DNA of 64,000 nucleotides from Nocardioides ginsengisegetis (GTDB taxonomy: Bacteria; Actinomycetota; Actinomycetes; Propionibacteriales; Nocardioidaceae), in the NCBI RefSeq assembly GCF_014138045.1, contig NZ_JACGXA010000001.1, positions 1,721,001 through 1,785,000 of the forward strand. Direction: 5' to 3'. Shown here piece after piece: positions 1-64,000 of the stretch. Both the position numbers and the translations under genes were made by a program. The notes beneath the pieces are model-generated. The model was given only the letters and a program-made list of their open reading frames with translations. It did not search any database and had not been told where the DNA came from. Position 1 is the first letter of the stretch; every line of letters begins with the position of its first letter.

Positions 1-615
1 CTGGCCGCCTGGGGACGCTTCCTGGCCCAGGGCGACCCCCGGGTGCTCGACCTCGACGTCCTCAGGGAGGCCTACCGCCCGGGGCAGCGCGACTACGGAC
101 TCGGCTTCCGGGTCGTCGAGGCACACGGGCGCCGGCTCGTCGGTCACACCGGCTCGATGCCGGGCTTCCTCGCCAGCCTCTTCGTCGACCCCGCGACCGG
201 CGACGGCTCGGTCCTGCTGACCAACGCCACGACCGGCCTGGTGACCGACGCCGTGCCGGCGCGGTTGCTGGGCGACGAGCCGGTCGAGCCGGCGGCGCCG
301 TGGACACCGACCGTGCGCGTGCCGGACGCCCTCGCCGGCGTGCCCGGCGTGTGGTTCTGGGGCAACACGGCCTTCGAGCTGCGTTGGCACGACGAGCGGC
401 TGGAGGTGCACAGCCTCGCGCTGCAGAACCGGCAGGACGTCTTCGAGGTCCGGGGCGACCGCGTGGTCGGCGTTGCCGGCTACCACCGGGGCGAGACGCT
501 CCACGTCGTACGTCGTGGCGACGGCTCCGTCTCGCACCTGGACTGCGCGACGTTCGTCTACACGCGGACCCCCTACGACCCCGACGTCGAGATCCCCGGC
601 GGGCATCCCGCCTGA
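1..615 (+). CDS. Beta-lactamase-type serine hydrolase, C-terminal part
   Basis: The frame is open from the window edge, so only about 204 C-terminal residues are present. The stretch YGLGFRV followed by GHTGSMPGF is the region around the third catalytic motif (HTG in place of KTG) of class C beta-lactamase/DD-peptidase-like serine hydrolases. The SxxK and YxN motifs would lie upstream, outside the window. The last 100 residues look like the extra beta-rich domain common in actinobacterial members. These enzymes are usually esterases or D-aminopeptidases of unknown substrate, so no specific reaction is assigned. Confidence 0.8.
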   Translation: MAAWGRFLAQGDPRVLDLDVLREAYRPGQRDYGLGFRVVEAHGRRLVGHTGSMPGFLASLFVDPATGDGSVLLTNATTGLVTDAVPARLLGDEPVEPAAPWTPTVRVPDALAGVPGVWFWGNTAFELRWHDERLEVHSLALQNRQDVFEVRGDRVVGVAGYHRGETLHVVRRGDGSVSHLDCATFVYTRTPYDPDVEIPGGHPA

Positions 616-640
616 GCGCCGAACGGGCGCGGCCGGCCCG

Positions 641-1153
641 TCACTCGATGTCGGTCTTCGTGGTGGTGAGGTCGTAGAAGAACGCCGTGCCGCAGGCCAG
701 CGGCACGGTGCGGTGCCGCCACGTCAGGGTCAGGTCCTTGGACAGCTTGCGGTGGAAGCCGTCGACCACGACGTGCTGGCCGGCGTCGTCGAACTCGTCG
801 TGGACGGCGATCCGCTTGCCGTAGCGGGCGGCGTGGCCCTCGATGACGGCGCGCTTGCCGCCGACCCGGAGGGCGCCGTGCACCTGCTTGTCCTCGATGA
901 ACCCGTCGGCGACCTCCCGGCTGTTGCCGACCTGGTCGTCGCCGTCGCCGATGACCACCTGGATGACGTTGGCGTAGACGTTGTTCTCGTAGAGGCTGGC
1001 GTAGACGGGCTTGCCCTTGATCGTGCCGGTGCACTCGATGACGTTGCCCCGCTCGTGGGTCGTGGTGGTCGTCTGGGCGTGCGCGGCCGGAGCGAAGGAC
1101 GTGCCGAGCGTGGCGACCGCGAGGGCGCCGAGGGCGAGCTGGGTGGTGCGCAT
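641..1153 (-). CDS. Secreted hypothetical protein
   Basis: Encodes 170 residues beginning MRTTQLALGALAV, a typical Sec signal peptide that should be cleaved after AHA near residue 26. The mature part starts with a Thr-rich patch and has two cysteines (IECTG and LACGT) that could form a disulfide. An upstream in-frame GTG would add 30 residues ahead of the signal, but GGAGAAC seven bases before the chosen ATG decides the start. I recognise no family. It is divergent from the CHAD gene and shares its upstream region. Confidence 0.75.
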   Translation of the reverse strand: MRTTQLALGALAVATLGTSFAPAAHAQTTTTTHERGNVIECTGTIKGKPVYASLYENNVYANVIQVVIGDGDDQVGNSREVADGFIEDKQVHGALRVGGKRAVIEGHAARYGKRIAVHDEFDDAGQHVVVDGFHRKLSKDLTLTWRHRTVPLACGTAFFYDLTTTKTDIE

Positions 1154-1257
1154 GGTGGGGGTTCTCCTTGGTCGGTCCTGCAGTCGTGTCCTGCGGGGTT
1201 GTGCGGGGTATACGCACGACGCCCGGGTCCGGTTGCACGGCACAGGATGATGGAGGG

Positions 1258-2118
1258 GTGAGCGCCGTCCTGAAGGTCGTCCGGGCCCGCCTCATGGCGC
1301 ACACCGACGCTCTCGCTGACGCCGACGGGGCGATGCGCGCGGGCGACGCCGAGGGCGTGCACGACGCCCGGGTGGCCTGCCGACACCTGCGGGCCGATCT
1401 CGCGACGTTCCGCACCGTCCTGGACCGGGCGCGCACCGAGCCGGTGCGCGACGAGCTGGCGTGGCTGGTGCGCGCGCTGTCGGCTGCGCGGGACGCGCAC
1501 GTCGTCCACGACCGGCTGGCCCACCTCGCCGACCACGAGCTGGCGGTGCACGTCGTCGGCCCGGTGCGTGACCGGCTCGACCTCAGCTATGCCGCGGCCC
1601 TGGCGAGCGCCGAGGAGGACGTGCGGGCGACGCTGGCCTCGGAGCGGTACGCCGCGGTAGTTGCCGCGCTCGAGTCCTGGCGCACCGACCCGCCGTGGGC
1701 GCCGGGTGCGAAGGGGGTCACCGCCGACGATCTCGAGCCGGAGCTGCGGCGTCACTGGCGCCGGCTGGTGCGCCGCGCCGACCTGGTTGCCGGGGCCGAG
1801 GACCGGGACCGGGCCCTGCACGACGTGCGGAAGGCGGCCAAGCGGCTGCGCTACGCCGCCGAGGCCGGCGACGAGCTCTGGGGGGACGAGGCGCGCGAGC
1901 TGGCCCGGACCGCCAAGGGCCTGACGCAGGCGCTCGGGGACCACCAGGACACCGTGGTGACGCGCCTCGCGCTCGAGACGCTCGCCGCGGACGCGCGGGT
2001 CGACGGGGACAGCGATTTCACGTTCGGCCGGTTGCACGCCCGCGAGCAGGCACGCGCCGTCGAGGCCGATCAGGAGTTCGTGCGCCGGTGGCGACGGGCC
2101 CGCCGGCACCACGGGTGA
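1258..2118 (+). CDS. CHAD domain protein
   Basis: A 286-residue alpha-helical CHAD domain protein. Two conserved basic helices are visible: VHDARVACRHLRADL near the N-terminus and LHDVRKAAKRLRYAAE in the second half. Their His, Arg and Lys side chains bind polyphosphate in characterised CHAD proteins, so association with polyphosphate is expected from the family. No CYTH phosphatase domain is fused or adjacent. A GTG start is chosen because AGGATGATGGAGG lies just upstream and the domain begins immediately after; earlier in-frame starts only add low-complexity residues. Confidence 0.85.
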   Translation: MSAVLKVVRARLMAHTDALADADGAMRAGDAEGVHDARVACRHLRADLATFRTVLDRARTEPVRDELAWLVRALSAARDAHVVHDRLAHLADHELAVHVVGPVRDRLDLSYAAALASAEEDVRATLASERYAAVVAALESWRTDPPWAPGAKGVTADDLEPELRRHWRRLVRRADLVAGAEDRDRALHDVRKAAKRLRYAAEAGDELWGDEARELARTAKGLTQALGDHQDTVVTRLALETLAADARVDGDSDFTFGRLHAREQARAVEADQEFVRRWRRARRHHG

Positions 2119-2137
2119 TGCGCCTCGATGGTGATGC

Positions 2138-3553
2138 CTACATCGCCTGGGAGACGCTCGACATGTTGAAGTCCGGGATCCGCAGCGCGGGGGTGGCGGT
2201 GCGCGAGAAGTAGTCGTCGCCCCACTCGCGGCTGAAGCTCGGCACCGTGGCGCTCGCGTGGGAGAACCGGTTGAGCAGGTCGACCGGGCTCTCGTTGAAC
2301 CGGTAGTTGTTGACCGCGCCAGTGATCTCGCCGTTCTCCACGAGGTAGACCCCGTCGCGGGTCAGTCCGGTCAGCAGCAGCGTCTGCTCGTCGACCGCCC
2401 GGATGTACCAGAGGCAGGTGAGCAGCAGACCGCGCTCGGTGCCGGCGACCAGGTCGTCGACCGAGCCCCGGCCGCCGTCCACGTCGAGGACCAGGTTGTC
2501 GACCATCGGCGTGACCGGCTGCTGGGTCATCGCGGCCGAGTGCCGGGTCTGCAGCAACGAGGTCAGCTCGCCGTCGCGGATCCAGTCGGTCCGGCCGAGC
2601 GGCAGCCCGTTGTCGAAGACGGAGCTCTCGTTGCCGGAGGCGCTCGCAGTGACGAACGGGGCACAGGCGAGACCGGGGTAGGACGGGTCGGAGAAGAGGT
2701 TGACCCCCGGCTTGGCGATGCGGTCGCCGATGCGGGTGCCGACGCCGCGCTTGGAGTAGACCGACTGGCCCTCGTGGGCGACCCGGGCGCCGGCGTACCA
2801 GTAGGCGTCGATCATCAGGTCGGCGACAGCGGTCGGCGGCAGGATGGTGTCGTAGCGACCGGCGGGCAGGTCGACGCGGCGCGACCCCCACCCGAGCCGC
2901 TGGGCGACGGTCTGCTCTATCGCGAGGGCGTCGACGTCGGAGAAGTCGCGGGTGGCCCCGCCGACCCAGGCGCTCTGGGTGAGGTCGGCCGTCTTGCCGG
3001 TGCAGGCGTAGTGGCCGGTCGGCTGGACGTGACGCAGGCGCAGTCCGGTCGTCGAGCCGAGGTAGGTCGTCACGACCTCGTGGTTGACGAAGCCGTAGAG
3101 CACCCGACCCGCACCCGAGGCGTGGCCGAACGCCTCGCCCAGGGCCGGCGCGAAGGCGTCGTACACGTGGATGTCGGTGGCACCGGGCGCCTCGTCCCAG
3201 TCGGCGGCCGCGTCGCCGGTCACGAGGTCGTTGGCGTCCTCGGCCGGCGATCCGGCACGGGCGGCGGCGTCCGCCGCCTCGACCAGGGCGGTCACCTGTG
3301 CCTGCGAGCTGGCGCTGCCGGACACCGACCCGGTCGAGACCCCCTCGGAGCTCCTGATGAACGAGATGACCGTGACGCTGACGGCGTGCATCACGCCGTT
3401 GGTGGTCAGGGTGTTGTTGGCCCAGCGCAGGTTGGCGCTGGTGGAGTTGCGGACGATGACGATGCAGTCGTCGGCCGTCGACGTGGCGACGCCGTGGTCG
3501 ACGAGGGACTGGGGGGTCATCACGAGCGACGCGCTGGGTGACTGGGTGCTCAT
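2138..3553 (-). CDS. tldE: TldE/PmbA family protein
   Basis: About 471 residues. This is the non-catalytic partner of the TldD/TldE metalloprotease, which in E. coli matures microcin B17 and degrades CcdA. As expected for TldE it lacks the HExxxH metal motif found in TldD. Its ATG overlaps the tldD stop codon (ATGA-type overlap at 3551-3555), so the two subunits are translationally coupled. No peptide-natural-product gene is nearby, so the substrate is unknown. Confidence in family is high from the pairing and the late segments such as [19 protein letters not shown]. Confidence 0.88.
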
Positions 3554-5070
3554 CAGTGGCCTGCCTCGTCGTTGGTGTTGAGGATGCGGACGTTGCGGAA
3601 CAGCGACGTCGGGCAGCCGTGGCTGACGCTGGCGACCTGGCCGGGCTGGGCCTTGCCGCAGTTGAACGCGCCGCCCAGCACCCAGGTCTCCGGGCCGCCG
3701 ACGGCCTCCATGGAGTTCCAGAAGTCCGTCGTCGTGGCCTGGTAGGCGACGTCGCGGACCTGTCCGACCAGCTCGCCGTCGGTGATCGTGTAGAACCGCT
3801 GCCCGGTGAACTGGAAGTTGAAGCGCTGCATGTCGATCGACCAGCTCTTGTCGCCGACGACGTAGATGCCGCGCTCGACCCGGCTGATCAGCTCCTCGGT
3901 GCTCGGCCCGTCCTGGGCCGGTTGGAGCGAGACGTTGGCCATCCGCTGGATCGGGATGTGGCCGGGGGAGTCGGCGTAGGCGCAGCCGTTGCTGCGGCCA
4001 CCGTTGAGCTCGGGCTTCATGTGGCCCATCGCCCGGTCGAGCTGGTAGCCCACGAGGACGCCGTCGCGGACGATGTCCCAGCTCTGGGTCTCGACTCCCT
4101 CGTCGTCGTACCCGATCGACGCGAGGCCGTGCTCGACGGTGCGGTCGCCGGTGACGTTCATGACGCCGGAGCCGTATTGCAGCGTGTTGAGCTTGTCGTA
4201 CGTCGCGAACGAGGTGCCGGCGTAGTTGGCCTCGTAGCCGAGCGCGCGGTCGAGCTCGGTGGCGTGACCGATGGACTCGTGGATGGTCAGCCACAGGTTG
4301 GACGGGTGGATGACCAGGTCGTAGGTGCCGGCCTGGACGCTGGGCGCCTTGAGCTTCTCCGCGAGGAGCTCGGGGACCTGCTCGATCTCGTCGTCCCAGT
4401 CGTAGAGCGACCTGTCGGTGAGGTACTCCCAGCCACGCCCCGCCGGCGGCGCGATGCTCGCCATCGAGTCGAAGGTGTCGGCCCCGGCGCCCATGGCCTC
4501 GAAGGCGGGGTGCAGGCGGACCCGCTGCTGGGTGGTGCGGGTGCCGGCGAGGTCGGCGTAGTACTTGTTCTCCTGCACCTGCTCGAGCGATGCCGACGCG
4601 TGGTCAACGGCCGCTCCGGTGCGGAGCCGGTTGGTCCAGTCGATGAGCACCTCGGCCTTGTCGGCCGTGGGCACCTCGAGCGGGTTGACCTCGTAGGGGC
4701 TGATCCAGGTGACGTCGTCGTACACCGGCTCGGGAGCGATCTCGACCGGCGAGCTGGTCATCTCCGCGGCGACCAGGGCGACGGCCACGGCGGCGTCGGC
4801 GAGCCGCACCGCCTCGTCCGTGGTGAGCACGACGCCGGACGCGAAGCCCCACGCACCGCGATGGATGACCCGCACGGCGAAGCCGAGGTCCTCCCGGTCG
4901 CTGGCGCCCTGTAGGACGCCGTCGCGGACGCCGAGGTGCTGGTAGCGGACCCGCTCGAAGCGGAAGTCGGCGTGGGTGACCCCGAGCTCCCGGGCACGCG
5001 CGAGCGCGGCGTCGCCGAGCTGGCGGTAGGGGAGTGAGGTGAAGGTCGGATCGAGGCCGGAACCACTCAT
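3553..5070 (-). CDS. tldD: TldD metalloprotease subunit
   Basis: 505 residues. The catalytic motif HESIGH (HExxxH, H264 to H269) lies in TIHESIGHATELD; in this family it binds zinc together with downstream cysteine or histidine ligands. It forms a heterodimer with the co-transcribed TldE. The start is set by a -10 box TAGGTT (5078-5083 on the minus strand) exactly seven bases before the ATG, indicating a leaderless mRNA. The gene diverges from the sulfotransferase, which has the same promoter architecture, so the 67-bp gap holds two back-to-back leaderless promoters. Confidence 0.92.
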   Translation of the reverse strand: MSGSGLDPTFTSLPYRQLGDAALARARELGVTHADFRFERVRYQHLGVRDGVLQGASDREDLGFAVRVIHRGAWGFASGVVLTTDEAVRLADAAVAVALVAAEMTSSPVEIAPEPVYDDVTWISPYEVNPLEVPTADKAEVLIDWTNRLRTGAAVDHASASLEQVQENKYYADLAGTRTTQQRVRLHPAFEAMGAGADTFDSMASIAPPAGRGWEYLTDRSLYDWDDEIEQVPELLAEKLKAPSVQAGTYDLVIHPSNLWLTIHESIGHATELDRALGYEANYAGTSFATYDKLNTLQYGSGVMNVTGDRTVEHGLASIGYDDEGVETQSWDIVRDGVLVGYQLDRAMGHMKPELNGGRSNGCAYADSPGHIPIQRMANVSLQPAQDGPSTEELISRVERGIYVVGDKSWSIDMQRFNFQFTGQRFYTITDGELVGQVRDVAYQATTTDFWNSMEAVGGPETWVLGGAFNCGKAQPGQVASVSHGCPTSLFRNVRILNTNDEAGH

Positions 5071-5137
5071 GGACGGGAACCTATCCGATGGGCGCCACCC
5101 GATTTCCCAGCGAAACGGACTCGGTAGGGTGCCGTCC
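5071..5137. promoter_or_regulatory. Back-to-back leaderless promoters
   Basis: Minus strand: -10 TAGGTT at 5078-5083, seven bases before the tldD ATG. Plus strand: -10 TAGGGT at 5125-5130, seven bases before the sulfotransferase ATG. Neither gene has room for a Shine-Dalgarno site in its transcript. Confidence 0.7.
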
Positions 5138-5827
5138 ATGAATTCTCCTGCCTGGTTGGGCATCGGCGCGCAGCGATCGGGCACGACGTGGTTCACCGAC
5201 CTGCTCACGCAACACCCGCAGGTCGGGCTCGGCACCAACGGCAAGAAGGAGCAGCAGCTCCTGCACAAGCTGGCCGACGACCGGATCACCCCGGCGGAGT
5301 ACCTCGACCTGTTCCCGTCCGACGGCATCCACCGTGGTGACTGGACCCCGCAGTACCTCCGGCACGCCTCGTGCCCCGCGGGCGCCGCGCGGCACGTCCC
5401 GGACGCCCCGATCCTGGTGCTGCTCCGCGACCCGGTCGAGCGCTTCCGCTCCTCGATGCGGCTCGCGGCCACGCGCGGCAAGTCGTGGCCCTACCCGGTC
5501 CCGATCACGGTGCAGACCTGGAGCGGCTTCTACGCCGACCAGCTCGACGCCTGGGCCTCCCAGGTCGGGCGCGACCGGATGCACGTGATGGTCTACGAGA
5601 ACATCCGGAAGGACCCGCAGGCCGCGGTCGACACCGTGTGGGGCCTGATCGGCGTCGACCCGGTGCCGCTGCAGGAGGTCGAGCGGGAGTCCGGGTCGTC
5701 GTCGAAGGCGGAGTGGGACTGGACGCCGGGACTCAAGGAGTCGCTGCAGGTGATGTACCGGCCGCAGGCCCGGCGCCTCGCCGACGACTGGGGCCTCGAC
5801 GTCTCGTCCTGGGGCCTGACCGGCTGA
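5138..5827 (+). CDS. PAPS-dependent sulfotransferase
   Basis: 229 residues. The N-terminal GAQRSGTTWFTDLL is the 5'-phosphosulfate loop and LRDPVERFRSSMR the 3'-phosphate binding segment of PAPS sulfotransferases. It should transfer sulfate from PAPS to a small-molecule or carbohydrate acceptor. The acceptor cannot be read from sequence, and no biosynthetic genes adjoin it. The ATG is fixed by the leaderless -10 box TAGGGT seven bases upstream; a longer frame starting at 5039 would read into tldD. Confidence 0.88.
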   Translation: MNSPAWLGIGAQRSGTTWFTDLLTQHPQVGLGTNGKKEQQLLHKLADDRITPAEYLDLFPSDGIHRGDWTPQYLRHASCPAGAARHVPDAPILVLLRDPVERFRSSMRLAATRGKSWPYPVPITVQTWSGFYADQLDAWASQVGRDRMHVMVYENIRKDPQAAVDTVWGLIGVDPVPLQEVERESGSSSKAEWDWTPGLKESLQVMYRPQARRLADDWGLDVSSWGLTG

Positions 5828-5843
5828 GGCAGTCGGACACCCC

Positions 5844-6605
5844 TCACGTGACCGTCCCGCGGGCCACCCATGCACTCGCGGTGGCGGTGAAGGGTCCGCG
5901 CGGCAGCCGGGCCCGGCAGGCCTCGAGGAGCGCCTGCTTGCCGTCGTCGTCCAGACCCGCCACGTAGGCACCGGCCGGCCCCACGCCCAGGGTGTACGGC
6001 GCCCACCAGGCGTCGACGTCGTCGTAGTGTCGCTCGACGTCGTGGCGGGTCTCCTCGACATTGCCCAGGCCGGCGGCGCGGAACAGCTCGCCGAGGTGTC
6101 CGGCGTTGACGCCGGCGTAGTCGCGCTCGCCGGGGTTGTCCGGGTCGAGCGACTGGACGGCGTCGAAGAACGTCGAGAGCGGTCCCCGACCGCCCCCGTG
6201 GTCCCAGACGCTGGCAGCCACGACCCCACCGGGACGGGTCACCCGCGCCATCTCGGCCAGGCCCGCCACCGGATCGGTCATGAAGTGCACGACCAGCTGG
6301 GCCAGGGCGTGGTCGACCTCCCCGTCGTCGAGTGGCAACGACTCCGCCCCGGCCTCGGCGACCCGCACGCCCGGGAAGCGATCCGCCGTGGCGGCCACGA
6401 ACGACGGTGACGGGTCGACGGCGACGACGTGGTCCGCGCCGAGCAGGTCGACCAGCGGACGGGTGAGGATGCCGGGACCGCACCCGACGTCGAGCACGGT
6501 CTGGCCGGGCCGCACGCCGGCGTACGCGATCAGTTGGGGCGCCAGTCCGGTCGACCAGGCGCCCATGAACCGCTCGTAGGACTCGGCGGCGACGTCGAAG
6601 GTCAC
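5844..6605 (-). CDS. SAM-dependent methyltransferase
   Basis: 253 residues, class I methyltransferase. Motif I is VLDVGCGPGILTRPL, followed by VVAVDPS and the post-motif ARVTRPGGVVAASVW typical of the UbiE/Methyltransf_11 group. The substrate is unknown. Starts with GTG; a -10 box TAGTTT (6612-6617, minus strand) lies six bases before it. It is convergent with the sulfotransferase (16 bp between the stops) and transcribed the same way as sbcCD but from its own promoter. Confidence 0.85.
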   Translation of the reverse strand: MTFDVAAESYERFMGAWSTGLAPQLIAYAGVRPGQTVLDVGCGPGILTRPLVDLLGADHVVAVDPSPSFVAATADRFPGVRVAEAGAESLPLDDGEVDHALAQLVVHFMTDPVAGLAEMARVTRPGGVVAASVWDHGGGRGPLSTFFDAVQSLDPDNPGERDYAGVNAGHLGELFRAAGLGNVEETRHDVERHYDDVDAWWAPYTLGVGPAGAYVAGLDDDGKQALLEACRARLPRGPFTATASAWVARGTVT

Positions 6606-6630
6606 GGGTCGAAACTAGCGGCGGCGGGTG

Positions 6631-9600
6631 TCATCGGGACAGGGCCAGCGTCGACCCGCGTCGGGACTTGGTGACCCGGAGCTGGGTCGGGATCCGGTCG
6701 CGCATCTCGGCGACGTGGCTGACCACGCCGACGACCCGGCCGCCGTCGCGCAGCGAGTCGAGGGTGTCCATGACGTCGTCGAGGGTGTCCGCGTCGAGGG
6801 AGCCGAAGCCCTCGTCCACGAAGAGGGTGTCCAGGTCGGCGCCGCCGGCCTCCTGCGTGATCACGTCGGCGAGCCCCAGGGCGAGGGCGAGGGAGACCAC
6901 GAACGTCTCGCCGCCCGAGAGGGTCGCGGGGTCCCGGGACTCCCCGGACCAGTCGTCGCGGACGAGCAGGCTCAGGCCGCCCCGCGTCTCGCCGGCACCC
7001 CGTCGCCCGGTGTGCTCGAGCGAGTAGCGCTGGTCGCTCATCCGCGCCAGGCGCTCGTTGGCGGCCGCCACGACCTGGGAGAGCCGGAAGGCGAGCACGT
7101 AGGCCGAGAGCCGCATCTGGAGGCGGTTGTCGGGGGACTTGCCCTCCACGAACGCGGACAGGCGCGTCGTCACGTCGAGCTCGTGGCGCAGCGGCGCCCA
7201 GGCGACGAGCGCGGCCTCGAGCTCGCGGGCCAGGGCGGTGAGCCGCTGGTGGCGGCCGGCCCAGCGGGATTCGAGGGTGCGCCCGTCTCCGAGCGCGGCC
7301 AGCGCCTCGGCGTGGGTGTGCTGCAGCGCGACGAGGTCGACGGTCTCGCTGGCGAGGAGCTCCGCGGCTCCCGGCTCGGCGAGCAGCGCGGTCACGGCCG
7401 CGAGCTTGCGCTCGTGCTCGGTGACGCGGCGGTCGAGAGCCGCGATCTCCTGGACGTCGAGACGGGCCGCGACCGCGGCCTCGGTGGATTCGAACCCGGA
7501 CTCCCGGGCCGCCTCGGCGAGGGCCCGGTCGGCATCATGCCGGGCGTCGGCCGCGATGGCGAGGCCCACGATGGCGTCGGCGGCGCGGTGAGCCGTGTCG
7601 GCCCGGTCGGCGAGGTCGTCGAGGAGTCGGGTCAGGGAGGAGGCACCCGTGCCGGCCAGCAGGTGATCGACCTCGGCACGCAGCGAGCCGGACTCCGCAC
7701 GCAGCGCTGTGAGGCTGGTCGCGAGGGACTCGGCCCGCAGCTCGGCCTCACGGATCTCCGCCCCGAGCCGTACGTCGTCGGCCTCGAGCGTGGCGACCGC
7801 ATCGAGGCGGGCCGTCGCCTCGCCGGCGCAGGCCCGGAGCCGCTCGAGCCCGGAAGCCTCGTCGTCCGCCCGGGCCTGCAACACCGCGGCCGGGTCGGGC
7901 CCGGCCTGCTGGCGGAGCACCGCCAGGCGGGTGCCGAGGTCGCGGACCCGCTCGTCGTGCAGGTGCTCGGTGGCCTTGGCGTCGTCGAGCGCCTTGAGGG
8001 CGGCCTTCTCGGCGGCGGCGTCGGGCGCGTCGGGGTGGGAGGTGGCCTTGTGGGGATGGTCCGCGGAGCCGCACACCGGGCAGCAGGCGCCCACCGCGAG
8101 CGCGCCGGCGATCTCGGCGGCCATCCCGTCGAGTCGGGCCTCGCGGAGGTCCAGCCAGCGCTCGCGCAGCTCCACGGCGGCAGCCGAGGCATCGGCGAGC
8201 GCCTGGCGCGCCGCGTCCAGCTGTGTCTCCACGGACAGCAGGTCCCGGTGGGCCCGCAGACGGCCGTGCAGGTCGGCGACCCGCGCCTCGACGGCCGGGG
8301 CGCCGGCCGCGGCAGCCGTGGCTTCCTGGGCGGACGCCCGCGCGGCGACCAGGCGCTCGGGCAGTGCAGCGCGCTCGCGTGACAGGGCGGTCAGCCGCGT
8401 CGCCACCTCGGCCTGCTCGCGCTCGGCACCGACCGCCCGCTCGTCGACCTCGCGCATCCGCGCCTCGCGGGGCAGCGCGGCCCGCACGGCGGCGGCCTTG
8501 TCGAGCGCGTCACCCGCCGCGGCCGCCAGGGTGTCGGCGTCGACGACGAGCAACCCGAGCACGTCGCCGGCCCGCTCGGTCGTCGCGTGCGCCAACGCCT
8601 CCGCGCGGAGGTGCGCGGATGTCGCGGTGGTGGCCAGGCGGTGGAGGGGGACGACGCCGGCGGCACGCCGGGCCGCGTCGAGCGAGGCCACGGCGGTCGC
8701 GTGCTGGTCGGCCATCGCGTCGATCCGGTCGCGCTCGGCGGCGGCGGCCTCGAGGCGGCGACGCCGGTCGACGACGGCGCGGGCCTGCTCGAGGTGGGTG
8801 CGGGTCTCCTGCTCGTGACCCGCCGCAACGAGGACAGCAGCGGCGGCCCGGTCGCGGCGCTCGAGGGCGTCGGCCACCAGCGCCGTGGCCCAGGGCTGCA
8901 GGTCGGCGACCTCCCAGTCCTCGGGGACCGGCACGTCGGCGGTCTCGCTCAGGCGGCTGACCAGGTCGGCGATGCCCTGCCGGGACATGTCGGAGGTGCG
9001 GCGCAGGGCGATGCGGCGGTCGCGCAGCCAGCCCTCGACCTGCTCGAACCGGCCGGTGCGGAACAGCTGCTGGAGCAGCTTGTGGCGCTCGTCGGAGCGG
9101 GCCCGGAGGAAGGCCTGGAACCGGCCCTGGGGCAGCATGGCGACCTGGGTGAACTGGGTGACGTTCATGCCGACGAGGCGGGTCACGAGGTGGCCGGTCT
9201 CGTCCAGCCGCGAGGACAGCGGCTGCCACTCGCCGTCGACCCGCTCGGACAGGGTGACCGAGGCCTGCTCGGTCGTGAAGCCGCTGCCGCGCTTCTTGGG
9301 TCGCTCCCAGGCGGGGGAGCGGACCAGCCGGAACCGGCGGCCGGACAGGGTGGTCTCGAGCGTGACGCGCGGGCGTACGCCGGGCGCCGCCTGGTCGGAC
9401 CGCAGCCGGCGCGCGGCGTTGCGGTCGCCGGGGACGTCGCCGTAGAGCGCGAAGCAGACCGCGTCGAGGACGCTCGTCTTGCCGGCACCGGTCGCGCCGG
9501 AGAGCAGGAAGAGCCCGGCGTCGGAGAGGTGGTCGAAGTCCACGGTGACGGTGTCGGCGAACGGCCCGAAGGCGGTGACCTCGAGCAGGTGGAGGCGCAT
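6631..9600 (-). CDS. sbcC: Exonuclease subunit SbcC (SMC-like ATPase)
   Basis: 989 residues, normal for actinobacterial SbcC. N-terminal Walker A is in SGATGAGKTSVLDAV. Two long Ala/Glu/Arg-rich coiled-coil arms flank a zinc-hook CCPVCG around residue 505. The C-terminal ATPase half carries LSGGETFVVSLALALGLAD (signature) and TLFVDEGFGSLD (Walker B). With SbcD it forms the Mre11-Rad50-like nuclease that opens hairpins and processes double-strand ends. The ATG overlaps the sbcD stop codon, so the subunits are coupled. Confidence 0.95.
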   Translation of the reverse strand: MRLHLLEVTAFGPFADTVTVDFDHLSDAGLFLLSGATGAGKTSVLDAVCFALYGDVPGDRNAARRLRSDQAAPGVRPRVTLETTLSGRRFRLVRSPAWERPKKRGSGFTTEQASVTLSERVDGEWQPLSSRLDETGHLVTRLVGMNVTQFTQVAMLPQGRFQAFLRARSDERHKLLQQLFRTGRFEQVEGWLRDRRIALRRTSDMSRQGIADLVSRLSETADVPVPEDWEVADLQPWATALVADALERRDRAAAAVLVAAGHEQETRTHLEQARAVVDRRRRLEAAAAERDRIDAMADQHATAVASLDAARRAAGVVPLHRLATTATSAHLRAEALAHATTERAGDVLGLLVVDADTLAAAAGDALDKAAAVRAALPREARMREVDERAVGAEREQAEVATRLTALSRERAALPERLVAARASAQEATAAAAGAPAVEARVADLHGRLRAHRDLLSVETQLDAARQALADASAAAVELRERWLDLREARLDGMAAEIAGALAVGACCPVCGSADHPHKATSHPDAPDAAAEKAALKALDDAKATEHLHDERVRDLGTRLAVLRQQAGPDPAAVLQARADDEASGLERLRACAGEATARLDAVATLEADDVRLGAEIREAELRAESLATSLTALRAESGSLRAEVDHLLAGTGASSLTRLLDDLADRADTAHRAADAIVGLAIAADARHDADRALAEAARESGFESTEAAVAARLDVQEIAALDRRVTEHERKLAAVTALLAEPGAAELLASETVDLVALQHTHAEALAALGDGRTLESRWAGRHQRLTALARELEAALVAWAPLRHELDVTTRLSAFVEGKSPDNRLQMRLSAYVLAFRLSQVVAAANERLARMSDQRYSLEHTGRRGAGETRGGLSLLVRDDWSGESRDPATLSGGETFVVSLALALGLADVITQEAGGADLDTLFVDEGFGSLDADTLDDVMDTLDSLRDGGRVVGVVSHVAEMRDRIPTQLRVTKSRRGSTLALSR

Positions 9601-10790
9601 CAGGCCTCCCGGTCCGGGGAAGCGGGGACGAGGACGTCGAAGTCGGGGTCCTCGCAGCAGGCGTCGACGGCCTGCTGGAGCAGCGCGGACTCCTCCTGGG
9701 TGGCTCCGGTGCCGCGCATGTCGCCGACGAAGTCGAGGGCGATCCGGTGGTCGGAGCGGCCCTGGGTGCGGGCCAGGGGCAGCTCCGAGCGGTCCCCGGA
9801 CGCGGGCTCGAAGGAGAGGACGAGGGTGTGTCGGAAGCGCCGACGCAGCTGCTCCATCGCCTGAAGCGGACGGACGTCGTCGGTGAGGGTGGCCTGCACC
9901 CACGACCCCTCGTGGGTGTCGTGAGCCGGGTCGTCGAGCAGCTCCGCGAGCGTGCCCCGCAGGCGGGCCAGCGGACGCGGGACGGGCGCGGGGACGAAGT
10001 CGGCCGACTCGACACCGTCGGCGCCGAGCTCCACCAGCCACGAGCCCTTGACCTGGGTCGCCTCGGAGAAGGAGTAGGCCAGCGGGGAGCCGCTGTAGCG
10101 CACCGTGTCGGTGAGCGTGTGGCGCCCGTGGAGGTGGCCGAGGGCGGTGTAGGAGATGCCGTCGAAGACCGACGTCGGCACCATCGAGACGCCACCGACG
10201 GAGATGTCGCGCTCGGAGTCGCTGGGCCGGACCGGGTCGGGCCCGCCGGCGACGAAGGCGTGCGCCAGCACGACCGACCGGGTCGCGGAGGATCGCGTGG
10301 CGAGGTCGGCCCGGACCCGTCGCATCGCCTCGGTCAGCGCGGCCTCGTGCGAGCGCGCTGACAGCCCCCACGGCTCACGCACCGCGTCGGGGTCGAGGTA
10401 GGGGAGCCCGTGGACCGCGACCGGCCCGTGCCGGTCCTCGAGCAGCACCGGGGTGCCGATGGCGGAGGCGTCGGTGCGGATGAAGACCCCCGCCGCGTCG
10501 ATCAGCCGCGAGCTGAACCCGAGTCGCTGGGCGGAGTCGTGGTTGCCGCTGGTGATGACGACCCGGGCCCGCGAGGCGGCCAGCCGGGCGAGGGCCTCGT
10601 CGGCGAGGCGGACCGCGTCGACGTGGGGCAGCGCCCGGTCGTAGACGTCACCGGCGACGACCACGAGGTCGACCTGCTCCGACGCCACGACGGCGAGCAG
10701 GTGGTCGACGTACGACGCCTGGTGCTCGAGCATCCCCTCACGGTGGAACGACCGGCCGAGGTGCCAGTCGGAGGTGTGGAGGATGCGCAT
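9600..10790 (-). CDS. sbcD: Exonuclease subunit SbcD (Mre11-like nuclease)
   Basis: 396 residues. The metal-binding phosphoesterase motifs are in order: ILHTSDWHLGR at the N-terminus, VVAGDVYDRA, ITSGNHDSAQRL and LGHLHGRH. These coordinate the two manganese ions of Mre11-type nucleases. It is first gene of the sbcDC operon; a -10 box TAGGTT (10797-10802, minus strand) sits six bases before the ATG, so the message is leaderless. Its stop overlaps the sbcC start. Confidence 0.95.
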   Translation of the reverse strand: MRILHTSDWHLGRSFHREGMLEHQASYVDHLLAVVASEQVDLVVVAGDVYDRALPHVDAVRLADEALARLAASRARVVITSGNHDSAQRLGFSSRLIDAAGVFIRTDASAIGTPVLLEDRHGPVAVHGLPYLDPDAVREPWGLSARSHEAALTEAMRRVRADLATRSSATRSVVLAHAFVAGGPDPVRPSDSERDISVGGVSMVPTSVFDGISYTALGHLHGRHTLTDTVRYSGSPLAYSFSEATQVKGSWLVELGADGVESADFVPAPVPRPLARLRGTLAELLDDPAHDTHEGSWVQATLTDDVRPLQAMEQLRRRFRHTLVLSFEPASGDRSELPLARTQGRSDHRIALDFVGDMRGTGATQEESALLQQAVDACCEDPDFDVLVPASPDREA

Positions 10791-10845
10791 GCGACCAACC
10801 TAGGAACCACCACCGACACTCCTGCGCACCCACGCCGGAGCGACC

Positions 10846-11673
10846 TCAGGTGTAGCGGACGCAACGCTCCCCGGAGGTGAAGCCGAACAGCGCCAGGCCG
10901 GACTCCCGGGCCAGCGCGACCGACAGCGACGTCGGTGCCCCGACGGCCACCAGCGACCCGACGCCGGCGGCGATCGCCTTCTGCACGAGCTCGAACCCGG
11001 CCCGCCCGGAGACGACCAGCACCGCCTCGGCGGGGGAGTCGCCGGCGAGCACCCGGGCGCCGGTCACCTTGTCGACGGCGTTGTGCCGCCCCACGTCCTC
11101 CCGGACGACCAGGGCCTCGCCCGCGGCGGTGAACAGTCCCGCGGCGTGCACACCCCCGGTCCGGGAGAACACCGCCTGGCCAGCCCGCAGCAGCCCGGGC
11201 AGCGAGCGGACCACGTCGGGGGTGGGCAGCTCCCCGGACCATGGTTCCGCACGAGGCGCGGCCAGGGCCGCGGTGACGCTGTCCTTGCCGCACACCCCGC
11301 AGGCCGAGGACCCGCTCGACTCGGCGGCGTGCCGGTGGCCCGGGTCGTGCAGCGGCGGGGCGGCAAGGGTGACCGTGACGACGTTGAACTCCTGCTCCGG
11401 TGCCAGGTCGGCGTCGGTGCAGTAGGCGACGCCCTGCACGGACCGGGTGAGGCCCTCGTGCACCAGCCACCCGGTCGCGAGCTCGAAGTCGTGTCCGGGC
11501 GTGCGCATGGTGACCCAGACCCGCCTGGCCGGTGCACCCGGCCAGGCGAGCCGGATCTCGAGCGGCTCCTCCGTGACGAGCCGGTCCTCGCGGGCGTGCT
11601 CGCCGGTGGGGGTCAGCTCGTGCACGCGGGTCCGGACCGTGGGACCCGGACGCCGCGCGCGGTCGGGGGTCAT
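10846..11673 (-). CDS. fdhD: Formate dehydrogenase accessory sulfurtransferase FdhD
   Basis: 275 residues. FdhD passes sulfur from a cysteine desulfurase to the molybdenum cofactor of formate dehydrogenase. The essential cysteine pair appears as ACGVCGKDS near residue 130, and the core segments GWLVHEG, FSRTGGVHAAGL and EDVGRHNAVDK are all present. Start overlaps the pepN stop codon (11670-11673), so it is probably read through from pepN. No formate dehydrogenase gene is in the window, so its client must be elsewhere. Confidence 0.93.
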   Translation of the reverse strand: MTPDRARRPGPTVRTRVHELTPTGEHAREDRLVTEEPLEIRLAWPGAPARRVWVTMRTPGHDFELATGWLVHEGLTRSVQGVAYCTDADLAPEQEFNVVTVTLAAPPLHDPGHRHAAESSGSSACGVCGKDSVTAALAAPRAEPWSGELPTPDVVRSLPGLLRAGQAVFSRTGGVHAAGLFTAAGEALVVREDVGRHNAVDKVTGARVLAGDSPAEAVLVVSGRAGFELVQKAIAAGVGSLVAVGAPTSLSVALARESGLALFGFTSGERCVRYT

Positions 11674-14138
11674 GACGCCGGGAACGCCTGACGGATCGCC
11701 AGCCGGCGCTGGAGCTCGTCGGTCGCGTCGACGACCCGGCGACGGACCGAGAGGTCCAGCCCGTCGCTGTCGATGAAGGCCTTCGCGGCCGCCACCGTCT
11801 CCGCCGTCAGGGAGGTGGAGGGGAAGAACACGGCGGCGGTGTCGGCCAGCACCCAGCCGCTGCGCTTCTCGACGGTGCCGGGCAGGTCGGCGAAGTAGCG
11901 CTCGACGTACGGCTCGGTGAGGTGCTCCTGGCCCGAGCGCCACATGCCGACGCCGGCGGCCTCCAGCTCGTAGTTGGGTACGTCGACCTCGCCGGTGAAC
12001 CGGGCCCACGCCCACGCCTTCGCCTCGGCGTCGGGCAGCGAGGCCATGGCCTTGGTGTGCTCGACCCGCGAACGGGCCGTCGGCTCGGCGTCCAGCGCCG
12101 CCTGGAGCTCCTCGCGGTCGGTCTCGCCGAGCACGGCGAGCTGCACCAGGATGCGCCAGCGCAGGTCGAGGTCGAGGCCGATGCCGTCCGGCAGCACCCG
12201 GCCCTCGAGCCAGGAGCGGAGCTGGCCGGGGTCGGTCGAGGTGGACACGGCCGCCTGGAAGGCCGACAGCTGCAGCGTCGAGCCTGCGGCCGCGGAGGTG
12301 ACCTTGCTCATCGCGGCGTCGTGGATGCGGCGCAGTGCCGAGGCCGGCTCGGGCGCCAGCGGGGCGACCTTCGCGACGGCCCACGGCATCGTGTAGAACA
12401 CCGCGTCGTCGCTGTCCTCGACCGGCAGGCCGGCCTCGAGCAGGTCGATCACGTCGGCCGGCGCGATCGCGGCGTTGTGGAAGGCGCTGCGCACGTTGTT
12501 CCAGACACCCGCGCGCAGAAGGGTGTCGTCGGTCGACGGGAGCAGGCCCTTGAGCGCCGCGACCGTCACGTCGTCGGGCTGGACCAGGGCCCAGGTGTCC
12601 TCGTAGGGGTCGAGCAGGAAGGCCGAGTCACCGGCCTCCACGGGCGTCTCCGGGCCCGTGATGGACAGCGTCGACGTCTCCCACTTGCCGTCGACCGCGC
12701 GCGCGACCCGCAGGGTGTGCGGCCGGTCGGCGGGGTGGTCGGCCGGCGGCGTGCGACGTACGACGCCGGCGGCCCGGTCGAGCACGATCTGGTCCGGCCC
12801 GGCGGTGCGCAGCCAGTGGGAGGTGAAGGAGGAGAGGTCGCCCGCCCCGGCCTGCTCCCAGCTCGTGAACAGGTCGTGCATCGTCGCGTTGCCGAAGCGG
12901 TGCTTGGTGAAGTGGTCGATCACGCCGGCGAAGAACACCTCGTCGCCCAGCGTCGCGTTGAGCTGCTTGAGGATGCTCGAGCCCTTGGCGTAGGAGATGC
13001 CGTCGAAGTTCTGGAGGGCCGAGAGGGCGTCCTCGGCCCCGTTGCCGGCGACCGGGTGGGTGCTGGGCCGCTGGTCGGCGACGAGGCCCCACTGGCGCCG
13101 GGCGTAGGCGTTGTGGGTCCACGCGTCGTCGTACTCGGTGACGTCGGCGGTGACGCGGTTGCCCATGTACTCGGCGAACGACTCGTTGAGCCAGAGGTCG
13201 TCCCACCACTTGGGGGTGACGATGTTGCCGAACCACTGGTGGGCCATCTCGTGGGCCACCGTGGTCGCGCGCTGGATGCGGACCCCGCGGGTCACGCGGG
13301 AGGAGAAGATCAGCGGGTCGCGGAACGTCACGCAGCCGGGGTTCTCCATGGCGCCGGCGTTGAACTCCGGGACGAACGCCTGGTGGTAGTTGCCGAACGG
13401 GTAGCGGATCCCGAACAGCCGGTGGAACTCGTCGAAGCACTGCTTGGTCATCGTGAACAGCTCGTCGGCGTCGGCGTCGAGGTCGCGCGCGATGCTGGCG
13501 CGGGCCGACAGGCCCAGCGCGATGCCGTCGTGGTCGTCGGTGAGCAGGTGGTAGGGCCCGGCGACCAGCGTCACGAAGTACGTCGACAGCGGCTGGGTCG
13601 TCTCGAACTCCCAGGTGCCGGGCTCGACCTGCGTGCCCGGGGCATTGCCGACGACCACCCAGTCGGTGGGTGCGGTGACGTGGAAGGTGTAGGGCGCCTT
13701 CAGGTCGGGCTGGTCGAAGCACGGGAAGATGCTGGGTGCGGCGTCCATGAAGCACATGCCGTAGACGTAGTGCTTGCCGTCGGCCGGGTCGACGCTGCGG
13801 TGCAGGCCCTCCCCGTCGTTGCGGAAGCGCATGACGGCGTCGACGACCAGCTCGTTGGCGCCGGCGACCGTGTCGAGCGGCAGACGGCCGCGCACGAGCG
13901 TGTCGACGTCGACGGGGGCGCCGTTGAAGCGGATCTCGCGGACCGACACGGGCTTGAGGTCGATGAAGGTGGGGCCGCCCTGCGACTGGAAGCGCACGGT
14001 CGTGACCGACCGGAACGTCTCGTCGGAGCTGGCCAGGTCGAGGCGCACGTCGTAGCCGTCCACGGTGAGGAGGTCGAAGCGCGCGAGCGCCTCCGCGTGC
14101 TGGAGGCTCTGCGTGGGAGTCGAGGTGGGATTCGTCAC
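11670..14138 (-). CDS. pepN: Aminopeptidase N (M1 family)
   Basis: About 822 residues. M1 metallo-aminopeptidase motifs are clear: GAMENPG exopeptidase loop, HEMAHQWFGN zinc site near residue 295 and NESFAEYM with the third zinc ligand 19 residues later. It removes N-terminal amino acids from peptides in the cytoplasm. An in-frame start at 14228 is possible, but the GTG at 14138 has a -10 box TAGGGT (14146-14151, minus strand) seven bases upstream and is followed by the normal family N-terminus. Coupled to fdhD, an unexpected partner. Confidence 0.93.
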   Translation of the reverse strand: MTNPTSTPTQSLQHAEALARFDLLTVDGYDVRLDLASSDETFRSVTTVRFQSQGGPTFIDLKPVSVREIRFNGAPVDVDTLVRGRLPLDTVAGANELVVDAVMRFRNDGEGLHRSVDPADGKHYVYGMCFMDAAPSIFPCFDQPDLKAPYTFHVTAPTDWVVVGNAPGTQVEPGTWEFETTQPLSTYFVTLVAGPYHLLTDDHDGIALGLSARASIARDLDADADELFTMTKQCFDEFHRLFGIRYPFGNYHQAFVPEFNAGAMENPGCVTFRDPLIFSSRVTRGVRIQRATTVAHEMAHQWFGNIVTPKWWDDLWLNESFAEYMGNRVTADVTEYDDAWTHNAYARRQWGLVADQRPSTHPVAGNGAEDALSALQNFDGISYAKGSSILKQLNATLGDEVFFAGVIDHFTKHRFGNATMHDLFTSWEQAGAGDLSSFTSHWLRTAGPDQIVLDRAAGVVRRTPPADHPADRPHTLRVARAVDGKWETSTLSITGPETPVEAGDSAFLLDPYEDTWALVQPDDVTVAALKGLLPSTDDTLLRAGVWNNVRSAFHNAAIAPADVIDLLEAGLPVEDSDDAVFYTMPWAVAKVAPLAPEPASALRRIHDAAMSKVTSAAAGSTLQLSAFQAAVSTSTDPGQLRSWLEGRVLPDGIGLDLDLRWRILVQLAVLGETDREELQAALDAEPTARSRVEHTKAMASLPDAEAKAWAWARFTGEVDVPNYELEAAGVGMWRSGQEHLTEPYVERYFADLPGTVEKRSGWVLADTAAVFFPSTSLTAETVAAAKAFIDSDGLDLSVRRRVVDATDELQRRLAIRQAFPAS

Positions 14139-14189
14139 GGCGGTCACCCTAGACGCCGACCGGGCTCCTTGGCACCGAGGTATCGGATC

Positions 14190-14205
14190 GGCAACGGGTG
14201 TTGCC
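14190..14205. promoter_or_regulatory. Perfect inverted repeat
   Basis: GGCAAC, four-base gap GGGT, GTTGCC. It lies between the divergent pepN and S55-like genes, about 40 bp upstream of a candidate -10 box TACGCT at 14233-14238. It could be an operator; no regulator is linked. Confidence 0.35.
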
Positions 14206-14299
14206 ATACCCACCTTCGGGGACGCCACTAGAACCTACGCTCGCGACGGGCGAAACTCGAAGGCAACCAAATGGCGGCCGGAGACGTCCACCTTGCAGA

Positions 14300-14317
14300 G
14301 GGCGTGGTGTCACGCCC
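14300..14317 (+). promoter_or_regulatory. Terminator-like hairpin in the S55-like gene leader
   Basis: GGGCGTG, loop GTGT, CACGCCC, then CACTTTTC. The stem ends 26 bases before the ATG at 14344 and just upstream of the ribosome site AGAAGGGG. The position and following T-run suggest an attenuator or a structure that controls initiation. I do not recognise a known riboswitch. Confidence 0.4.
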
Positions 14318-14343
14318 CACTTTTCGGGAGAAGGGGCGTCCAC

Positions 14344-16101
14344 ATGTCGCACTCGTTCAACAGTCGCCGGGGCCGTGGCCTCGCTGCGCTCACCTCGGTG
14401 GCAGGCCTGGCCCTGACCACCGCCACCATCGTCGGCTCGCCGGCCGCACAGTCGGCCCCGCCGGCCGAGGACTGCAAGGCGGCCTTCCCGGTCGCCGACC
14501 TCGTCAAGGGTGACGCGGTCTCTGCCCTGTCGGTCACCTCCGGCACCGCGCCCGACACGTTCACCGGCACCGTCCTGGGTGTCCTCGACGACGGCATCGC
14601 TCCCGACCTCGACATGGTCATGGTCGAGATGGATGCCCCGAGCCCCGACAAGATCGGCGGCATCTGGCAGGGCATGTCGGGCTCGCCCGTCTACGCCGCG
14701 GACGGTCGCCTCATCGGCGCCGTCGCCTACGGCCTCTCGTGGGGTCCGTCCTGGGTCGCCGGCGTCACGCCGTTCGAGGACATGGACGAGTACCTCAACG
14801 CCTCCCGTCCCGCCAGCATCAAGGTCACCGACGCCCAGGCCCGCACCATCGCCCGTCACTCCGACGTGACCCAGGCGCAGGCGGCCGAGGGCTTCAGCCA
14901 GCTCAAGATGCCGCTCGGCGTCTCCGGTGTCGGCTCCACCCGCCTGGCCAAGGCCGAGCGCAAGGCCGGCGCGCACAGCTGGATCCCGAAGAACACCTAC
15001 GCCACCGGCAAGGCCGCGGCTCCGGGTGCCGGCGCGACCGAGGAGACCGTGGTCGCCGGCGGCAACCTGGCCGCCTCGCTGTCCTACGGCGACATCACCC
15101 AGGGCGGCGTGGGCACCGCGACGTCGGTCTGCGGCGGCAAGGTCGTGGGCTTCGGTCACCCGATGACGTTCCTGGGCGAGACCACGCTGAGCCTGCACCC
15201 GGCAGACGCGATCTACATCCAGCCCGAGTCGCTCGGTGCGCCGTTCAAGGTCGCCAACCTCGGCGCCCCGGTCGGCACGATCACCGACGACCACCTGACC
15301 GGCATCACCGGCAACTTCGGCGCGCTGCCCGACACCACCGACATCACCTCGTCGGTCACGTTCGGCACCCGCTCGCGCACCGGCACCAGCCACGTCTCGG
15401 TCAGCGAGGCCAACGCGTCGACGACCTTCTACCAGCTGATCTCCAACAACGACCGCGTGCTGGACTCCTACACCAAGGGCTCCGGGCTGCTGTCGTGGAC
15501 GATCAACGGCCACCAGGACGACGGCACGCCGTTCTCCTTCTCGGTCAGCGACCGCTACGCCTCCGACTACGACATCTCCTTCGAGTCGTCCTTCGACCTC
15601 GCCGACTTCGTCTGGTCGCTCAGCAACATCCCGGGCGTCAACATCGACGACGTCAGCGCCACGTCGGAGCTGAACAAGGACAACTCGGTCTACCGGGTCA
15701 GCAAGATCCAGCAGAAGGTCGCCGGCGAGTGGGTCACCCTCGACCGCAAGCACCCCGCCGTCGCCAAGGCCGGCTCGCAGCTGAACCTCCGTGCCGTCCT
15801 CGACAGCGCCACCGGCGACAAGACGGTCCCGCTCTCGGTCAGCGTGCCGGACTCGGCGGCCGGCAGCCGGGGTCGTCTCGAGGTCCTCGGTGGCCTCTAC
15901 ACCTGGTCGCGCAACCAGTACCCCAACACCCTGGGCCAGGCGCAGAAGTACATCGACACCTACGTCCGCAACGACCAGGTGCAGGTGAGCCTCGACCTGT
16001 TCAGCCGCAAGGCCGACAAGGAGATCTCCAAGGTCAACACGACCGACGCCCAGGACAAGGTCGTCGCCGGTCGCAAGGCGGTGCGCGTCAAGATCATGTG
16101 A
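14344..16101 (+). CDS. Secreted SpoIVB/S55-like protein
   Basis: 585 residues with an N-terminal signal peptide (basic SRRGRG, hydrophobic stretch, cleavage near AQSA). Segment GGIWQGMSGSPVY followed by DGRLIGAVAYGLS resembles the serine motif of SpoIVB peptidases (S55). A second segment, VVGFGHPMTFLGE near residue 275, resembles the histidine motif. In SpoIVB the histidine motif comes first; here the serine motif does. Large secreted proteins of this type recur in actinobacteria, with no function known to me. AGAAGGGG precedes the ATG. A strong terminator follows at 16124. Confidence 0.7.
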   Translation: MSHSFNSRRGRGLAALTSVAGLALTTATIVGSPAAQSAPPAEDCKAAFPVADLVKGDAVSALSVTSGTAPDTFTGTVLGVLDDGIAPDLDMVMVEMDAPSPDKIGGIWQGMSGSPVYAADGRLIGAVAYGLSWGPSWVAGVTPFEDMDEYLNASRPASIKVTDAQARTIARHSDVTQAQAAEGFSQLKMPLGVSGVGSTRLAKAERKAGAHSWIPKNTYATGKAAAPGAGATEETVVAGGNLAASLSYGDITQGGVGTATSVCGGKVVGFGHPMTFLGETTLSLHPADAIYIQPESLGAPFKVANLGAPVGTITDDHLTGITGNFGALPDTTDITSSVTFGTRSRTGTSHVSVSEANASTTFYQLISNNDRVLDSYTKGSGLLSWTINGHQDDGTPFSFSVSDRYASDYDISFESSFDLADFVWSLSNIPGVNIDDVSATSELNKDNSVYRVSKIQQKVAGEWVTLDRKHPAVAKAGSQLNLRAVLDSATGDKTVPLSVSVPDSAAGSRGRLEVLGGLYTWSRNQYPNTLGQAQKYIDTYVRNDQVQVSLDLFSRKADKEISKVNTTDAQDKVVAGRKAVRVKIM

Positions 16102-16123
16102 CGCCACAGCACGACGGATGAGT

Positions 16124-16160
16124 GGAAGGCGGGCCGGGAGCATCTCCCGGCCCGTCTTCC
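16124..16160 (+). terminator. Strong intrinsic terminator hairpin
   Basis: An 11-bp perfect stem CGGGCCGGGAG / CTCCCGGCCCG with loop CAT extends through one G.U pair to GGAAG / CTTCC, 17 pairs in all. It starts 23 bases after the S55-like stop codon. The next gene's -10 box begins immediately after the stem at 16164. Confidence 0.8.
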
Positions 16161-16175
16161 ATCTACTCTGGATCC

Positions 16176-17864
16176 GTGGAGGAGAAGGAAGCCCTGCTGC
16201 GGCTGATCCGGGACTCGGTCATCGGCGAGGACCACGTGATGGAGACGCCGTACGGCGCCCGTCGCGTCACCTACGCCGACTACACCGCGTCGGGCCGCGC
16301 GCTGAGCTTCATCGAGGACTTCATCCGCGACGAGGTGCTGACCAGCTACGCCAACACCCACACCGAGTCGAGCGGCACCGGCCTGCAGACCACCCGGCTG
16401 CGCGAGGACGCCCGCGCGATCATCCACGAGGCCGTGGGCGGCGACGAGGACACGGTGGTGCTGTTCGCCGGCTCGGGCTGCACGGGCGCGATCGCCAAGC
16501 TCATCGGCGTGCTGGGCCTGCGCGTGCCGTCGGTCCTCGAGGACACCCACCACCTCACCGAGCACATCCCGCCGTCGGAGCGACCGGTCGTGTTCATCGG
16601 CCCCTACGAGCACCACTCCAACGAGATCCCCTGGCGTGAGTCGATCGCGGACGTGGTCACCATCCACCAGGACGTCGACGGGGGAGTGGACCAGCAGGAC
16701 CTGCGCGAGCAGCTCGAGAAGTACGCCGACCGGCCGTTGAAGATCGGCTCGTTCTCGGCCGCCTCCAACGTCACCGGGATCGTCTCCGACACGGCCGGCA
16801 TCTCGACGTTGCTGCACGAGCACGGCGCGCTGAGCTTCTGGGACTTCGCCGCGGCGGCGCCGTACATCGACATCTCGATGCGTGCGGTCGACCCGGATCG
16901 CCCGCTGTCCTACAAGGACGCGATCTTCATCTCGCCCCACAAGTTCATCGGCGGCCCGTCCACGCCGGGGGTGCTGGCGGCGCGCCGTGAGCTGTTCGCC
17001 AACCGGGTGCCCGACGTCCCCGGCGGCGGCACGGTCGTCTACGTCAACGACGACGACCACCGCTACCTCGACGACCCGACCCACCGCGAGGAGGGCGGGA
17101 CGCCCGCGATCATCGAGTCGGTCCGCGCGGGGCTGGTCTTCCAGCTCAAGCAGGCCGTCGGCACGACCACGATCCGCGAACAGGAGGACCGCCACCTGAA
17201 GCGGGCCATCACCGCCTGGCGGGACGACCCCGGCATCGAGCTGCTCGGCAACCTCGACGCCAAGCGGCTCTCCATCGTCTCCTTCATCATCAAGTCGCCG
17301 TCGGGCCGCTTCCTGCACCACAACTACGTCGTGGCGCTGCTCAACGACCTGTTCGGCATCCAGTCGCGCGGCGGCTGCTCGTGCGCCGGTCCCTACGGCC
17401 ACCGGCTGCTCGGCATCGACCTGGAGCGCTCCCACGAGTTCGAGCGCGAGATCACCGGCGGGTGCGAGGGCATCAAGCCGGGCTGGGTGCGCGTCAACTT
17501 CAACTACTTCGTCAGCGACGCGGTCGTGGACTACCTCGTCGAGGCGGTCCGGCTCGTCGCCCGAGACGGCTGGCGGCTGCTGGGCGACTACCGCTTCGAC
17601 GTCGTGACGGGCCGCTGGCGGCACCGCGACGGCGTGGTCACCCCGCCGCTGAGCCTGCACGACATCTCCTACGCCGGCGGCGTCGCGTCGATGCCCGCCA
17701 ACCGCGCCACCGGGGGAGAGGAGCTGCTCGTCGAGCACCTCCGCGAGGGCGCCGCGATCCTGGCCGCGGCCGAGGGGCCGGACCTGAGCGGCCACCCCGC
17801 CAACGTCAGCGCCGACTTCGAGCACCTGCGGTGGTTCGACCTGCCGGAGAGCGCGCTCGACTGA
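16176..17864 (+). CDS. Class V aminotransferase-fold PLP enzyme
   Basis: 562 residues, longer than ordinary cysteine desulfurases (about 400). The PLP lysine is K256 in ISPHKFIGGPS. Earlier segments ANTHTESSGTGLQTT and FAGSGCTGAIAKLI match the cofactor phosphate-binding part of class V enzymes. A cysteine cluster RGGCSCAGPYGHR sits where desulfurases have their catalytic cysteine, so desulfurase-like chemistry is possible but unproven. GTG start is supported by a -10 box TACTCT (16164-16169) six bases upstream; an ATG at 16122 lies inside the terminator and is rejected. Confidence 0.82.
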   Translation: MEEKEALLRLIRDSVIGEDHVMETPYGARRVTYADYTASGRALSFIEDFIRDEVLTSYANTHTESSGTGLQTTRLREDARAIIHEAVGGDEDTVVLFAGSGCTGAIAKLIGVLGLRVPSVLEDTHHLTEHIPPSERPVVFIGPYEHHSNEIPWRESIADVVTIHQDVDGGVDQQDLREQLEKYADRPLKIGSFSAASNVTGIVSDTAGISTLLHEHGALSFWDFAAAAPYIDISMRAVDPDRPLSYKDAIFISPHKFIGGPSTPGVLAARRELFANRVPDVPGGGTVVYVNDDDHRYLDDPTHREEGGTPAIIESVRAGLVFQLKQAVGTTTIREQEDRHLKRAITAWRDDPGIELLGNLDAKRLSIVSFIIKSPSGRFLHHNYVVALLNDLFGIQSRGGCSCAGPYGHRLLGIDLERSHEFEREITGGCEGIKPGWVRVNFNYFVSDAVVDYLVEAVRLVARDGWRLLGDYRFDVVTGRWRHRDGVVTPPLSLHDISYAGGVASMPANRATGGEELLVEHLREGAAILAAAEGPDLSGHPANVSADFEHLRWFDLPESALD

Positions 17865-17865
17865 C

Positions 17866-17895
17866 GGTCCCGGTCCCGGTCCCGGTCCCGGTCCG
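17866..17895. repeat. GGTCCC hexamer microsatellite
   Basis: Four perfect GGTCCC units plus a partial one begin two bases after the stop codon of the PLP enzyme. Slippage could change copy number, but no reading frame depends on it. Confidence 0.8.
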
Positions 17896-18034
17896 GGCGC
17901 CGAGGGCGCGCCGTTGGTGACCAAACGGTGTGTTACCGGGCCTCCTGGATGCCGTTGGTGACCAAACGGCATGTCGGCGTCACCCCCAGTCGGGGCGGGT
18001 GCCCCTGACGCGGCGGGCAGCAGGCTGTCGGCTC

Positions 18035-18095
18035 GCCGTTTGGTCACCAACGGCACGTCTTGGGCCGGTTTCGTTGCCGTTGGGGACCAAACGGC
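18035..18095. repeat. Paired palindromic repeat, inverted (A3/A4)
   Basis: GCCGTTTGGTCACCAACGGC, 21-bp gap, then GCCGTTGGGGACCAAACGGC. The two arms can pair over 20 positions with one mismatch and a 21-base loop, so the element could terminate both convergent transcripts. Confidence 0.75.
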
Positions 18096-18148
18096 ACGAG
18101 CGTGAGACCCCAACCGCCCCGGTAGCCCCAGGGGCCACAGGGGTCGGG

Positions 18149-19819
18149 CTACTTGATCGTGACGGTCTTGCGGAGGGTGGTGCCCACGACCGTGTCGCTG
18201 CCGAGGTAGCTGAACCGGACGTTGGTCAGGCCGGCCGGGAGCCCGCGCAGCACGCGGGCGGCACGGCCGTAGCGGTCCAGGGTCAGCTCGGCGAGCAGGT
18301 GGCCGCGGGCGACGATCCGCACGACGCCGGCGACGACCGGGACGCCGGCGGCGCCCAGCGCGACGTGCACCGCCAGGCGGCCGGTCCCGGGACGGCTCGA
18401 GCGCAGGACCATCGTCGGGACGGTCTTGACCAGGCCGCTGGGCCGGACGGTCTGCACCAGGTCCTCGTAGCCCGCCCGGGTCAGGGTCAGGGACGCCGAC
18501 ACGTGGTGACCGAGGTCGTCGGTGGTGAGGGTGTACGACGTGCCGAGGGCGCCCTCGATCGGGACCCCGTCGCGGAGCCACACCACGGTCGTGTCGGCGA
18601 CGCCCGGCGACCAGGTGCCGGGGTCGAGGGTGAGCACGTCCCCGAGCCGCGGCGTGCCGCCGAGGGTGGCCGGGTCGCGCACGGTGAAGGTGGCCTTCTG
18701 GACCGCGGCGGTCGCCAGCGAGGTGGCGCTCACCGGGTCGTAGCCGGGCTTGGTCGCCGTGACCGTGACCGAGATCGGCAGCCCGACCTGGGCCGGACCG
18801 GGGGTGTAGGTGGACTGGGTGACGCCCTCGAGCAGCTGCCCGTCGGCGTACCACTGATAGGTCAGCTCGGCCGGGGCCGGCTTCCAGGTGCCGCCGCTGG
18901 CCACGAGCTCGTGGTCGACCGTGGCCTCGCCGGAGACCGTCGGCGCCGTGAGGCTGCTGATGACGCCGGGCTCGACGTACGACGTCTTGTCGGAGACGAC
19001 CGACGAGGTCGGGTAGCCGGGGCGTGCCGCGGTCACCTTGACCGAGATCCGCTTGCCCTGCTGCTCCTGGGCGAGGGTGAGGCTGGGTCCGGTGGCGCCC
19101 TCGATCGGGTCGGCGCCGGCCTTCCACTGGTAGGTGTAGGTGGTGTTGCTGCCCTGCGGCGTCCACGAGCCCGGGCTGGCGCTGAGCGCGCCGCCGACCT
19201 TGGTCACGCCGGTGACGTCGGGCTTGGCGACGTTCTCGAGCTTCACGTCGTTGAAGTGCACGAAGCCGCTGGGCCAGCTGCCGCCGCCTCGGGTGATGCG
19301 TGCCCAGGAGAAGTCGCCGCCCCAGCTGTCCTGCGACACGATGATCTCGTTGCTGGAGATGACCTGCTCGACGTAGGCGACGTGGCCCGCGGAGCCGGCG
19401 GGGCTGGCGTTCTCGCGCCACCAGGCGACGGCGCCCACGGCGGGCACGTCGTCGGTGATGGACTTCATGTAGATGCCCCAGTACTCCGCGTTGCCCCCGC
19501 CGCTCCAGGGGCGGCTGTTCGGCAGGCCGCTCTGGACCATCCGGTAGGCCGCGTAGTTGGTGCAGTTGTGCCCGCTGTACATCAACCAGTACATCTGGTC
19601 GTTGGCCGCCTGGTAGCCGCTGTTGGAGTAGCCCCGGTCGCGGCAGCCGACGTAGCCGGTGCACAGGATCGAGACCCCGGACGCCTGCCGGGCGGACTGA
19701 CGGGAGACGTCGGCGCGCGCCGGCGCGAGCGGCCCGAGGGTCGCCAGCAGCAGCCCGAGGACCAGCCCCAGGATCGGGCCGGCGAGGGCGCGGTGCGGTG
19801 CGCGGTGTACGGAGGACAC
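18149..19819 (-). CDS. Secreted CHAP-domain hydrolase with Ig-like repeats
   Basis: 556 residues. A signal peptide ends near ARAD (residue 37). The CHAP amidase/peptidase domain follows, with catalytic Cys86 in HNCTNYAAY and His146 in SAGHVAYVEQV, so it probably cleaves peptidoglycan peptides. Downstream are three bacterial Ig-like repeats of the type YQW...G.P(I)EGATG...ISV.VTAT.PGY and a final beta-rich domain. GTG at 19819 is preferred to ATG at 19831 because TATGCT (19827-19832, minus strand) lies seven bases before it and overlaps the ATG. Confidence 0.85.
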   Translation of the reverse strand: MSSVHRAPHRALAGPILGLVLGLLLATLGPLAPARADVSRQSARQASGVSILCTGYVGCRDRGYSNSGYQAANDQMYWLMYSGHNCTNYAAYRMVQSGLPNSRPWSGGGNAEYWGIYMKSITDDVPAVGAVAWWRENASPAGSAGHVAYVEQVISSNEIIVSQDSWGGDFSWARITRGGGSWPSGFVHFNDVKLENVAKPDVTGVTKVGGALSASPGSWTPQGSNTTYTYQWKAGADPIEGATGPSLTLAQEQQGKRISVKVTAARPGYPTSSVVSDKTSYVEPGVISSLTAPTVSGEATVDHELVASGGTWKPAPAELTYQWYADGQLLEGVTQSTYTPGPAQVGLPISVTVTATKPGYDPVSATSLATAAVQKATFTVRDPATLGGTPRLGDVLTLDPGTWSPGVADTTVVWLRDGVPIEGALGTSYTLTTDDLGHHVSASLTLTRAGYEDLVQTVRPSGLVKTVPTMVLRSSRPGTGRLAVHVALGAAGVPVVAGVVRIVARGHLLAELTLDRYGRAARVLRGLPAGLTNVRFSYLGSDTVVGTTLRKTVTIK

Positions 19820-19826
19820 GGATGGG

Positions 19827-19874
19827 AGCATAGGGACGAAAGTGACGTGAGTGAACAGATTGACGGAATGTCAA
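19827..19874 (-). promoter_or_regulatory. CHAP gene promoter and upstream inverted repeat
   Basis: Reading the minus strand, -35 TTCACT, 17 bp, -10 TATGCT (19827-19832), then seven bases to the GTG. Farther upstream at 19860-19874 is TTGAC, five bases, GTCAA, a perfect 5-bp inverted repeat that may bind a regulator. Confidence 0.5.
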
Positions 19875-19934
19875 TCGTGTAATTCGGCGTGTCGCGAAAA
19901 TGTCAGGCTGGTGCCGCCGGTCGGGCGGGGGAGG

Positions 19935-20936
19935 TCAGCCCAGCCGGACGAGCATCTTCCCGGTGTTCTGGCCCGTGCCGAGCCCGAGGAACGCCTCGAC
20001 CGCACGGTCCAGGCCGTCGACGAACGTCTCGCGGTGGACGAGGCTCCCATCGGCCAGCCAGCCGCCCGCCTGAGTGAAGAACTCCTTCGCTGCGTCCGCG
20101 TGGTCCGAGACGATGAAGCCCCGCAGGGTGAGCCGCTTGCTGACCACCATCATCAGGTTGCGCGGGCCGGGCGTCGGGGCCTCGGCGTCGTACGTGGCGA
20201 TCGCGCCGCAGGCGGCGATCCGCCCGAAGTCGTTCATGTGGAAGATCGCGCCCTCGAGGTGGTCGCCGCCGACGTTGTCGAAGTAGACGTCGACCGGGGC
20301 GTGCTCCTTGAGCTGCCGGGCGACCGGTCCGTCGTGGTAGTCGAAGGCCGCGTCGAAGCCGAGCTCGCCGGTCAGCCAGGCGACCTTCTCCGCCGAGCCT
20401 GCCGAGCCGATCACCTTGCCGGCGCCGAGCAGGCGCGCGAGCTGGCCGGCGACCGAGCCGACGGCCCCGGCGGCGCCCGAGACGAAGACGGTGTCGCCCT
20501 GCTTCAGCTGGGCGATCCGGGTGAGGCCGACGTACGCCGTGAGCCCGGTCATGCCGAGCACGCCGAGGTAGGCCGAGGCGGGGACCCGGGAGACGTCGAC
20601 GACCCGCACGGCAGCCGCGGGCAGCAGGGCGTGCTCGCGCCAGCCGGCCTGGTGCAGGACGGTCGCCCCGACCGGGACGGAGTCGTCACCGCTGGCCACG
20701 ACCTCGCCGACGGCGCCGCCGTCGAGGGGTCGGTCCAGCGCGAAGGGCGGGACGTAGGACTTCACGTCGTTCATCCGGCCGCGCATGTAGGGGTCCACCG
20801 ACATCACGGTGTTGCGGACCAGGACCTCACCCGGTCCGGGGTCCGGCAGGTCGACCTCGACCATCCGGAAGTCGTCCGGCACCGGCGTGCCGGAGGGTCG
20901 GGAGGCCAGGTGGATCTCGCGCGAGGAGGTCGTCAT
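19935..20936 (-). CDS. NADP-dependent MDR oxidoreductase (CurA/prostaglandin-reductase type)
   Basis: 333 residues. Zinc-free medium-chain dehydrogenase/reductase: MSVDPYMRGRM early, then the nucleotide-binding VSGAAGAVGSVAGQLA and DVYFDNVGGDHLEGAI, and the C-terminal GKMLVRL. Such enzymes reduce the C=C bond of alpha,beta-unsaturated ketones and aldehydes with NADPH, often in detoxification. ATG at 20936 chosen with AGGATCGGTCC just upstream; an earlier frame start adds a Pro-rich tail without family similarity. The gene runs opposite to the CHAP promoter side, with 115 bp between. Confidence 0.88.
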   Translation of the reverse strand: MTTSSREIHLASRPSGTPVPDDFRMVEVDLPDPGPGEVLVRNTVMSVDPYMRGRMNDVKSYVPPFALDRPLDGGAVGEVVASGDDSVPVGATVLHQAGWREHALLPAAAVRVVDVSRVPASAYLGVLGMTGLTAYVGLTRIAQLKQGDTVFVSGAAGAVGSVAGQLARLLGAGKVIGSAGSAEKVAWLTGELGFDAAFDYHDGPVARQLKEHAPVDVYFDNVGGDHLEGAIFHMNDFGRIAACGAIATYDAEAPTPGPRNLMMVVSKRLTLRGFIVSDHADAAKEFFTQAGGWLADGSLVHRETFVDGLDRAVEAFLGLGTGQNTGKMLVRLG

Positions 20937-21047
20937 GGACCGATCCTGCCAGCCGCGCGGGGCGGGCCCGGGAGGGGTGTCCAGTGGCCCTGTGGAGGTG
21001 GGCGACATCACGTCGTCGACGATGCCAACGGGCGAGGTCGCGATCCC

Positions 21048-21131
21048 TAGAATGTAAGAGCCGCGTTCGCGGCACTACTCATTACGTGAACTGACCCGGC
21101 AACGGTGCCGGGACGAGGAGATGAAAGCACC
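21048..21131 (+). promoter_or_regulatory. Promoter and structured leader of the 47-residue peptide gene
   Basis: A -10 box TAGAAT lies at 21048-21053. The leader contains hairpin GCCGCG-TT-CGCGGC (21060-21073) and CCCGGCA-ACGG-TGCCGGG (21095-21112), followed by GAGGAG at 21115-21120. Two stable stems in a short leader are unusual beside the many leaderless neighbours. Confidence 0.5.
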
Positions 21132-21275
21132 ATGACGACGCAGCTGCACCTGGCCTACGGGATCGTCGAGGGACGGGCCCACCACGACGTGGACCAGGCG
21201 ATGATGCGGAACGTGGCGCTGGCCCGCAAGGACGCGCGCCGCGCCCGACGGACGCGACGCACGACCAAGCGCTGA
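21132..21275 (+). CDS. Small basic hypothetical protein (47 aa)
   Basis: Encodes MTTQLHLAYGIVEGRAHH at the N-terminus and a strongly basic tail ending RRARRTRRTTKR. About a quarter of the residues are Arg or Lys, nearly all in the last 20. GAGGAG is 11 bases before the ATG and a credible promoter lies upstream, so it looks like a real gene. The tail suggests nucleic-acid or membrane contact. No family recognised. Confidence 0.6.
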   Translation: MTTQLHLAYGIVEGRAHHDVDQAMMRNVALARKDARRARRTRRTTKR

Positions 21276-21306
21276 GCCTGAAGGCCCAGGCGCGCTCGGG
21301 CGGGGC

Positions 21307-21591
21307 TCAGGCCTGGAGGCCGAGCGCGAACTCCACCTTGCCGGCGGGGTCGACGGCCGCGTCGAGGACCTTGTCGTCGAGCAGGAGGGCGGCGTTCGGG
21401 TCGAGGTAGACCGTGGCCCCGTCCTGCTGGACGGTCTGGTCCCCGGGCTCGGGGCTCTCGGTGGCGCTGACCGCGAAGGTCGGCTCGGCCGCCTCCTCGG
21501 AGCTGATCCGCAGGCCCGCGGTGTCCGCGAGGCCGGGCTGCGTGGTGATGTCCTTGACGATCGTGCTGGCGTTCTCGGTGAGGGTGAGCAT
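21307..21591 (-). CDS. HesB/IscA-like protein lacking cysteines
   Basis: 94 residues beginning MLTLTENASTIVKDI, and containing GLRISSEE, DGATVYLDP and LDAAVD, the layout of the HesB/IscA fold. Iron-sulfur A-type scaffolds use one internal Cys and a C-terminal CxC; this protein has no cysteine at all, so it cannot hold a cluster in the usual way. Function unknown. An AAAGG site lies just ahead of the ATG; the longer frame to 21810 reads antisense through the OsmC start and is rejected. Confidence 0.8.
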   Translation of the reverse strand: MLTLTENASTIVKDITTQPGLADTAGLRISSEEAAEPTFAVSATESPEPGDQTVQQDGATVYLDPNAALLLDDKVLDAAVDPAGKVEFALGLQA

Positions 21592-21733
21592 GCTCGCCTT
21601 TCCGATGGGCTGGCTGGTCCTCTCCACCGTCGCGCGCAGGGCCCGCCGGACACAAGTCGGGCCCGGTCCCGGGCGTGTCGGGCGTGTCGGACTCCCCGGA
21701 GCGGGGGCGGGCGGGTCTGGAATGCTGGGCCGC

Positions 21734-22201
21734 ATGAGCACCGACCCGCTGACCGACAGCCAGCCCGAGAGCCTGCCCGACACCCACCGCCGGATCGACC
21801 TGGTCCGCATCGGTGAGGGTCGCTACAAGGCGACCAACCGTCGCGGCGGGGTGCTCCCCATCGGCTCCGGGTCCGACCCCGACTTCAGCCCCGTCGAGCT
21901 GCTCCTCGCCGCGATCGCCGGCTGCGGGGCGATCGACGTCGACCTGATCACCGGCAAGCGCGTCGACGCCACGTCCTTTGCGGTCCGGTCCGAGGGCCAC
22001 AAGGTCCGCGACGAGCAGGGCAACCACCTCGTCGACCTGCGCGTCACCTTCGACGTCACCTTCCCCGAGGGCGAGGCCGGCGACCGGGCCCGCGAGATGA
22101 TGCCGCGCGCCCTCCAGCAGACCCGCGACCGGCTCTGCACCGTCGGGCGCACCGTCGCGCTGGGTGAGCCCGTCGAGTACGCCGAGGGCGACCTGGCGTG
22201 A
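21734..22201 (+). CDS. OsmC family protein
   Basis: 155 residues. OsmC-like proteins reduce organic hydroperoxides through two cysteines. Here AAIAGCGAIDVDLIT carries the first and QQTRDRLCTVGRTV the second, in the normal positions, and FSPVELLLAA matches the dimer helix. AATGCT sits seven bases before the ATG, suggesting a leaderless message. Its stop overlaps the GTG of the next gene (GTGA at 22198-22201), so the two are coupled. Confidence 0.85.
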   Translation: MSTDPLTDSQPESLPDTHRRIDLVRIGEGRYKATNRRGGVLPIGSGSDPDFSPVELLLAAIAGCGAIDVDLITGKRVDATSFAVRSEGHKVRDEQGNHLVDLRVTFDVTFPEGEAGDRAREMMPRALQQTRDRLCTVGRTVALGEPVEYAEGDLA

Positions 22202-22635
22202 GCGTCGACGTCACCGTCGAGACCGTCATCGGCCGCCCCGCGGCGGAGGTGGCGGCGTACGCTGGCGACCCCACCAACGCGCCGAGCTGGTACGTCAACA
22301 TCCAGAGCGTCGACTGGCGCACCGAGCCGCCGGTCCGGGTCGGGTCGCAGATGGACTTCGTGGCCGCCTTCCTCGGCAAGCGGATCGCCTACACCTACGA
22401 GGTCACCGAGCTGGTGCCGGGCGCGCGCCTGGTGATGCAGACCGCCCAGGGCCCGTTCCCGATGCGCACCACCTACACGTGGGAGCCCGTGGGGGAGGGC
22501 AGCACCCGCATGACGCTGCGCAACGACGGCTCCCCGCGCGGCTTCTCGCGCATCGCGGCGCCCGTGATGGCCACCGCGATGCGCCGCGCCACGACCAAGG
22601 ACCTCGCCGCCCTCAAGAAGATCCTCGAGGGCTGA
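22198..22635 (+). CDS. SRPBCC family protein
   Basis: 145 residues with the START/Bet v1-like pattern: N-terminal VTVETVIGRPAAEVAAYAGDP, central VGSQMDFVAAFLGKRIAYTYEV and a C-terminal amphipathic helix. These proteins bind hydrophobic ligands; the ligand is not evident. GTG start overlaps the osmC-like stop. Followed after one base by the SDR gene, so osmC-SRPBCC-SDR form one operon. Confidence 0.82.
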   Translation: MSVDVTVETVIGRPAAEVAAYAGDPTNAPSWYVNIQSVDWRTEPPVRVGSQMDFVAAFLGKRIAYTYEVTELVPGARLVMQTAQGPFPMRTTYTWEPVGEGSTRMTLRNDGSPRGFSRIAAPVMATAMRRATTKDLAALKKILEG

Positions 22636-22636
22636 G

Positions 22637-23533
22637 GTGGCCCGCGCCCGCACCCGGCCGTGGACGGCCGTGCCACCCCAGGACGGGCGCCGCTTCGTGG
22701 TCACGGGGGCGACGAGCGGCATCGGCCTCGAGACCGCCCGCCGGCTCGTGGCGGCCGGCGCGCACGTGGTGCTCGCGGTCCGGAGCCTCGAGAAGGGCGA
22801 GCAGGTCGCGGCGCCCCTGAGGGCCTCCCTGGTCGGCTCGGTGGAGGTGCGTCGCCTCGACGTGTCCGACCTGTCCTCGGTGCGGGAGTTCGCCGCCGGT
22901 GTCGGCGACGTGGACGTGCTGGTCAACAACGCCGGCGTGCTGGGCCTGCCGTTCGCCCGCAGCGTCGACGGGTTCGAGCTGCAGCTCGCCACCAACCACC
23001 TCGGCCACTTCGCCCTGGCCAACCTGCTGCTGCCGCGGATCACCGACCGGGTCGTCGTCGTCGCCTCCCAGTCGCACCGCTCCGGCGAGCTCGACCTCAC
23101 CGACCTGGACTGGACGCGTCGCGGCTACCGCCCCTACGCGGCGTACGCCTCCTCCAAGCAGGCCAACCTGCTGTTCCTCGGCGAGCTCCAGCGACGGCTG
23201 ACCGCTGCCGGCTCCCGGCTGCGGGCGACCGGTGCGCACCCGGGCTACACCTCGACCGCGATCCAGGCCGGCACCGGCAGTGCCGCCTTCACGCGGCTGG
23301 CCGGTATCGGCAACGCGCTGCTGGGCATGCCGCCGTGGCAGGGGGCGCTGCCGACGTTGTACGCCGGCACGATGGACGTGCCGGGCAACACCTACCTCGG
23401 CCCGCACCGGTTCCGCGAGCTCAACGGATGGCCGGTGCCGGTCGGACGGTCCCGGAATGCCAGCGACCCCGACCTCGCCCGGGCTCTGTGGGCGGAGTCG
23501 GAGTCGCTGACGGGGGTTGCTTTCCCCCTGTGA
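22637..23533 (+). CDS. Short-chain dehydrogenase/reductase
   Basis: 298 residues. Rossmann motif TGATSGIGLETARRL, then VLVNNAGVLG, catalytic Tyr-Lys in YAAYASSKQANLLF with the upstream Ser in VASQSHRSG. It belongs to the retinol-dehydrogenase-like SDR group, whose bacterial substrates are seldom known. GTG start is one base after the preceding stop codon; no other start gives a complete Rossmann fold without overlap. Confidence 0.88.
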   Translation: MARARTRPWTAVPPQDGRRFVVTGATSGIGLETARRLVAAGAHVVLAVRSLEKGEQVAAPLRASLVGSVEVRRLDVSDLSSVREFAAGVGDVDVLVNNAGVLGLPFARSVDGFELQLATNHLGHFALANLLLPRITDRVVVVASQSHRSGELDLTDLDWTRRGYRPYAAYASSKQANLLFLGELQRRLTAAGSRLRATGAHPGYTSTAIQAGTGSAAFTRLAGIGNALLGMPPWQGALPTLYAGTMDVPGNTYLGPHRFRELNGWPVPVGRSRNASDPDLARALWAESESLTGVAFPL

Positions 23534-23548
23534 GGCTGGTGGGGCCGG

Positions 23549-24217
23549 TCAGTCGGCCTTGACCGAGGAGATCTCGACCTTGTCCTTCGGCGCGCCGTCC
23601 GGGCCGCCGTCGGCGGTGCCCTTGTCGGCGATGCCCTTGACGACCTTCAGGCCGGCGTCGTCGATGTGCCCGAAGACGGTGTAGGCCGGCGGGAGCTGGC
23701 TGTCGGCGTAGACGAGGAAGAACTGCGAGCCGTTGGTGTTCGGGCCGGCGTTGGCCATCGCGAGCGTGCCCGCGCCGTAGGTCTCGCTGCCGTCGAGCTC
23801 GTCGTCGAACGCGTAACCCGGGCCGCCGGCGCCGGTGCCGGTCGGGTCACCGCACTGGAGCACGAAGATGCCCTGCGTGGTGAGGCGGTGGCACTCGGTG
23901 CCGTCGAAGTAGCCCTGGTCGGCCAGCGACACGAACGAGTTGACCGTGCACGGGGTCTTGTCGGCGTCGAGCGTGGCGGTGATGTCACCGGCACTCGTCG
24001 AGATCGTGACCTTCTCCTGGCCGCTCACGGCGGCGTGGTCGGGCGGCAGGTCGACCTTGTCGGCCGGCGGGCGGCCGTCGTCGGTGTAGGTGCAGGCCGG
24101 GCCGGTGGCCTCACGCGAGGGACGGTCCGTGGCCGTGGTCGAGGCGTCGTCGCCGCAACCGGCGAGGGTGGTGACGGCCACGAGGGCGGCCGCGGAGATG
24201 AGGGAGCGCTTCAGCAT
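23549..24217 (-). CDS. Lipoprotein peptidyl-prolyl cis-trans isomerase
   Basis: 222 residues. N-terminal lipobox TLAGC after a short signal peptide marks it as a membrane-anchored lipoprotein. The cyclophilin domain occupies roughly residues 70-222, with YFDGTECHRL, NTNGSQFFLVY and TVFGHIDDAGLKVV. It should assist folding of exported proteins on the outer face of the membrane. ATG start has TACGAT (24225-24230, minus strand) seven bases upstream. Confidence 0.9.
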   Translation of the reverse strand: MLKRSLISAAALVAVTTLAGCGDDASTTATDRPSREATGPACTYTDDGRPPADKVDLPPDHAAVSGQEKVTISTSAGDITATLDADKTPCTVNSFVSLADQGYFDGTECHRLTTQGIFVLQCGDPTGTGAGGPGYAFDDELDGSETYGAGTLAMANAGPNTNGSQFFLVYADSQLPPAYTVFGHIDDAGLKVVKGIADKGTADGGPDGAPKDKVEISSVKAD

Positions 24218-24240
24218 GCGGCCGATCGTAAGGGGGAGGG

Positions 24241-25302
24241 TCAGCTGTTGCGGCCCCGGGCCGCGACCGGCCAGGCGCGCAGGGCGCCCGCCTCGTCGGC
24301 GTACAGCGTGTCGACGAGGTTGACCGCGGCGCACACGTGGTTGGGCACCACGTCGACCTTGCTGCCGAGCGCGGGCGGCGCCTCGTCGCCCATCTCCACG
24401 ACGGCGTGGTGCTCGGCGAGCATCACGATCCGGGCGTCCGGATGCTCGAGCAGTCGCCCGTGGCCGGTGCTGTAGGGCGCACGGTCGGCGCCCAGCACCT
24501 TGCTGCCCGCATCGAGGACGACCCGGCCGCCGGCGTGGCTGACGACCGTGGCGCGACAGGTCAGCGCGATCTGGGCGGGCTTCATGACGCCGAGCTCCCA
24601 CTGCTGGGCGTCACCGAGGCAGTAGACGCCCGGCCGGATCTCGGTGACGACGTCGAGGTCGGTGTCGGCGATGCTCGGCGTCGAGCCGCCGCTCAGCACC
24701 CGCGGCTCGATCCCGACTGCCCGCAGGGACGTGGCGGCCGCCGCGAGGGCCGCCGACTCCTGGGCAGCTGCGGAGGCACGGCCGGCACCCGGTGCGTAGC
24801 TGTGGCCCGGGAACGTGAAGGCGCCCCGCACGGTGAGCCCGGCGCGGCGGGCCGTGTCTGCCACGGCGCCGGCGTCCTCGGGCCGCACCCCGCTCCGGTG
24901 CTGACCGCTGTCGACCTCCACCATCACCTCGATGTCCGAGGTGCCGAGCAGCCGGCTGGCCTGGGCGACGCCCTCGACCGAGTCCACGCCGATGGCCACG
25001 CGGGCCGAGGACGCGAGGTCCTCCAGCCGCCGTGCAGCAGGACGGTGCAGCCACAGGGGGTAGGCGATGAAGATGTCGTCGAACCCGTGCCCCGCGAAGG
25101 TCTCGGCCTCGCCGATCGTCGCCACGGTGATGCCGACCGCGCCCGAGCTCATCTGGAGCCGGCCGATCTCGATCGTCTTGTGGGTCTTGACGTGCGGGCG
25201 CAGGGCGACGCGGGACGACGTGGAGAGGTCCGCCATCGCGCGCACGTTGGCGCGCAGGCGGACCAGGTCGATGCGCAGGAACGGCGTTGCCGGCTGGGCC
25301 AT
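24241..25302 (-). CDS. D-serine dehydratase/D-threonine aldolase-like PLP enzyme
   Basis: 353 residues, fold-type III PLP enzyme of the DSD1 group. The PLP lysine is in LRPHVKTHKT; the barrel segments VMVEVDSGQHRSG and VLSGGSTPS follow. Near the C-terminus, PNHVCAAVN supplies the His and Cys that bind zinc in DSD1-type D-serine dehydratases. It probably acts on D-serine or a 3-hydroxy D-amino acid. ATG supported by TACGCT seven bases upstream (25310-25315, minus strand). Divergent from the LLM oxidoreductase. Confidence 0.82.
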   Translation of the reverse strand: MAQPATPFLRIDLVRLRANVRAMADLSTSSRVALRPHVKTHKTIEIGRLQMSSGAVGITVATIGEAETFAGHGFDDIFIAYPLWLHRPAARRLEDLASSARVAIGVDSVEGVAQASRLLGTSDIEVMVEVDSGQHRSGVRPEDAGAVADTARRAGLTVRGAFTFPGHSYAPGAGRASAAAQESAALAAAATSLRAVGIEPRVLSGGSTPSIADTDLDVVTEIRPGVYCLGDAQQWELGVMKPAQIALTCRATVVSHAGGRVVLDAGSKVLGADRAPYSTGHGRLLEHPDARIVMLAEHHAVVEMGDEAPPALGSKVDVVPNHVCAAVNLVDTLYADEAGALRAWPVAARGRNS

Positions 25303-25353
25303 GTCCACCAGCGTAGGGGCACCGGTCGCGGGACGACGGCTACTGTCGCGGGC

Positions 25354-26223
25354 ATGCAGCTGGGGATCCACTACGCCAACTTCAGTCACGGCGGCGGTCC
25401 TGCGGACCTCGCCCCACGCCTCGCGGAGACCGCCCGCGTCGCTGACCAGGGCGGGGCGTCACTGTTCACCGTCATGGACCACTGGTTCCAGATGGAGAAC
25501 CTCGGCGGCCCTCCGGAGCCGATGCTCGAGGGCTACACCACCCTGGGCTACCTCGCCGCCGTGACCGAGCGGGTGCGGCTCAGCCTTCTCGTCACCGGCG
25601 TCACCTATCGACACCCCGGCCTGCTGGCCAAGACGGTCACGACTCTCGACGTGCTCTCCGGCGGTCGCGCGATGCTCGGCATCGGAGCGGCGTGGTACGA
25701 CCGGGAGCACGCCGGTCTCGGCGTCCCGTTCCCCTCGACGTCCGAACGGTTCGAGCGCCTCGAGGAGACGCTGCGGATCGTGGGCCAGATGTGGAGCGAC
25801 GACGACGGGCCGTTCGAGGGCAAGCACTACCGGCTGGCCGAGACCGTGTGCGTGCCGGCGCCCGTCCAGGAGCCGCGGCCGCGCATCCTGATCGGCGGCA
25901 GCGGTGAGCGCAAGACCCTGCGGCTCGTGGCCCAGTACGCCGACGCGTGCAACCTCTTCGGCACGGGTCGGGACGCGGTCGCCCACAAGCTCGACGTCCT
26001 GCGCCGGCACTGCGACGACGCCGGTCGCGACTACGACGAGATCGAGAAGACCGTGCTCGCCATGGCCGACCCCGCCAACGAGCGCGATGAGTTCCTGCGG
26101 GAGATGACTGCCTACGCCGACCTCGGCATCACCCTGGTCACGGCCATGCCCCGGGGCGATGATCCCGTCGGGTGGACGACGACCGTCGTCGAGGACGTGC
26201 TGCCGGCGCTCCGGGACCTGTAG
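25354..26223 (+). CDS. LLM-class F420-dependent oxidoreductase
   Basis: 289 residues, luciferase-like monooxygenase fold. LSGGRAMLGIGAAWYDREH and RPRILIGGSGERKTLRLVA are characteristic of the F420-using actinobacterial subgroup, which transfers hydride from F420H2 or to F420. Substrate unknown. ATG has TACTGT (25341-25346) seven bases upstream. Its 51-bp divergent intergenic region with the DSD1-like gene carries two leaderless promoters. Confidence 0.88.
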   Translation: MQLGIHYANFSHGGGPADLAPRLAETARVADQGGASLFTVMDHWFQMENLGGPPEPMLEGYTTLGYLAAVTERVRLSLLVTGVTYRHPGLLAKTVTTLDVLSGGRAMLGIGAAWYDREHAGLGVPFPSTSERFERLEETLRIVGQMWSDDDGPFEGKHYRLAETVCVPAPVQEPRPRILIGGSGERKTLRLVAQYADACNLFGTGRDAVAHKLDVLRRHCDDAGRDYDEIEKTVLAMADPANERDEFLREMTAYADLGITLVTAMPRGDDPVGWTTTVVEDVLPALRDL

Positions 26224-26235
26224 GGCACTTGTCGC

Positions 26236-26267
26236 GTAACCTTGTGGGTACGTAACCAATCGGGTAC
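26236..26267. promoter_or_regulatory. Tandem 16-bp operators of the ArsR gene
   Basis: GTAACC-TTGT-GGGTAC (26236-26251) is followed without a gap by GTAACC-AATC-GGGTAC (26252-26267). Each is an imperfect palindrome. The second overlaps the -10 box TACGCT (26265-26270), which lies seven bases before the ATG. Binding there would block the promoter, as expected for an autoregulating ArsR repressor. Confidence 0.65.
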
Positions 26268-26277
26268 GCTCGTCACC

Positions 26278-26622
26278 ATGGACGCGGTGATGCAGGCCCT
26301 GGCCGACGGCAGCCGTCGTACGCTGCTCGGGATCCTGCGCGACCACCCGGCGACGGCCGGCGAGCTGGCCGACGCGCTGCCGATCGCCCGGCCCGGCGTG
26401 TCCCGTCACCTGCGGGTGCTGCGGGAGGCCGGGCTGGTCGAGGCGGAGCAGCAGGGGCAGCGCCGGATCTACCGGCTCCGCACCGAGCCGCTGGCCGAGC
26501 TCGACGCCTGGCTGGGGGACTACCGCGTCCGCTGGGAGCAGCGGCTCGACGCCCTGCACACCGAGATCGCACGCGGCAGGAAGGCCGCGCGCGCCGACGA
26601 CACGAAGGCGGGGGAACCATGA
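26278..26622 (+). CDS. ArsR family transcriptional repressor
   Basis: 114 residues. Winged helix: MDAVMQALADGSRRTLLGIL, ATAGELADALPIARPGVSRH as the recognition region and QRRIYRL as the wing. It has no cysteine, so it is not a metal sensor of the classical ArsR/SmtB type; it belongs to the subgroup paired with AHSA1 proteins. Leaderless ATG. Its stop overlaps the ATG of the AHSA1 gene (ATGA), giving a two-gene autoregulated operon. Confidence 0.9.
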   Translation: MDAVMQALADGSRRTLLGILRDHPATAGELADALPIARPGVSRHLRVLREAGLVEAEQQGQRRIYRLRTEPLAELDAWLGDYRVRWEQRLDALHTEIARGRKAARADDTKAGEP

Positions 26623-27143
26623 GGATCACCGGGACGATGCGGGCGCTCGACGAGGAGCGGGGCGCGGTGCGGGTGGAGGACGTCTACGACACGGGCATCG
26701 CCGACCTGTGGGAGGCCTGCACGACACCCGAGCGGCTCGCGCGCTGGATCGCGGAGGTCACCGGCGAGCTCCACCCGGGCGGGACCGTCGAGGTCGTCAT
26801 GACCAGCACCTGGGCCGGGTCGCTGCGGGTCGAGGCTTGCGAGGCCCCGCACCACCTGCTGCTCACGTCCGCCCCCGGCACCGACGAGGAGTCGCAGATC
26901 GAGGCCTGGCTGACGCCCGAGGGCGACCGGACCCGGCTGGTCGTCGAGGAGCGCGGGTTGCCCCTGGGTGCGCTGCACTTCCACGGCGCGGGCTGGCAGG
27001 TCCACCTGGAGGACCTCGGTCGTGCGCTCGCCCTGGACGGCCCCGCCCACGACGGCGGCTGGTCGGCCGACCGGCCGGCCGGGGCGTGGCACGGGCGCTG
27101 GCGGGACCTCACGCCGACGTACGCCGCGCTGGACCGCGGCTGA
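26619..27143 (+). CDS. SRPBCC/AHSA1-like protein
   Basis: 174 residues. RVEDVYDTGIADLWEACTTPERLARWI is the start of the AHSA1 ligand-binding fold and the rest follows it to GWQVHLEDLGRAL. In many actinobacteria this family is co-transcribed with an ArsR repressor, as here, and is thought to bind or respond to a small hydrophobic compound. Function not experimentally obvious. Confidence 0.85.
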   Translation: MRITGTMRALDEERGAVRVEDVYDTGIADLWEACTTPERLARWIAEVTGELHPGGTVEVVMTSTWAGSLRVEACEAPHHLLLTSAPGTDEESQIEAWLTPEGDRTRLVVEERGLPLGALHFHGAGWQVHLEDLGRALALDGPAHDGGWSADRPAGAWHGRWRDLTPTYAALDRG

Positions 27144-27158
27144 CGGGCGGTCAGGCGG

Positions 27159-27611
27159 TCAGGGGAGGGCCGTGTGGTCGGGATGGCCGTGCGTGCGCTC
27201 GTCCTCCTTCCACTCCGCCTCGTAGAGGTGCCGGCGACCGCCGACCAGCGCCTCCCGGGCCTCCTGCTCGAGCGACTTGAACGTGGCGTAGTAGCCCGCG
27301 TCGTACTCCTCGAGGACCTGGAAGGTCCAGCGCCCCTCGAGGACGTTGCGGCCGAGCAGCTCGCGGTCGAGACGGTCGGCCAGGTCGGTGTGGCCGGCGC
27401 ACTGGAGCAGCTCGACGGCCCTCCCGAGGGCGAGGTCCGCGGTGCCGATGCGCCGGTGGAAGGCGTAGAGAAGGCCTCGGGCCTCCTCGACCACCTCGAA
27501 GGCCTCCGACAACTTCCCCAGGGCCAGGACCGTCGCGTCGTCGACGCCGGCGGGTCGTCGGTGGCCGGGGTCGGGCAGGTCGTGATCGTCGTGGTTGAGG
27601 ACCGCGTTCAT
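27159..27611 (-). CDS. Hypothetical protein (150 aa)
   Basis: Mostly helical, acidic and soluble: LGKLSEAFEVVEEARGLLYAF and LGRAVELLQCAG are amphipathic helices, followed by RWTFQVLEEYDAGYYATFK and a His-rich C-terminus. I do not recognise the family. GGAGC lies close ahead of the ATG at 27611; the longer frame from 27683 has no site. It is convergent with the AHSA1 gene and divergent from the phosphoesterase. Confidence 0.7.
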   Translation of the reverse strand: MNAVLNHDDHDLPDPGHRRPAGVDDATVLALGKLSEAFEVVEEARGLLYAFHRRIGTADLALGRAVELLQCAGHTDLADRLDRELLGRNVLEGRWTFQVLEEYDAGYYATFKSLEQEAREALVGGRRHLYEAEWKEDERTHGHPDHTALP

Positions 27612-27721
27612 GGCTGCTCCGCTCGAGATCCGCTCGCCCGAGACGCCTTGCCACCATCGTGCGGCCGGAGGCGGGCGGTTCACTCCACCAAATGGGGGAA
27701 GTGCTGTCCTAGGGTCGTCCG

Positions 27722-28528
27722 GTGCCTGCCTCGCCCCTCGACCCGCCCCTCGACCGGATCGCCCTCATCTCGGACGTCCACGGCAACCTGACGGCCCTCG
27801 AGGCCGTCCTGGCCGACATCGACGCCCGGGGGATCACCCGGATCTTCAACCTCGGCGACTACGTCGGCAAGGGGCCGCGCGGCCGCGAGGTGGTCGACCT
27901 GTGCCGGGAGCGGTGCGAGGTCAACATCCTCGGCAACTGGGACGACTTCCTGCCGGACCCCACGCGCGAGTTCGACACCGACGCGCTGCGCTGGTGGCTC
28001 GAGCAGCTCGGCCCGGGGCAGGGCGAGTGGCTGCGATCCCTGCCGTTCTCCCACGACTTCACGATGAGCGGACGCCGGATCAGGCTGTTCCACGCCTCGG
28101 AGGAGACCGTGCACCGGCGGGTGCGGTTCGACCACGACGAGGCGGAGTTCCTCGGGCTCTTCACCAACACGCCGGCGACCGGGGACGGTCCGCTGCCCGA
28201 CGTGGTCGGCTACGCCGACACCCACGACCCCTACTACGAGACCGACCGGGAGCGCCGCACCGTCTTCAACACCGGCTCGGTCGGCAACTGCATGGGGGAC
28301 CCCACCCCGGTCTACGTCATCCTCGAGGGCGTGGTGGACGGGACCGAGGAGGCGCCGTTCGGCATCCAGTTCGCCCGGGTGCCCTACGACTGGGAGCACG
28401 AGCTGAGGGTCGCCACCGAGATGGGACTGCCGGAGCTGGAGGGCTACACGGTCGAGATCCGCGACGGCGTCTACCGGGGCAACCTGCGGGCCGGCGAGGC
28501 GCCGGACTACCACCGCTCGCCGCGCTGA
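27722..28528 (+). CDS. Metallophosphoesterase
   Basis: 268 residues. Calcineurin-like motifs: ALISDVHGNLTALEAVL at the N-terminus, FNLGDYVGKGP, NILGNWDDFL and the late TGSVGN with histidine in YADTHDPYYE. It belongs to the YfcE/ApaH-like group of phosphodiesterases. GTG start with TAGGGT (27710-27715) six bases upstream. The stop overlaps the methyltransferase ATG. Confidence 0.88.
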   Translation: MPASPLDPPLDRIALISDVHGNLTALEAVLADIDARGITRIFNLGDYVGKGPRGREVVDLCRERCEVNILGNWDDFLPDPTREFDTDALRWWLEQLGPGQGEWLRSLPFSHDFTMSGRRIRLFHASEETVHRRVRFDHDEAEFLGLFTNTPATGDGPLPDVVGYADTHDPYYETDRERRTVFNTGSVGNCMGDPTPVYVILEGVVDGTEEAPFGIQFARVPYDWEHELRVATEMGLPELEGYTVEIRDGVYRGNLRAGEAPDYHRSPR

Positions 28529-29217
28529 TGACCGCACCCGACGGCCACGACTACGTCGCCGACACCCGGTCCTCCTACGACGCGATGGCCGAGGCGTACG
28601 CCGACTTCGTCCGGCACGAGCTCGACTCCTTCCCGGTGGCGCGGGCGATGCTGGCCGTCTTCGCCGAGCTCGTGCTGGCCGCCGGGGGAGGGCCGGTGCT
28701 CGACGCGGGTTGCGGTGTCGGCCGGATCTGCGGCCACCTCGGCGGCCTGGGCCTCGACGTGAGCGGCGTCGACCTCTCACCCGGCATGCTCGCGGTCGCG
28801 CGACGCGACCACCCGGGCCACGCCTACACCGAGGGCTCGCTGCTCGACCTACCGGCCGAGGACGCGTCGTACGACGGAGCGCTGGCGTGGTACTCCCTGA
28901 TCCACGTGCCGCCGGCCGACCAGCCCCGGGCGCTGGCCGAGCTGCACCGGGTGCTGCGCCCGGGCGGGCACCTGCTGCTGGCCTTCCAGGTCGGCGACGA
29001 GCCGTCCCATCGGACCGACGCGGCCGGGATCCCGATGCGGCTGACCTTCCACCGGATCAACCTCGACGCCATCCAGGTGCTGCTCCGCGACGCGGGCTTC
29101 GACGTCGTGAGCACGACCTGGCGCGAGCGCGAGCCGGACGAGAAGTCGCCGCAGGGGATCGTGCTGGCGCGAAAGCAGGTGACCGGCCTGGTGGAGGCCG
29201 GTGCCGGATCGCCCTAG
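28528..29217 (+). CDS. SAM-dependent methyltransferase
   Basis: 229 residues. Class I motif I is VLDAGCGVGRICGHL, followed by VSGVDLSPGMLAVAR, and HRVLRPGGHLLLAFQVG marks the post-motif strand of the Methyltransf_11/25 group. Substrate unknown. Its ATG overlaps the phosphoesterase stop (TGATG), so both are produced from one message. Confidence 0.87.
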   Translation: MTAPDGHDYVADTRSSYDAMAEAYADFVRHELDSFPVARAMLAVFAELVLAAGGGPVLDAGCGVGRICGHLGGLGLDVSGVDLSPGMLAVARRDHPGHAYTEGSLLDLPAEDASYDGALAWYSLIHVPPADQPRALAELHRVLRPGGHLLLAFQVGDEPSHRTDAAGIPMRLTFHRINLDAIQVLLRDAGFDVVSTTWREREPDEKSPQGIVLARKQVTGLVEAGAGSP

Positions 29218-29302
29218 TCCGTCCGCGCTATCGACACGTCGAGGTGGTCGGCGTACGCAGGAAGAAGGAGCCCGGAGACAGCGGTCGAATCGGGTGGTGC
29301 TC

Positions 29303-31528
29303 ATGCAGACGTCGGCGGTGCAACGACTCGCAGTCCGGTGTGCCCGGCACCCGTGGCGCACCCTGGCTGTCTGGAGCGTGGTCCTCGCCCTGGCGTTGCT
29401 GTCGAGCGCGATGCTGCTCGGCTCGGCCCTGACGACCGAGGGGTCGATCAAGTCCGAGCCGGACTCGCTCAAGGGGTTCAACCTGATCGATGACCGGTTC
29501 CCGGCGCGCAACGAGGTCACCGAGTACGTCGTCGTGCGGTCCGAGTCCGGCACGGCCGCCGACCTGCGTGCCACCGTTGCCCGGCTCCGCACGGACCTCG
29601 CGGCCGCGGACGGCGTCAAGGACGTCGGCGACCCCTTCGCGACCGGGGCCGGGGGACTGGTGTCCCAGGACGGCACGGCGGTGCTGGTCCCGGTGGTGAT
29701 GAACGACGACGGCGGCGCCGACCCAACCGCCGGGATCGCCGACGTGGTGGATGCCGTCGAGGGCGTCGACGCGCAGGACGGTGTCGCGGCGACGATCACG
29801 GGGCAGTGGACCCTCGGCTACGACTTCACCCTGGTCTCGCAGCACGACCTCGAGAAGGGCGAGATGCAGTTCGGCCTGCCGGCGGCCCTGGTCGTGCTGC
29901 TCCTGGTCTTCGGGGCCGTGGTCGCCGCGTCGGTGCCGCTGCTGATGGCCGTGGCCTCGATCGTCGTCGCCGTGGGCGTCTCGGCCGTGGTCGGACAGGC
30001 CACCGACCTGTCGTTCTTCATCGTCAACATGGTGATCGCCATGGGCCTGGCCCTGGGGATCGACTACTCCCTGTTCGTCACCTCCCGCTTCCGGGAGGAA
30101 CGGCACGCCGGCCTGGACCGACTCGCCGCGATCGCCGTCTGTGGTGCCACGGCCAGCAAGGCCGTGCTGTTCTCGGGGCTGTCGTTCGTGGTGGCCCTGC
30201 TCGGCATGCTGCTCGTCCCGGACACGGTCCTGCGCAGCCTGGCCTTCGGGGCGATCGTGGTCGGCCTCGTCACCGTGGCCGCCGCGCTGACCCTGCTGCC
30301 GGCGACGCTGGCGCTGCTCGGAGACCGCATCGAGCGGGGAAGGATCCCGTTCGTCCCGCGTCAGCACGGCGGGGAGAGCCCCTTCTGGCGGCGCGCCGTC
30401 GGGCGGGCCACCAAGCGCCCGGTGGTCACGGTCGTCGTGGCCAGTGGACTGCTGGTCCTGCTGGCGCTGCCGGTGCTCGGTCTCCGCACCGGGTCGGCGG
30501 GCCTGACGACGCTGCCGAGCGACACGGTGACCCAACGCGGCTTCGCCGCCCTCACGACGTACTTTCCCCAGGGCGTGCGTCCGAGCCCGGCCCAGGTGGT
30601 GGTGGACGCGCCGTCCTCGCCGCAGGTCGCTGCTGCCGTCGCACGACTGGAGGAGCGGGTCGCTGCCGACCCCGACTTCGGCCCCTCCACCGTGACCACG
30701 GCGCCGGGGGAGGACCTCACCCTCGTCGAGGTCGTCGTGGAGGGTGATCCGGCGAGCTCGCGGGCGAGCGCCGCGATCACCCGGCTGCGACGGGACTACA
30801 TCCCCACCGCCTTCGACGGCGTCGACGCCCCGGTGTACGTCACCGGCACCACGGCCTTCGACATCGACTACGCCGCGCTGATCGACCACTGGCTGCCGAT
30901 CGTGATCACCTTCGTCCTGACGCTGAGCTTCCTCCTGCTCCTGCTCGTCTTCCGATCGGTGGTGCTGCCACTGAAGGCCGTCGTGCTGAACCTGCTGTCC
31001 GTCGGCGCCGCCTACGGCCTGATGGTGCTGGTCTTCCAGGACGGCCACGGCGCCGATCTGCTCGGGCTGCGGCAGATCGACCGGGTGGAGCCGTGGGTGC
31101 CGGTGTTCCTGTTCTCGGTGCTGTTCGCGCTGTCCATGGACTACCACGTCTTCCTGCTCACCCGGATCAAGGAGCGCTACCTGGCCACGGGGGACACCGT
31201 CGACGCGGTCGCGCACGGCGTCGGTGCGACGGGGCGCATCATCACCGGTGCGGCGCTGATCATCGTGGTGGTGTTCGTCGGCTTCGCCCAGGGTGACCTC
31301 GTCGGCTTCCAGCAGATGGGGTTCGGCGTCGCCGTGGCGCTGTTCATCGACGCCACGCTGATCCGGACCGTCCTGGTGCCCGCCAGCATGGTGCTGCTGG
31401 GTCGGTGGAACTGGTACCTGCCCGGCTGGCTCGAGTGGCTGCCCGAGCTGCACGTCGAGGGCGGCGCCGAGGGGGAGGCGGAGCGCGACGCACAGGTCGT
31501 GCCCACGGGATCCGCCATCAGGCAGTAG
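29303..31528 (+). CDS. MMPL family RND transporter
   Basis: About 741 residues with twelve predicted membrane segments in the two-half RND arrangement. Charged motifs GLALGIDYSLFVTSRFREE in the first half and SMDYHVFLLTRIKERYLA in the second carry the proton-relay aspartates of MMPL proteins. Family members export lipids or drugs in actinobacteria; the cargo is not evident. ATG at 29303 is taken; a GTG at 29294 would add three residues. No clear ribosome site precedes either. Confidence 0.85.
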   Translation: MQTSAVQRLAVRCARHPWRTLAVWSVVLALALLSSAMLLGSALTTEGSIKSEPDSLKGFNLIDDRFPARNEVTEYVVVRSESGTAADLRATVARLRTDLAAADGVKDVGDPFATGAGGLVSQDGTAVLVPVVMNDDGGADPTAGIADVVDAVEGVDAQDGVAATITGQWTLGYDFTLVSQHDLEKGEMQFGLPAALVVLLLVFGAVVAASVPLLMAVASIVVAVGVSAVVGQATDLSFFIVNMVIAMGLALGIDYSLFVTSRFREERHAGLDRLAAIAVCGATASKAVLFSGLSFVVALLGMLLVPDTVLRSLAFGAIVVGLVTVAAALTLLPATLALLGDRIERGRIPFVPRQHGGESPFWRRAVGRATKRPVVTVVVASGLLVLLALPVLGLRTGSAGLTTLPSDTVTQRGFAALTTYFPQGVRPSPAQVVVDAPSSPQVAAAVARLEERVAADPDFGPSTVTTAPGEDLTLVEVVVEGDPASSRASAAITRLRRDYIPTAFDGVDAPVYVTGTTAFDIDYAALIDHWLPIVITFVLTLSFLLLLLVFRSVVLPLKAVVLNLLSVGAAYGLMVLVFQDGHGADLLGLRQIDRVEPWVPVFLFSVLFALSMDYHVFLLTRIKERYLATGDTVDAVAHGVGATGRIITGAALIIVVVFVGFAQGDLVGFQQMGFGVAVALFIDATLIRTVLVPASMVLLGRWNWYLPGWLEWLPELHVEGGAEGEAERDAQVVPTGSAIRQ

Positions 31529-31550
31529 CCGGGGGTTCATCGACGTCGGG

Positions 31551-32090
31551 TCAGGAGCGCCACTCGTCGCGCAGCAGGGCCCAGACCTCGAGGTCGTGGA
31601 AGTCCTCGCGCACTGGGAACACCTGGCGCAGCGTGCCCTCGTGGGTGAAGCCGAGCCGCTGGGGGATCGCTCGGCTCGGGACGTTGCCGGGGGAGCAGCG
31701 CCACTCGACGCGGCGGAGCCGACGCTCACCGAACGCCCAGTCGACCATGCTCTCCACGGCCCTGGTGACGATGCCCTGGCCGCGTGCCTCCCGGGCGAGG
31801 AAGACGCCGATCTCGGCGGTCCCGGCGCGGAGGTTGATGCTGGGGAACAGCGTGCCGCCCACGAGCACGTCATCGAGCCAGATCCCGAAGAGGCGACGGG
31901 TGTCGTCGGCCCGACCGCGGGAGAAGCTCTCCAGGAAACCCTTGGTGGCCTCGCTGGACTCGAAGTGCTCCCACGGCAGCCAGTCGTAGAGGTCGGTGCC
32001 CGAACGCCGGAAGAACGCGGCGAGCTCCTCGGCGTGCCAGGGCTCGAGGTCACGCAGTTCCGCGGGGTCGATTCGGTGTCGCATCAGCAC
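31551..32090 (-). CDS. GNAT N-acetyltransferase (RimJ/RimL type)
   Basis: 179 residues. AEIGVFLAREARGQGIVTRAV carries the acetyl-CoA binding loop (ARGQGI), and RVEWRCSPGNVPSRAIPQRLGFTHEG is the RimJ/RimL C-terminal half. It may acetylate a protein N-terminus or small amine. GTG start at 32090 is chosen because TACCGT (32097-32102, minus strand) lies six bases upstream; ATG at 32084 would be two codons shorter. Confidence 0.85.
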   Translation of the reverse strand: MLMRHRIDPAELRDLEPWHAEELAAFFRRSGTDLYDWLPWEHFESSEATKGFLESFSRGRADDTRRLFGIWLDDVLVGGTLFPSINLRAGTAEIGVFLAREARGQGIVTRAVESMVDWAFGERRLRRVEWRCSPGNVPSRAIPQRLGFTHEGTLRQVFPVREDFHDLEVWALLRDEWRS

Positions 32091-32227
32091 GGGGGCACGG
32101 TAGCCAGCCCGTGGGAGCCGGAGGGCGAACGACACCCGTGTCGTTCCCGGAGGGGAGTGGCACTGGGTGTCAATGTCGGGGGCGTGTACGGCGGGGCCGA
32201 TTGTGATGCGGTGCGAGGGAGTGATCA

Positions 32228-32518
32228 GTGGAGCCAGAGATCGTGCGGCTACTGGTGGACGCGCTCACGGCAGAAGAAGAAGACAGGCGCGACCTCCGCC
32301 GCGTGGTCGTCTCCGCCAGCGACTTCGACAGCGCGGTCAGGGGCGCTCACCTGGTCTTTCCGGAGTGGCGCCTCGGCCAGACGAGCTGCAACGTCCTCCG
32401 AGCCTGGCGACCAGATCTGTACCTGGAACTGGCCGGGACCGAGGTGGACCCCTTCTACCGAGACGACCTCCTGCCCGAGTTTCATCGCTGGCTTGCTGAC
32501 CGCACGGCGGGGGACTGA
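32228..32518 (+). CDS. Hypothetical protein (96 aa)
   Basis: Acidic, soluble protein beginning with GTG after GAGGGAG at a 6-7 base distance. Contains FPEWRLGQTSCNVLRAWRP and a C-terminal FHRWLAD helix. No family recognised. Its stop lies 43 bp from the putative dif site. Confidence 0.6.
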   Translation: MEPEIVRLLVDALTAEEEDRRDLRRVVVSASDFDSAVRGAHLVFPEWRLGQTSCNVLRAWRPDLYLELAGTEVDPFYRDDLLPEFHRWLADRTAGD

Positions 32519-32561
32519 GGAAACGGCTCCTGCTCCATCCGATGGAGGTCCGCAACACAGA

Positions 32562-32589
32562 AGTTGACATAATGTCAGTTATCGGCGAT
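32562..32589 (-). other. dif: Putative chromosomal dif site (XerC/XerD recombination site)
   Basis: Read on the minus strand: left arm ATCGCCGATAA (11 bp), central CTGACA (6 bp), right arm TTATGTCAACT (11 bp). The 11-6-11 layout, the ATAA...TTAT inner ends and the TTATGT-AA core of the right arm are those of bacterial dif sites (for comparison the E. coli and B. subtilis right arms start TTATGT). It sits in non-coding, relatively AT-rich DNA. It is the site where XerCD resolves chromosome dimers during FtsK-driven segregation. Confidence 0.8.
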
Positions 32590-32645
32590 ATGGAAACGGT
32601 CGTCGGAAGGGGCTGAGATCCTGCCGAGGACCGGTCCGCATGCAT

Positions 32646-32706
32646 GCCGTTTGGTCCCCAACGGCATGAAATTGCAGTCCTGACGTGCCGTTGATGACCA
32701 AACGGC
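32646..32706. repeat. Paired palindromic repeat, inverted (cluster B)
   Basis: GCCGTTTGGTCCCCAACGGC (32646-32665), 21-bp gap, GCCGTTGATGACCAAACGGC (32687-32706). Same unit structure as the clusters at 17.9-18.1 and 54.4-54.6 kb. The gap sequence resembles that of the 54361 pair (about 15 of 21 positions agree). Confidence 0.8.
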
Positions 32707-33018
32707 ATGGTGCACGCGTCCCGGTGTCCGTTGCCATAGAGCTCCGGGACACCGAGTTCTGTCAGAGCGATCCTCAGCGACGTCGTGTCGCGACGCCGGC
32801 GACATTTCCGCGTCACGGGCACCTGGTTGGCGCGTGCTTGCCGAGAATGCCCCGTCGACGCGGCACGACCTCGCGCCAGGCGGTCCGGCGGTCCACGCCC
32901 GGCCAGCTGCGCCGACCCGACCCCCGGATAACTGCTGGATACCGGGCATTATGCAGCAAACGACACCCTTGTCATTCGGGACCGGCGTTGGGGGTGGTCG
33001 TCGCTAGCGTCGCCGTCC

Positions 33019-34059
33019 ATGAAGGGCAACCTGCTGGTGCACGACGCCATCGACGGCTGGTTCCTGGCGCGGGCGCCGCGCAAGGACTCGCCCCACACGC
33101 GCGCGGCCTACACGCGTGACCTGACCGCGATCATCACCGTCACCGCGGCACACCTCGGCCGCACCGTCGACGACCTGCGCGTCGGCGACCTGACGCTGTC
33201 CGTGCTGCGCCACGCCTTCGGCACCTGGTCGGAGGGTCGGGCGGCGGCGAGCATCCGTCGTGCCCACTCGACGTGGAGCGGCTTCTTCGAGTACCTCGTC
33301 TCCGAGGAGCACCTCGACGGCTCCCCCATGCCCGGCGTCGGCAAGCCCAGGTCGCCCCAGCGGCTGCCCAAGCCCTTCGCCGAGGACGACGCCGCCCGGA
33401 TCGTGCGGACCCTCACCGACGCCGCCGTACGCCGTCGCCAGCCCTGGCCCGAGCTCGACGCGGCCGTCGTGCTCACCGCGATGGTCACCGGCGTCCGCTC
33501 GGCCGAGCTGCTCGCCGTCGACATCGGCGACGTCACCCGCACGGCAGGCAACGAGCGCATCAAGGTGCTCGGCAAGGGCGACGCGGAGCGCTCGATCCCG
33601 GTGGAGCCGGTCCTCCTGGACTTCCTCGACTCCTACCTCGACAGCCGGCGGGCCAGATTTCCCGGCACCGCGCGCCAGCGCGGCGTCACCAGCGACGGCG
33701 ACCCGTGGGCCTGGTGGCGACCCCACGACCCGTTGTTCGTCGACCGGACCGGCCAGCGGATGCGCACCGGCGCGCTCCAGTACCTCGTCGAGCTCGTCTA
33801 CCGCGATGCCGGCGTCAACGCGGCGCGTGCCCGGGGCGCGCTGGTGCACGCGCTGCGCCACACGGCTGCCACCCGACTGGTCGAACGCGGCGGCACCGCG
33901 GTCGAGCTGATGGACTTCCTCGGCCATCGCTCGCTCGCGACCTCGCAGGGCTACCTCGCCTCGACCGCCGCCGGGGTGCGCGCCGCCGCGGCCCGCTCCC
34001 CCGTCTACGGGCTGCTGTCCGCTCCGGTGCCGCCCCCGGAGCGCGACGCCCCCGACTGA
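33019..34059 (+). CDS. Tyrosine recombinase (XerC/D-like integrase)
   Basis: 346 residues with a complete catalytic set: R160 (TGVRSAELL), K186 (VLGKGDAER), H277 and R280 (HALRHTAATRL), H303 (GHRSLAT) and nucleophile Y312 (SQGYLAS). An N-terminal SAM-like DNA-binding domain occupies residues 1-115. TAGCGT (33005-33010) is eight bases before the ATG. There is no adjacent tRNA, excisionase or phage gene, so it does not look like a prophage integrase. It lies 429 bp from the putative dif site; whether it is the housekeeping XerC or XerD or a third recombinase cannot be decided here. Confidence 0.88.
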   Translation: MKGNLLVHDAIDGWFLARAPRKDSPHTRAAYTRDLTAIITVTAAHLGRTVDDLRVGDLTLSVLRHAFGTWSEGRAAASIRRAHSTWSGFFEYLVSEEHLDGSPMPGVGKPRSPQRLPKPFAEDDAARIVRTLTDAAVRRRQPWPELDAAVVLTAMVTGVRSAELLAVDIGDVTRTAGNERIKVLGKGDAERSIPVEPVLLDFLDSYLDSRRARFPGTARQRGVTSDGDPWAWWRPHDPLFVDRTGQRMRTGALQYLVELVYRDAGVNAARARGALVHALRHTAATRLVERGGTAVELMDFLGHRSLATSQGYLASTAAGVRAAAARSPVYGLLSAPVPPPERDAPD

Positions 34060-34068
34060 GAACGCTTC

Positions 34069-36429
<2,361 letters not shown>

Positions 36430-36464
36430 GCCTGGCGGCTCCTCGGTCGTGGTGGACGGTCGTC

Positions 36465-36875
36465 TCAGGCGCGCTGGTTGATGCGGAGCAGGTTGCCCGA
36501 CGGGTCACGGAAGGCGCAGTCGCGGACGCCGTAGGGCTGGTCGGTGGGTTCCTGGAGCACCTCGGCCCCGCTGGCCTCGAGCTTGCCGAAGACCAGGTCG
36601 AGGTCGTCGGTGGCCAGGGTCAGCGCGGTGTAGCTGCCCTTGGCGATCAGCTCCAGGACCGTACGTCGCTCGTCGTCGGTGATGCCGGGGTCGGTGGCCG
36701 GCGGGTGCAGCACGATCGAGGTCTCCGGCTGGTTGGCGGGACCGACGGTGATCCAGCGCATGCCGGCGTACCCCACGTCGTTGCGGACCTCGAAGCCGAG
36801 CGTGTCGCGGTAGAAGGCGAGCGAGGCCTCGGGATCGGTGTGCGGGAGGAAGGCGTAGTGAATGGTGATGTCCAT
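36465..36875 (-). CDS. VOC family (glyoxalase-like) protein
   Basis: 136 residues, two beta-alpha-beta-beta-beta modules: HTDPEASLAFYRDTLGFEV at the start and YGVRDCAFRDPSGNLLRI at the end. Members bind metal and are dioxygenases, glyoxalases or antibiotic-binding proteins; no specific function is visible. The ATG has its own -10 box TAGCGT seven bases upstream, which falls inside the end of the AraC gene, so it can be transcribed alone or with araC. Confidence 0.87.
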   Translation of the reverse strand: MDITIHYAFLPHTDPEASLAFYRDTLGFEVRNDVGYAGMRWITVGPANQPETSIVLHPPATDPGITDDERRTVLELIAKGSYTALTLATDDLDLVFGKLEASGAEVLQEPTDQPYGVRDCAFRDPSGNLLRINQRA

Positions 36876-36880
36876 GCGGC

Positions 36881-37354
36881 TCACGCTAGGTCCGGCCCCA
36901 CCCCGTGCGCTTCTTCATTCCTGATCGATGCGGTCATGGTCGATCTGATCGGCCTGGTGACCTGGCGCGCGTGGCACGACGGCATCGCCGCGGTGGCGCC
37001 GTCGGTCTGCGCCTTGTAGGTGCTCGGCGGCACGCCGACGAGCTCGGTGAAGCGGGTGCTGAAGGTGCCCAGCGAGGAGCAGCCGACGGCGAAGCAGACC
37101 TCGGTCACCGAGAGGTCCCCGGTGCGCAGCAGTGCCATCGCGCGCTCGATCCGCCGCGTCATGAGGTAGCTGTAGGGCGACTCGCCGTACGCCCGCTTGA
37201 ACTCACGGCTCAGGTGACCGGCCGACATGTGCGCGTCGCGCGCGAGCGCCTCGACGTCGAGCGGCTGGGCGTAGTCACGGTCGATCCGGTCCCGGACGCG
37301 CCGGAGCCGTGCGAGGTCGCGCAGACGCTGCTGCTCCGCGGGGCTGCTGGTCAC
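36881..37354 (-). CDS. AraC family transcriptional regulator
   Basis: 157 residues, essentially the DNA-binding part only: first helix-turn-helix DVEALARDAHMSAGHLSREF, second VTEVCFAVGCSSLGTFSTRF, preceded by a short N-terminus and followed by about 35 extra residues. There is no sugar-binding cupin. The stop is five bases from the VOC start, and this pairing is common in actinobacteria, where the regulator probably controls the VOC gene. GTG start chosen at the beginning of similarity. Confidence 0.85.
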   Translation of the reverse strand: MTSSPAEQQRLRDLARLRRVRDRIDRDYAQPLDVEALARDAHMSAGHLSREFKRAYGESPYSYLMTRRIERAMALLRTGDLSVTEVCFAVGCSSLGTFSTRFTELVGVPPSTYKAQTDGATAAMPSCHARQVTRPIRSTMTASIRNEEAHGVGPDLA

Positions 37355-37595
37355 GCCCTCATCGTGCCACCGGAGGCACAGGAGAAGTGGCTCATGGCGG
37401 TTCGGCGGCGCACCCGTGGCCGGCACTGACCATGGCGCATGGCCCGTTCGGGCCAGGGGCCGGGACACGATCCTCCCGACTTCTGCACGACGCGCTCAGG
37501 TTGCCCGCAACCTCCGGACTTTTCGGCCGGTCGGGGGGCAAGGTGGAACAAGCGCGTGGGGGACGCGCCAGGGGACACCGGAGGGACTGGACATC

Positions 37596-37751
37596 ATGTG
37601 GGACACCGTTGACGACAACCATGGACACCACCTGTCGCACGACATGCCGTGCGCGCACTGCGGGCACGCCGTGCACACCTACCTGGCCTGCTCGGACACG
37701 TGCGACTGCCAGCCCGTGTCGATGCCGGGTGCGCAGCTGACGCCAGCCTGA
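37596..37751 (+). CDS. Small Cys/His-rich protein (51 aa)
   Basis: MWDTVDDNHGHHLSHD is followed by CAHCGHAVHTYLAC and CDC, giving two CxxC-type pairs plus several histidines, a likely zinc-binding knuckle. GGAGG lies 11 bases before the ATG. The stop codon abuts the 3' end of the phosphatase gene, with no base between them. No named family recognised. The 240 bp between AraC and this gene shows no other feature. Confidence 0.65.
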   Translation: MWDTVDDNHGHHLSHDMPCAHCGHAVHTYLACSDTCDCQPVSMPGAQLTPA

Positions 37752-39452
37752 TCAGGCCAGGCCGTCGACCGTCGCCACGCGACGCAGGACGGGCCGGTCC
37801 AGGTTGCCGTCGCGCACCTCGCCGGCAGTCCACCACATTTTCATGCCCTCGGGCTGCAGCTCGAGGATGGCGAGGTTGTTGTCGTACCACGGCCCCGCGA
37901 GCATGTCCCAGTCCAGTCCCGTGAGCGGCACCTTCGCCGCCTTGGACAACCGGCGGGCGAAGCGGCCCGCCGAGCGCCGCGCGGCCCGGGCCGTGAGGCG
38001 CTGCATGAACGGCGGGAGCGGGTTGCGGATCGGTGAGCACACCGCCTGCAGGATCCTGGTCGAGATCTCGCGGCTCTCGACCCGCTCGTCGGGCCAGGCC
38101 TCGGCCACGTAGCTGTGGTGCACGTCCCCGGACAGGTAGGTGATCGTCTTCGGGGCGCTCCCCCGCTCCCCCGCGGCCACCGCCAGGGTCAGGTCGACCA
38201 CGGAGCGGAATCCCTCCTGGAACGCCGCCCAGTGCTCCATGTCCGCGGCCTGGCGCAGCTTCTCCCCCACCCGTGCCGCGACGCGGCCCCAGGCGCCCTG
38301 GGCCACGGCCTCGTTCCAGGCCTCGGCGTGGTGCAGGCCCGGCGCCAGCAGCAGCGGCAGTGAGGTGCCGACGAGCAGGTGGTCGAAGCCGCCCTGCATC
38401 TTCTCGTCGAACCACGCCAGCTCGTCGGCGTCCAGGATCGAGCGGTGGTCGGGGGCGAGCTCCCGAGCGGCGCGCGAGTCGATCACCACGAGCCTGGCCT
38501 GGGTGTCGAAGTCGCGGGTGAAGCTCCACCGGTAGCTCGTGGGCTCCTGGTCGGCGCGGTCGGCCAGCTCGTCGAGTTCGGCGGTGATGTCCAGCTCGCC
38601 GGGGCCGTCGTACGTCGAGATGCGCTGCCACAGCGCGTCCTCGGCCCGCTCGGCGGCGCTGAGGTTGCCCAGGTGCTGGTAGACCCAGTAGGCCGCGAGC
38701 CCGCCGACGATCCGCTCGTGCCACCAGGAGGTCTGCTCCATCTCCTGCTTCCAGGAGTACGACGTGTTCCAGTCGTCACGGATGTCGTGGTCGTCGAAGA
38801 TCATCGCGCTCGGCAGCGTCGAGAGCAGCCAGCGGTTGGCCGGCTCGCTCCACGCGAGCGCGTAGAGGTGGGCGTACTCCTCGTAGTCCTTGATCTCCTC
38901 ACCCGGCGGCTGGTCGGTCCCGCGGCGGGCCTCGATGAACTCCTGCATCGCCTCGCTGGTCTCGTCGGCGTAGACCTGGTCGCCGAGGAAGAGCACGAGG
39001 TCGGGCCAGCGCTGGGTGTCCTCGGGCGAGGCGTCGCTGGTGATGCCGGCCATGAAGAGAGCGTAGGAGCGGAGCGCGTCGATGCCGTGCTTGGCGGTGC
39101 CGGCCTCGTCGTGCGGCAGGCTCACGCGGCACGACCCGAACGCCATCCGCAGGGGCTTGCCGGGCTCGAGCGTCGCGATCACCGACGGCGGGAAATCCCC
39201 GCTCTCCGGGCTCGCTGCCGGCCACACGCGCTCGCCGTCGACGTCCACGACGTACGCCGTCCGGCTCCCGGGCGCCAGCCCCGTGAGCTCGACGAGCGCG
39301 TAGTGGTGGCCGTGGGCGCCGAACGTCGGGGCGCTGGCGCGGTGCTCGCCGGCGGTGACCGTCACCGTGGCCGCGTCCGCCGTCTCGACCCAGATCGTCG
39401 CCGACGTGTCGTCGACGTGGCGGAGCAAGGGGCCGAGCACCAACGAGGTCAT
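37752..39452 (-). CDS. phoD: PhoD-like alkaline phosphatase/phosphodiesterase
   Basis: 566 residues. PhoD family metal-site segments: FGSCRVS, VLFLGDQVYADE, MIFDDHDIRDDW and late TYLSGDVHHSYVAE. These enzymes hydrolyse phosphate mono- and diesters. Unlike secreted PhoD there is no twin-arginine signal in front of the fibronectin-like N-terminal domain, so this copy appears cytoplasmic. ATG at 39452 has TACAGT seven bases upstream on the minus strand. Confidence 0.87.
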   Translation of the reverse strand: MTSLVLGPLLRHVDDTSATIWVETADAATVTVTAGEHRASAPTFGAHGHHYALVELTGLAPGSRTAYVVDVDGERVWPAASPESGDFPPSVIATLEPGKPLRMAFGSCRVSLPHDEAGTAKHGIDALRSYALFMAGITSDASPEDTQRWPDLVLFLGDQVYADETSEAMQEFIEARRGTDQPPGEEIKDYEEYAHLYALAWSEPANRWLLSTLPSAMIFDDHDIRDDWNTSYSWKQEMEQTSWWHERIVGGLAAYWVYQHLGNLSAAERAEDALWQRISTYDGPGELDITAELDELADRADQEPTSYRWSFTRDFDTQARLVVIDSRAARELAPDHRSILDADELAWFDEKMQGGFDHLLVGTSLPLLLAPGLHHAEAWNEAVAQGAWGRVAARVGEKLRQAADMEHWAAFQEGFRSVVDLTLAVAAGERGSAPKTITYLSGDVHHSYVAEAWPDERVESREISTRILQAVCSPIRNPLPPFMQRLTARAARRSAGRFARRLSKAAKVPLTGLDWDMLAGPWYDNNLAILELQPEGMKMWWTAGEVRDGNLDRPVLRRVATVDGLA

Positions 39453-39509
39453 GTGCCGGACTGTAGTGGTCCGGCACACGACCTCGTCAGGGGTGGTTCG
39501 GGAGCAGGC

Positions 39510-40526
39510 TCAGGGCTGGAGCAGCACCTTGATGGCCCGGCGCTCGTCCATCGCCTTGTAGCCCTCGGCCACGTCGTCCAGCGACATGGTGGCGTCGAAG
39601 ACGAGGCCGGGGTTGATCGCCCCGCTGGTGACCAGGTCGAGCAGCTCGGGGAGGTACTGGCGGACCGGGGCCATGCCGCCCGCGAGGCCGACGTTCTTCT
39701 GGAACATCCGGCGCACCGGCAGCTCGACGCCGTGCGGGACGCCGACGAAGCCGACGGTCGAGCCGGGGCGGGCCACGGCGAAGGCGGTCTTGATCGCCTG
39801 GTCGGTGCCGACGCACTCGAGCACCGCGTCGGCGCCGACGCCGCCCGTGATCTCCATGACGGCCTCGGTGCCCGCCTCGTCGCGCTCGGCGATGACGTGG
39901 GTGGCGCCGAACTGGCGGGCGATCGCCTGGCGGGGCTCGTGGCGGGACATCGCGATGACCTTCTCGGCGCCCATCTGCGAGGCCGCGAGCACGCCGCAGA
40001 GGCCGACCGCGCCGTCACCGACGACGACGGCCGTGCCGCCCTTGCGCACGCCGGCCGCGACGGCCGCGTGCCAGCCGGTGGCCATCACGTCGGAGAGGGT
40101 GAGCAGCGAGGGGATCAGCGAGGCGTCGGGCATCCCGTCGGTCTTGACGAGGCTGCCCTCGGCCTGGGTCACCAGGGAGTACTCCGCCTGGCCGCTCGCG
40201 GTGAAGCCCAGGTTGTCGCAGGCCGCCTGCATGCCGACGCGGCAGTGCGGGCAGGTGTTGTCGCAGTGGTCGAACGGGACGATGACGAAGTCGCCGGGCT
40301 TGAAGGAGGTGACGGCCGAGCCGACCTCCTCGATCACGCCGACGCACTCGTGGCCGATGGTCGACCCGGCGTCGATGTCGTTCTCGCCGCGGTAGGGCCA
40401 CAGGTCCGAGCCGCAGATGCAGCCGGCCGTCACCTTGACGATCGCGTCGGTGGGCGCGGTGATGGTGGGGTCGTCGACCTCCGAGAGCCGGATGTCGCGG
40501 GGGGCATGGATGGTGGTGGCACGCAT
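39510..40526 (-). CDS. Zinc-dependent alcohol dehydrogenase
   Basis: 338 residues of the medium-chain family. Catalytic zinc ligands in CICGSDLWPYRG and GHECVGVIEEVG; structural zinc cysteines CDNTCPHCRVGMQAAC; coenzyme loop VVGDGAVGLCGVLAA. Substrate unknown. AAGGAT lies seven bases before the ATG. Divergent from the HTH-MurA gene with a 93-bp shared promoter region. Confidence 0.88.
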   Translation of the reverse strand: MRATTIHAPRDIRLSEVDDPTITAPTDAIVKVTAGCICGSDLWPYRGENDIDAGSTIGHECVGVIEEVGSAVTSFKPGDFVIVPFDHCDNTCPHCRVGMQAACDNLGFTASGQAEYSLVTQAEGSLVKTDGMPDASLIPSLLTLSDVMATGWHAAVAAGVRKGGTAVVVGDGAVGLCGVLAASQMGAEKVIAMSRHEPRQAIARQFGATHVIAERDEAGTEAVMEITGGVGADAVLECVGTDQAIKTAFAVARPGSTVGFVGVPHGVELPVRRMFQKNVGLAGGMAPVRQYLPELLDLVTSGAINPGLVFDATMSLDDVAEGYKAMDERRAIKVLLQP

Positions 40527-40593
40527 GGGGCCAATCCTTGCATCCGGGCCCAACGCGAACAGATGTGAGCCTCGGCGCGCTTTCTTGTCTTAT

Positions 40594-40612
40594 CTCATAT
40601 ATGAGTTACCTT
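40594..40612 (+). promoter_or_regulatory. Palindromic operator and -10 box of the HTH-MurA gene
   Basis: Perfect 12-bp palindrome CTCATATATGAG (40594-40605) abuts the -10 box TACCTT (40607-40612), itself seven bases before the ATG. An AT-rich palindrome in this GC-rich genome, next to a gene that encodes its own Xre-type DNA-binding domain, points to autoregulation. Confidence 0.6.
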
Positions 40613-40619
40613 GGCTGAC

Positions 40620-42146
40620 ATGACTGAGGGATACAAGGGACGCATCGGCAACCTGATCCGGGACGCCCGCAAGCACCGGGGCCTCACCCAGCACCAGTTG
40701 GCCGAGCTCCTCGCCACCAGCCAGAGCGCGATCAACCGGATCGAGAAGGGCCACCAGAACCTCTCCCTCGAGATGCTGGCCCGGATCGGTGCCGCGCTCG
40801 ACTCCGAGATCGTCGCGCTGGGCGCCGGCCCCACGCACCTGCGCGTCACCGGCCCCACGACCCTGTCGGGCAGTATCGACGTCAAGACCTCCAAGAACGC
40901 CGGTGTCGCGCTCCTCTGCGCCTCGCTGCTCAACCGGGGTCGCACCACGCTGCGCAAGGTCGCCCGCATCGAGGAGGTCAACCGCCTCCTCGAGGTGCTC
41001 AACTCCATGGGCGTCCAGACCCGCTGGCTCAATGCCGACAACGACCTCGAGATCATCCCGCCCAAGGACCTCGACCTCGCCCGGATCGACGAGGCCGCGG
41101 CGCGCCGTACCCGCTCGGTGCTCATGTTCCTTGGCCCGCTGCTGCACCGCTCCGACGAGTTCGAGCTGCCCTACGCCGGCGGCTGCAACCTCGGCACCCG
41201 CACGATCGAGCCGCACATGGCCGCGCTGCGTCCCTTCGGCCTCGAGGTCAAGGCGACCGACGGCTTCTACCACGCGATGGTCAACCGCGCGATCGAGCCG
41301 ACCCGCCCGATCGTGCTCACCGAGCGCGGCGACACCGTCACCGAGAACGCCCTGATGGCGGCCGCGCTGCACCCCGGCACGACCGTCATCCGCAACGCGT
41401 CGTCCAACTACATGGTCCAGGACCTGTGCTTCTTCCTCCAGAAGCTCGGCGTCGCGGTCGACGGCATCGGCAGCACCACGCTGACCGTGACCGGTGTGAA
41501 GGTGATCGACGTCGACGTCGACTACGCCCCCAGCGAGGACCCGATCGAGGCGATGTCGCTGCTCGCCGCCGCGATCGTCACGAAGTCGGCCATCACGATC
41601 CGCCGCGTCCCGATCGAGTTCCTCGAGATCGAGCTCGCGCTGCTGGAGGAGATGGGCTTCGAGTACTCCCGCTCCGAGGAGTACGCCGCCCTCAACGGCA
41701 AGACCCGTCTGGTCGACGTGACCACCCAGCCGTCCGAGCTGCACGCGCCGCTCGACAAGATCCACCCGATGCCGTTCCCCGGCCTCAACATCGACAACCT
41801 GCCGTTCTTCGCGGTCATCGCCGCGGTCGCCGAGGGCCAGACCCTGCTGCACGACTGGGTCTACGAGAACCGCGCGATCTACCTCACCGAGCTCAACAAG
41901 CTCGGCGGACAGGTCAAGCTCCTCGACCCGCACCGCGTGATGATCGAGGGCCCCACGCACTTCACCGGCACCGAGATCGTCTGCCCGCCGGCGCTGCGCC
42001 CGGCCGTGGTCATCCTGCTCGCCATGCTGGCCTCCAAGGGCACGTCGGTGCTGCGGTCGACGTACGTCATCCACCGCGGCTACGAGGACCTCGCCGAGCG
42101 GCTCAACCTCCTCGGCGCCAACATCGAGCCCTTCCGCGACATCTGA
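40620..42146 (+). CDS. MurA-like enolpyruvyl transferase with N-terminal HTH domain
   Basis: 508 residues. Residues 1-75 are an Xre/Cro helix-turn-helix (RKHRGLTQHQLAELLATSQS, INRIEKG). The remainder is an EPSP-synthase-fold UDP-N-acetylglucosamine 1-carboxyvinyltransferase: TSKNA early, catalytic cysteine Cys189 in GGCNLGTRTIEPH, and the late Asp-containing loop near FPGLNIDNLP with VYENRAIYLTEL. The fusion may link precursor supply for peptidoglycan to gene control. It may be a MurA paralogue rather than the essential copy. A TTG nine bases earlier is an alternative start. Confidence 0.85.
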   Translation: MTEGYKGRIGNLIRDARKHRGLTQHQLAELLATSQSAINRIEKGHQNLSLEMLARIGAALDSEIVALGAGPTHLRVTGPTTLSGSIDVKTSKNAGVALLCASLLNRGRTTLRKVARIEEVNRLLEVLNSMGVQTRWLNADNDLEIIPPKDLDLARIDEAAARRTRSVLMFLGPLLHRSDEFELPYAGGCNLGTRTIEPHMAALRPFGLEVKATDGFYHAMVNRAIEPTRPIVLTERGDTVTENALMAAALHPGTTVIRNASSNYMVQDLCFFLQKLGVAVDGIGSTTLTVTGVKVIDVDVDYAPSEDPIEAMSLLAAAIVTKSAITIRRVPIEFLEIELALLEEMGFEYSRSEEYAALNGKTRLVDVTTQPSELHAPLDKIHPMPFPGLNIDNLPFFAVIAAVAEGQTLLHDWVYENRAIYLTELNKLGGQVKLLDPHRVMIEGPTHFTGTEIVCPPALRPAVVILLAMLASKGTSVLRSTYVIHRGYEDLAERLNLLGANIEPFRDI

Positions 42147-42156
42147 CGTCCTTCGT

Positions 42157-42176
42157 TGGTCGAGCTTGCCGAGACC
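42157..42176 (+). repeat. REP-like 20-mer upstream of the GIY-YIG gene
   Basis: TGGTCGAGCTTGCCGAGACC. Its exact reverse complement occurs three times just after the GIY-YIG gene, so the gene is enclosed by inverted copies. Confidence 0.75.
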
Positions 42177-42238
42177 CACATCCACAGGGCCCCACAGCAT
42201 GGCTTGAGCGATCCCTCGGTGCGTCGCACGATCAGGGG

Positions 42239-42535
42239 ATGGGAGTCACCTACATCCTCGAGTGCGCGGACGGGTCCTTTTACGTCGGCAGCACCACCAA
42301 CTTGACGCTTCGTCTTGAGCAACATGCACGGGGGCACGGCGCTGCGTACACCCGCAGCCGCCTCCCCGTACGACTGGTCTGGTCTGAGGAGTTCAGCAAC
42401 ATCGGACTGGCCTTCGCCCGCGAGAAGCAGATCCAGAACTGGGGACGCGCGAAGCGGATCGCCTTGATCGAGGGCCGACTGGACGACCTGAGCGCCCTGG
42501 CTCGCGGGCGCTCGGGGCGGCCGGCCGACGAGTGA
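42239..42535 (+). CDS. GIY-YIG nuclease family protein
   Basis: 98 residues, a single GIY-YIG catalytic domain of the small UPF0213/YhbQ type: VTYILECADGSFYVGSTTNL (YI...YVG) then R and EKQIQNW with the metal-binding Glu. The last residues GRPADE are encoded by the first unit of a 47-bp tandem repeat. The gene is enclosed by inverted copies of a 20-bp REP-like sequence, so it may be part of a repeat-spreading unit. No ribosome site is obvious before the ATG, although GGGG immediately precedes it. Confidence 0.85.
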   Translation: MGVTYILECADGSFYVGSTTNLTLRLEQHARGHGAAYTRSRLPVRLVWSEEFSNIGLAFAREKQIQNWGRAKRIALIEGRLDDLSALARGRSGRPADE

Positions 42536-42653
42536 GGTCTCGGCAAGCTCGACCACCGAAGATCGCGCCGGCCGACGAGTGAGGTCTCGGCAAGCTCGAC
42601 CACCGAAGATCGCGCCGGCCGACGAGTGAGGTCTCGGCAAGCTCGACCACCGA
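42521..42653. repeat. 47-bp tandem repeat (2 full units plus 39 bp)
   Basis: Identical units at 42521-42567 and 42568-42614, and a truncated third at 42615-42653. Each contains GGTCTCGGCAAGCTCGACCA. The first unit overlaps the 3' end and stop codon of the GIY-YIG gene. Units show no substitutions, so the expansion is recent. Confidence 0.9.
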
Positions 42654-42664
42654 TCCGACCGGGG

Positions 42665-42928
42665 TCAGCGGAAGAGGGTCTCCACCCAGGCGCGGGCGTG
42701 TGCCTTCGCCGCCGGCGGGGCGACCATGTCGGCGCTGATCCGCGGGATGGGCGTGGTCTGCTGGCTGGCGTTGCGGTGCCAGTCGGTCTCGGCCTCGATG
42801 AGCGAGCCGAGGTCGGCGCGGGAGAGGAAGACGCCGTGCCCCTCGGGGCACTGCATGACCTCCCCGTCAGAGCCGAGGGGGCGAGCGACCATCTCGGTGT
42901 CGCAGCGAGGACAGGTGAAGGAGTCCAT
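42665..42928 (-). CDS. Zinc-ribbon (TFIIB-like) protein
   Basis: 87 residues. N-terminal FTCPRCDTEM and VMQCPEGHGVFL supply two cysteine pairs (one with a His) of the zf-TFIIB type, often named as transcription-factor zinc fingers though their function is unknown. ATG preceded by TACGGT six bases upstream on the minus strand. Divergent from the GDPD gene; 3' end abuts the tandem repeat. Confidence 0.8.
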   Translation of the reverse strand: MDSFTCPRCDTEMVARPLGSDGEVMQCPEGHGVFLSRADLGSLIEAETDWHRNASQQTTPIPRISADMVAPPAAKAHARAWVETLFR

Positions 42929-42997
42929 TCCCCGACCGTACCGCTCCCCCGACGTGTTGGCGGCCCGTGCACGCCGATCGGTGGGGATACTTCAGGC

Positions 42998-43810
42998 GTG
43001 ACCTCGCCGCGCACCGGATACGCCTACCTCGACGAGGTGCTCCGCCAGCCCGGGGCCGTCCTCGCCTTCGCCCACCGGGGCGGCGCCTACCACCCGGAGA
43101 TCGAGGGCCTCGAGAACACCATGGCGGCGTTCCGGCACGCGGTCGAGCTCGGCTACGACTACCTCGAGACCGACGTCCACGTCACCCGCGACGACGTGCT
43201 GCTGGCCTTCCACGACCGGGTGCTCGACCGCGTCACCGACAGCCGTGGCGCGGTGGCGGAGATGACGTACGCCGAGGTCAGCGAGGCGCTCGTCAGCGGC
43301 ACCGAGCGGGTGCCGCGGCTGGCCGAGCTGTTCGACGCGTTCCCGGAGGCGCGCTTCAACATCGACCTCAAGTCCGAGGGCTCCGTCACGGCGCTGGCGC
43401 GGTTCGTCGAGGAGCGGCAGGCGTGGGACCGGCTGCTGGTCGGGAGCTTCTCGCGACGGCGGCTCAACACCTTCCGGCGACTCACGGCCGGTCGGGTGCC
43501 CACCTCGGGCCACCCCGCCGAGATCGTCGCCTTCCGCTTCCTGCCGACCGGCCGGCTCGCCGACCGGCTCACGCGCGGTCGGGTCATGGCCCTGCAGATC
43601 CCGCACCGGCGCGGCCGGTGGGTCGTCGCCACGCCGGGGCTCGTACGCCGGGCGCACGCGGCGGGCAAGCACGTGCACGTGTGGACCATCGACGAGCCCG
43701 CCGAGATGCACGAGCTGCTCGACCGTGGTGTCGACGGCCTGATGACCGACCGCACCGACATACTCAGGGCGGTCCTCGTCGAACGCGGTCAATGGAGGGA
43801 CGTCCCATGA
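42998..43810 (+). CDS. Glycerophosphodiester phosphodiesterase
   Basis: 270 residues. LAFAHRGGAYHPE carries the catalytic His-Arg, ENTMAAFRHAVELGYDYLETDVHVTRDDV the Glu-Asp metal ligands and second His, and HVWTIDEPAEM the C-terminal Trp-Thr-Ile motif. Cleaves glycerophosphodiesters to glycerol-3-phosphate and an alcohol. No signal peptide, so cytoplasmic. GTG start; ATACTT is five bases upstream. Overlaps the transporter start (ATGA). Confidence 0.9.
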   Translation: MTSPRTGYAYLDEVLRQPGAVLAFAHRGGAYHPEIEGLENTMAAFRHAVELGYDYLETDVHVTRDDVLLAFHDRVLDRVTDSRGAVAEMTYAEVSEALVSGTERVPRLAELFDAFPEARFNIDLKSEGSVTALARFVEERQAWDRLLVGSFSRRRLNTFRRLTAGRVPTSGHPAEIVAFRFLPTGRLADRLTRGRVMALQIPHRRGRWVVATPGLVRRAHAAGKHVHVWTIDEPAEMHELLDRGVDGLMTDRTDILRAVLVERGQWRDVP

Positions 43811-45195
43811 CGGCAACACCCGGCTTCGCCGACCTGACTCCCCTGGCGAGGGCTCGGGAGCAGAAGGCCTGGTACTGGTACGACTGGGCCAACAGCGCCT
43901 ACGTCACCACCATCGGCACGGTCCTCTTCGCGCCGTACCTGATCTCGGTCGCCGAGCGGGCCGCCTGCGGCTTCGTCACCGACGAGGACAAGGGCCTCAT
44001 GTGCACCGACAACCTGCACGTCCTCGGCCTCGGGATCTCCCCCGGCTCCCTGGTCTTCTACGTCGTCACCATCGCCACGATCGTCTCGGCACTGATCCTG
44101 CCGGTGGTCGGCGCGGCGGCCGACCGGTCCGCCAAGAAGAAGTCGATCATGGCCGGCTTCGCCTGGGCCGGCAGCCTCGCGGCGGCCCTGATGTTCTTCG
44201 TGACCGGGACGGACTGGCAGCTCGGCGTCCTGTTGCTGTTCGTCGCCAACATCTGTCTCGGGTCGTCGCTCGTCGTCTACGACGCGATCCTCTGCGAGAT
44301 CGCCCTGCCCGACGAGCGTGACCGAGTCTCGTCCCGGGGCTGGGCGCTGGGATACCTCGGCGGCGGCCTGCTGCTCGCCGTGAACCTCGCGGTGGTCACC
44401 CTGCACGACTCGCTCGGACTCGGGACCGGGATGGCCGTCCGGCTCAGCATGCTCTCGGCGGCGGCGTGGTGGGCGATCTTCACGATCATCCCCTACCGCG
44501 GCATCCACAACCGCGAGCCGCTGGCCGTCGAGCGCGAGCCCGGCGGCCTGGTCCGGCAGAGCTTCGGCCAGCTCTGGGCGACGTTGAAGGACATGCGGAA
44601 CTACCCCATGACGCTGACCTTCCTGCTGGCCTACCTCTTCTACAACGACGGCATCCAGACCGTGATCGTCTCCGCGTCGACGTACGGCGACAAGCAGCTC
44701 GGCTTCGACACCTCGGTGCTGATTGCCACGATCCTGCTCGTGCAGTTCGTGGCGTTCTTCGGCGCGCTGCTGTTCGGCCGGCTGGCCGCGACCCGGGGCA
44801 GCCGCCAGGTCATCCTGGGCGGCCTGGCCATGTGGATGGTCGTCGTCGTGGTCGCCTACTTCATGCCCGAGAAGAACGTCGTGCTGTTCCTGGCCCTCGC
44901 GGTCGGGATCGGCCTGGTCCTCGGCGGCACGCAGGCGCTCTCACGGTCGTTCTTCAGCCAGCTGATCCCCCGCGGCCGGGAGGCGGAGTACTTCTCGCTC
45001 TACCAGGCCTGTGAGCGGGGCACGAGCTGGCTGGGCACCCTCGTCTTCGGCGTCGTGCACCAGCTGACCCACTCCTACCGGCCGGCCATCGTCGCCCTCG
45101 TCGTCTTCTTCGCCGTGGGGATGGCGCTGCTCGCCCGCGTCGACCCCCGCCGGGGCATCGAGGAGGCCGGCAACACGGCTCCCCAGGTGGTCTGA
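43807..45195 (+). CDS. UMF1/MFS family transporter
   Basis: 462 residues with about eleven or twelve membrane segments. N-terminal KAWYWYDWANSAYVTTIGTV is diagnostic of the UMF1 group (related to Atg22), and FFSQLIPRGREAEYFSLYQ is a conserved inter-helix loop. Transport substrate unknown. Coupled to the GDPD gene by a 4-bp overlap, which suggests import of a glycerophosphodiester or export of a product, but this is only inference from context. Confidence 0.87.
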   Translation: MTATPGFADLTPLARAREQKAWYWYDWANSAYVTTIGTVLFAPYLISVAERAACGFVTDEDKGLMCTDNLHVLGLGISPGSLVFYVVTIATIVSALILPVVGAAADRSAKKKSIMAGFAWAGSLAAALMFFVTGTDWQLGVLLLFVANICLGSSLVVYDAILCEIALPDERDRVSSRGWALGYLGGGLLLAVNLAVVTLHDSLGLGTGMAVRLSMLSAAAWWAIFTIIPYRGIHNREPLAVEREPGGLVRQSFGQLWATLKDMRNYPMTLTFLLAYLFYNDGIQTVIVSASTYGDKQLGFDTSVLIATILLVQFVAFFGALLFGRLAATRGSRQVILGGLAMWMVVVVVAYFMPEKNVVLFLALAVGIGLVLGGTQALSRSFFSQLIPRGREAEYFSLYQACERGTSWLGTLVFGVVHQLTHSYRPAIVALVVFFAVGMALLARVDPRRGIEEAGNTAPQVV

Positions 45196-45214
45196 GCCAC
45201 AGCCGGCGATTGTC

Positions 45215-45240
45215 GGAATCTTGGGCGCCCCACTACCGTT
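45215..45240 (+). promoter_or_regulatory. SigR-type promoter of rbpA
   Basis: GGAAT (45215-45219), exactly 18 bases, GTT (45238-45240). This is the consensus recognised by SigR/SigH, the thiol-stress sigma factors, and rbpA is a known SigR target in Streptomyces. The leader to the rbpA ATG would be about 100 bases. Confidence 0.65.
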
Positions 45241-45350
45241 GAGAAGATTGAGGCTTGACTGGACTGGGTAGACGTCTTATTGGCGTCACGACTCGGGTCC
45301 TGATCCGTCTCGGTCATGTCAACGGGGGAAACAAGATTGGGAGGTGGCTC

Positions 45351-45737
45351 ATGGCAGAGCGCACACTGCGTGGAGCGCGACTCGGGGGCCAGAGTTTCGA
45401 GGACGAGCGCGGCATCGAGTTCGCAGCCCGTCAGCAGGTTGGCTACCGCTGTCCGCAGAACCACGAGTTCGAGATCACGATGTCGGTCGAGGCCGACATC
45501 CCCGCGGTCTGGGAGTGCCCGCGCTGTGGAGCCGAGGCGCTGAGCGTCGCCGGCATCCAGCCCGAGGCCAAGAACGAGAAGCCGGCCCGCACGCACTGGG
45601 ACATGCTCCTGGAGCGTCGCTCGGAGAAGGAGCTCGAGGACATCCTCAAGGAGCGCCTCGAGCTGCTGCGCGGCGGCGAGATCGGCCCGGCGCACCTGCA
45701 CCGTGCCAACGCCAAGAAGCGCAAGGCCTCGGCCTGA
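45351..45737 (+). CDS. rbpA: RNA polymerase-binding protein RbpA
   Basis: 128 residues. N-terminal RGARLGGQSFEDERG tail, a core with YRCPQNHEFEITM and WECPRCGAEA (zinc-type cysteine pairs), then basic linker and the sigma-interaction helix EKELEDILKERLELLR. RbpA binds the principal sigma factor and RNA polymerase and stabilises the open complex. GGGAGG lies six bases before the ATG. Controlled at least partly by the SigR-type promoter upstream. Confidence 0.93.
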   Translation: MAERTLRGARLGGQSFEDERGIEFAARQQVGYRCPQNHEFEITMSVEADIPAVWECPRCGAEALSVAGIQPEAKNEKPARTHWDMLLERRSEKELEDILKERLELLRGGEIGPAHLHRANAKKRKASA

Positions 45738-45762
45738 CGCACGGCGCCTGACCCCGCTGGGG

Positions 45763-46242
45763 TCACTCGTCCACGACCTCGCCCCGGACCACGGATCCCC
45801 CGGATCCCGGTCCGGGGCGACGTGCATTTCCGGGCCCCGCGAGCGGCCCGGCCGCGAGCAGGCGCCGGGTCACCACGGTGGTGAGCAACCGACGGGCGAC
45901 GGGCCGCGTGAAGGGCAGGATCAGCACGATGCCCAGCGCGTCCGTCACGAAGCCGGGGCTCAGCATCAGGGTGCCGCCGATGAGGATCAGCGCCCCGTCG
46001 GCGAGCTCCGCGGCCGGCATCCGGCCGGTCTGCAACGCGGACCGCAGCGCCTGCCAGGCCCGCCCGCCCTCCCGCTTGATCAGCCAGCTGCCGAGCAGGC
46101 TGTCCAGGACCAGGAGGACGACGGTCCACCACGCGCCGATGACCTGGCCGACCTGGATGAGGACGTAGATCTCGACCAGCGGCACGACGACGAAGACGAT
46201 GAACAGCACCCACAGGGTGATCCGGCGTCGGCGGGGACTCAT
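45763..46242 (-). CDS. fxsA: FxsA family membrane protein
   Basis: 159 residues. FxsA proteins are small cytoplasmic-membrane proteins; in E. coli FxsA relieves exclusion of phage T7. Pattern: two N-terminal membrane helices (WVLFIVFVVVPLVEIYVLI, then WWTVVLLVLDSLLGSWLI), ADGALILIGGTLMLSPGFVTDALG as the conserved core, and a hydrophilic tail. CATGAT six bases before the ATG may be a weak -10. Convergent with rbpA. Confidence 0.85.
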   Translation of the reverse strand: MSPRRRRITLWVLFIVFVVVPLVEIYVLIQVGQVIGAWWTVVLLVLDSLLGSWLIKREGGRAWQALRSALQTGRMPAAELADGALILIGGTLMLSPGFVTDALGIVLILPFTRPVARRLLTTVVTRRLLAAGPLAGPGNARRPGPGSGGSVVRGEVVDE

Positions 46243-46260
46243 GCCCCCATCATGCCCGGA

Positions 46261-47046
46261 TCATCCACGCCGGACGGCGCGGCGGAGCCGCTCGGTGCGC
46301 TCGCGCACACCCCAGGCGGTGATCCGCTTGAGCGACTCCGTGGCGACGGCGCCGCTCATCTTGGAGTCGCCGCGGACCCGCTCCACGAACTCGATCGGCA
46401 CCTCGCGGACGGTGAGCCCGGCCCGGAGCGTGCGGACGGCCATGTCGGTCTGGAAGACGTAGCCGGTGGACTGCACCGTGGCCAGGTCGATCTTCTCCAG
46501 CGTCGTACGACGGAACAGGCGGTAGCCGGCGGTGGCGTCCTTCACCTGGATCCCGAGGAGCATCCGGACATAGAGGTTGCCGCCGCGCGAGAGCGCCTCG
46601 CGACGCCGTGGCCAGTTCACCACCGAGCCACCCGGCACCCAGCGCGAGCCGATCACCAGGTCGGCGGTGTGCAGCGCGTCCAGGAGCAGGCCGAGCTGCT
46701 CGGGCTGGTGGGAGCCGTCGGCGTCCATCTCCCCGATCACGTCGTAGCCCTCGGCGAGCGCGACGGCGAAGCCGTGGAGGTAGGCCGCACCGAGCCCGCC
46801 CTTGGCCGTGCGGTGCAGCACCCGGACCTGCGGGTCGGACGCGGCGAGCTCGTCGGCGATCTGGCCGGTCCCGTCGGGGGAACCGTCGTCGACGACGAGG
46901 ACGTCGACGGTCGGCTGGGCGCGGCGCACACGCTCCACGATCCAGGCCAGGTTGGCCGCCTCGTTGTAGGTGGGGATCACCACCACGACGCGACCGAGGT
47001 CGTCGGTGTTCACGGGCAACTTCTCATTCGTCGGGTTCGTCGACAC
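46261..47046 (-). CDS. ppm1: Polyprenol monophosphomannose synthase
   Basis: 261 residues, GT2 glycosyltransferase: VVVIPTYNEAANLAWIV, DVLVVDDGSPDGTG, GEMDADGSHQPEQL (DxD). It makes polyprenyl-phosphomannose from GDP-mannose, the mannosyl donor for lipoglycans and O-mannosylation. Lies directly downstream of lnt with a 23-bp overlap; in Mycobacterium tuberculosis the two activities are fused in one protein, Ppm1. GTG start. Confidence 0.9.
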   Translation of the reverse strand: MSTNPTNEKLPVNTDDLGRVVVVIPTYNEAANLAWIVERVRRAQPTVDVLVVDDGSPDGTGQIADELAASDPQVRVLHRTAKGGLGAAYLHGFAVALAEGYDVIGEMDADGSHQPEQLGLLLDALHTADLVIGSRWVPGGSVVNWPRRREALSRGGNLYVRMLLGIQVKDATAGYRLFRRTTLEKIDLATVQSTGYVFQTDMAVRTLRAGLTVREVPIEFVERVRGDSKMSGAVATESLKRITAWGVRERTERLRRAVRRG

Positions 47047-48532
47047 GCGGAGAGTGTCGACGTCGACGATACGGGAGGAGACCTGCCAAGAGGCTGATCA
47101 ACGACACACCGGTGAACACTCGTGCGGGCCACGCGCCGAGCCGCACGGCCGGCGTGACGGCGGTGTCGAGGCCGATCCGCTCCTCCAGCACGTCGCGGGT
47201 GCGGGTCCCGGCCCGGTCCAGGACCCGGCCGTCGGGGGCGATCACGCCGGACACGCCGTTGGTGGCCGCGACCACGACGTAGCGGCCGGTCTCGATCGCG
47301 CGCAGCCGGCTGATCGCGAACTGCTGGTCGATCTGGTCGGTGTGGATGAAGGTCGCGTTGGAGGTCTGCACCGTCAGCATCTCGGCGCCGCGGGAGACCT
47401 GGGCGTAGAGGCCGTCGTCGTAGGCGACGTCGAAGCAGATGGCGTCGGCGACCTCGACCCCGGCGATGGTCAGCGGCTCGGTGCGGGTGCCGGCCAGCAT
47501 GTCGCGGGAGATGAGCGCGAGCCGCCCGAAGTTGCCGCTGAAGAACGACCGGAAGGGGATGTACTCGCCGTAGGGCACCGGGTGCCACTTGGTGTAGCGG
47601 TCCCCCGCGCCCACGCCTGGCTCCCAGACGATGCCCTGGTTGAGGACGTGCTCGGGGCCGGCCTCGACGATCGCCCCCACGAGGAGAGGTACGTCGATCG
47701 CCTGGGAGGCGGCCCGGATCCCCGCGTTGGTCTCCGCGTCGAGGAACGGGTCGACGGCCGTGGAGTTCTCGGGCCAGATCACGAAGTCCGGGCGCGGCCG
47801 CTCCCCCGCGTCGACCTCGCTCCCCAGCTGGATGGTCGCCTCGACGTGGTTGCGCGTGACCTGGCGGTAGTCGAGCAGGATGTCGTCGCCGTTGCCCGGC
47901 ACGTCGCCCTGCACCGCCGCGACCGTGATCTCGCGGTCGGCGTGGAAGCCCCACGGCACCAGGGCCGGCAGCACCGTGAGGCCGAGGACCGCGGCGAGTG
48001 CGCCCGCGGCGACCAGCCTCGTCCGCCCGGTCACGACGACGACCCCCGCGAGCAGGCACCCGATCAGGGCGAGCAGGAAGCCCAGCCCGGTGCTGCCGAC
48101 GTACGCCAGGGCGTCCTGGACGGGGGTGTCGACGGTCGCGAACGCGAGCCGGCCCCACGGCATGCCGCTGAAGGGCCAGGTGCTGCGCACCGACTCCATC
48201 GTCACCCAGGCCGCGGCGACGGTCAGCGGCCACAGGCGCTGTCGGGCCAGCACGGCGGTCGCGCTGCCCAGCACGCCGTAGAAGAGCGCCTCGATGCCGG
48301 CCAGGGCGGCCCAGGCGTCGGACCCGACGGCCCGCATCCACCAGATCAGCGGGAAGTAGAACGCGATCCCGAAGACCAGGCCGGGGACCCAGGCCCGCGT
48401 CGCACGGAGGCCGCGGGTGGAGAGGACGAACCCGGCCACGCCGATCGGGACCAGCCACGCGGCGGCGACGGGCTCGAACGCCAGGGAGGTGAGCCCGCCT
48501 GCGATCAGCGCGAGGAGGGACCGTCGGAGCAC
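47024..48532 (-). CDS. lnt: Apolipoprotein N-acyltransferase
   Basis: 502 residues. Six N-terminal membrane helices, then a nitrilase-like domain with the catalytic triad E255 (WPENS), K315 (YTKWHPVPYGEY) and C366 (ICFDVAY). It N-acylates the lipobox cysteine of lipoproteins, for instance the cyclophilin at 23.5 kb. GTG start with TACCTT seven bases upstream. Forms an operon with ppm1. Confidence 0.92.
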   Translation of the reverse strand: MLRRSLLALIAGGLTSLAFEPVAAAWLVPIGVAGFVLSTRGLRATRAWVPGLVFGIAFYFPLIWWMRAVGSDAWAALAGIEALFYGVLGSATAVLARQRLWPLTVAAAWVTMESVRSTWPFSGMPWGRLAFATVDTPVQDALAYVGSTGLGFLLALIGCLLAGVVVVTGRTRLVAAGALAAVLGLTVLPALVPWGFHADREITVAAVQGDVPGNGDDILLDYRQVTRNHVEATIQLGSEVDAGERPRPDFVIWPENSTAVDPFLDAETNAGIRAASQAIDVPLLVGAIVEAGPEHVLNQGIVWEPGVGAGDRYTKWHPVPYGEYIPFRSFFSGNFGRLALISRDMLAGTRTEPLTIAGVEVADAICFDVAYDDGLYAQVSRGAEMLTVQTSNATFIHTDQIDQQFAISRLRAIETGRYVVVAATNGVSGVIAPDGRVLDRAGTRTRDVLEERIGLDTAVTPAVRLGAWPARVFTGVSLISLLAGLLPYRRRRHSPRVDEPDE

Positions 48533-48828
48533 GTGCGCAAAGGTAGCCGAGGTTCCGACGCTGGTTCATGCAGGTCGCGGAAGGCCCCCGGACCCTTCGG
48601 ACCACCCAGGGAACGACCGGCTGCCGAGGCCGAGGTGTTGTCTAGGGGACACGGGGTCCTTCCGCATCCGCCCTCATGGGGCGAGCCGGCCTCCGCGAAC
48701 CAGGACTGGACGAGTGGTTGGCACCCCACCCTCTGACCCGGCCACTCGGACGGCGGCTCGCCGACCACGATCTGCATGGACGGACCGGCATACCCTGCGG
48801 CGGCACCGGCCCGCCTGTCAACACCCTG

Positions 48829-48862
48829 CTGACCTGCGGCTTCGGCCGAAGTCGCAGGTCAG
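48829..48862 (-). terminator. 34-bp palindrome, likely terminator of the lysine operon
   Basis: CTGACCTGCGGCTTCGG / CCGAAGTCGCAGGTCAG, 17-base halves complementary except one G.U position, with no loop bases, so the hairpin tip must open. It lies about 120 bp after the kal stop. There is no U-tract; it could also be an operator. Confidence 0.5.
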
Positions 48863-48918
48863 GAGCGTGACCTGGGTCACGAATCCGGGACGCAAAAGTT
48901 CTCGCGGCCCCGGCGTGT

Positions 48919-48959
48919 CCCGCGTGAAACGCGGGAGCGGTCCAGATGTCCGGACCGCT
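48919..48959 (-). terminator. Tandem hairpins after the lysine operon
   Basis: CCCGCGT-GAA-ACGCGGG (48919-48935) is followed directly by AGCGGTCC-AGATGTCC-GGACCGCT (48936-48959). They begin 25 bases beyond the kal stop codon and may stop or stabilise that transcript. Confidence 0.5.
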
Positions 48960-48983
48960 TCGTCCCGCATGGCGGACCTCGGG

Positions 48984-49382
48984 TCAACCGGGGACGACGA
49001 CGGTGCCGGTCGCGCTGGTGGCGAGCAACGGCTCGGCCAGGACCTCGGCCGCGCCGGGTGCGGCCTCGGTCGCGGCACCGCGCGCCACGACGTACACGGC
49101 GAAGTCCATGACCCGCGACCGGGTGCCGACACGGGTGAGCTCGCAGGTGATCTCCAGGACGTCGCCCGCGCGGACGGGCGCCCGGAACTGCACGTCGGAG
49201 TAGGAGGCGAACAGTCCCTCGTCACCGTCGGTGCGGATGCACATCTCGGTGGCGACGTCGCCGAAGAGGCCCAGGCTGTAGGCCCCGTCGACCAGGCTGC
49301 CGGCGTAGTGGGCGTGGGAGTAGGGCACGTAGCGGCGGTGCACGACGCGGGTGCCGACCACGGCGCCTTCGTGGGGGGCCAT
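48984..49382 (-). CDS. kal: 3-aminobutyryl-CoA ammonia lyase (hotdog fold)
   Basis: 132 residues, single hotdog domain: RRYVPYSHAHYAGSLVDGAY, FGDVATEMCIRTDGDEGL, FRAPVRAGDVLEITCEL. In lysine fermentation Kal removes ammonia from 3-aminobutyryl-CoA to give crotonyl-CoA. Identity rests on operon membership with kamE, kamD and kdd plus size and fold; a thioesterase-type reaction is the alternative. Last gene of the operon; its ATG overlaps the kamE stop. Confidence 0.8.
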   Translation of the reverse strand: MAPHEGAVVGTRVVHRRYVPYSHAHYAGSLVDGAYSLGLFGDVATEMCIRTDGDEGLFASYSDVQFRAPVRAGDVLEITCELTRVGTRSRVMDFAVYVVARGAATEAAPGAAEVLAEPLLATSATGTVVVPG

Positions 49383-50134
49383 CAGGATGCCTTCCTCGTG
49401 GACGGGGTGGGAGCGAGCTGGGCGACGAGGTACGACGCGACCTCGCCCGGGGTGGTGCCGCGGCCGAAGACCCGGTCGACGCCGAGCTCGGCGGCCGCGG
49501 ACTCGTCGAAGCGGGGGCCGCCCACGATGAGCAGCGGACGCCGGTCGGAGGGGTAGGACTCACGGAACGCCGCGGACATCTCGCGGGTGTTGAGCAGGTG
49601 GGCGTCGCGCTGGGTGACCACCTGGGAGACGAGCACGGCGTCGGCCTTCTCGGCGCGAGCCCGCTCGACGAGCTGCGGGACGGAGACCTGGGCGCCGAGG
49701 TTCACGACCTTGACCTCCCGGTAGTACTCCAGCCCCTTCTCCCCCGCGAACCCCTTGATGTTGAGGATGGCGTCGATCCCGACGGTGTGGGCGTCGGTGC
49801 CGATGCACGCACCCACGACGACGAGGCGCCGGCGCAGGCTGCGCTTGACCGCGGCGTTGACCTCCTTCGGCGTCAGCAGCGGGTAGTCGCGCTCGACGAC
49901 CTCGACCTTGCTGACGTCGACGAGGTGGTGCACCCGGCCGTAGACGACGAAGAACGTGAAGTCCGGGCCCATCGGCTTGGCGTGCACGACCAGCGCCGGG
50001 TCCATGCCCATCTTGTTGGCCAGCTGGGCCGCGGCCCCTTCGGCCACCTTCGAGTGCGGGATCGGCAGGGTGAAGCTGAGCTGCACCATCCCGTCGCCGG
50101 TGGTGTCGCCGTACGGGCGGACGATCGTGCTCAC
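49382..50134 (-). CDS. kamE: Beta-lysine 5,6-aminomutase beta subunit
   Basis: 250 residues. B12-binding motif DAHTVG (D114 to G119, with H116 the cobalt ligand) and K127 eleven residues later, the position of the lysine that holds PLP in the clostridial enzyme. With KamD it moves the 6-amino group of beta-lysine or D-lysine to carbon 5, using adenosylcobalamin and PLP. GTG start overlaps the kamD stop (GTGA); the stop overlaps kal. Confidence 0.93.
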   Translation of the reverse strand: MSTIVRPYGDTTGDGMVQLSFTLPIPHSKVAEGAAAQLANKMGMDPALVVHAKPMGPDFTFFVVYGRVHHLVDVSKVEVVERDYPLLTPKEVNAAVKRSLRRRLVVVGACIGTDAHTVGIDAILNIKGFAGEKGLEYYREVKVVNLGAQVSVPQLVERARAEKADAVLVSQVVTQRDAHLLNTREMSAAFRESYPSDRRPLLIVGGPRFDESAAAELGVDRVFGRGTTPGEVASYLVAQLAPTPSTRKAS

Positions 50135-51705
50135 TTCTCCTCCAGGAGCTCGGACGCCGGGTTGTAGTAGGCGCTGGACTTCTTCGCCACGCCGTCCAGG
50201 CCGCGGCCGGCGTCCTGCGGGCGCTTCATCAGGCCGAAGGTGCCGTCGGCGATCGCGTCGAGCAGGCCGTGCTCGTGGTCGAGGATCTGGCCCATCAGGT
50301 CGATCGACTCCCCCAGCACCTGGCGGGCCCGGTTGGCGATGAAGCCGTCGGGCTCGGGGCGGAAGTCCTGGTGGAGGTTGCCGGCGGCGTTCATGACGTA
50401 GCGGACGTTCTGCAGGGCCAGGTCGCGGTCGGAGAGCCACGGCGTCACGACGGCCTCGGTCATCATCCCGACGAGCAGGATGCCCTGGCCGGTCAGCGCA
50501 CCGACGAGGTTGAAGAACCCGTCGAGGAGGTAGCCGCGGAACACGTCGCCGGTCATGTGCCGCGTGGGCGGCATCCACTTGAGCGGGGCGTTCGGGAACA
50601 GGTCCCGGGCGAGCATCGCGTGCGCCAGCTCGAGACGGAACGAGTCGGGCACCTCGGGGTCGATCTCGAAGGCGTGACCCAGGCCGAGCTGCCAGTCCTC
50701 GAGGCCGGCCTCCTTGGCGAAGTACTCGTTGAGGAGCTGGCTGGTCGTGACGGTGTGGGCGGCGTCGACCGCGTCGGCGGTGGTGAGGTAGTTGTCCTCG
50801 CCGGTGTTGATGATGATGCCGGCGCGGGCGTGGACCTGGCGGCTGAAGCGCTGGTCGACGAAGGTCCGGATCGGGTTGATGTCGCGGAAGAGGATGCCGT
50901 ACATCGAGTCGTTGAGCATCATGTCGAGCCGCTCGAGACCGGCCAGCGCCGCGATCTCCGGCATGCACAGGCCCGAGGCGTAGTTGGTGAGCCGGACGTA
51001 GCGGCCGAGCTCCTTGCTGGACTCGTCGAGGGCGGCGCGCATCAGACGGAAGTTCTCCTGCGTCGCGTAGGTGCCGGCGAAGCCCTCGCGGGTCGCCCCC
51101 TCGGGCACGTAGTCGAGCAGGCTCTGCCCGGTCGACCGGATCACCGCGATGATGTCCGCGCCCTCGCGGGCCGCCTGCTGGGCCTGTGGGATGTCCTCGT
51201 GGATGTCGCCCGTGGCGACGATGAGGTAGATCCACGGCTTGCGCGGCGCGTCACCGAAGCGCTTGATCAGTCGGTCGCGCTCGACGCGGCGGGCGTCGAT
51301 GCGCTTGATGCCGCGGCCGACCTGGGTGCGCGAAGCCTTGCGGGCGCGCTCGGCGTCCTTGCCCTCGGGCAGCCGGAACGTGACCGAGCCGGCCGAGGCC
51401 TTCTGGGCCAGTGTGGACAGGTCGTCGGCCTCGCCGCGGACCAGGGCGTCCCAGACCGGGAGCGCGACGCCGTGCTCGAGGCCGGTGTCGGCGCGGACGA
51501 CGTCCATGAGCCGGTTGACCCAGGGCGTGCCCTCCGCGTCGGCACCCTCGAGGCCGGCCAGGCGCAGCGTGGCCCGCTCGACGGCGACGGTGGTGTGCTT
51601 CTTGGCCATCGTGACGATCGGGCGGCCGGCCTTGCGGGCCAGTGCCCGGGCCTGCTTGACGGTAGCTGGGTCGAGGTCGAGCTTGCCCCGGGTCATGCGG
51701 GTCAT
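50131..51705 (-). CDS. kamD: Beta-lysine 5,6-aminomutase alpha subunit
   Basis: 524 residues, the TIM-barrel catalytic subunit (clostridial KamD is of similar length). Highly conserved segments include ATGDIHEDIPQAQQAAREGA, IRSTGQSLLDYVPEG, TYATQENFRLMRAALDE and INTGEDNYLTTADAVD. Needs KamE for cofactor binding. Start overlaps the kdd stop and its own stop overlaps kamE, so kdd-kamD-kamE-kal is one tightly coupled unit. Confidence 0.94.
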   Translation of the reverse strand: MTRMTRGKLDLDPATVKQARALARKAGRPIVTMAKKHTTVAVERATLRLAGLEGADAEGTPWVNRLMDVVRADTGLEHGVALPVWDALVRGEADDLSTLAQKASAGSVTFRLPEGKDAERARKASRTQVGRGIKRIDARRVERDRLIKRFGDAPRKPWIYLIVATGDIHEDIPQAQQAAREGADIIAVIRSTGQSLLDYVPEGATREGFAGTYATQENFRLMRAALDESSKELGRYVRLTNYASGLCMPEIAALAGLERLDMMLNDSMYGILFRDINPIRTFVDQRFSRQVHARAGIIINTGEDNYLTTADAVDAAHTVTTSQLLNEYFAKEAGLEDWQLGLGHAFEIDPEVPDSFRLELAHAMLARDLFPNAPLKWMPPTRHMTGDVFRGYLLDGFFNLVGALTGQGILLVGMMTEAVVTPWLSDRDLALQNVRYVMNAAGNLHQDFRPEPDGFIANRARQVLGESIDLMGQILDHEHGLLDAIADGTFGLMKRPQDAGRGLDGVAKKSSAYYNPASELLEEK

Positions 51706-52745
51706 GCGAGGGCCTCCAGACGTCCTTCGAAGAGCCGGCGTACGCCGTCGTGGGTGCGCAGCAGCTCCATGGCGTACGCCGCGTGGCCCGGCACGTAGCC
51801 GTTGCCCACCAGCATGGTGACGTCGGCGGCGACGCCCTCGGCGCCGAGTGCGGCGGCCGAGAACGAGGTCGCCATCGAGAAGAAGATGACGGTGCCGCGG
51901 TCGGCGGTCGCGAGGATCGCGCCGCCCTCGCAGCCGGGCACGTCGACGCAGACGACCGTGATGTCGGCCGGCCCCCCCGCGGCCGTCACCGCATCGCGCA
52001 GGGCGATGGGGTCACGGGCGTCTGCGACGACGACCTCGTCGGCGAGGCCCGCCTCGCGGAGCAGTGCTGCCTCGCGCTCGTGCGGGACCACGCCGATGGT
52101 CCGGGCCGCCCCGGCCTGCCACGCCGCGGCGAGGCTGAGCGAGCCCGACTTCCCTCCGCCGCCGATGACGGCGACGATGGGGGCTTCGTAGCCCGCGACG
52201 ACCCGGGCGGTCAGCGCGGGGGCGCCGCACACGTCCATCACCGACAGGCTGAGCGCCGCGGGCAGGTCGTCGGGGATGACGGCCGCGATGGAGCGGCCGA
52301 AGAGGACGGCGTAGCCGTCGCACGGCACCTGCTCGCCGCGGCCGTCCCAGCGGGCCAGTCCGTCCTCGATGACGAGCGGCGTCAGGGTCAGCGAGACCAG
52401 GGTGGCGATCCGGTCGCCGACGGCCAGGCCGAGGGGCGACTCGGGGCCGACCTCCTCGACGACCCCGACGAGCATGCCGCCGGAGCCGGTCTCGGGGTTC
52501 TGCATCTTGCCGCGGCTCGCGACGATGTCGAGGACCTCGGCCCGGATGGCCTCCCCCCCTCCCCCGTGCTTGCGCTCGAGCTGGCGGTAGGACGCGGCGT
52601 CGAGGTTGAGGGTCTCGACGCGGACCCGGACCTCGTCGGGCCACAGCGTCCGGGTGGTGTCGAGCCGCTGGGCCGCCTGGGGCAGCACGGTCGCGTCGTC
52701 GAGGACGCGGTGCAGGCCGGTCGGATCACTGGAACGGGGCGCCAT
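51702..52745 (-). CDS. kdd: 3,5-diaminohexanoate dehydrogenase
   Basis: 347 residues, Rossmann-fold dehydrogenase: ETGSGGMLVGVVEEVG, then the NAD loop VAVIGGGGKSGSLSLAAA and EVVVADARDP. Kdd oxidises L-erythro-3,5-diaminohexanoate to 5-amino-3-oxohexanoate. Assignment combines the sequence type with its position ahead of kamDE. First gene of the minus-strand operon; GGAGG is 11 bases before the ATG. Confidence 0.9.
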   Translation of the reverse strand: MAPRSSDPTGLHRVLDDATVLPQAAQRLDTTRTLWPDEVRVRVETLNLDAASYRQLERKHGGGGEAIRAEVLDIVASRGKMQNPETGSGGMLVGVVEEVGPESPLGLAVGDRIATLVSLTLTPLVIEDGLARWDGRGEQVPCDGYAVLFGRSIAAVIPDDLPAALSLSVMDVCGAPALTARVVAGYEAPIVAVIGGGGKSGSLSLAAAWQAGAARTIGVVPHEREAALLREAGLADEVVVADARDPIALRDAVTAAGGPADITVVCVDVPGCEGGAILATADRGTVIFFSMATSFSAAALGAEGVAADVTMLVGNGYVPGHAAYAMELLRTHDGVRRLFEGRLEALA

Positions 52746-52880
52746 GGCCGCTGGTCCTCCGTCGAAACTGGTGGCGGACAGGAAATGTTGCGGTGTGTCA
52801 TTCGACAGGCCGAACAATCTCCTCGTACTCTGACAGAGGAGCCGCAGCTCTCACAACTGACGCGCCGCACAGGAGACGCC
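52746..52880. promoter_or_regulatory. Divergent kdd-kamA promoter region
   Basis: For kamA, -10 TACTCT (52826-52831), with TCGACA 18 bp upstream (52802-52807) as -35. Transcription would give a leader of about 43 bases ending in AGGAG. Unlike most genes here kamA is therefore led. The minus-strand promoter is not clear to me. The Lrp-type regulator at 54.6 kb is the natural candidate to act here. Confidence 0.5.
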
Positions 52881-54335
52881 ATGAGCATCGAGACCGCGAT
52901 TGGTCTGGAGACCGGACAGCCCTACCCCTACCAGCGGGTGGAGCTCGTCGAGCCGGACTGGACCCGGTTCCCGGGCTGGAAGGACGTCACGGCGGCCGAC
53001 TGGGCCTCGGTCCAGTGGCAGCGCGCCCACTGCATCAAGAACGTCAAGCAGCTGCGCGACCTGCTCGGTGACCTCGTCGACGAGCGGTTCTACGCCGACC
53101 TCGAGCGCGACCAGGCCGAGCGGGCGACCATGTCGATGCTGGTGCCGCCGCAGATGATGAACACGATGGTCCCCCAGTCGAGCCCCGCCGGCCCGGGCTC
53201 GCTGACCGACGCGTTCTACGCCGACCCGGTCCGCCACTACATGATCCCGGTGTTCAGCGATCGACGTACCGACTGGTCCTCGCACCCGCACGCCACCCGC
53301 GACTCCCTGCACGAGCACGACATGTGGGTGGCCGAGGGGCTCACCCACCGCTACCCCACCAAGGTGCTGGCCGAGCTGCTGCCGACCTGCCCGCAGTACT
53401 GCGGGCACTGCACGCGGATGGACCTGGTCGGCAACTCGACGCCGACCATCGACAAGCTCAAGTTCGTGGGCAAGCCCAACGACCGGCTCGAGTCGATGCT
53501 CGACTACCTGCGCCGTACGCCGCAGGTGCGCGACGTGGTGGTCTCCGGCGGCGACGTGGCCAACATGCCGTGGCCCCGCCTCGAGGCCTTCCTGATGTCG
53601 CTGCTCGAGGTCGACAACATCCGCGACATCCGGCTCGCCACCAAGGCCCTGATCGGCCTCCCCCAGCACTGGCTGCAGGACGACGTCCGCGCCGGCATGG
53701 CTCGCGTCGCCGGCCTCGCCCGATCGCGCGGGGTGTCCCTGGCGATCCACACCCACGCCAACCACGCCAACTCCATCACCCCGATCGTCGCGCAGGCGTC
53801 GGCCGCGATGCTGGAGGCGGGGGTGCGCGACGTGCGCAACCAGGGCGTGCTGCTCAACGGCGTCAACGCCGACCCGCACGCGCTGCTCGACCTGTGTTTC
53901 CGGCTGCTCGACGGCGCGCAGATCATGCCCTACTACTTCTACATGTGCGACATGATCCCGTTCTCGGAGCACTGGCGGGTCTCGGTGGCCGACGCACAGC
54001 GGCTGCAGCACCACATCATGGGCTACCTCCCCGGCTTCGCCACCCCGCGGATCGTCTGCGACGTGCCGTTCGTCGGCAAGCGCTGGGTGCACCAGGTCTC
54101 GTCGTACGACACCGAGCGGGGCATCTCGTACTGGACGAAGAACTACCGGACCTCCATCGAGGCCACCGCGTCCGACGCCCTCTCGCGCACCTACGAGTAC
54201 TACGACCCGATCCACACCCTCCCCGAGGCCGGCCAGCAGTGGTGGGCCGACCACGCCGACCTCGACGCGTCCGAGCTGAAGGCTGCTGAGGTCGCCGAGG
54301 CCTCGCGGCGGATGGCGGCGCTGCAGGCGTACTGA
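52881..54335 (+). CDS. kamA: L-lysine 2,3-aminomutase (radical SAM)
   Basis: 484 residues. Radical SAM cluster C170-C174-C177 (PTCPQYCGHCTRMD); VVSGGDVANMPWPRLEAF follows. Uses 4Fe-4S, SAM and PLP to turn L-lysine into L-beta-lysine. Longer than the clostridial enzyme (about 416) with N- and C-terminal extensions. Glutamate or arginine aminomutase homologues exist, but placement beside kamDE and kdd argues for lysine. AGGAG is five bases before the ATG. Confidence 0.9.
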   Translation: MSIETAIGLETGQPYPYQRVELVEPDWTRFPGWKDVTAADWASVQWQRAHCIKNVKQLRDLLGDLVDERFYADLERDQAERATMSMLVPPQMMNTMVPQSSPAGPGSLTDAFYADPVRHYMIPVFSDRRTDWSSHPHATRDSLHEHDMWVAEGLTHRYPTKVLAELLPTCPQYCGHCTRMDLVGNSTPTIDKLKFVGKPNDRLESMLDYLRRTPQVRDVVVSGGDVANMPWPRLEAFLMSLLEVDNIRDIRLATKALIGLPQHWLQDDVRAGMARVAGLARSRGVSLAIHTHANHANSITPIVAQASAAMLEAGVRDVRNQGVLLNGVNADPHALLDLCFRLLDGAQIMPYYFYMCDMIPFSEHWRVSVADAQRLQHHIMGYLPGFATPRIVCDVPFVGKRWVHQVSSYDTERGISYWTKNYRTSIEATASDALSRTYEYYDPIHTLPEAGQQWWADHADLDASELKAAEVAEASRRMAALQAY

Positions 54336-54360
54336 GGGCCGTTGGGGGCCGGCCGGGCAT

Positions 54361-54421
54361 GCCGTTTGGTCCCCAACGGCATGAAATCGGGGTCCGGACC
54401 TGCCGTTGGTGACCAAACGGT
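54361..54421. repeat. Paired palindromic repeat, inverted (C1/C2)
   Basis: GCCGTTTGGTCCCCAACGGC, 21-bp gap, GCCGTTGGTGACCAAACGGT. Arms are complementary except two positions. Begins 25 bp after the kamA stop and could form a 20-bp stem in the kamA transcript. Confidence 0.8.
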
Positions 54422-54494
54422 GAGCTGCCGGCGGGTCGGAGGTCCCGGGCGCGCCCCAGGCCGCTCCGCCGACCCGTCCGACACGACGAGCGAT

Positions 54495-54555
54495 GCCGTT
54501 TGGTCACCAACGGCATGTTCGACCGCGTGAAACGTGCCGTTGGGGACCAAACGGC
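54495..54555. repeat. Paired palindromic repeat, inverted (C3/C4)
   Basis: GCCGTTTGGTCACCAACGGC, 21-bp gap, GCCGTTGGGGACCAAACGGC; same arms as the pair at 18035-18095. Lies 39 bp beyond the end of the Lrp gene. Confidence 0.8.
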
Positions 54556-54594
54556 AACGCTCGGCACTCCCGGGCTGGGCGCTGCACGGTCGGA

Positions 54595-55044
54595 CTAGGC
54601 GGGCCGGTTCTCGTACGGCGTCGACAGCACGATCGTGGTCCGGGTGGAGACGTTGGCGGCGGACCGGATCCGGGCGAGCAGGTCCTCGAGGGCGGCGGGG
54701 GTGGCCACGCGGACCTTCAGGATGTAGGACTCGTCGCCGGCGACCGACCAGCACGACTCGATCTCGCGGATGTCGGCGAGCCGGTCCGGGGAGTCGTCGG
54801 GCTGGGAGGGGTCGATGGGGCGGATCGAGACGAAGGCCGTGAGCGGCAGCCCGATCTGGTCGTGGTCGACGATCGCGACGTAGCCCTTGATCAACCCGCG
54901 CGACTCGAGCCGCTTGACCCGCTGGTGGACGGCGGAGGTGGACAGGCCGGTGGCCTTGCCGAGGTCGGTGAAGGACATCCGACCGTCGGTGGCCAGCAGC
55001 TCGAGGATCTTGCGGTCGGTCGCTTCGACGTCGGACGTGCTCAT
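54595..55044 (-). CDS. Lrp/AsnC family transcriptional regulator
   Basis: 149 residues. N-terminal HTH SFTDLGKATGLSTSAVHQRV with RLESRGLIKGYVAIVD, then the RAM amino-acid-binding domain with CWSVAGDESYILKVRV. Convergent with kamA and next to the lysine genes, so probably a lysine- or beta-lysine-responsive regulator of them; this is contextual inference. ATG preceded by TACGCT six bases upstream on the minus strand. Confidence 0.9.
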   Translation of the reverse strand: MSTSDVEATDRKILELLATDGRMSFTDLGKATGLSTSAVHQRVKRLESRGLIKGYVAIVDHDQIGLPLTAFVSIRPIDPSQPDDSPDRLADIREIESCWSVAGDESYILKVRVATPAALEDLLARIRSAANVSTRTTIVLSTPYENRPA

Positions 55045-55084
55045 CCCGGAAGCGTAGCGGTCGCGACGTGGCAGGATGCCGCCC

Positions 55085-56020
55085 GTGACCAGCACCGACA
55101 CGGGCCGATTGATGTTGCTCGACACCGCGTCCCTGTACTTCCGCGCGTTCTTCGGCGTGCCCGAGATCAGCGGCCCTGACGGCACTCCCGTCAACGCCGT
55201 GCGCGGGCTGCTCGACTTCATCTCGCGGCTCGTCGGTGACTACGGCCCGACCGACCTCGTCTGCTGCTGGGACAACGACTGGCGGCCGCAGTGGCGGGTC
55301 GACCTGATCCCGTCGTACAAGGCGCACCGCGTGGTCGAGGAGGTGCCCGGGGCGGCGCCGGACGTCGAGGAGGTCCCCGACCCGCTGCAGGTCCAGGTGC
55401 CGATCATCCTCGAGGTGCTCGACGCGCTCGGGATCACCGTCGTCGGCGCGGACGGCTACGAGGCCGATGACGTCATCGGCACCCTCGCGACCGGCGCCGG
55501 CCAGCCCGTCGACATCGTCACCGGCGACCGCGACCTGTTCCAGCTCGTCGACGACGAGGCCGACGTCCGGGTCCTCTACATCGCCCGCGGCGTGGGCAAC
55601 CACGAGCGAGTCACCAACGAGTGGGTGCGGGCCAAGTACGCCATCGACGCCCACCAGTACGCCGACTTCGCCACCATGCGCGGCGACATGTCCGACGGCC
55701 TGCCGGGGGTCAAGGGCGTGGGCGAGAAGACCGCGGCGACGCTGCTCGAGCGTTTCGGCGACATCGACGGCATCGTCTCGGCGGCGCACGACCCCGACGC
55801 CGACATGGGCCCCGGCCCCCGCGGCAAGATCAAGGCCGCCCTGGACTACCTCGAGGTCGCGCCCACGGTGGTCGCCGTCGCGCGCGACATCGACCTCGGT
55901 ACGCCGGCCACCGCGCTCCCCCGGACTCCCCGCGACCCCGAGCGGGTGCTGGCCCTGGCCGAGCGCTACGGGCTGGAGAGCCCGATGCAGCGGCTCGTCG
56001 AGGTCCTCACCGCACGCTGA
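55085..56020 (+). CDS. Stand-alone 5'-3' exonuclease (DNA polymerase I N-domain type)
   Basis: 311 residues, no polymerase domain. Metal-binding acidic motifs LMLLDTASLYFRAFFG, GYEADDVIGTLA, IVTGDRDLFQLVDD and the helix-hairpin-helix DGLPGVKGVGEKTAATLL. Removes RNA primers or flaps. GTG at 55085 chosen since CAGGAT (55072-55077) lies seven bases before it; an ATG at 55076 overlaps this box. Overlaps the convergent oxidoreductase gene by 14 bp. Confidence 0.9.
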   Translation: MTSTDTGRLMLLDTASLYFRAFFGVPEISGPDGTPVNAVRGLLDFISRLVGDYGPTDLVCCWDNDWRPQWRVDLIPSYKAHRVVEEVPGAAPDVEEVPDPLQVQVPIILEVLDALGITVVGADGYEADDVIGTLATGAGQPVDIVTGDRDLFQLVDDEADVRVLYIARGVGNHERVTNEWVRAKYAIDAHQYADFATMRGDMSDGLPGVKGVGEKTAATLLERFGDIDGIVSAAHDPDADMGPGPRGKIKAALDYLEVAPTVVAVARDIDLGTPATALPRTPRDPERVLALAERYGLESPMQRLVEVLTAR

Positions 56021-57152
56021 GCATCTCCCCCACCGCGATCCGGGCCGCCGACGGGCAGCCCTTGGTGAAGCCGTAGAACGGGCCGAAGTCCCGGGTCGCG
56101 GTGAAGCCGGTCACGAACAGCCCCGGCAGCGTCGTCTCCATGCCCTCGTTGAGGTCCGGGAAGCCGTCGGTCACCGACACCTGGTCGAGCACGCCGGCGA
56201 GGTAGGGCACGGCCGCGAGGTCGGCGCGGTAGCCGCTGGCGAACACCACGTGATCGGCCTCCAGGGGGCTGCCGTTGGAGAGCTCGAGCACGAGCGTGCC
56301 GTCGGGACGGTTGCCGACGTGGGTCACGGCCGTCCCCGGGTGCCGGCGTACGACGTCGGGCAGCAGCCGCGGCACGAGCCACGGCTCGAGGGTCAGCCGG
56401 CCGACCTGCCAGAACCTCGTCGCGATGGCGGCCCGCTCCGCGTCGGACAGACCGCGCCACCAGCCGCGGGTGCGCAGCGTCTCCTCGACGTAGTCGTCCA
56501 CGAAGCCCCAGCTGACTCGTTCGAAGGCCGGGACCTCGTGCCGGTGCACCAGGTCGACCCGGGCCACCCCGTGGTCGCACAGCAGCGCCGCCCACTCGTA
56601 GGCGCTCTGTCGCCCGCCCACCACCACGACCCGGGCGCCGGCCAGGTCGCCGAAGGTCACCAGGTCGCTGGTGTGGGAGAAGCGGTCGGACGGCACCTCG
56701 GTGACCCACTCGGGGAGATCCGCGAAGAACCCCACCCCCGGCGCGGCCAGCACCTTCTCGGCGCCGAGCCGCGAGCCGTCGGAGAGGGTCGCGACGAAAC
56801 CGCCGTGGTCGAGGGGCTCCAGCGCGGTCACCAGACGCCAGTCCACGTCGAGCTTCTTCTGCTCCGCGAACCAGTCGGTGTGGTCCAGGAACACGCCGAT
56901 CGGGATCGGGTCGTGCTCGGCAGAGCTGAGGCCACGGTCCTCGAAGTAGGCCGCGAATGTGTGCTCCCCGGCCGCGTCGAGGTGCCAGTCCGGGCCGGAG
57001 CGCAGGAACATCTCGGCGGGCATCCGTCGGCGCCAGAACGACATCGGCTCGCCCTGGATGCGTGTCGGGATGCCGTGCGCCCGGGCGTGCGCGGCCGCGG
57101 CGTAGGCGTAGGGACCGGCGCCGATCACGAGCAACCCGGTGTGGTCGTCCAT
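56007..57152 (-). CDS. FAD-dependent NAD(P)-binding oxidoreductase
   Basis: 381 residues. FAD loop LLVIGAGPYAYAAAAHA at the N-terminus, a second dinucleotide loop VVVVGGRQSAYEWAALL in the middle and the C-terminal VFASGYRADL. This is the layout of flavin-containing N-hydroxylating or Baeyer-Villiger-like monooxygenases; substrate unknown. GGGAGAAG just upstream fixes the ATG. Its 3' end overlaps the exonuclease gene by 14 bp. Confidence 0.83.
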   Translation of the reverse strand: MDDHTGLLVIGAGPYAYAAAAHARAHGIPTRIQGEPMSFWRRRMPAEMFLRSGPDWHLDAAGEHTFAAYFEDRGLSSAEHDPIPIGVFLDHTDWFAEQKKLDVDWRLVTALEPLDHGGFVATLSDGSRLGAEKVLAAPGVGFFADLPEWVTEVPSDRFSHTSDLVTFGDLAGARVVVVGGRQSAYEWAALLCDHGVARVDLVHRHEVPAFERVSWGFVDDYVEETLRTRGWWRGLSDAERAAIATRFWQVGRLTLEPWLVPRLLPDVVRRHPGTAVTHVGNRPDGTLVLELSNGSPLEADHVVFASGYRADLAAVPYLAGVLDQVSVTDGFPDLNEGMETTLPGLFVTGFTATRDFGPFYGFTKGCPSAARIAVGEMLSVR

Positions 57153-57289
57153 CGGCTTCTCCCTCGTCACCCGCCACCGATGCGGGCAGCGCGGCGCCCG
57201 CACCCGAGACCGTACGCCGATCACGGGGCCCGCCGGGTCGGAAATGACCGTCCGGTCCCGGCTGGGGCCGCGCCGTACAGTCGGGGGAC

Positions 57290-57955
57290 ATGAGCCATGT
57301 CGCAGTCGTCGGGGGCCACGGACAGGTGGCCCGACTCCTCCACGAGCCCCTCGTCGCCGCCGGTCACCAGCCGGTCGCCCTGGTCCGGAACGAGGCCCAT
57401 CGGGGCGAGCTCGAGGGCCTCGGGGCGGAGGTGCGGATGCTCGACGTCGAGCAGCAGGACGCCGCCGCGTTCGCCGCGGCCTTCGAGGGTTGTCAGGTCG
57501 TCGTGTTCGCCGCCGGCGGCGGCCCCGACGGCAACATCGAGCGCAAGCGGACCGTGGACCTCGAGGGCTCGCTGAAGTCCATCGAGGGGGCCCGCCTCGC
57601 CGGGATCCGTCGCTTCATCCAGATCTCCGCGATCGGCGTCGACGCGCCGCTGCCCGAGGACACCGGCGATGTCTGGCGGGCCTACGTCGAGGCCAAGCGC
57701 GACGCGGACGCGGCCCTGCGGGCCAGCGATCTTGCGTGGACGATCCTGCGACCCGGTCGCCTGACCGACGACCCGGCCACCGGGCTGGTCGAGCTCGGCG
57801 AGCACGTCGAGCGCGGCGACGTCACGCGCGCCGATGTCGCCGCGGTGGTGGCCCGCCTGGTCGACGAGGACCTCAGCGTGGGGCACCAGTGGAACCTCGT
57901 CGGCGGCGACACCGGTCTCGACGACGCTCTGGCCCGCGCGGTCCGGGGCGACTGA
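57290..57955 (+). CDS. NAD(P)H-binding SDR-like protein
   Basis: 221 residues, atypical SDR related to YhfK/NmrA-type proteins: VAVVGGHGQVARLL nucleotide loop, RRFIQISAIGVD, and YVEAKRDADAALRASDLAWTILRPG, where the usual Tyr-x3-Lys occurs as YVEAK. May reduce a small substrate or sense the NADP state. TACAGT is eight bases before the ATG, and GGGGGA also precedes it. Confidence 0.85.
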   Translation: MSHVAVVGGHGQVARLLHEPLVAAGHQPVALVRNEAHRGELEGLGAEVRMLDVEQQDAAAFAAAFEGCQVVVFAAGGGPDGNIERKRTVDLEGSLKSIEGARLAGIRRFIQISAIGVDAPLPEDTGDVWRAYVEAKRDADAALRASDLAWTILRPGRLTDDPATGLVELGEHVERGDVTRADVAAVVARLVDEDLSVGHQWNLVGGDTGLDDALARAVRGD

Positions 57956-58332
57956 CGGGCAGAGCGGCGACCGGTGGACGTCCGCCCGATCGGCCGTCCA
58001 CCGGCCTCGCAGGTCACCGGGTCCGACAGGGGATCGGCCGGTGGCCTGGATGTTTGCGCAGACCGTGATCGGCGGTCGTGCGCCGTAGTCCCACCCGGAG
58101 CGACGAGCCACAGAAGGGAACGAACCCCTGCTGTTCCCCTCGCGACTTCCGGGACACGCACGACCCCCCGGTCCGAGGACTCATGAGTGGGCCGGCGTTG
58201 GGACCACACGATGAATCTAGGGGCGCCGCGGCCCCGCGCACCAGCACCAACCTGGGGTAAATCGCGGTTCACCCCGGACTCACGGGTTCCCGCAACAGGG
58301 ACGTAACGAAGCGGACCAGACCAGCGGCTGGA
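57956..58332. other. 377-bp gap with terminator; no gene seen
   Basis: Starts with a strong hairpin (57971-58004). A second possible stem GGGAAC...GTTCCC lies at about 58115-58137. Six cytosines in a row occur near 58170. I see no gene. The 3' end of helY lies at the right border. Confidence 0.7.
57971..58004 (+). terminator. Terminator-like hairpin
   Basis: CCGGTGGAC, 16-base loop, GTCCACCGG. Perfect 9-bp stem, 15 bases after the SDR-like stop codon. Confidence 0.65.
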
Positions 58333-61149
58333 TCAGTCGGCCAGTCCCGAGTAGGCCACGACACCGCGCCGCAGCCGCCTCACGACCTCGCGCGCGGTCT
58401 CGCGCAGCTCGGCGTCGCCGGCCGCGTCGGCCACCTGGCCGGCCAGGTCGAGCAGCTGCTTCATCCAGCGCACGAAGTCGCCGGCCGCGAGCTCGATGGC
58501 CCCGAGGACGTCGTCGAGGTCGTCGCCCTCGGCCCAGCGGTACGCCGCCCACGCGAACCCCAGGTCCGGCGCGCGCAGGAAGTCGAGGTGGTGCTCGCGC
58601 TCCAGCGCGTCGAGCTCGCCCCACAGCTTCACCATCTCCCCCACGACCGGCTTGACCGGGCCGCCGGGGATCCGCGGCGAGCTGGCGTCGTCGGGGCGCC
58701 GGGCCTCGAAGACGAGGACCGACAACGCGGCCGCCAGCTCGGAGGGCGTGAGGCCGTCCCACAGGCCGTGGCGCAGCGACTCGGCGGCCACCAGGTCCAT
58801 GTCGGAGTAGAGCCGCATCAGGTGCCGCCCGCGGGGGGTCACCTCGTCACCGTCGAGGTACTCCAGCGCCGTCAGCACCTCGCACACCCGGTCGAACTGC
58901 CGCGCCACGGTGTTGGTGCGCTGCTCGACACGGCGCTTGAGGGTCTTGGCGTCCCGGTCCAGCTTGAACCACCGCTCCGACCAGCGGGCGTGGTCCTCGC
59001 GGTCGGGGCACTGGTGACACGGGTGCGCCTTCATCTCGTTGCGCAGCCGGGTCACGTCGCGCTCGGTGCCGCTGTCGACCGGCGCCTTGCCGGGCCGGGT
59101 CGGGGGCGAGGTGAGGTTGTGCGTGCGGGACCGCAGCGCCGAGGCGAGGTCGCGGCGCATCTGCGGGTTGCGGCCGTTGAAGTTCTTCGGGATCTTCAGC
59201 CGGGTCACCGCGGCCACCGGCGTCGGGAAGTCGATCATCGCCAGCCGCCGGGCCTGCCGGTCGGCGGTCACGACGTAGGGGCGCGGGCCCTCCGCGGAGA
59301 ACCCCGGGTCGATGACGACCGCGAAGCCGGCGAACTTGCCGGTCGGCACCTCGATCACGTCACCCGGCTTCAGCTGTGCCAGCGAGGCGAGCGCCTCCTC
59401 GCGCCGGTCGTTGCGGCGCGACTTCGCGGCGCCCTTCTCTGCGTCGCTGATCCGGCGGCGGAGGGCGGCGTACTCCATGAAGTCGCCGAGGTGGCAGGTG
59501 GCGGCCTCCCGGTAGCCGTCGAGCGCGTCCTCGCTCTTGCGGAGCTGCCGGGCCAGCCCGACGACCGCCTTGTCGGCCTGGAACTGGGCGAACGACTGCT
59601 CCAGCAGCTCGCGCGAGCGCTCGCGGCCGAACTGGTGCACGAGGTTGACCGCCATGTTGTACGACGGCCGGAAGGACGAACGGAGCGGGTAGGTCCGGGT
59701 CGAGGCGAGACCCGCGACCTCCCGCGGGTTGATCCCGGGTTGCCAGAGCACGACGCCGTGGCCCTCGACGTCGAGGCCCCGGCGGCCGGCCCGGCCGGTG
59801 AGCTGGGTGTACTCCCCCGGCGTGATGTCGGCGTGGGTCTCGCCGTTCCACTTCGTCAGCTTCTCGATGACGACGGTGCGGGCGGGCATGTTGATGCCGA
59901 GCGCCAGGGTCTCGGTGGCGAAGACGACCTTGCACAGGCCGCGGAGGTAGAGCTCCTCGACGCACTGCTTGAACGCCGGCAGCATGCCCGCGTGGTGCGC
60001 CGCGACGCCGCGGGTCAGGCCGTCGAGGAAGTCGTGGTAGCCGAGGACCTGGAGGTCCTCCTCCGGCAGGTGGCGGCAGCTCTCCTCGACGAACTCGTAG
60101 ATCGCGTCGCGCTCCTCCGGCGACGTGAGCCGGATGCCGGCGTTGAGGCACTGGGTCACGGCCGCGTCGCAGCCGACCCGGCTGAAAATGAACACGATGG
60201 CGGGCAGGAGGCCCTCGCGGTCGAGCCGGTCGATGACGTCGTAGCGGCTGGGGATCCAGACCCGCCGGCCGTTGCCGACCTGCTTGGGCCCGCCGCCCTT
60301 GCCTGCACCGCTGCCGCCCCGTCCGCCGGCCTGGGAGCGGCCGCGCGGGGACCGGCGGTCCTTCATCCGGCTCGACGCCCAGTCGTCGCGGGCGATCCGG
60401 AGCAGCTCGTTGTTGACCGGGGCGCCCTCCTTGACGAAGCCCGCCTTGGCGTCGACGTCGGAGTCGGCGAAGAGGTCGAGGAGCCGCTTGCCGACCATGA
60501 CGTGCTGGTAGAGCGGCACGGGCCGCTTCTCCTCCACGATGGTGGTCGTGTCGCCACGGACGGTCGCCAGCCACTCGCCGAACTCCTCGGCGTTGGACAC
60601 GGTGGCCGAGAGCGAGACCAGCGCCACCGACTCGGGCAGGTGGATGATCACCTCCTCCCACACCGCACCCCGGGCACGGTCCGCGAGGTAGTGCACCTCG
60701 TCCATGACCACGAAGCCCAGGCCGAGCAGGGTCCGGGAGCCGGCGTACAGCATGTTGCGCAGCACCTCGGTCGTCATCACGACGATGGGCGCCTCGCCGT
60801 TGACGGAGTTGTCACCGGTGAGCAGGCCGACCTGGTCAGGCCCGTAGCGGGCCGCGAGGTCGTTGTACTTCTGGTTGGACAGCGCCTTGATCGGCGTCGT
60901 GTAGAAGCACTTGCGCCCGGTCTCGAGCGCCAGGTGGACCGCGAATTCGCCGACGATCGTCTTGCCCGAGCCGGTGGGCGCGGCGACCAGCACGCCGCGC
61001 CCGTCCTCGATCTCGTGGCAGGCGCGCGCCTGGAAGTCGTCGAGGGGGAAGGAGTAGAGGCTCTCGAAGGCCCGGAAGACCGGGTGCTTGCGGCCGTTGC
61101 GGTAGTCGGCGTACCGCTCCGCCGGCGAGAGGTCGTCGGCCGTGCTCAT
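58333..61149 (-). CDS. helY: DEAD/DEAH-box helicase HelY (Ski2-like)
   Basis: 938 residues. Walker A APTGSGKT (57-64), DEVH (150-153), SLSATVSN, and QLTGRAGRRGLD as motif VI, then a long Ski2/Mtr4-type C-terminus. Probably an RNA helicase acting in RNA turnover; this gene is normally found downstream of tatC in actinobacteria, as here. ATG has TAGGGT seven bases upstream on the minus strand, so it has its own promoter. Confidence 0.92.
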   Translation of the reverse strand: MSTADDLSPAERYADYRNGRKHPVFRAFESLYSFPLDDFQARACHEIEDGRGVLVAAPTGSGKTIVGEFAVHLALETGRKCFYTTPIKALSNQKYNDLAARYGPDQVGLLTGDNSVNGEAPIVVMTTEVLRNMLYAGSRTLLGLGFVVMDEVHYLADRARGAVWEEVIIHLPESVALVSLSATVSNAEEFGEWLATVRGDTTTIVEEKRPVPLYQHVMVGKRLLDLFADSDVDAKAGFVKEGAPVNNELLRIARDDWASSRMKDRRSPRGRSQAGGRGGSGAGKGGGPKQVGNGRRVWIPSRYDVIDRLDREGLLPAIVFIFSRVGCDAAVTQCLNAGIRLTSPEERDAIYEFVEESCRHLPEEDLQVLGYHDFLDGLTRGVAAHHAGMLPAFKQCVEELYLRGLCKVVFATETLALGINMPARTVVIEKLTKWNGETHADITPGEYTQLTGRAGRRGLDVEGHGVVLWQPGINPREVAGLASTRTYPLRSSFRPSYNMAVNLVHQFGRERSRELLEQSFAQFQADKAVVGLARQLRKSEDALDGYREAATCHLGDFMEYAALRRRISDAEKGAAKSRRNDRREEALASLAQLKPGDVIEVPTGKFAGFAVVIDPGFSAEGPRPYVVTADRQARRLAMIDFPTPVAAVTRLKIPKNFNGRNPQMRRDLASALRSRTHNLTSPPTRPGKAPVDSGTERDVTRLRNEMKAHPCHQCPDREDHARWSERWFKLDRDAKTLKRRVEQRTNTVARQFDRVCEVLTALEYLDGDEVTPRGRHLMRLYSDMDLVAAESLRHGLWDGLTPSELAAALSVLVFEARRPDDASSPRIPGGPVKPVVGEMVKLWGELDALEREHHLDFLRAPDLGFAWAAYRWAEGDDLDDVLGAIELAAGDFVRWMKQLLDLAGQVADAAGDAELRETAREVVRRLRRGVVAYSGLAD

Positions 61150-61171
61150 GGCCCCCACCCTACGGGCGAGG

Positions 61172-62053
61172 TCAGCAGAGGACGGTCAACGCTCCGGGGG
61201 CGCACTCGATGGTCAGCGGCAGCGGGCCGAACCGCTCGCCGTCGGCGTAGGACACGATGCCGGGCGCGGCGACCGTGACCGTACGGACCCGGTGGTGCTC
61301 GTACTGCGGGTGGGTGACGTGGGTGCCCTTGAAGAGCTTGGGGTAGGTGCGGATCAGGTCGGGCTTGGTCATCGTCTTGATGATCACCACGTCGAGCATC
61401 CCGTCGTCGAGGACCGCGCCCTCGGTGATCCGCAGCCCGCCCCCGAAGGACGGACCGTTGCCGACGGCGACGAGCATCGCGTCGAGGCGATGCACCACGC
61501 CGTCGAGCTCGAGGGTGTAGGGCAGCGGCTCGAAGGTGCGCAGCTCCGCCAGCGTGGCGAGGTTGTAGCGCATCTGCCCCTTGGGCCAGGTCATCCGGTT
61601 GGCGCGCTCGTTGACGATGGCGTCGAAGCCGGCCGCCAGCACGGTCACGAAGTACGACGAGCCGCTGCGGGCCAGGTCGATCGTGCGGGTGCGGGCCGCG
61701 ATCACCCGGTCCGCCGCCGCCAGCGCGTCCTTGCGCGGGATGTCGAAGTAGCGCGCGACGTCGTTGCCGGTGCCGGCCGGGATGATCCCGAGGCTGGTCG
61801 ACGTCGTGGCGACGGCCTGGGCGCCCAGGTGGACCATCCCGTCCCCTCCGCAGACGACGAGCGAGTCGACGCCGTCCGCGACGGCCTGGCGGGCCAGGTC
61901 GAGGGCCTCGTCGGCGTTGCCGCCCTGGAGGTCGCGGACGGCGATGCCGGCCGCGCGGAGCCGGGGCAGGACCGCGGCGCGGGCCCGTGCCCCCTTGCCC
62001 TTGCCCGACGTGGGGTTGGTGAGGAGCGCGATCTCGCGGGAGCTGCCGGTCAC
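61172..62053 (-). CDS. dagK: Diacylglycerol kinase family lipid kinase
   Basis: 293 residues. N-terminal catalytic segment ALLTNPTSGKGKG, VVCGGDGMVHLGAQAV and IIPAGTGNDVARY, then the beta-rich C-terminal domain. Phosphorylates diacylglycerol or a related lipid with ATP. GTG start with TAGTCT six bases upstream on the minus strand. Ends 22 bp before helY starts. Confidence 0.9.
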   Translation of the reverse strand: MTGSSREIALLTNPTSGKGKGARARAAVLPRLRAAGIAVRDLQGGNADEALDLARQAVADGVDSLVVCGGDGMVHLGAQAVATTSTSLGIIPAGTGNDVARYFDIPRKDALAAADRVIAARTRTIDLARSGSSYFVTVLAAGFDAIVNERANRMTWPKGQMRYNLATLAELRTFEPLPYTLELDGVVHRLDAMLVAVGNGPSFGGGLRITEGAVLDDGMLDVVIIKTMTKPDLIRTYPKLFKGTHVTHPQYEHHRVRTVTVAAPGIVSYADGERFGPLPLTIECAPGALTVLC

Positions 62054-62084
62054 GCGCCGAGACTAGCGGCCGGAGGGGGTGCGA

Positions 62085-62510
62085 TCAGCGCGAACGACGG
62101 TGCTTCTCCGAGCCGATGCGGAGCAGCGCGGCGTAGCGGTCCGTTGAGGCGCCGACGGCCTTGGCCAGCCGGCTCAGGGCGTCGAGGACGACGTCGGCGC
62201 TGAAGGACGTGCCGGGCACGGCCATCGTGAGCCGGCCCTCCACGGTGACCAGAAGGATCTGGCCGTGCCGCCAGGCCTGGTGGGCGTGCAGCCGCGCGCG
62301 GTCGTCGGCGACCGGGACGGGGTAGGCCTCGTCGACCGCCAGCAGGTCGCAGGGCAGCTCGTCCTCGCCGGCGCTGGTCAGCCGGCCGAGCACGTGGTGG
62401 CCGGTCCGGACGCCGAGGTCGGGCTCCCAGACGACGTCGCTCTCGCCGAGCCAGGCGGGCAGGTCGAAGGGATCGACGTCGACGAGGTCGAAGGTCTGGG
62501 GCCCGCTCAC
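62085..62510 (-). CDS. Hypothetical protein (141 aa)
   Basis: Soluble protein with DLPAWLGESDVVWEPDLGVR near the N-terminus and a C-terminal helix LDALSRLAKAVGAS. I do not recognise the family. It follows tatC by 19 bp and probably belongs to the tatA-tatC operon. GTG start. Confidence 0.72.
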   Translation of the reverse strand: MSGPQTFDLVDVDPFDLPAWLGESDVVWEPDLGVRTGHHVLGRLTSAGEDELPCDLLAVDEAYPVPVADDRARLHAHQAWRHGQILLVTVEGRLTMAVPGTSFSADVVLDALSRLAKAVGASTDRYAALLRIGSEKHRRSR

Positions 62511-62529
62511 GGGGTGCTCACCGGGGCGA

Positions 62530-63396
62530 TCACAGGGGTGAGATCTCGTCGTCGGCCCACTGGTCGGTGCCGGTGGCGGCCCGCTTGCGGACCTTGGCGC
62601 GGTCGACGGTGCGGGCCACGACCTCGGCGATGAGGAAGAGCACCAGCATCGGGACGGCCAGCATCAGCATCGAGAACGGGTCGGTGGAGGGCGTGGCCAC
62701 GGCCGCGAAGACGAACGTGCCCAGGATGATCCACGGCCGGTAGCGCCCGATCGCCTTGCCGGACACGACGCCGGCGAGGTTGAGCATGATCACGAACAGC
62801 GGGATCTCGAAGGAGATGCCGAAGACCAGCAGCATCCGGGTCAGGAAGGAGAAGTACTCGCCGAACTCGACGAGGTTCTGCAGCTGGGCCGGGGTGAACC
62901 CGATCAGCACCTCGAGACCCTTGGGGAGCACGTAGTAGCCCGTCGCGACACCCACGAAGAACAGCGGGCCGGCGACCGCGGCGAACACCCGCGACCACTT
63001 CCGCTCCTTGGGGTGCAGGCCGGGGACGATGAAGCCCCAGATCTGGTAGAGCCAGTAGGGGCTGGAGACCACGATCGCGGCGACACCGCACAGCTTGAGC
63101 TGCAGCATCAGCGGCCCGGTGGCGCCCGCGACGTACGCCGTGGTCTGGGTCTTCTGGTCCAGCGCCTCGCGGGCCTGGTTGTAGGGGCCCAGGACGAGCT
63201 CGAGGAGGCCGCCGTGGGGCTGGCCGTAGAAGAACAGCGCCACGAAGAAGACCACGAACAGGAACAGCGCCGACCGGATCAGCCGGGCGCGGAGCTCGCG
63301 GAGGTGGTCCGAGAGCGCCATCCGGCCGTCCGGGCCGACGGGGTGCTGCGGTGCGCCGCGCAGCAGGCGCACGACACCGCCGACAGAGAACGCCAC
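62530..63396 (-). CDS. tatC: Sec-independent translocase subunit TatC
   Basis: 288 residues with six membrane helices. The cytoplasmic entry LSDHLRELRARLI and first periplasmic loop with the Glu-containing segments are those of TatC, which recognises the twin-arginine signal. GTG start is seven bases after the tatA stop and gives the N-terminal extension common in actinobacteria; ATG near 63321 is a shorter alternative. Confidence 0.93.
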   Translation of the reverse strand: MAFSVGGVVRLLRGAPQHPVGPDGRMALSDHLRELRARLIRSALFLFVVFFVALFFYGQPHGGLLELVLGPYNQAREALDQKTQTTAYVAGATGPLMLQLKLCGVAAIVVSSPYWLYQIWGFIVPGLHPKERKWSRVFAAVAGPLFFVGVATGYYVLPKGLEVLIGFTPAQLQNLVEFGEYFSFLTRMLLVFGISFEIPLFVIMLNLAGVVSGKAIGRYRPWIILGTFVFAAVATPSTDPFSMLMLAVPMLVLFLIAEVVARTVDRAKVRKRAATGTDQWADDEISPL

Positions 63397-63403
63397 GGAG
63401 GGG

Positions 63404-63679
63404 TCAGGCAGTCGTGTCGTCGCGGTGCTGCTGCTCGCGCGCGAGGCGGTCGCGCTCGGCGTCGAGCTCGGCCTGGCGGGCGTCGAGCTCGCGCTGCTCG
63501 GGGGTCTTCATCTCGTCGTCGTCCGTCAGGCCCTTGGTCTCGGCCTTGAAGATCCGCAGCGCGCGGCCGCTGCCGCGCGCGAGCTCGGGGAGCTTGGAGG
63601 CACCGAAGAGCAGGATCACGACGGCCAGGATGATCAGGAGCTCGGGGGTCCCGAGGCCGGCGATGGCGAGCGAGTTCAT
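63404..63679 (-). CDS. tatA: Sec-independent translocase subunit TatA
   Basis: 91 residues. Single N-terminal helix TPELLIILAVVILLFGASKL, amphipathic helix ELARGSGRALRIFKAE and a charged tail. Forms the protein-conducting pore with TatC. AGGA lies six bases before the ATG. A -10-like TACGAT (63713-63718, minus strand) at the end of pafC may give an operon-internal promoter. Confidence 0.94.
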   Translation of the reverse strand: MNSLAIAGLGTPELLIILAVVILLFGASKLPELARGSGRALRIFKAETKGLTDDDEMKTPEQRELDARQAELDAERDRLAREQQHRDDTTA

Positions 63680-63710
63680 GTGGGTCCTCACGTGGTGGAG
63701 ACGGACGTCT

Positions 63711-64000
63711 TCATCGTACGCCGGGGTGGTTGTAGAGGCTGAGGGCAGCCTGCGCGGCGTCGGTGAACGTGGTGGTGAGCTCCGGGGGGCTGATCACCCG
63801 GGCGTGCGGGGCCAGCCGGAGCAGCACGCGCTGGAGCCAGCGCTCGTCGGCGACCTGGAGCGCGACCTCGAGCCGGCCACGGGCGCGCTGGCGCACCGAC
63901 TCGACGGGGTAGTACTCGACGACCCAGCGGGCGGCCGGCTCGAGGAGCAGCCGGACCCGGGTGGTCTCGGACGACTGGGCGAAGAGGCCGTCGCCGAGGT
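63711..64000 (-). CDS. pafC: PafC, WYL-domain regulator, C-terminal part
   Basis: The frame runs off the window edge; 96 C-terminal residues are present. RWVVEYYPVESV and ALQVADERWLQRVLLRLAPHARVISPPEL are the C-terminal part of WYL regulators of the PafC type. PafB and PafC form the DNA-damage activator encoded beside the Pup-proteasome genes, and in actinobacteria they precede tatA-tatC, as here. The assignment to pafC rests mainly on this order. Confidence 0.85.
   Translation of the reverse strand, partial: LGDGLFAQSSETTRVRLLLEPAARWVVEYYPVESVRQRARGRLEVALQVADERWLQRVLLRLAPHARVISPPELTTTFTDAAQAALSLYNHPGVR

What the first reader, a model, noticed from the sequence alone, without database searches (positions are those of the whole stretch)
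32562..32589. Putative chromosomal dif site: the window may contain the replication terminus
On the minus strand: ATCGCCGATAA, six-base centre CTGACA, TTATGTCAACT. This has the 11-6-11 plan of XerC/XerD sites, with inner ends ATAA and TTAT and the strongly conserved TTATGT-AA right half. It is in a non-coding, AT-richer island. Bacterial chromosomes carry one dif, near the terminus.
Basis: partly seen in the sequence, partly recalled or inferred. Interest (0 to 1): 0.75.

Follow-up and report, generated by a model that had tools for sequence, protein, structure and literature searches.

The report
Chromosome dif with twin Xer module
The 28-letter sequence is the chromosome's dif site, where joined daughter chromosomes are separated, and beside it lies a third Xer-type recombinase gene with its own dif-like site, an arrangement shared by many actinobacteria.

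Summary
The 28-mer is real, unique in its genome and is the chromosomal dif. Its core occurs in 57 of 58 genomes (own included), exactly once in 52. It lies 0.42-0.50 of a chromosome from dnaA in the 22 relatives placed. In its own genome the polarised motif GGGGGAG reverses within 1.6 kb around it (217 of 221 sampled copies agree). That part is ordinary.

The surprise is next door. Window 33019-34059 encodes an intact tyrosine recombinase that groups with neither XerC nor XerD; both lie elsewhere in the genome. Relatives sit beside dif in many actinobacterial genera: 66 of 80 GTDB loci have dif within 6 kb. A second 11-6-11 palindrome (window 32932-32959) was found in all 81 loci, of 90, whose dif could be tied to the gene. 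It is usually 0.3-0.8 kb from dif, even where the gene is 2-7 kb away. Relatives on Mycobacterium/Rhodococcus plasmids carry a similar palindrome upstream (9 of 10 sampled).

Best reading: a second, single-recombinase resolution module kept at the terminus beside XerCD/dif. Gene, site and their linkage are shown by sequence; binding and dimer resolution are inferred.

The parts
32562..32589 (-). dif: XerC arm ATCGCCGATAA, centre CTGACA, XerD arm TTATGTCAACT
   Evidence: unique; 57 of 58 genomes; polarity switch
32932..32959 (.). second dif-like site ('X site'): CTGCTGGATAC-CGGGCA-TTATGCAGCAA, 8 of 11 arm pairs complementary, 59 bp before the recombinase start, 374 bp (start to start) from dif on its XerC side
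   Evidence: conserved in N. ungokensis L151; only match within 1 mismatch to TGSATAAN6TTATSCA in the own genome
33019..34059 (+). third Xer-like tyrosine recombinase, 346 aa, catalytic R160, K186, H277, R280, H303, Y312 present
   Evidence: Phage_integrase; XerC model 145.5 bits against cut-off 335; catalytic residues invariant; own clade; Ka/Ks 0.093 against N. ungokensis
31689..33321 (.). interval in which GGGGGAG polarity reverses; it contains both dif and the X site
   Evidence: 217 of 221 sampled copies agree with one switch in this interval

Best explanation
The 28-mer is dif, the site at which XerC and XerD resolve chromosome dimers. About 0.4 kb away on its XerC side sits a complete second module: a third Xer-type tyrosine recombinase and its own 28-bp dif-like site with near-symmetric arms. 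I propose that this recombinase acts alone on its own site, like XerS/difSL or XerH/difH, and that the site is held beside dif because the FtsK-sorted terminus is the only place where a chromosomal resolution site can work. The terminus would then carry two independent resolution sites, the second probably taken from a plasmid resolution module. SHOWN by sequence: dif identity and terminus position; an intact recombinase distinct from XerC and XerD; a conserved palindrome near the gene; conserved nearness of the palindrome to dif; similar recombinase and palindrome on plasmids. INFERRED: that the recombinase binds and recombines the palindrome, that it resolves dimers, that FtsK is involved, and the plasmid origin.
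For: dif. Linkage: in the 58-genome set all 10 relatives' homologues at E<=1e-25 lie within 1.3 kb of dif; in GTDB contigs 66 of the 80 loci kept (of 308 found) have dif within 6 kb, 65 of them 5' of the gene; the reversed pattern scored 0 in 985,544 bases. Second site: present in 76 of 76 loci with dif in reach, plus 5 more with longer reach; site-dif 259-1197 bp in 74 of 76. Where the gene lies over 2 kb from dif, the site stayed within 0.8 kb of dif in 16 of 18 loci. Background: 0 such palindromes in 439,007 bases of 22 non-carrier dif loci; 0 strict and 2 relaxed in 682,457 bases of the own genome. At 0 mismatches the site core occurs once in each of 7 carriers and in none of the other 51 genomes. 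Arms covary: 5.46 matched outer pairs per site against a mean of 4.56 when dealt anew, 0 of 2000 as high. Plasmid copies: 9 of 10 sampled have the palindrome 5' of the gene. Purifying selection: Ka/Ks 0.013-0.159 in 8 pairs. Two canonical Xer genes besides it in all 11 carriers tested. GGGGGAG reversal interval holds both sites.
Against: No biochemistry. The module is patchy: in the window's genus only the own genome of 37 has this clade (N. ungokensis is a further carrier), so it is dispensable. In 9 of 90 loci no link of gene to dif could be shown; five of these are Acidimicrobiia MAGs in which I found neither site. The window's own site is imperfect (8 of 11, one inner base off), and Lentzea sites are asymmetric (7 of 11). 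The absence of GGGGGAG between dif and the X site (3 in 27 kb) is not special: non-carriers show the same desert around dif. In L223 and L181 the X site lies 4.2 and 1.8 kb from dif.
Confidence: 0.55

Rival explanations
1. An integrative element (IMEX-like) or its remnant that entered at dif and brought its own integrase; the palindrome is an attachment or accessory site.
For: A recombinase gene next to an attachment site is the usual integrase layout; elements are known to enter dif (PMC9765430 and PMC2731167, passages). The 1.48-kb dif-uvrA gap of the window is 185 bp in G010 and 58 bp in G032, which lack the gene. The carrier genus g3 (probably Kribbella) is nested among other families in the tree, so the module has moved between lineages.
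Against: Only one dif per carrier genome at the tested stringency (6 of the 7 g3 carriers, the seventh having a second, 1-mismatch hit on another contig); no cargo between gene and uvrA (10 bp) in the window; same arrangement in many species of Amycolatopsis and Lentzea; purifying selection; no close relative in phage records (best 30% identity among listed hits) and none in viral contigs.
Confidence: 0.2
2. The recombinase is a helper or regulator of XerCD/dif: it binds the second site and loops to dif as an accessory complex, without recombining its own site.
For: Conserved 0.3-0.8 kb spacing and one-sided placement (70 of 76 on the XerC side).
Against: All catalytic residues invariant in 32 aligned relatives; relatives occur with the palindrome on plasmids where no dif-like site was seen within the 6-9 kb read in 9 of 10 at up to 2-3 mismatches.
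Confidence: 0.12
3. The palindrome is only an operator through which the recombinase controls its own gene; nearness to dif is a founder effect.
For: In many loci the palindrome lies 30-110 bp before the start codon, over the promoter region.
Against: In 16 of 18 loci with the gene over 2 kb from dif the palindrome stayed beside dif, far from the gene; the layout is that of a recombination core (11-6-11, inner ATAA/TTAT).
Confidence: 0.08
4. The 28-mer is not dif but an unrelated look-alike.
For: None found.
Confidence: 0.01

Closest known systems
XerC/XerD-dif (chromosome dimer resolution), e.g. suggested Frankia alni dif (PMC3025954)
   Same: 11-6-11 layout, TTATGTCAA right half, one per chromosome, at the terminus; two canonical Xer genes in the genome
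   Different: Nothing for the 28-mer itself; the extra recombinase and site beside it are not part of that system
Single-recombinase modules: XerS/difSL (gene immediately adjacent to its site, PMC5357621 passage), XerH/difH, Legionella/Coxiella XerL (PMC9765430 passages)
   Same: One simple tyrosine recombinase linked to its own dif-like site; the Coxiella version is plasmid-borne with its site next to the gene
   Different: Those are the only Xer system of their hosts; here XerC, XerD and dif are kept as well and the extra site sits beside dif. The centre is 6 bp, not 11 as in difSL
Resolution systems of large plasmids (own recombinase next to its site, PMC5357621 passage)
   Same: Mycobacterium and Rhodococcus plasmids carry relatives (39-44% identity) with a similar palindrome 5' of the gene
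   Different: On the chromosome the module is tied to dif
IMEX elements and insertion sequences that target dif (PMC10132070, abstract in the listing)
   Same: Something inserted near dif, mostly on the XerC side
   Different: No second dif, no terminal repeats looked like an element, long-term conservation with purifying selection

Membership tests
Chromosomal dif (XerCD) | 28 bp, 11-6-11, conserved halves | tested here: met
Chromosomal dif (XerCD) | single copy per chromosome | tested here: met
   1 match up to 3 mismatches; one core match in 52 of 58 genomes, two in 5, none in 1 (G006) at up to 1 mismatch
Chromosomal dif (XerCD) | opposite the origin | tested here: met
   22 of 22 relatives placed at 0.417-0.499 (7 lengths rounded to 0.1 Mb; a 23rd, G023, gave no dnaA hit). 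In the own genome dnaA is on another contig, so it was not measured directly
Chromosomal dif (XerCD) | convergence point of FtsK-type polarised motifs | tested here: met
   217 of 221 GGGGGAG; that FtsK reads this motif is not shown
Chromosomal dif (XerCD) | XerC and XerD encoded in the genome | tested here: met
   matches are below the TIGR02224 curated cut-off in all 14 genomes but form separate XerC and XerD clades
Chromosomal dif (XerCD) | FtsK-dependent XerCD recombination at the site | not testable with these tools
   needs experiment
Single-recombinase Xer module (XerS/XerH/XerL type) | simple tyrosine recombinase with all catalytic residues | tested here: met
   (closest solved chain E. 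coli XerD 1a0p, E 3.5e-34)
Single-recombinase Xer module (XerS/XerH/XerL type) | own dif-like site linked to the gene | tested here: met
Single-recombinase Xer module (XerS/XerH/XerL type) | replaces XerCD (sole Xer system of the host) | tested here: not met
   two canonical Xer genes remain in 11 of 11 carriers; both placed by label and tree in 9, the second hit of G249 and G384 being partial and not placed
Single-recombinase Xer module (XerS/XerH/XerL type) | resolves chromosome dimers | not testable with these tools
   needs experiment
IMEX / integrative element at dif | dif or dif-like copies at both ends | tested here: not met
   in the own genome; at most one dif in 13-kb loci at up to 2 mismatches
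IMEX / integrative element at dif | mobile cargo | tested here: not met
   window: 10 bp between recombinase stop and uvrA-like gene; only one extra gene compared with G010 and G032

The most novel reading that the evidence does not exclude
Actinobacterial termini are twin-site: besides XerCD/dif, many genera keep a second, self-contained chromosome resolution system (third Xer plus its own palindromic site) pinned 0.3-0.8 kb from dif, recruited from plasmid resolution modules more than once and moved between families, yet found again beside dif.
Probability: 0.5. Interest if true: 0.85.

Novelty: new variant of a known kind. Interest (0 to 1): 0.7.

Why it matters
Xer systems are described as either two recombinases on dif or one recombinase on its own site. 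Here both kinds appear to lie side by side at one terminus, with the second site held near dif even when its gene moves off. If it resolves dimers, it raises testable questions: why a circular chromosome would keep two resolution systems, whether FtsK serves both, and how plasmid resolution modules become chromosomal. It also supplies a ready source of recombinase-site pairs with changed arm specificity.

Tried and rejected
GC skew as terminus marker: too noisy. The recalled E. coli KOPS GGGNAGGG: weak polarity (left 39 forward/25 reverse, right 32/43); replaced by GGGGGAG, found by an unbiased 8-mer scan.

Inverted pair at 32643-32709 as the recombinase's site: rejected, not conserved in N. 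ungokensis and a multi-copy repeat.

A special FtsK-motif desert between dif and the X site: rejected after the non-carrier control showed the same desert near dif.

Phage origin: no relatives in viral contigs and only distant ones in the listed phage records; the X-site pattern has no match in viral contigs. Plasmid DNA like window 32100-33020: none.

Structure prediction was not done: the machine answered 'busy' seven times.

Print: no paper on a third Xer or second site beside dif was found in searches (open-licence PubMed Central only, so absence is not proof).

Full report
OBSERVATION. The minus strand of 32562-32589 is ATCGCCGATAA-CTGACA-TTATGTCAACT. It has no other match with up to 3 mismatches in the genome, 4,460,265 bases in 6 contigs. 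The core CGATAAN6TTATGTNAA has one perfect and one 2-mismatch match.

IT IS DIF. The core GATAAN6TTATGTCAA (up to 1 mismatch) occurs in 57 of 58 genomes of the relatives set, own included: once in 52, twice in 5, not in G006; the backwards control gave 0. For 22 of 23 relatives tried, dnaA was found and dif lies 0.417-0.499 of the chromosome away (seven lengths rounded to 0.1 Mb; G023 gave no dnaA hit). In the own genome dnaA is on another contig, so the angle could not be measured there. An unbiased 8-mer scan found CGGGGGAG 149 to 1 polarised toward the 28-mer. For GGGGGAG, 217 of 221 copies in the sampled stretches fit one switch, between window 31689 and 33321; in 15 relatives' 20-kb dif loci 166 of 168 copies point toward dif (counted). 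The suggested F. alni dif matches at 22 of 28 bases (PMC3025954, passage). GC skew was not informative.

THE NEIGHBOUR. Window 33019-34059 (+) is a 346-aa tyrosine recombinase: XerC model 145.5 bits, well below its cut-off of 335. R160, K186, H277, R280, H303 and Y312 are invariant in 32 relatives. The own genome has two further hits, 29-32% identical. A TIGR02224 search gave exactly two canonical Xer genes in each of 14 genomes, 11 of them carriers, none above the curated cut-off. By BLAST label and tree, XerD was placed in 14 and XerC in 12 genomes; for G249 and G384 the second hit was partial and left out. In a 98-row tree (quick method, SH-aLRT only) XerC (100) and XerD (99) are separate from a 63-row group that holds the window's protein (100). 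The tool warned of long branches, including the join of the window's clade with the plasmid proteins, so that join is unsure.

LINKAGE TO DIF. In the relatives set 11 of 58 genomes have a homologue at E<=1e-25, own included; the 10 others all have dif within 1.3 kb. Three are in the window's genus, 36% identical ('clade B'). In GTDB contigs 308 relatives were found and the best 80 kept; 66 of 80 have dif within the 6-kb flanks, 65 on the 5' side, 63 with the XerC arm facing the gene; the backwards control was 0 in 985,544 bases. Genera include Amycolatopsis, Lentzea, Nocardiopsis, Kineococcus, Kribbella, Micromonospora, Actinosynnema and Nocardioides ungokensis (92% identical). Many rows are close relatives of each other, so these are not independent events. 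In an even phylum sample 26 of 396 genomes had profile hits at E<=1e-32; of 27 loci, 5 had dif in the 1.5-kb flanks, one of them on a 191-kb contig.

THE SECOND SITE. Alignments of the gap between dif and gene show one other conserved block just upstream of the gene: a dif-like palindrome, e.g. TTCATGCATAA-TCACTA-TTATGCATGAA in Amycolatopsis and TTCATGCATAA-TCGCCA-TTATCCAGCAC in Lentzea. The window has CTGCTGGATAC-CGGGCA-TTATGCAGCAA at 32932-32959, conserved in N. ungokensis. Of 90 loci (window, the 80, and 9 from the genome search) 76 have dif in reach and all 76 have the site; 70 lie on the XerC side and 6 on the XerD side. Site-dif distance is 259-1197 bp in 74 of 76 and under 0.8 kb in 70. 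Five further loci have dif 6.2-7.2 kb from the gene, with the site 403-648 bp from dif. Counting both, 18 loci have the gene more than 2 kb from dif; in 16 the site stayed within 0.8 kb of dif (exceptions L223 and L181). The site was chosen by palindrome quality within 7 kb of the gene, not by distance to dif. Nine loci remain unlinked: L152 and L186 (no dif pattern in the assembly), L172 (dif and site 700 bp apart, link to the gene not shown), L190 (dif at a contig end), and five Acidimicrobiia MAGs with neither site found.

CONTROLS. Such palindromes: 0 in 439,007 bases of 22 non-carrier dif loci, even relaxed; 0 strict and 2 relaxed in 682,457 bases of the own genome; 6 of 16,000 shuffled upstream windows against 51 of 80 real ones. 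Core TGSATAAN6TTATSCA at 0 mismatches: 7 of 58 genomes, exactly the 7 g3 carriers, once each and at the palindrome beside dif; at 1 mismatch the own site and 4 stray hits; the backwards control rang in 3 genomes. In the phylum sample 12 of 396 genomes match: 5 of the 7 strong carriers and 7 of the other 389. Arms vary together: 5.46 matched outer pairs per site among 59 distinct sites, against 4.56 on average and at most 5.00 when dealt anew.

PLASMIDS. 75 plasmid records have relatives at E<=1e-15 (a few are enterobacterial and distant). Of 10 stretches read, 9 have an 11-6-11 palindrome 5' of the gene, 30 to 954 bp away: TTSATGS-type in 4 of 5 Mycobacterium/Mycolicibacterium plasmids (L261 has none), TTGCTAS-type in 5 of 5 Rhodococcus plasmids.

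ORIGIN AND SELECTION. Two relatives without the gene, G010 and G032, have the same uvrA-like neighbour 185 and 58 bp from dif; in the window that gap is 1.48 kb and holds the site and the gene. Ka/Ks is 0.093 against N. ungokensis and 0.013-0.159 in 7 other pairs. In the window's genus (37 genomes) only the own genome has this clade, so the module is neither universal nor essential.

A NEGATIVE RESULT. GGGGGAG is nearly absent between dif and the X site (3 in 27,443 bases), but non-carriers have the same desert near dif (0 within 300 bp in 22 loci). This therefore does not show that FtsK treats both sites as end-points.

MECHANISM. The parts fit a one-recombinase system acting on its own symmetric site at the terminus, in parallel with XerCD/dif. 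Binding, strand exchange, FtsK dependence and dimer resolution are untested. Known single-recombinase systems replace XerCD (PMC9765430 and PMC5357621, passages), whereas here both are present. Searches of open-licence papers found no such pair described; subscription papers are not covered.

Noticed in passing
window 17910-18096, 32643-32709, 54361-54556; L305; L030 (C1 1.790 and 1.809 Mb); L315 (C1 1.547 Mb): Palindromic repeat GCCGTT-N8-AACGGC, mostly in pairs 41 bp apart. In 1,009,000 sampled bases of contig C1, six of seven exact loci lie between 1.739 and 1.810 Mb, around dif. A terminus-clustered repeat, REP-like or perhaps a terminus-domain binding site.
   Followed up: partly
The three are close relatives, so this counts as one case; it may be a second, separate module of the same plan.
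   Followed up: partly
whole contig C1 of the own genome: GGGGGAG is almost perfectly strand-polarised toward dif (217 of 221 sampled copies), a likely FtsK-orienting or architecture motif of this group.
   Followed up: partly
   Followed up: no
Amycolatopsis loci L156, L169, L170, L202 against L166, L168, L171, L175, L179, L184: The 6-bp centre of the second site is TGGCAA in some species and its reverse complement TTGCCA in others, as if the site had been inverted.
   Followed up: no
dif of the g3 (probably Kribbella) carriers, L054, L056-L059: The outer XerC arm reads ATGTCC in 5 of 7 carriers instead of the usual NNCGCC form; the one non-carrier G054 has AGCGCC.
   Followed up: no
window 34069-36429 (-): A 786-aa UvrA-like paralogue next to the module; members of this family are near dif in many loci of the genus, 17 members in the cluster.
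   Followed up: no
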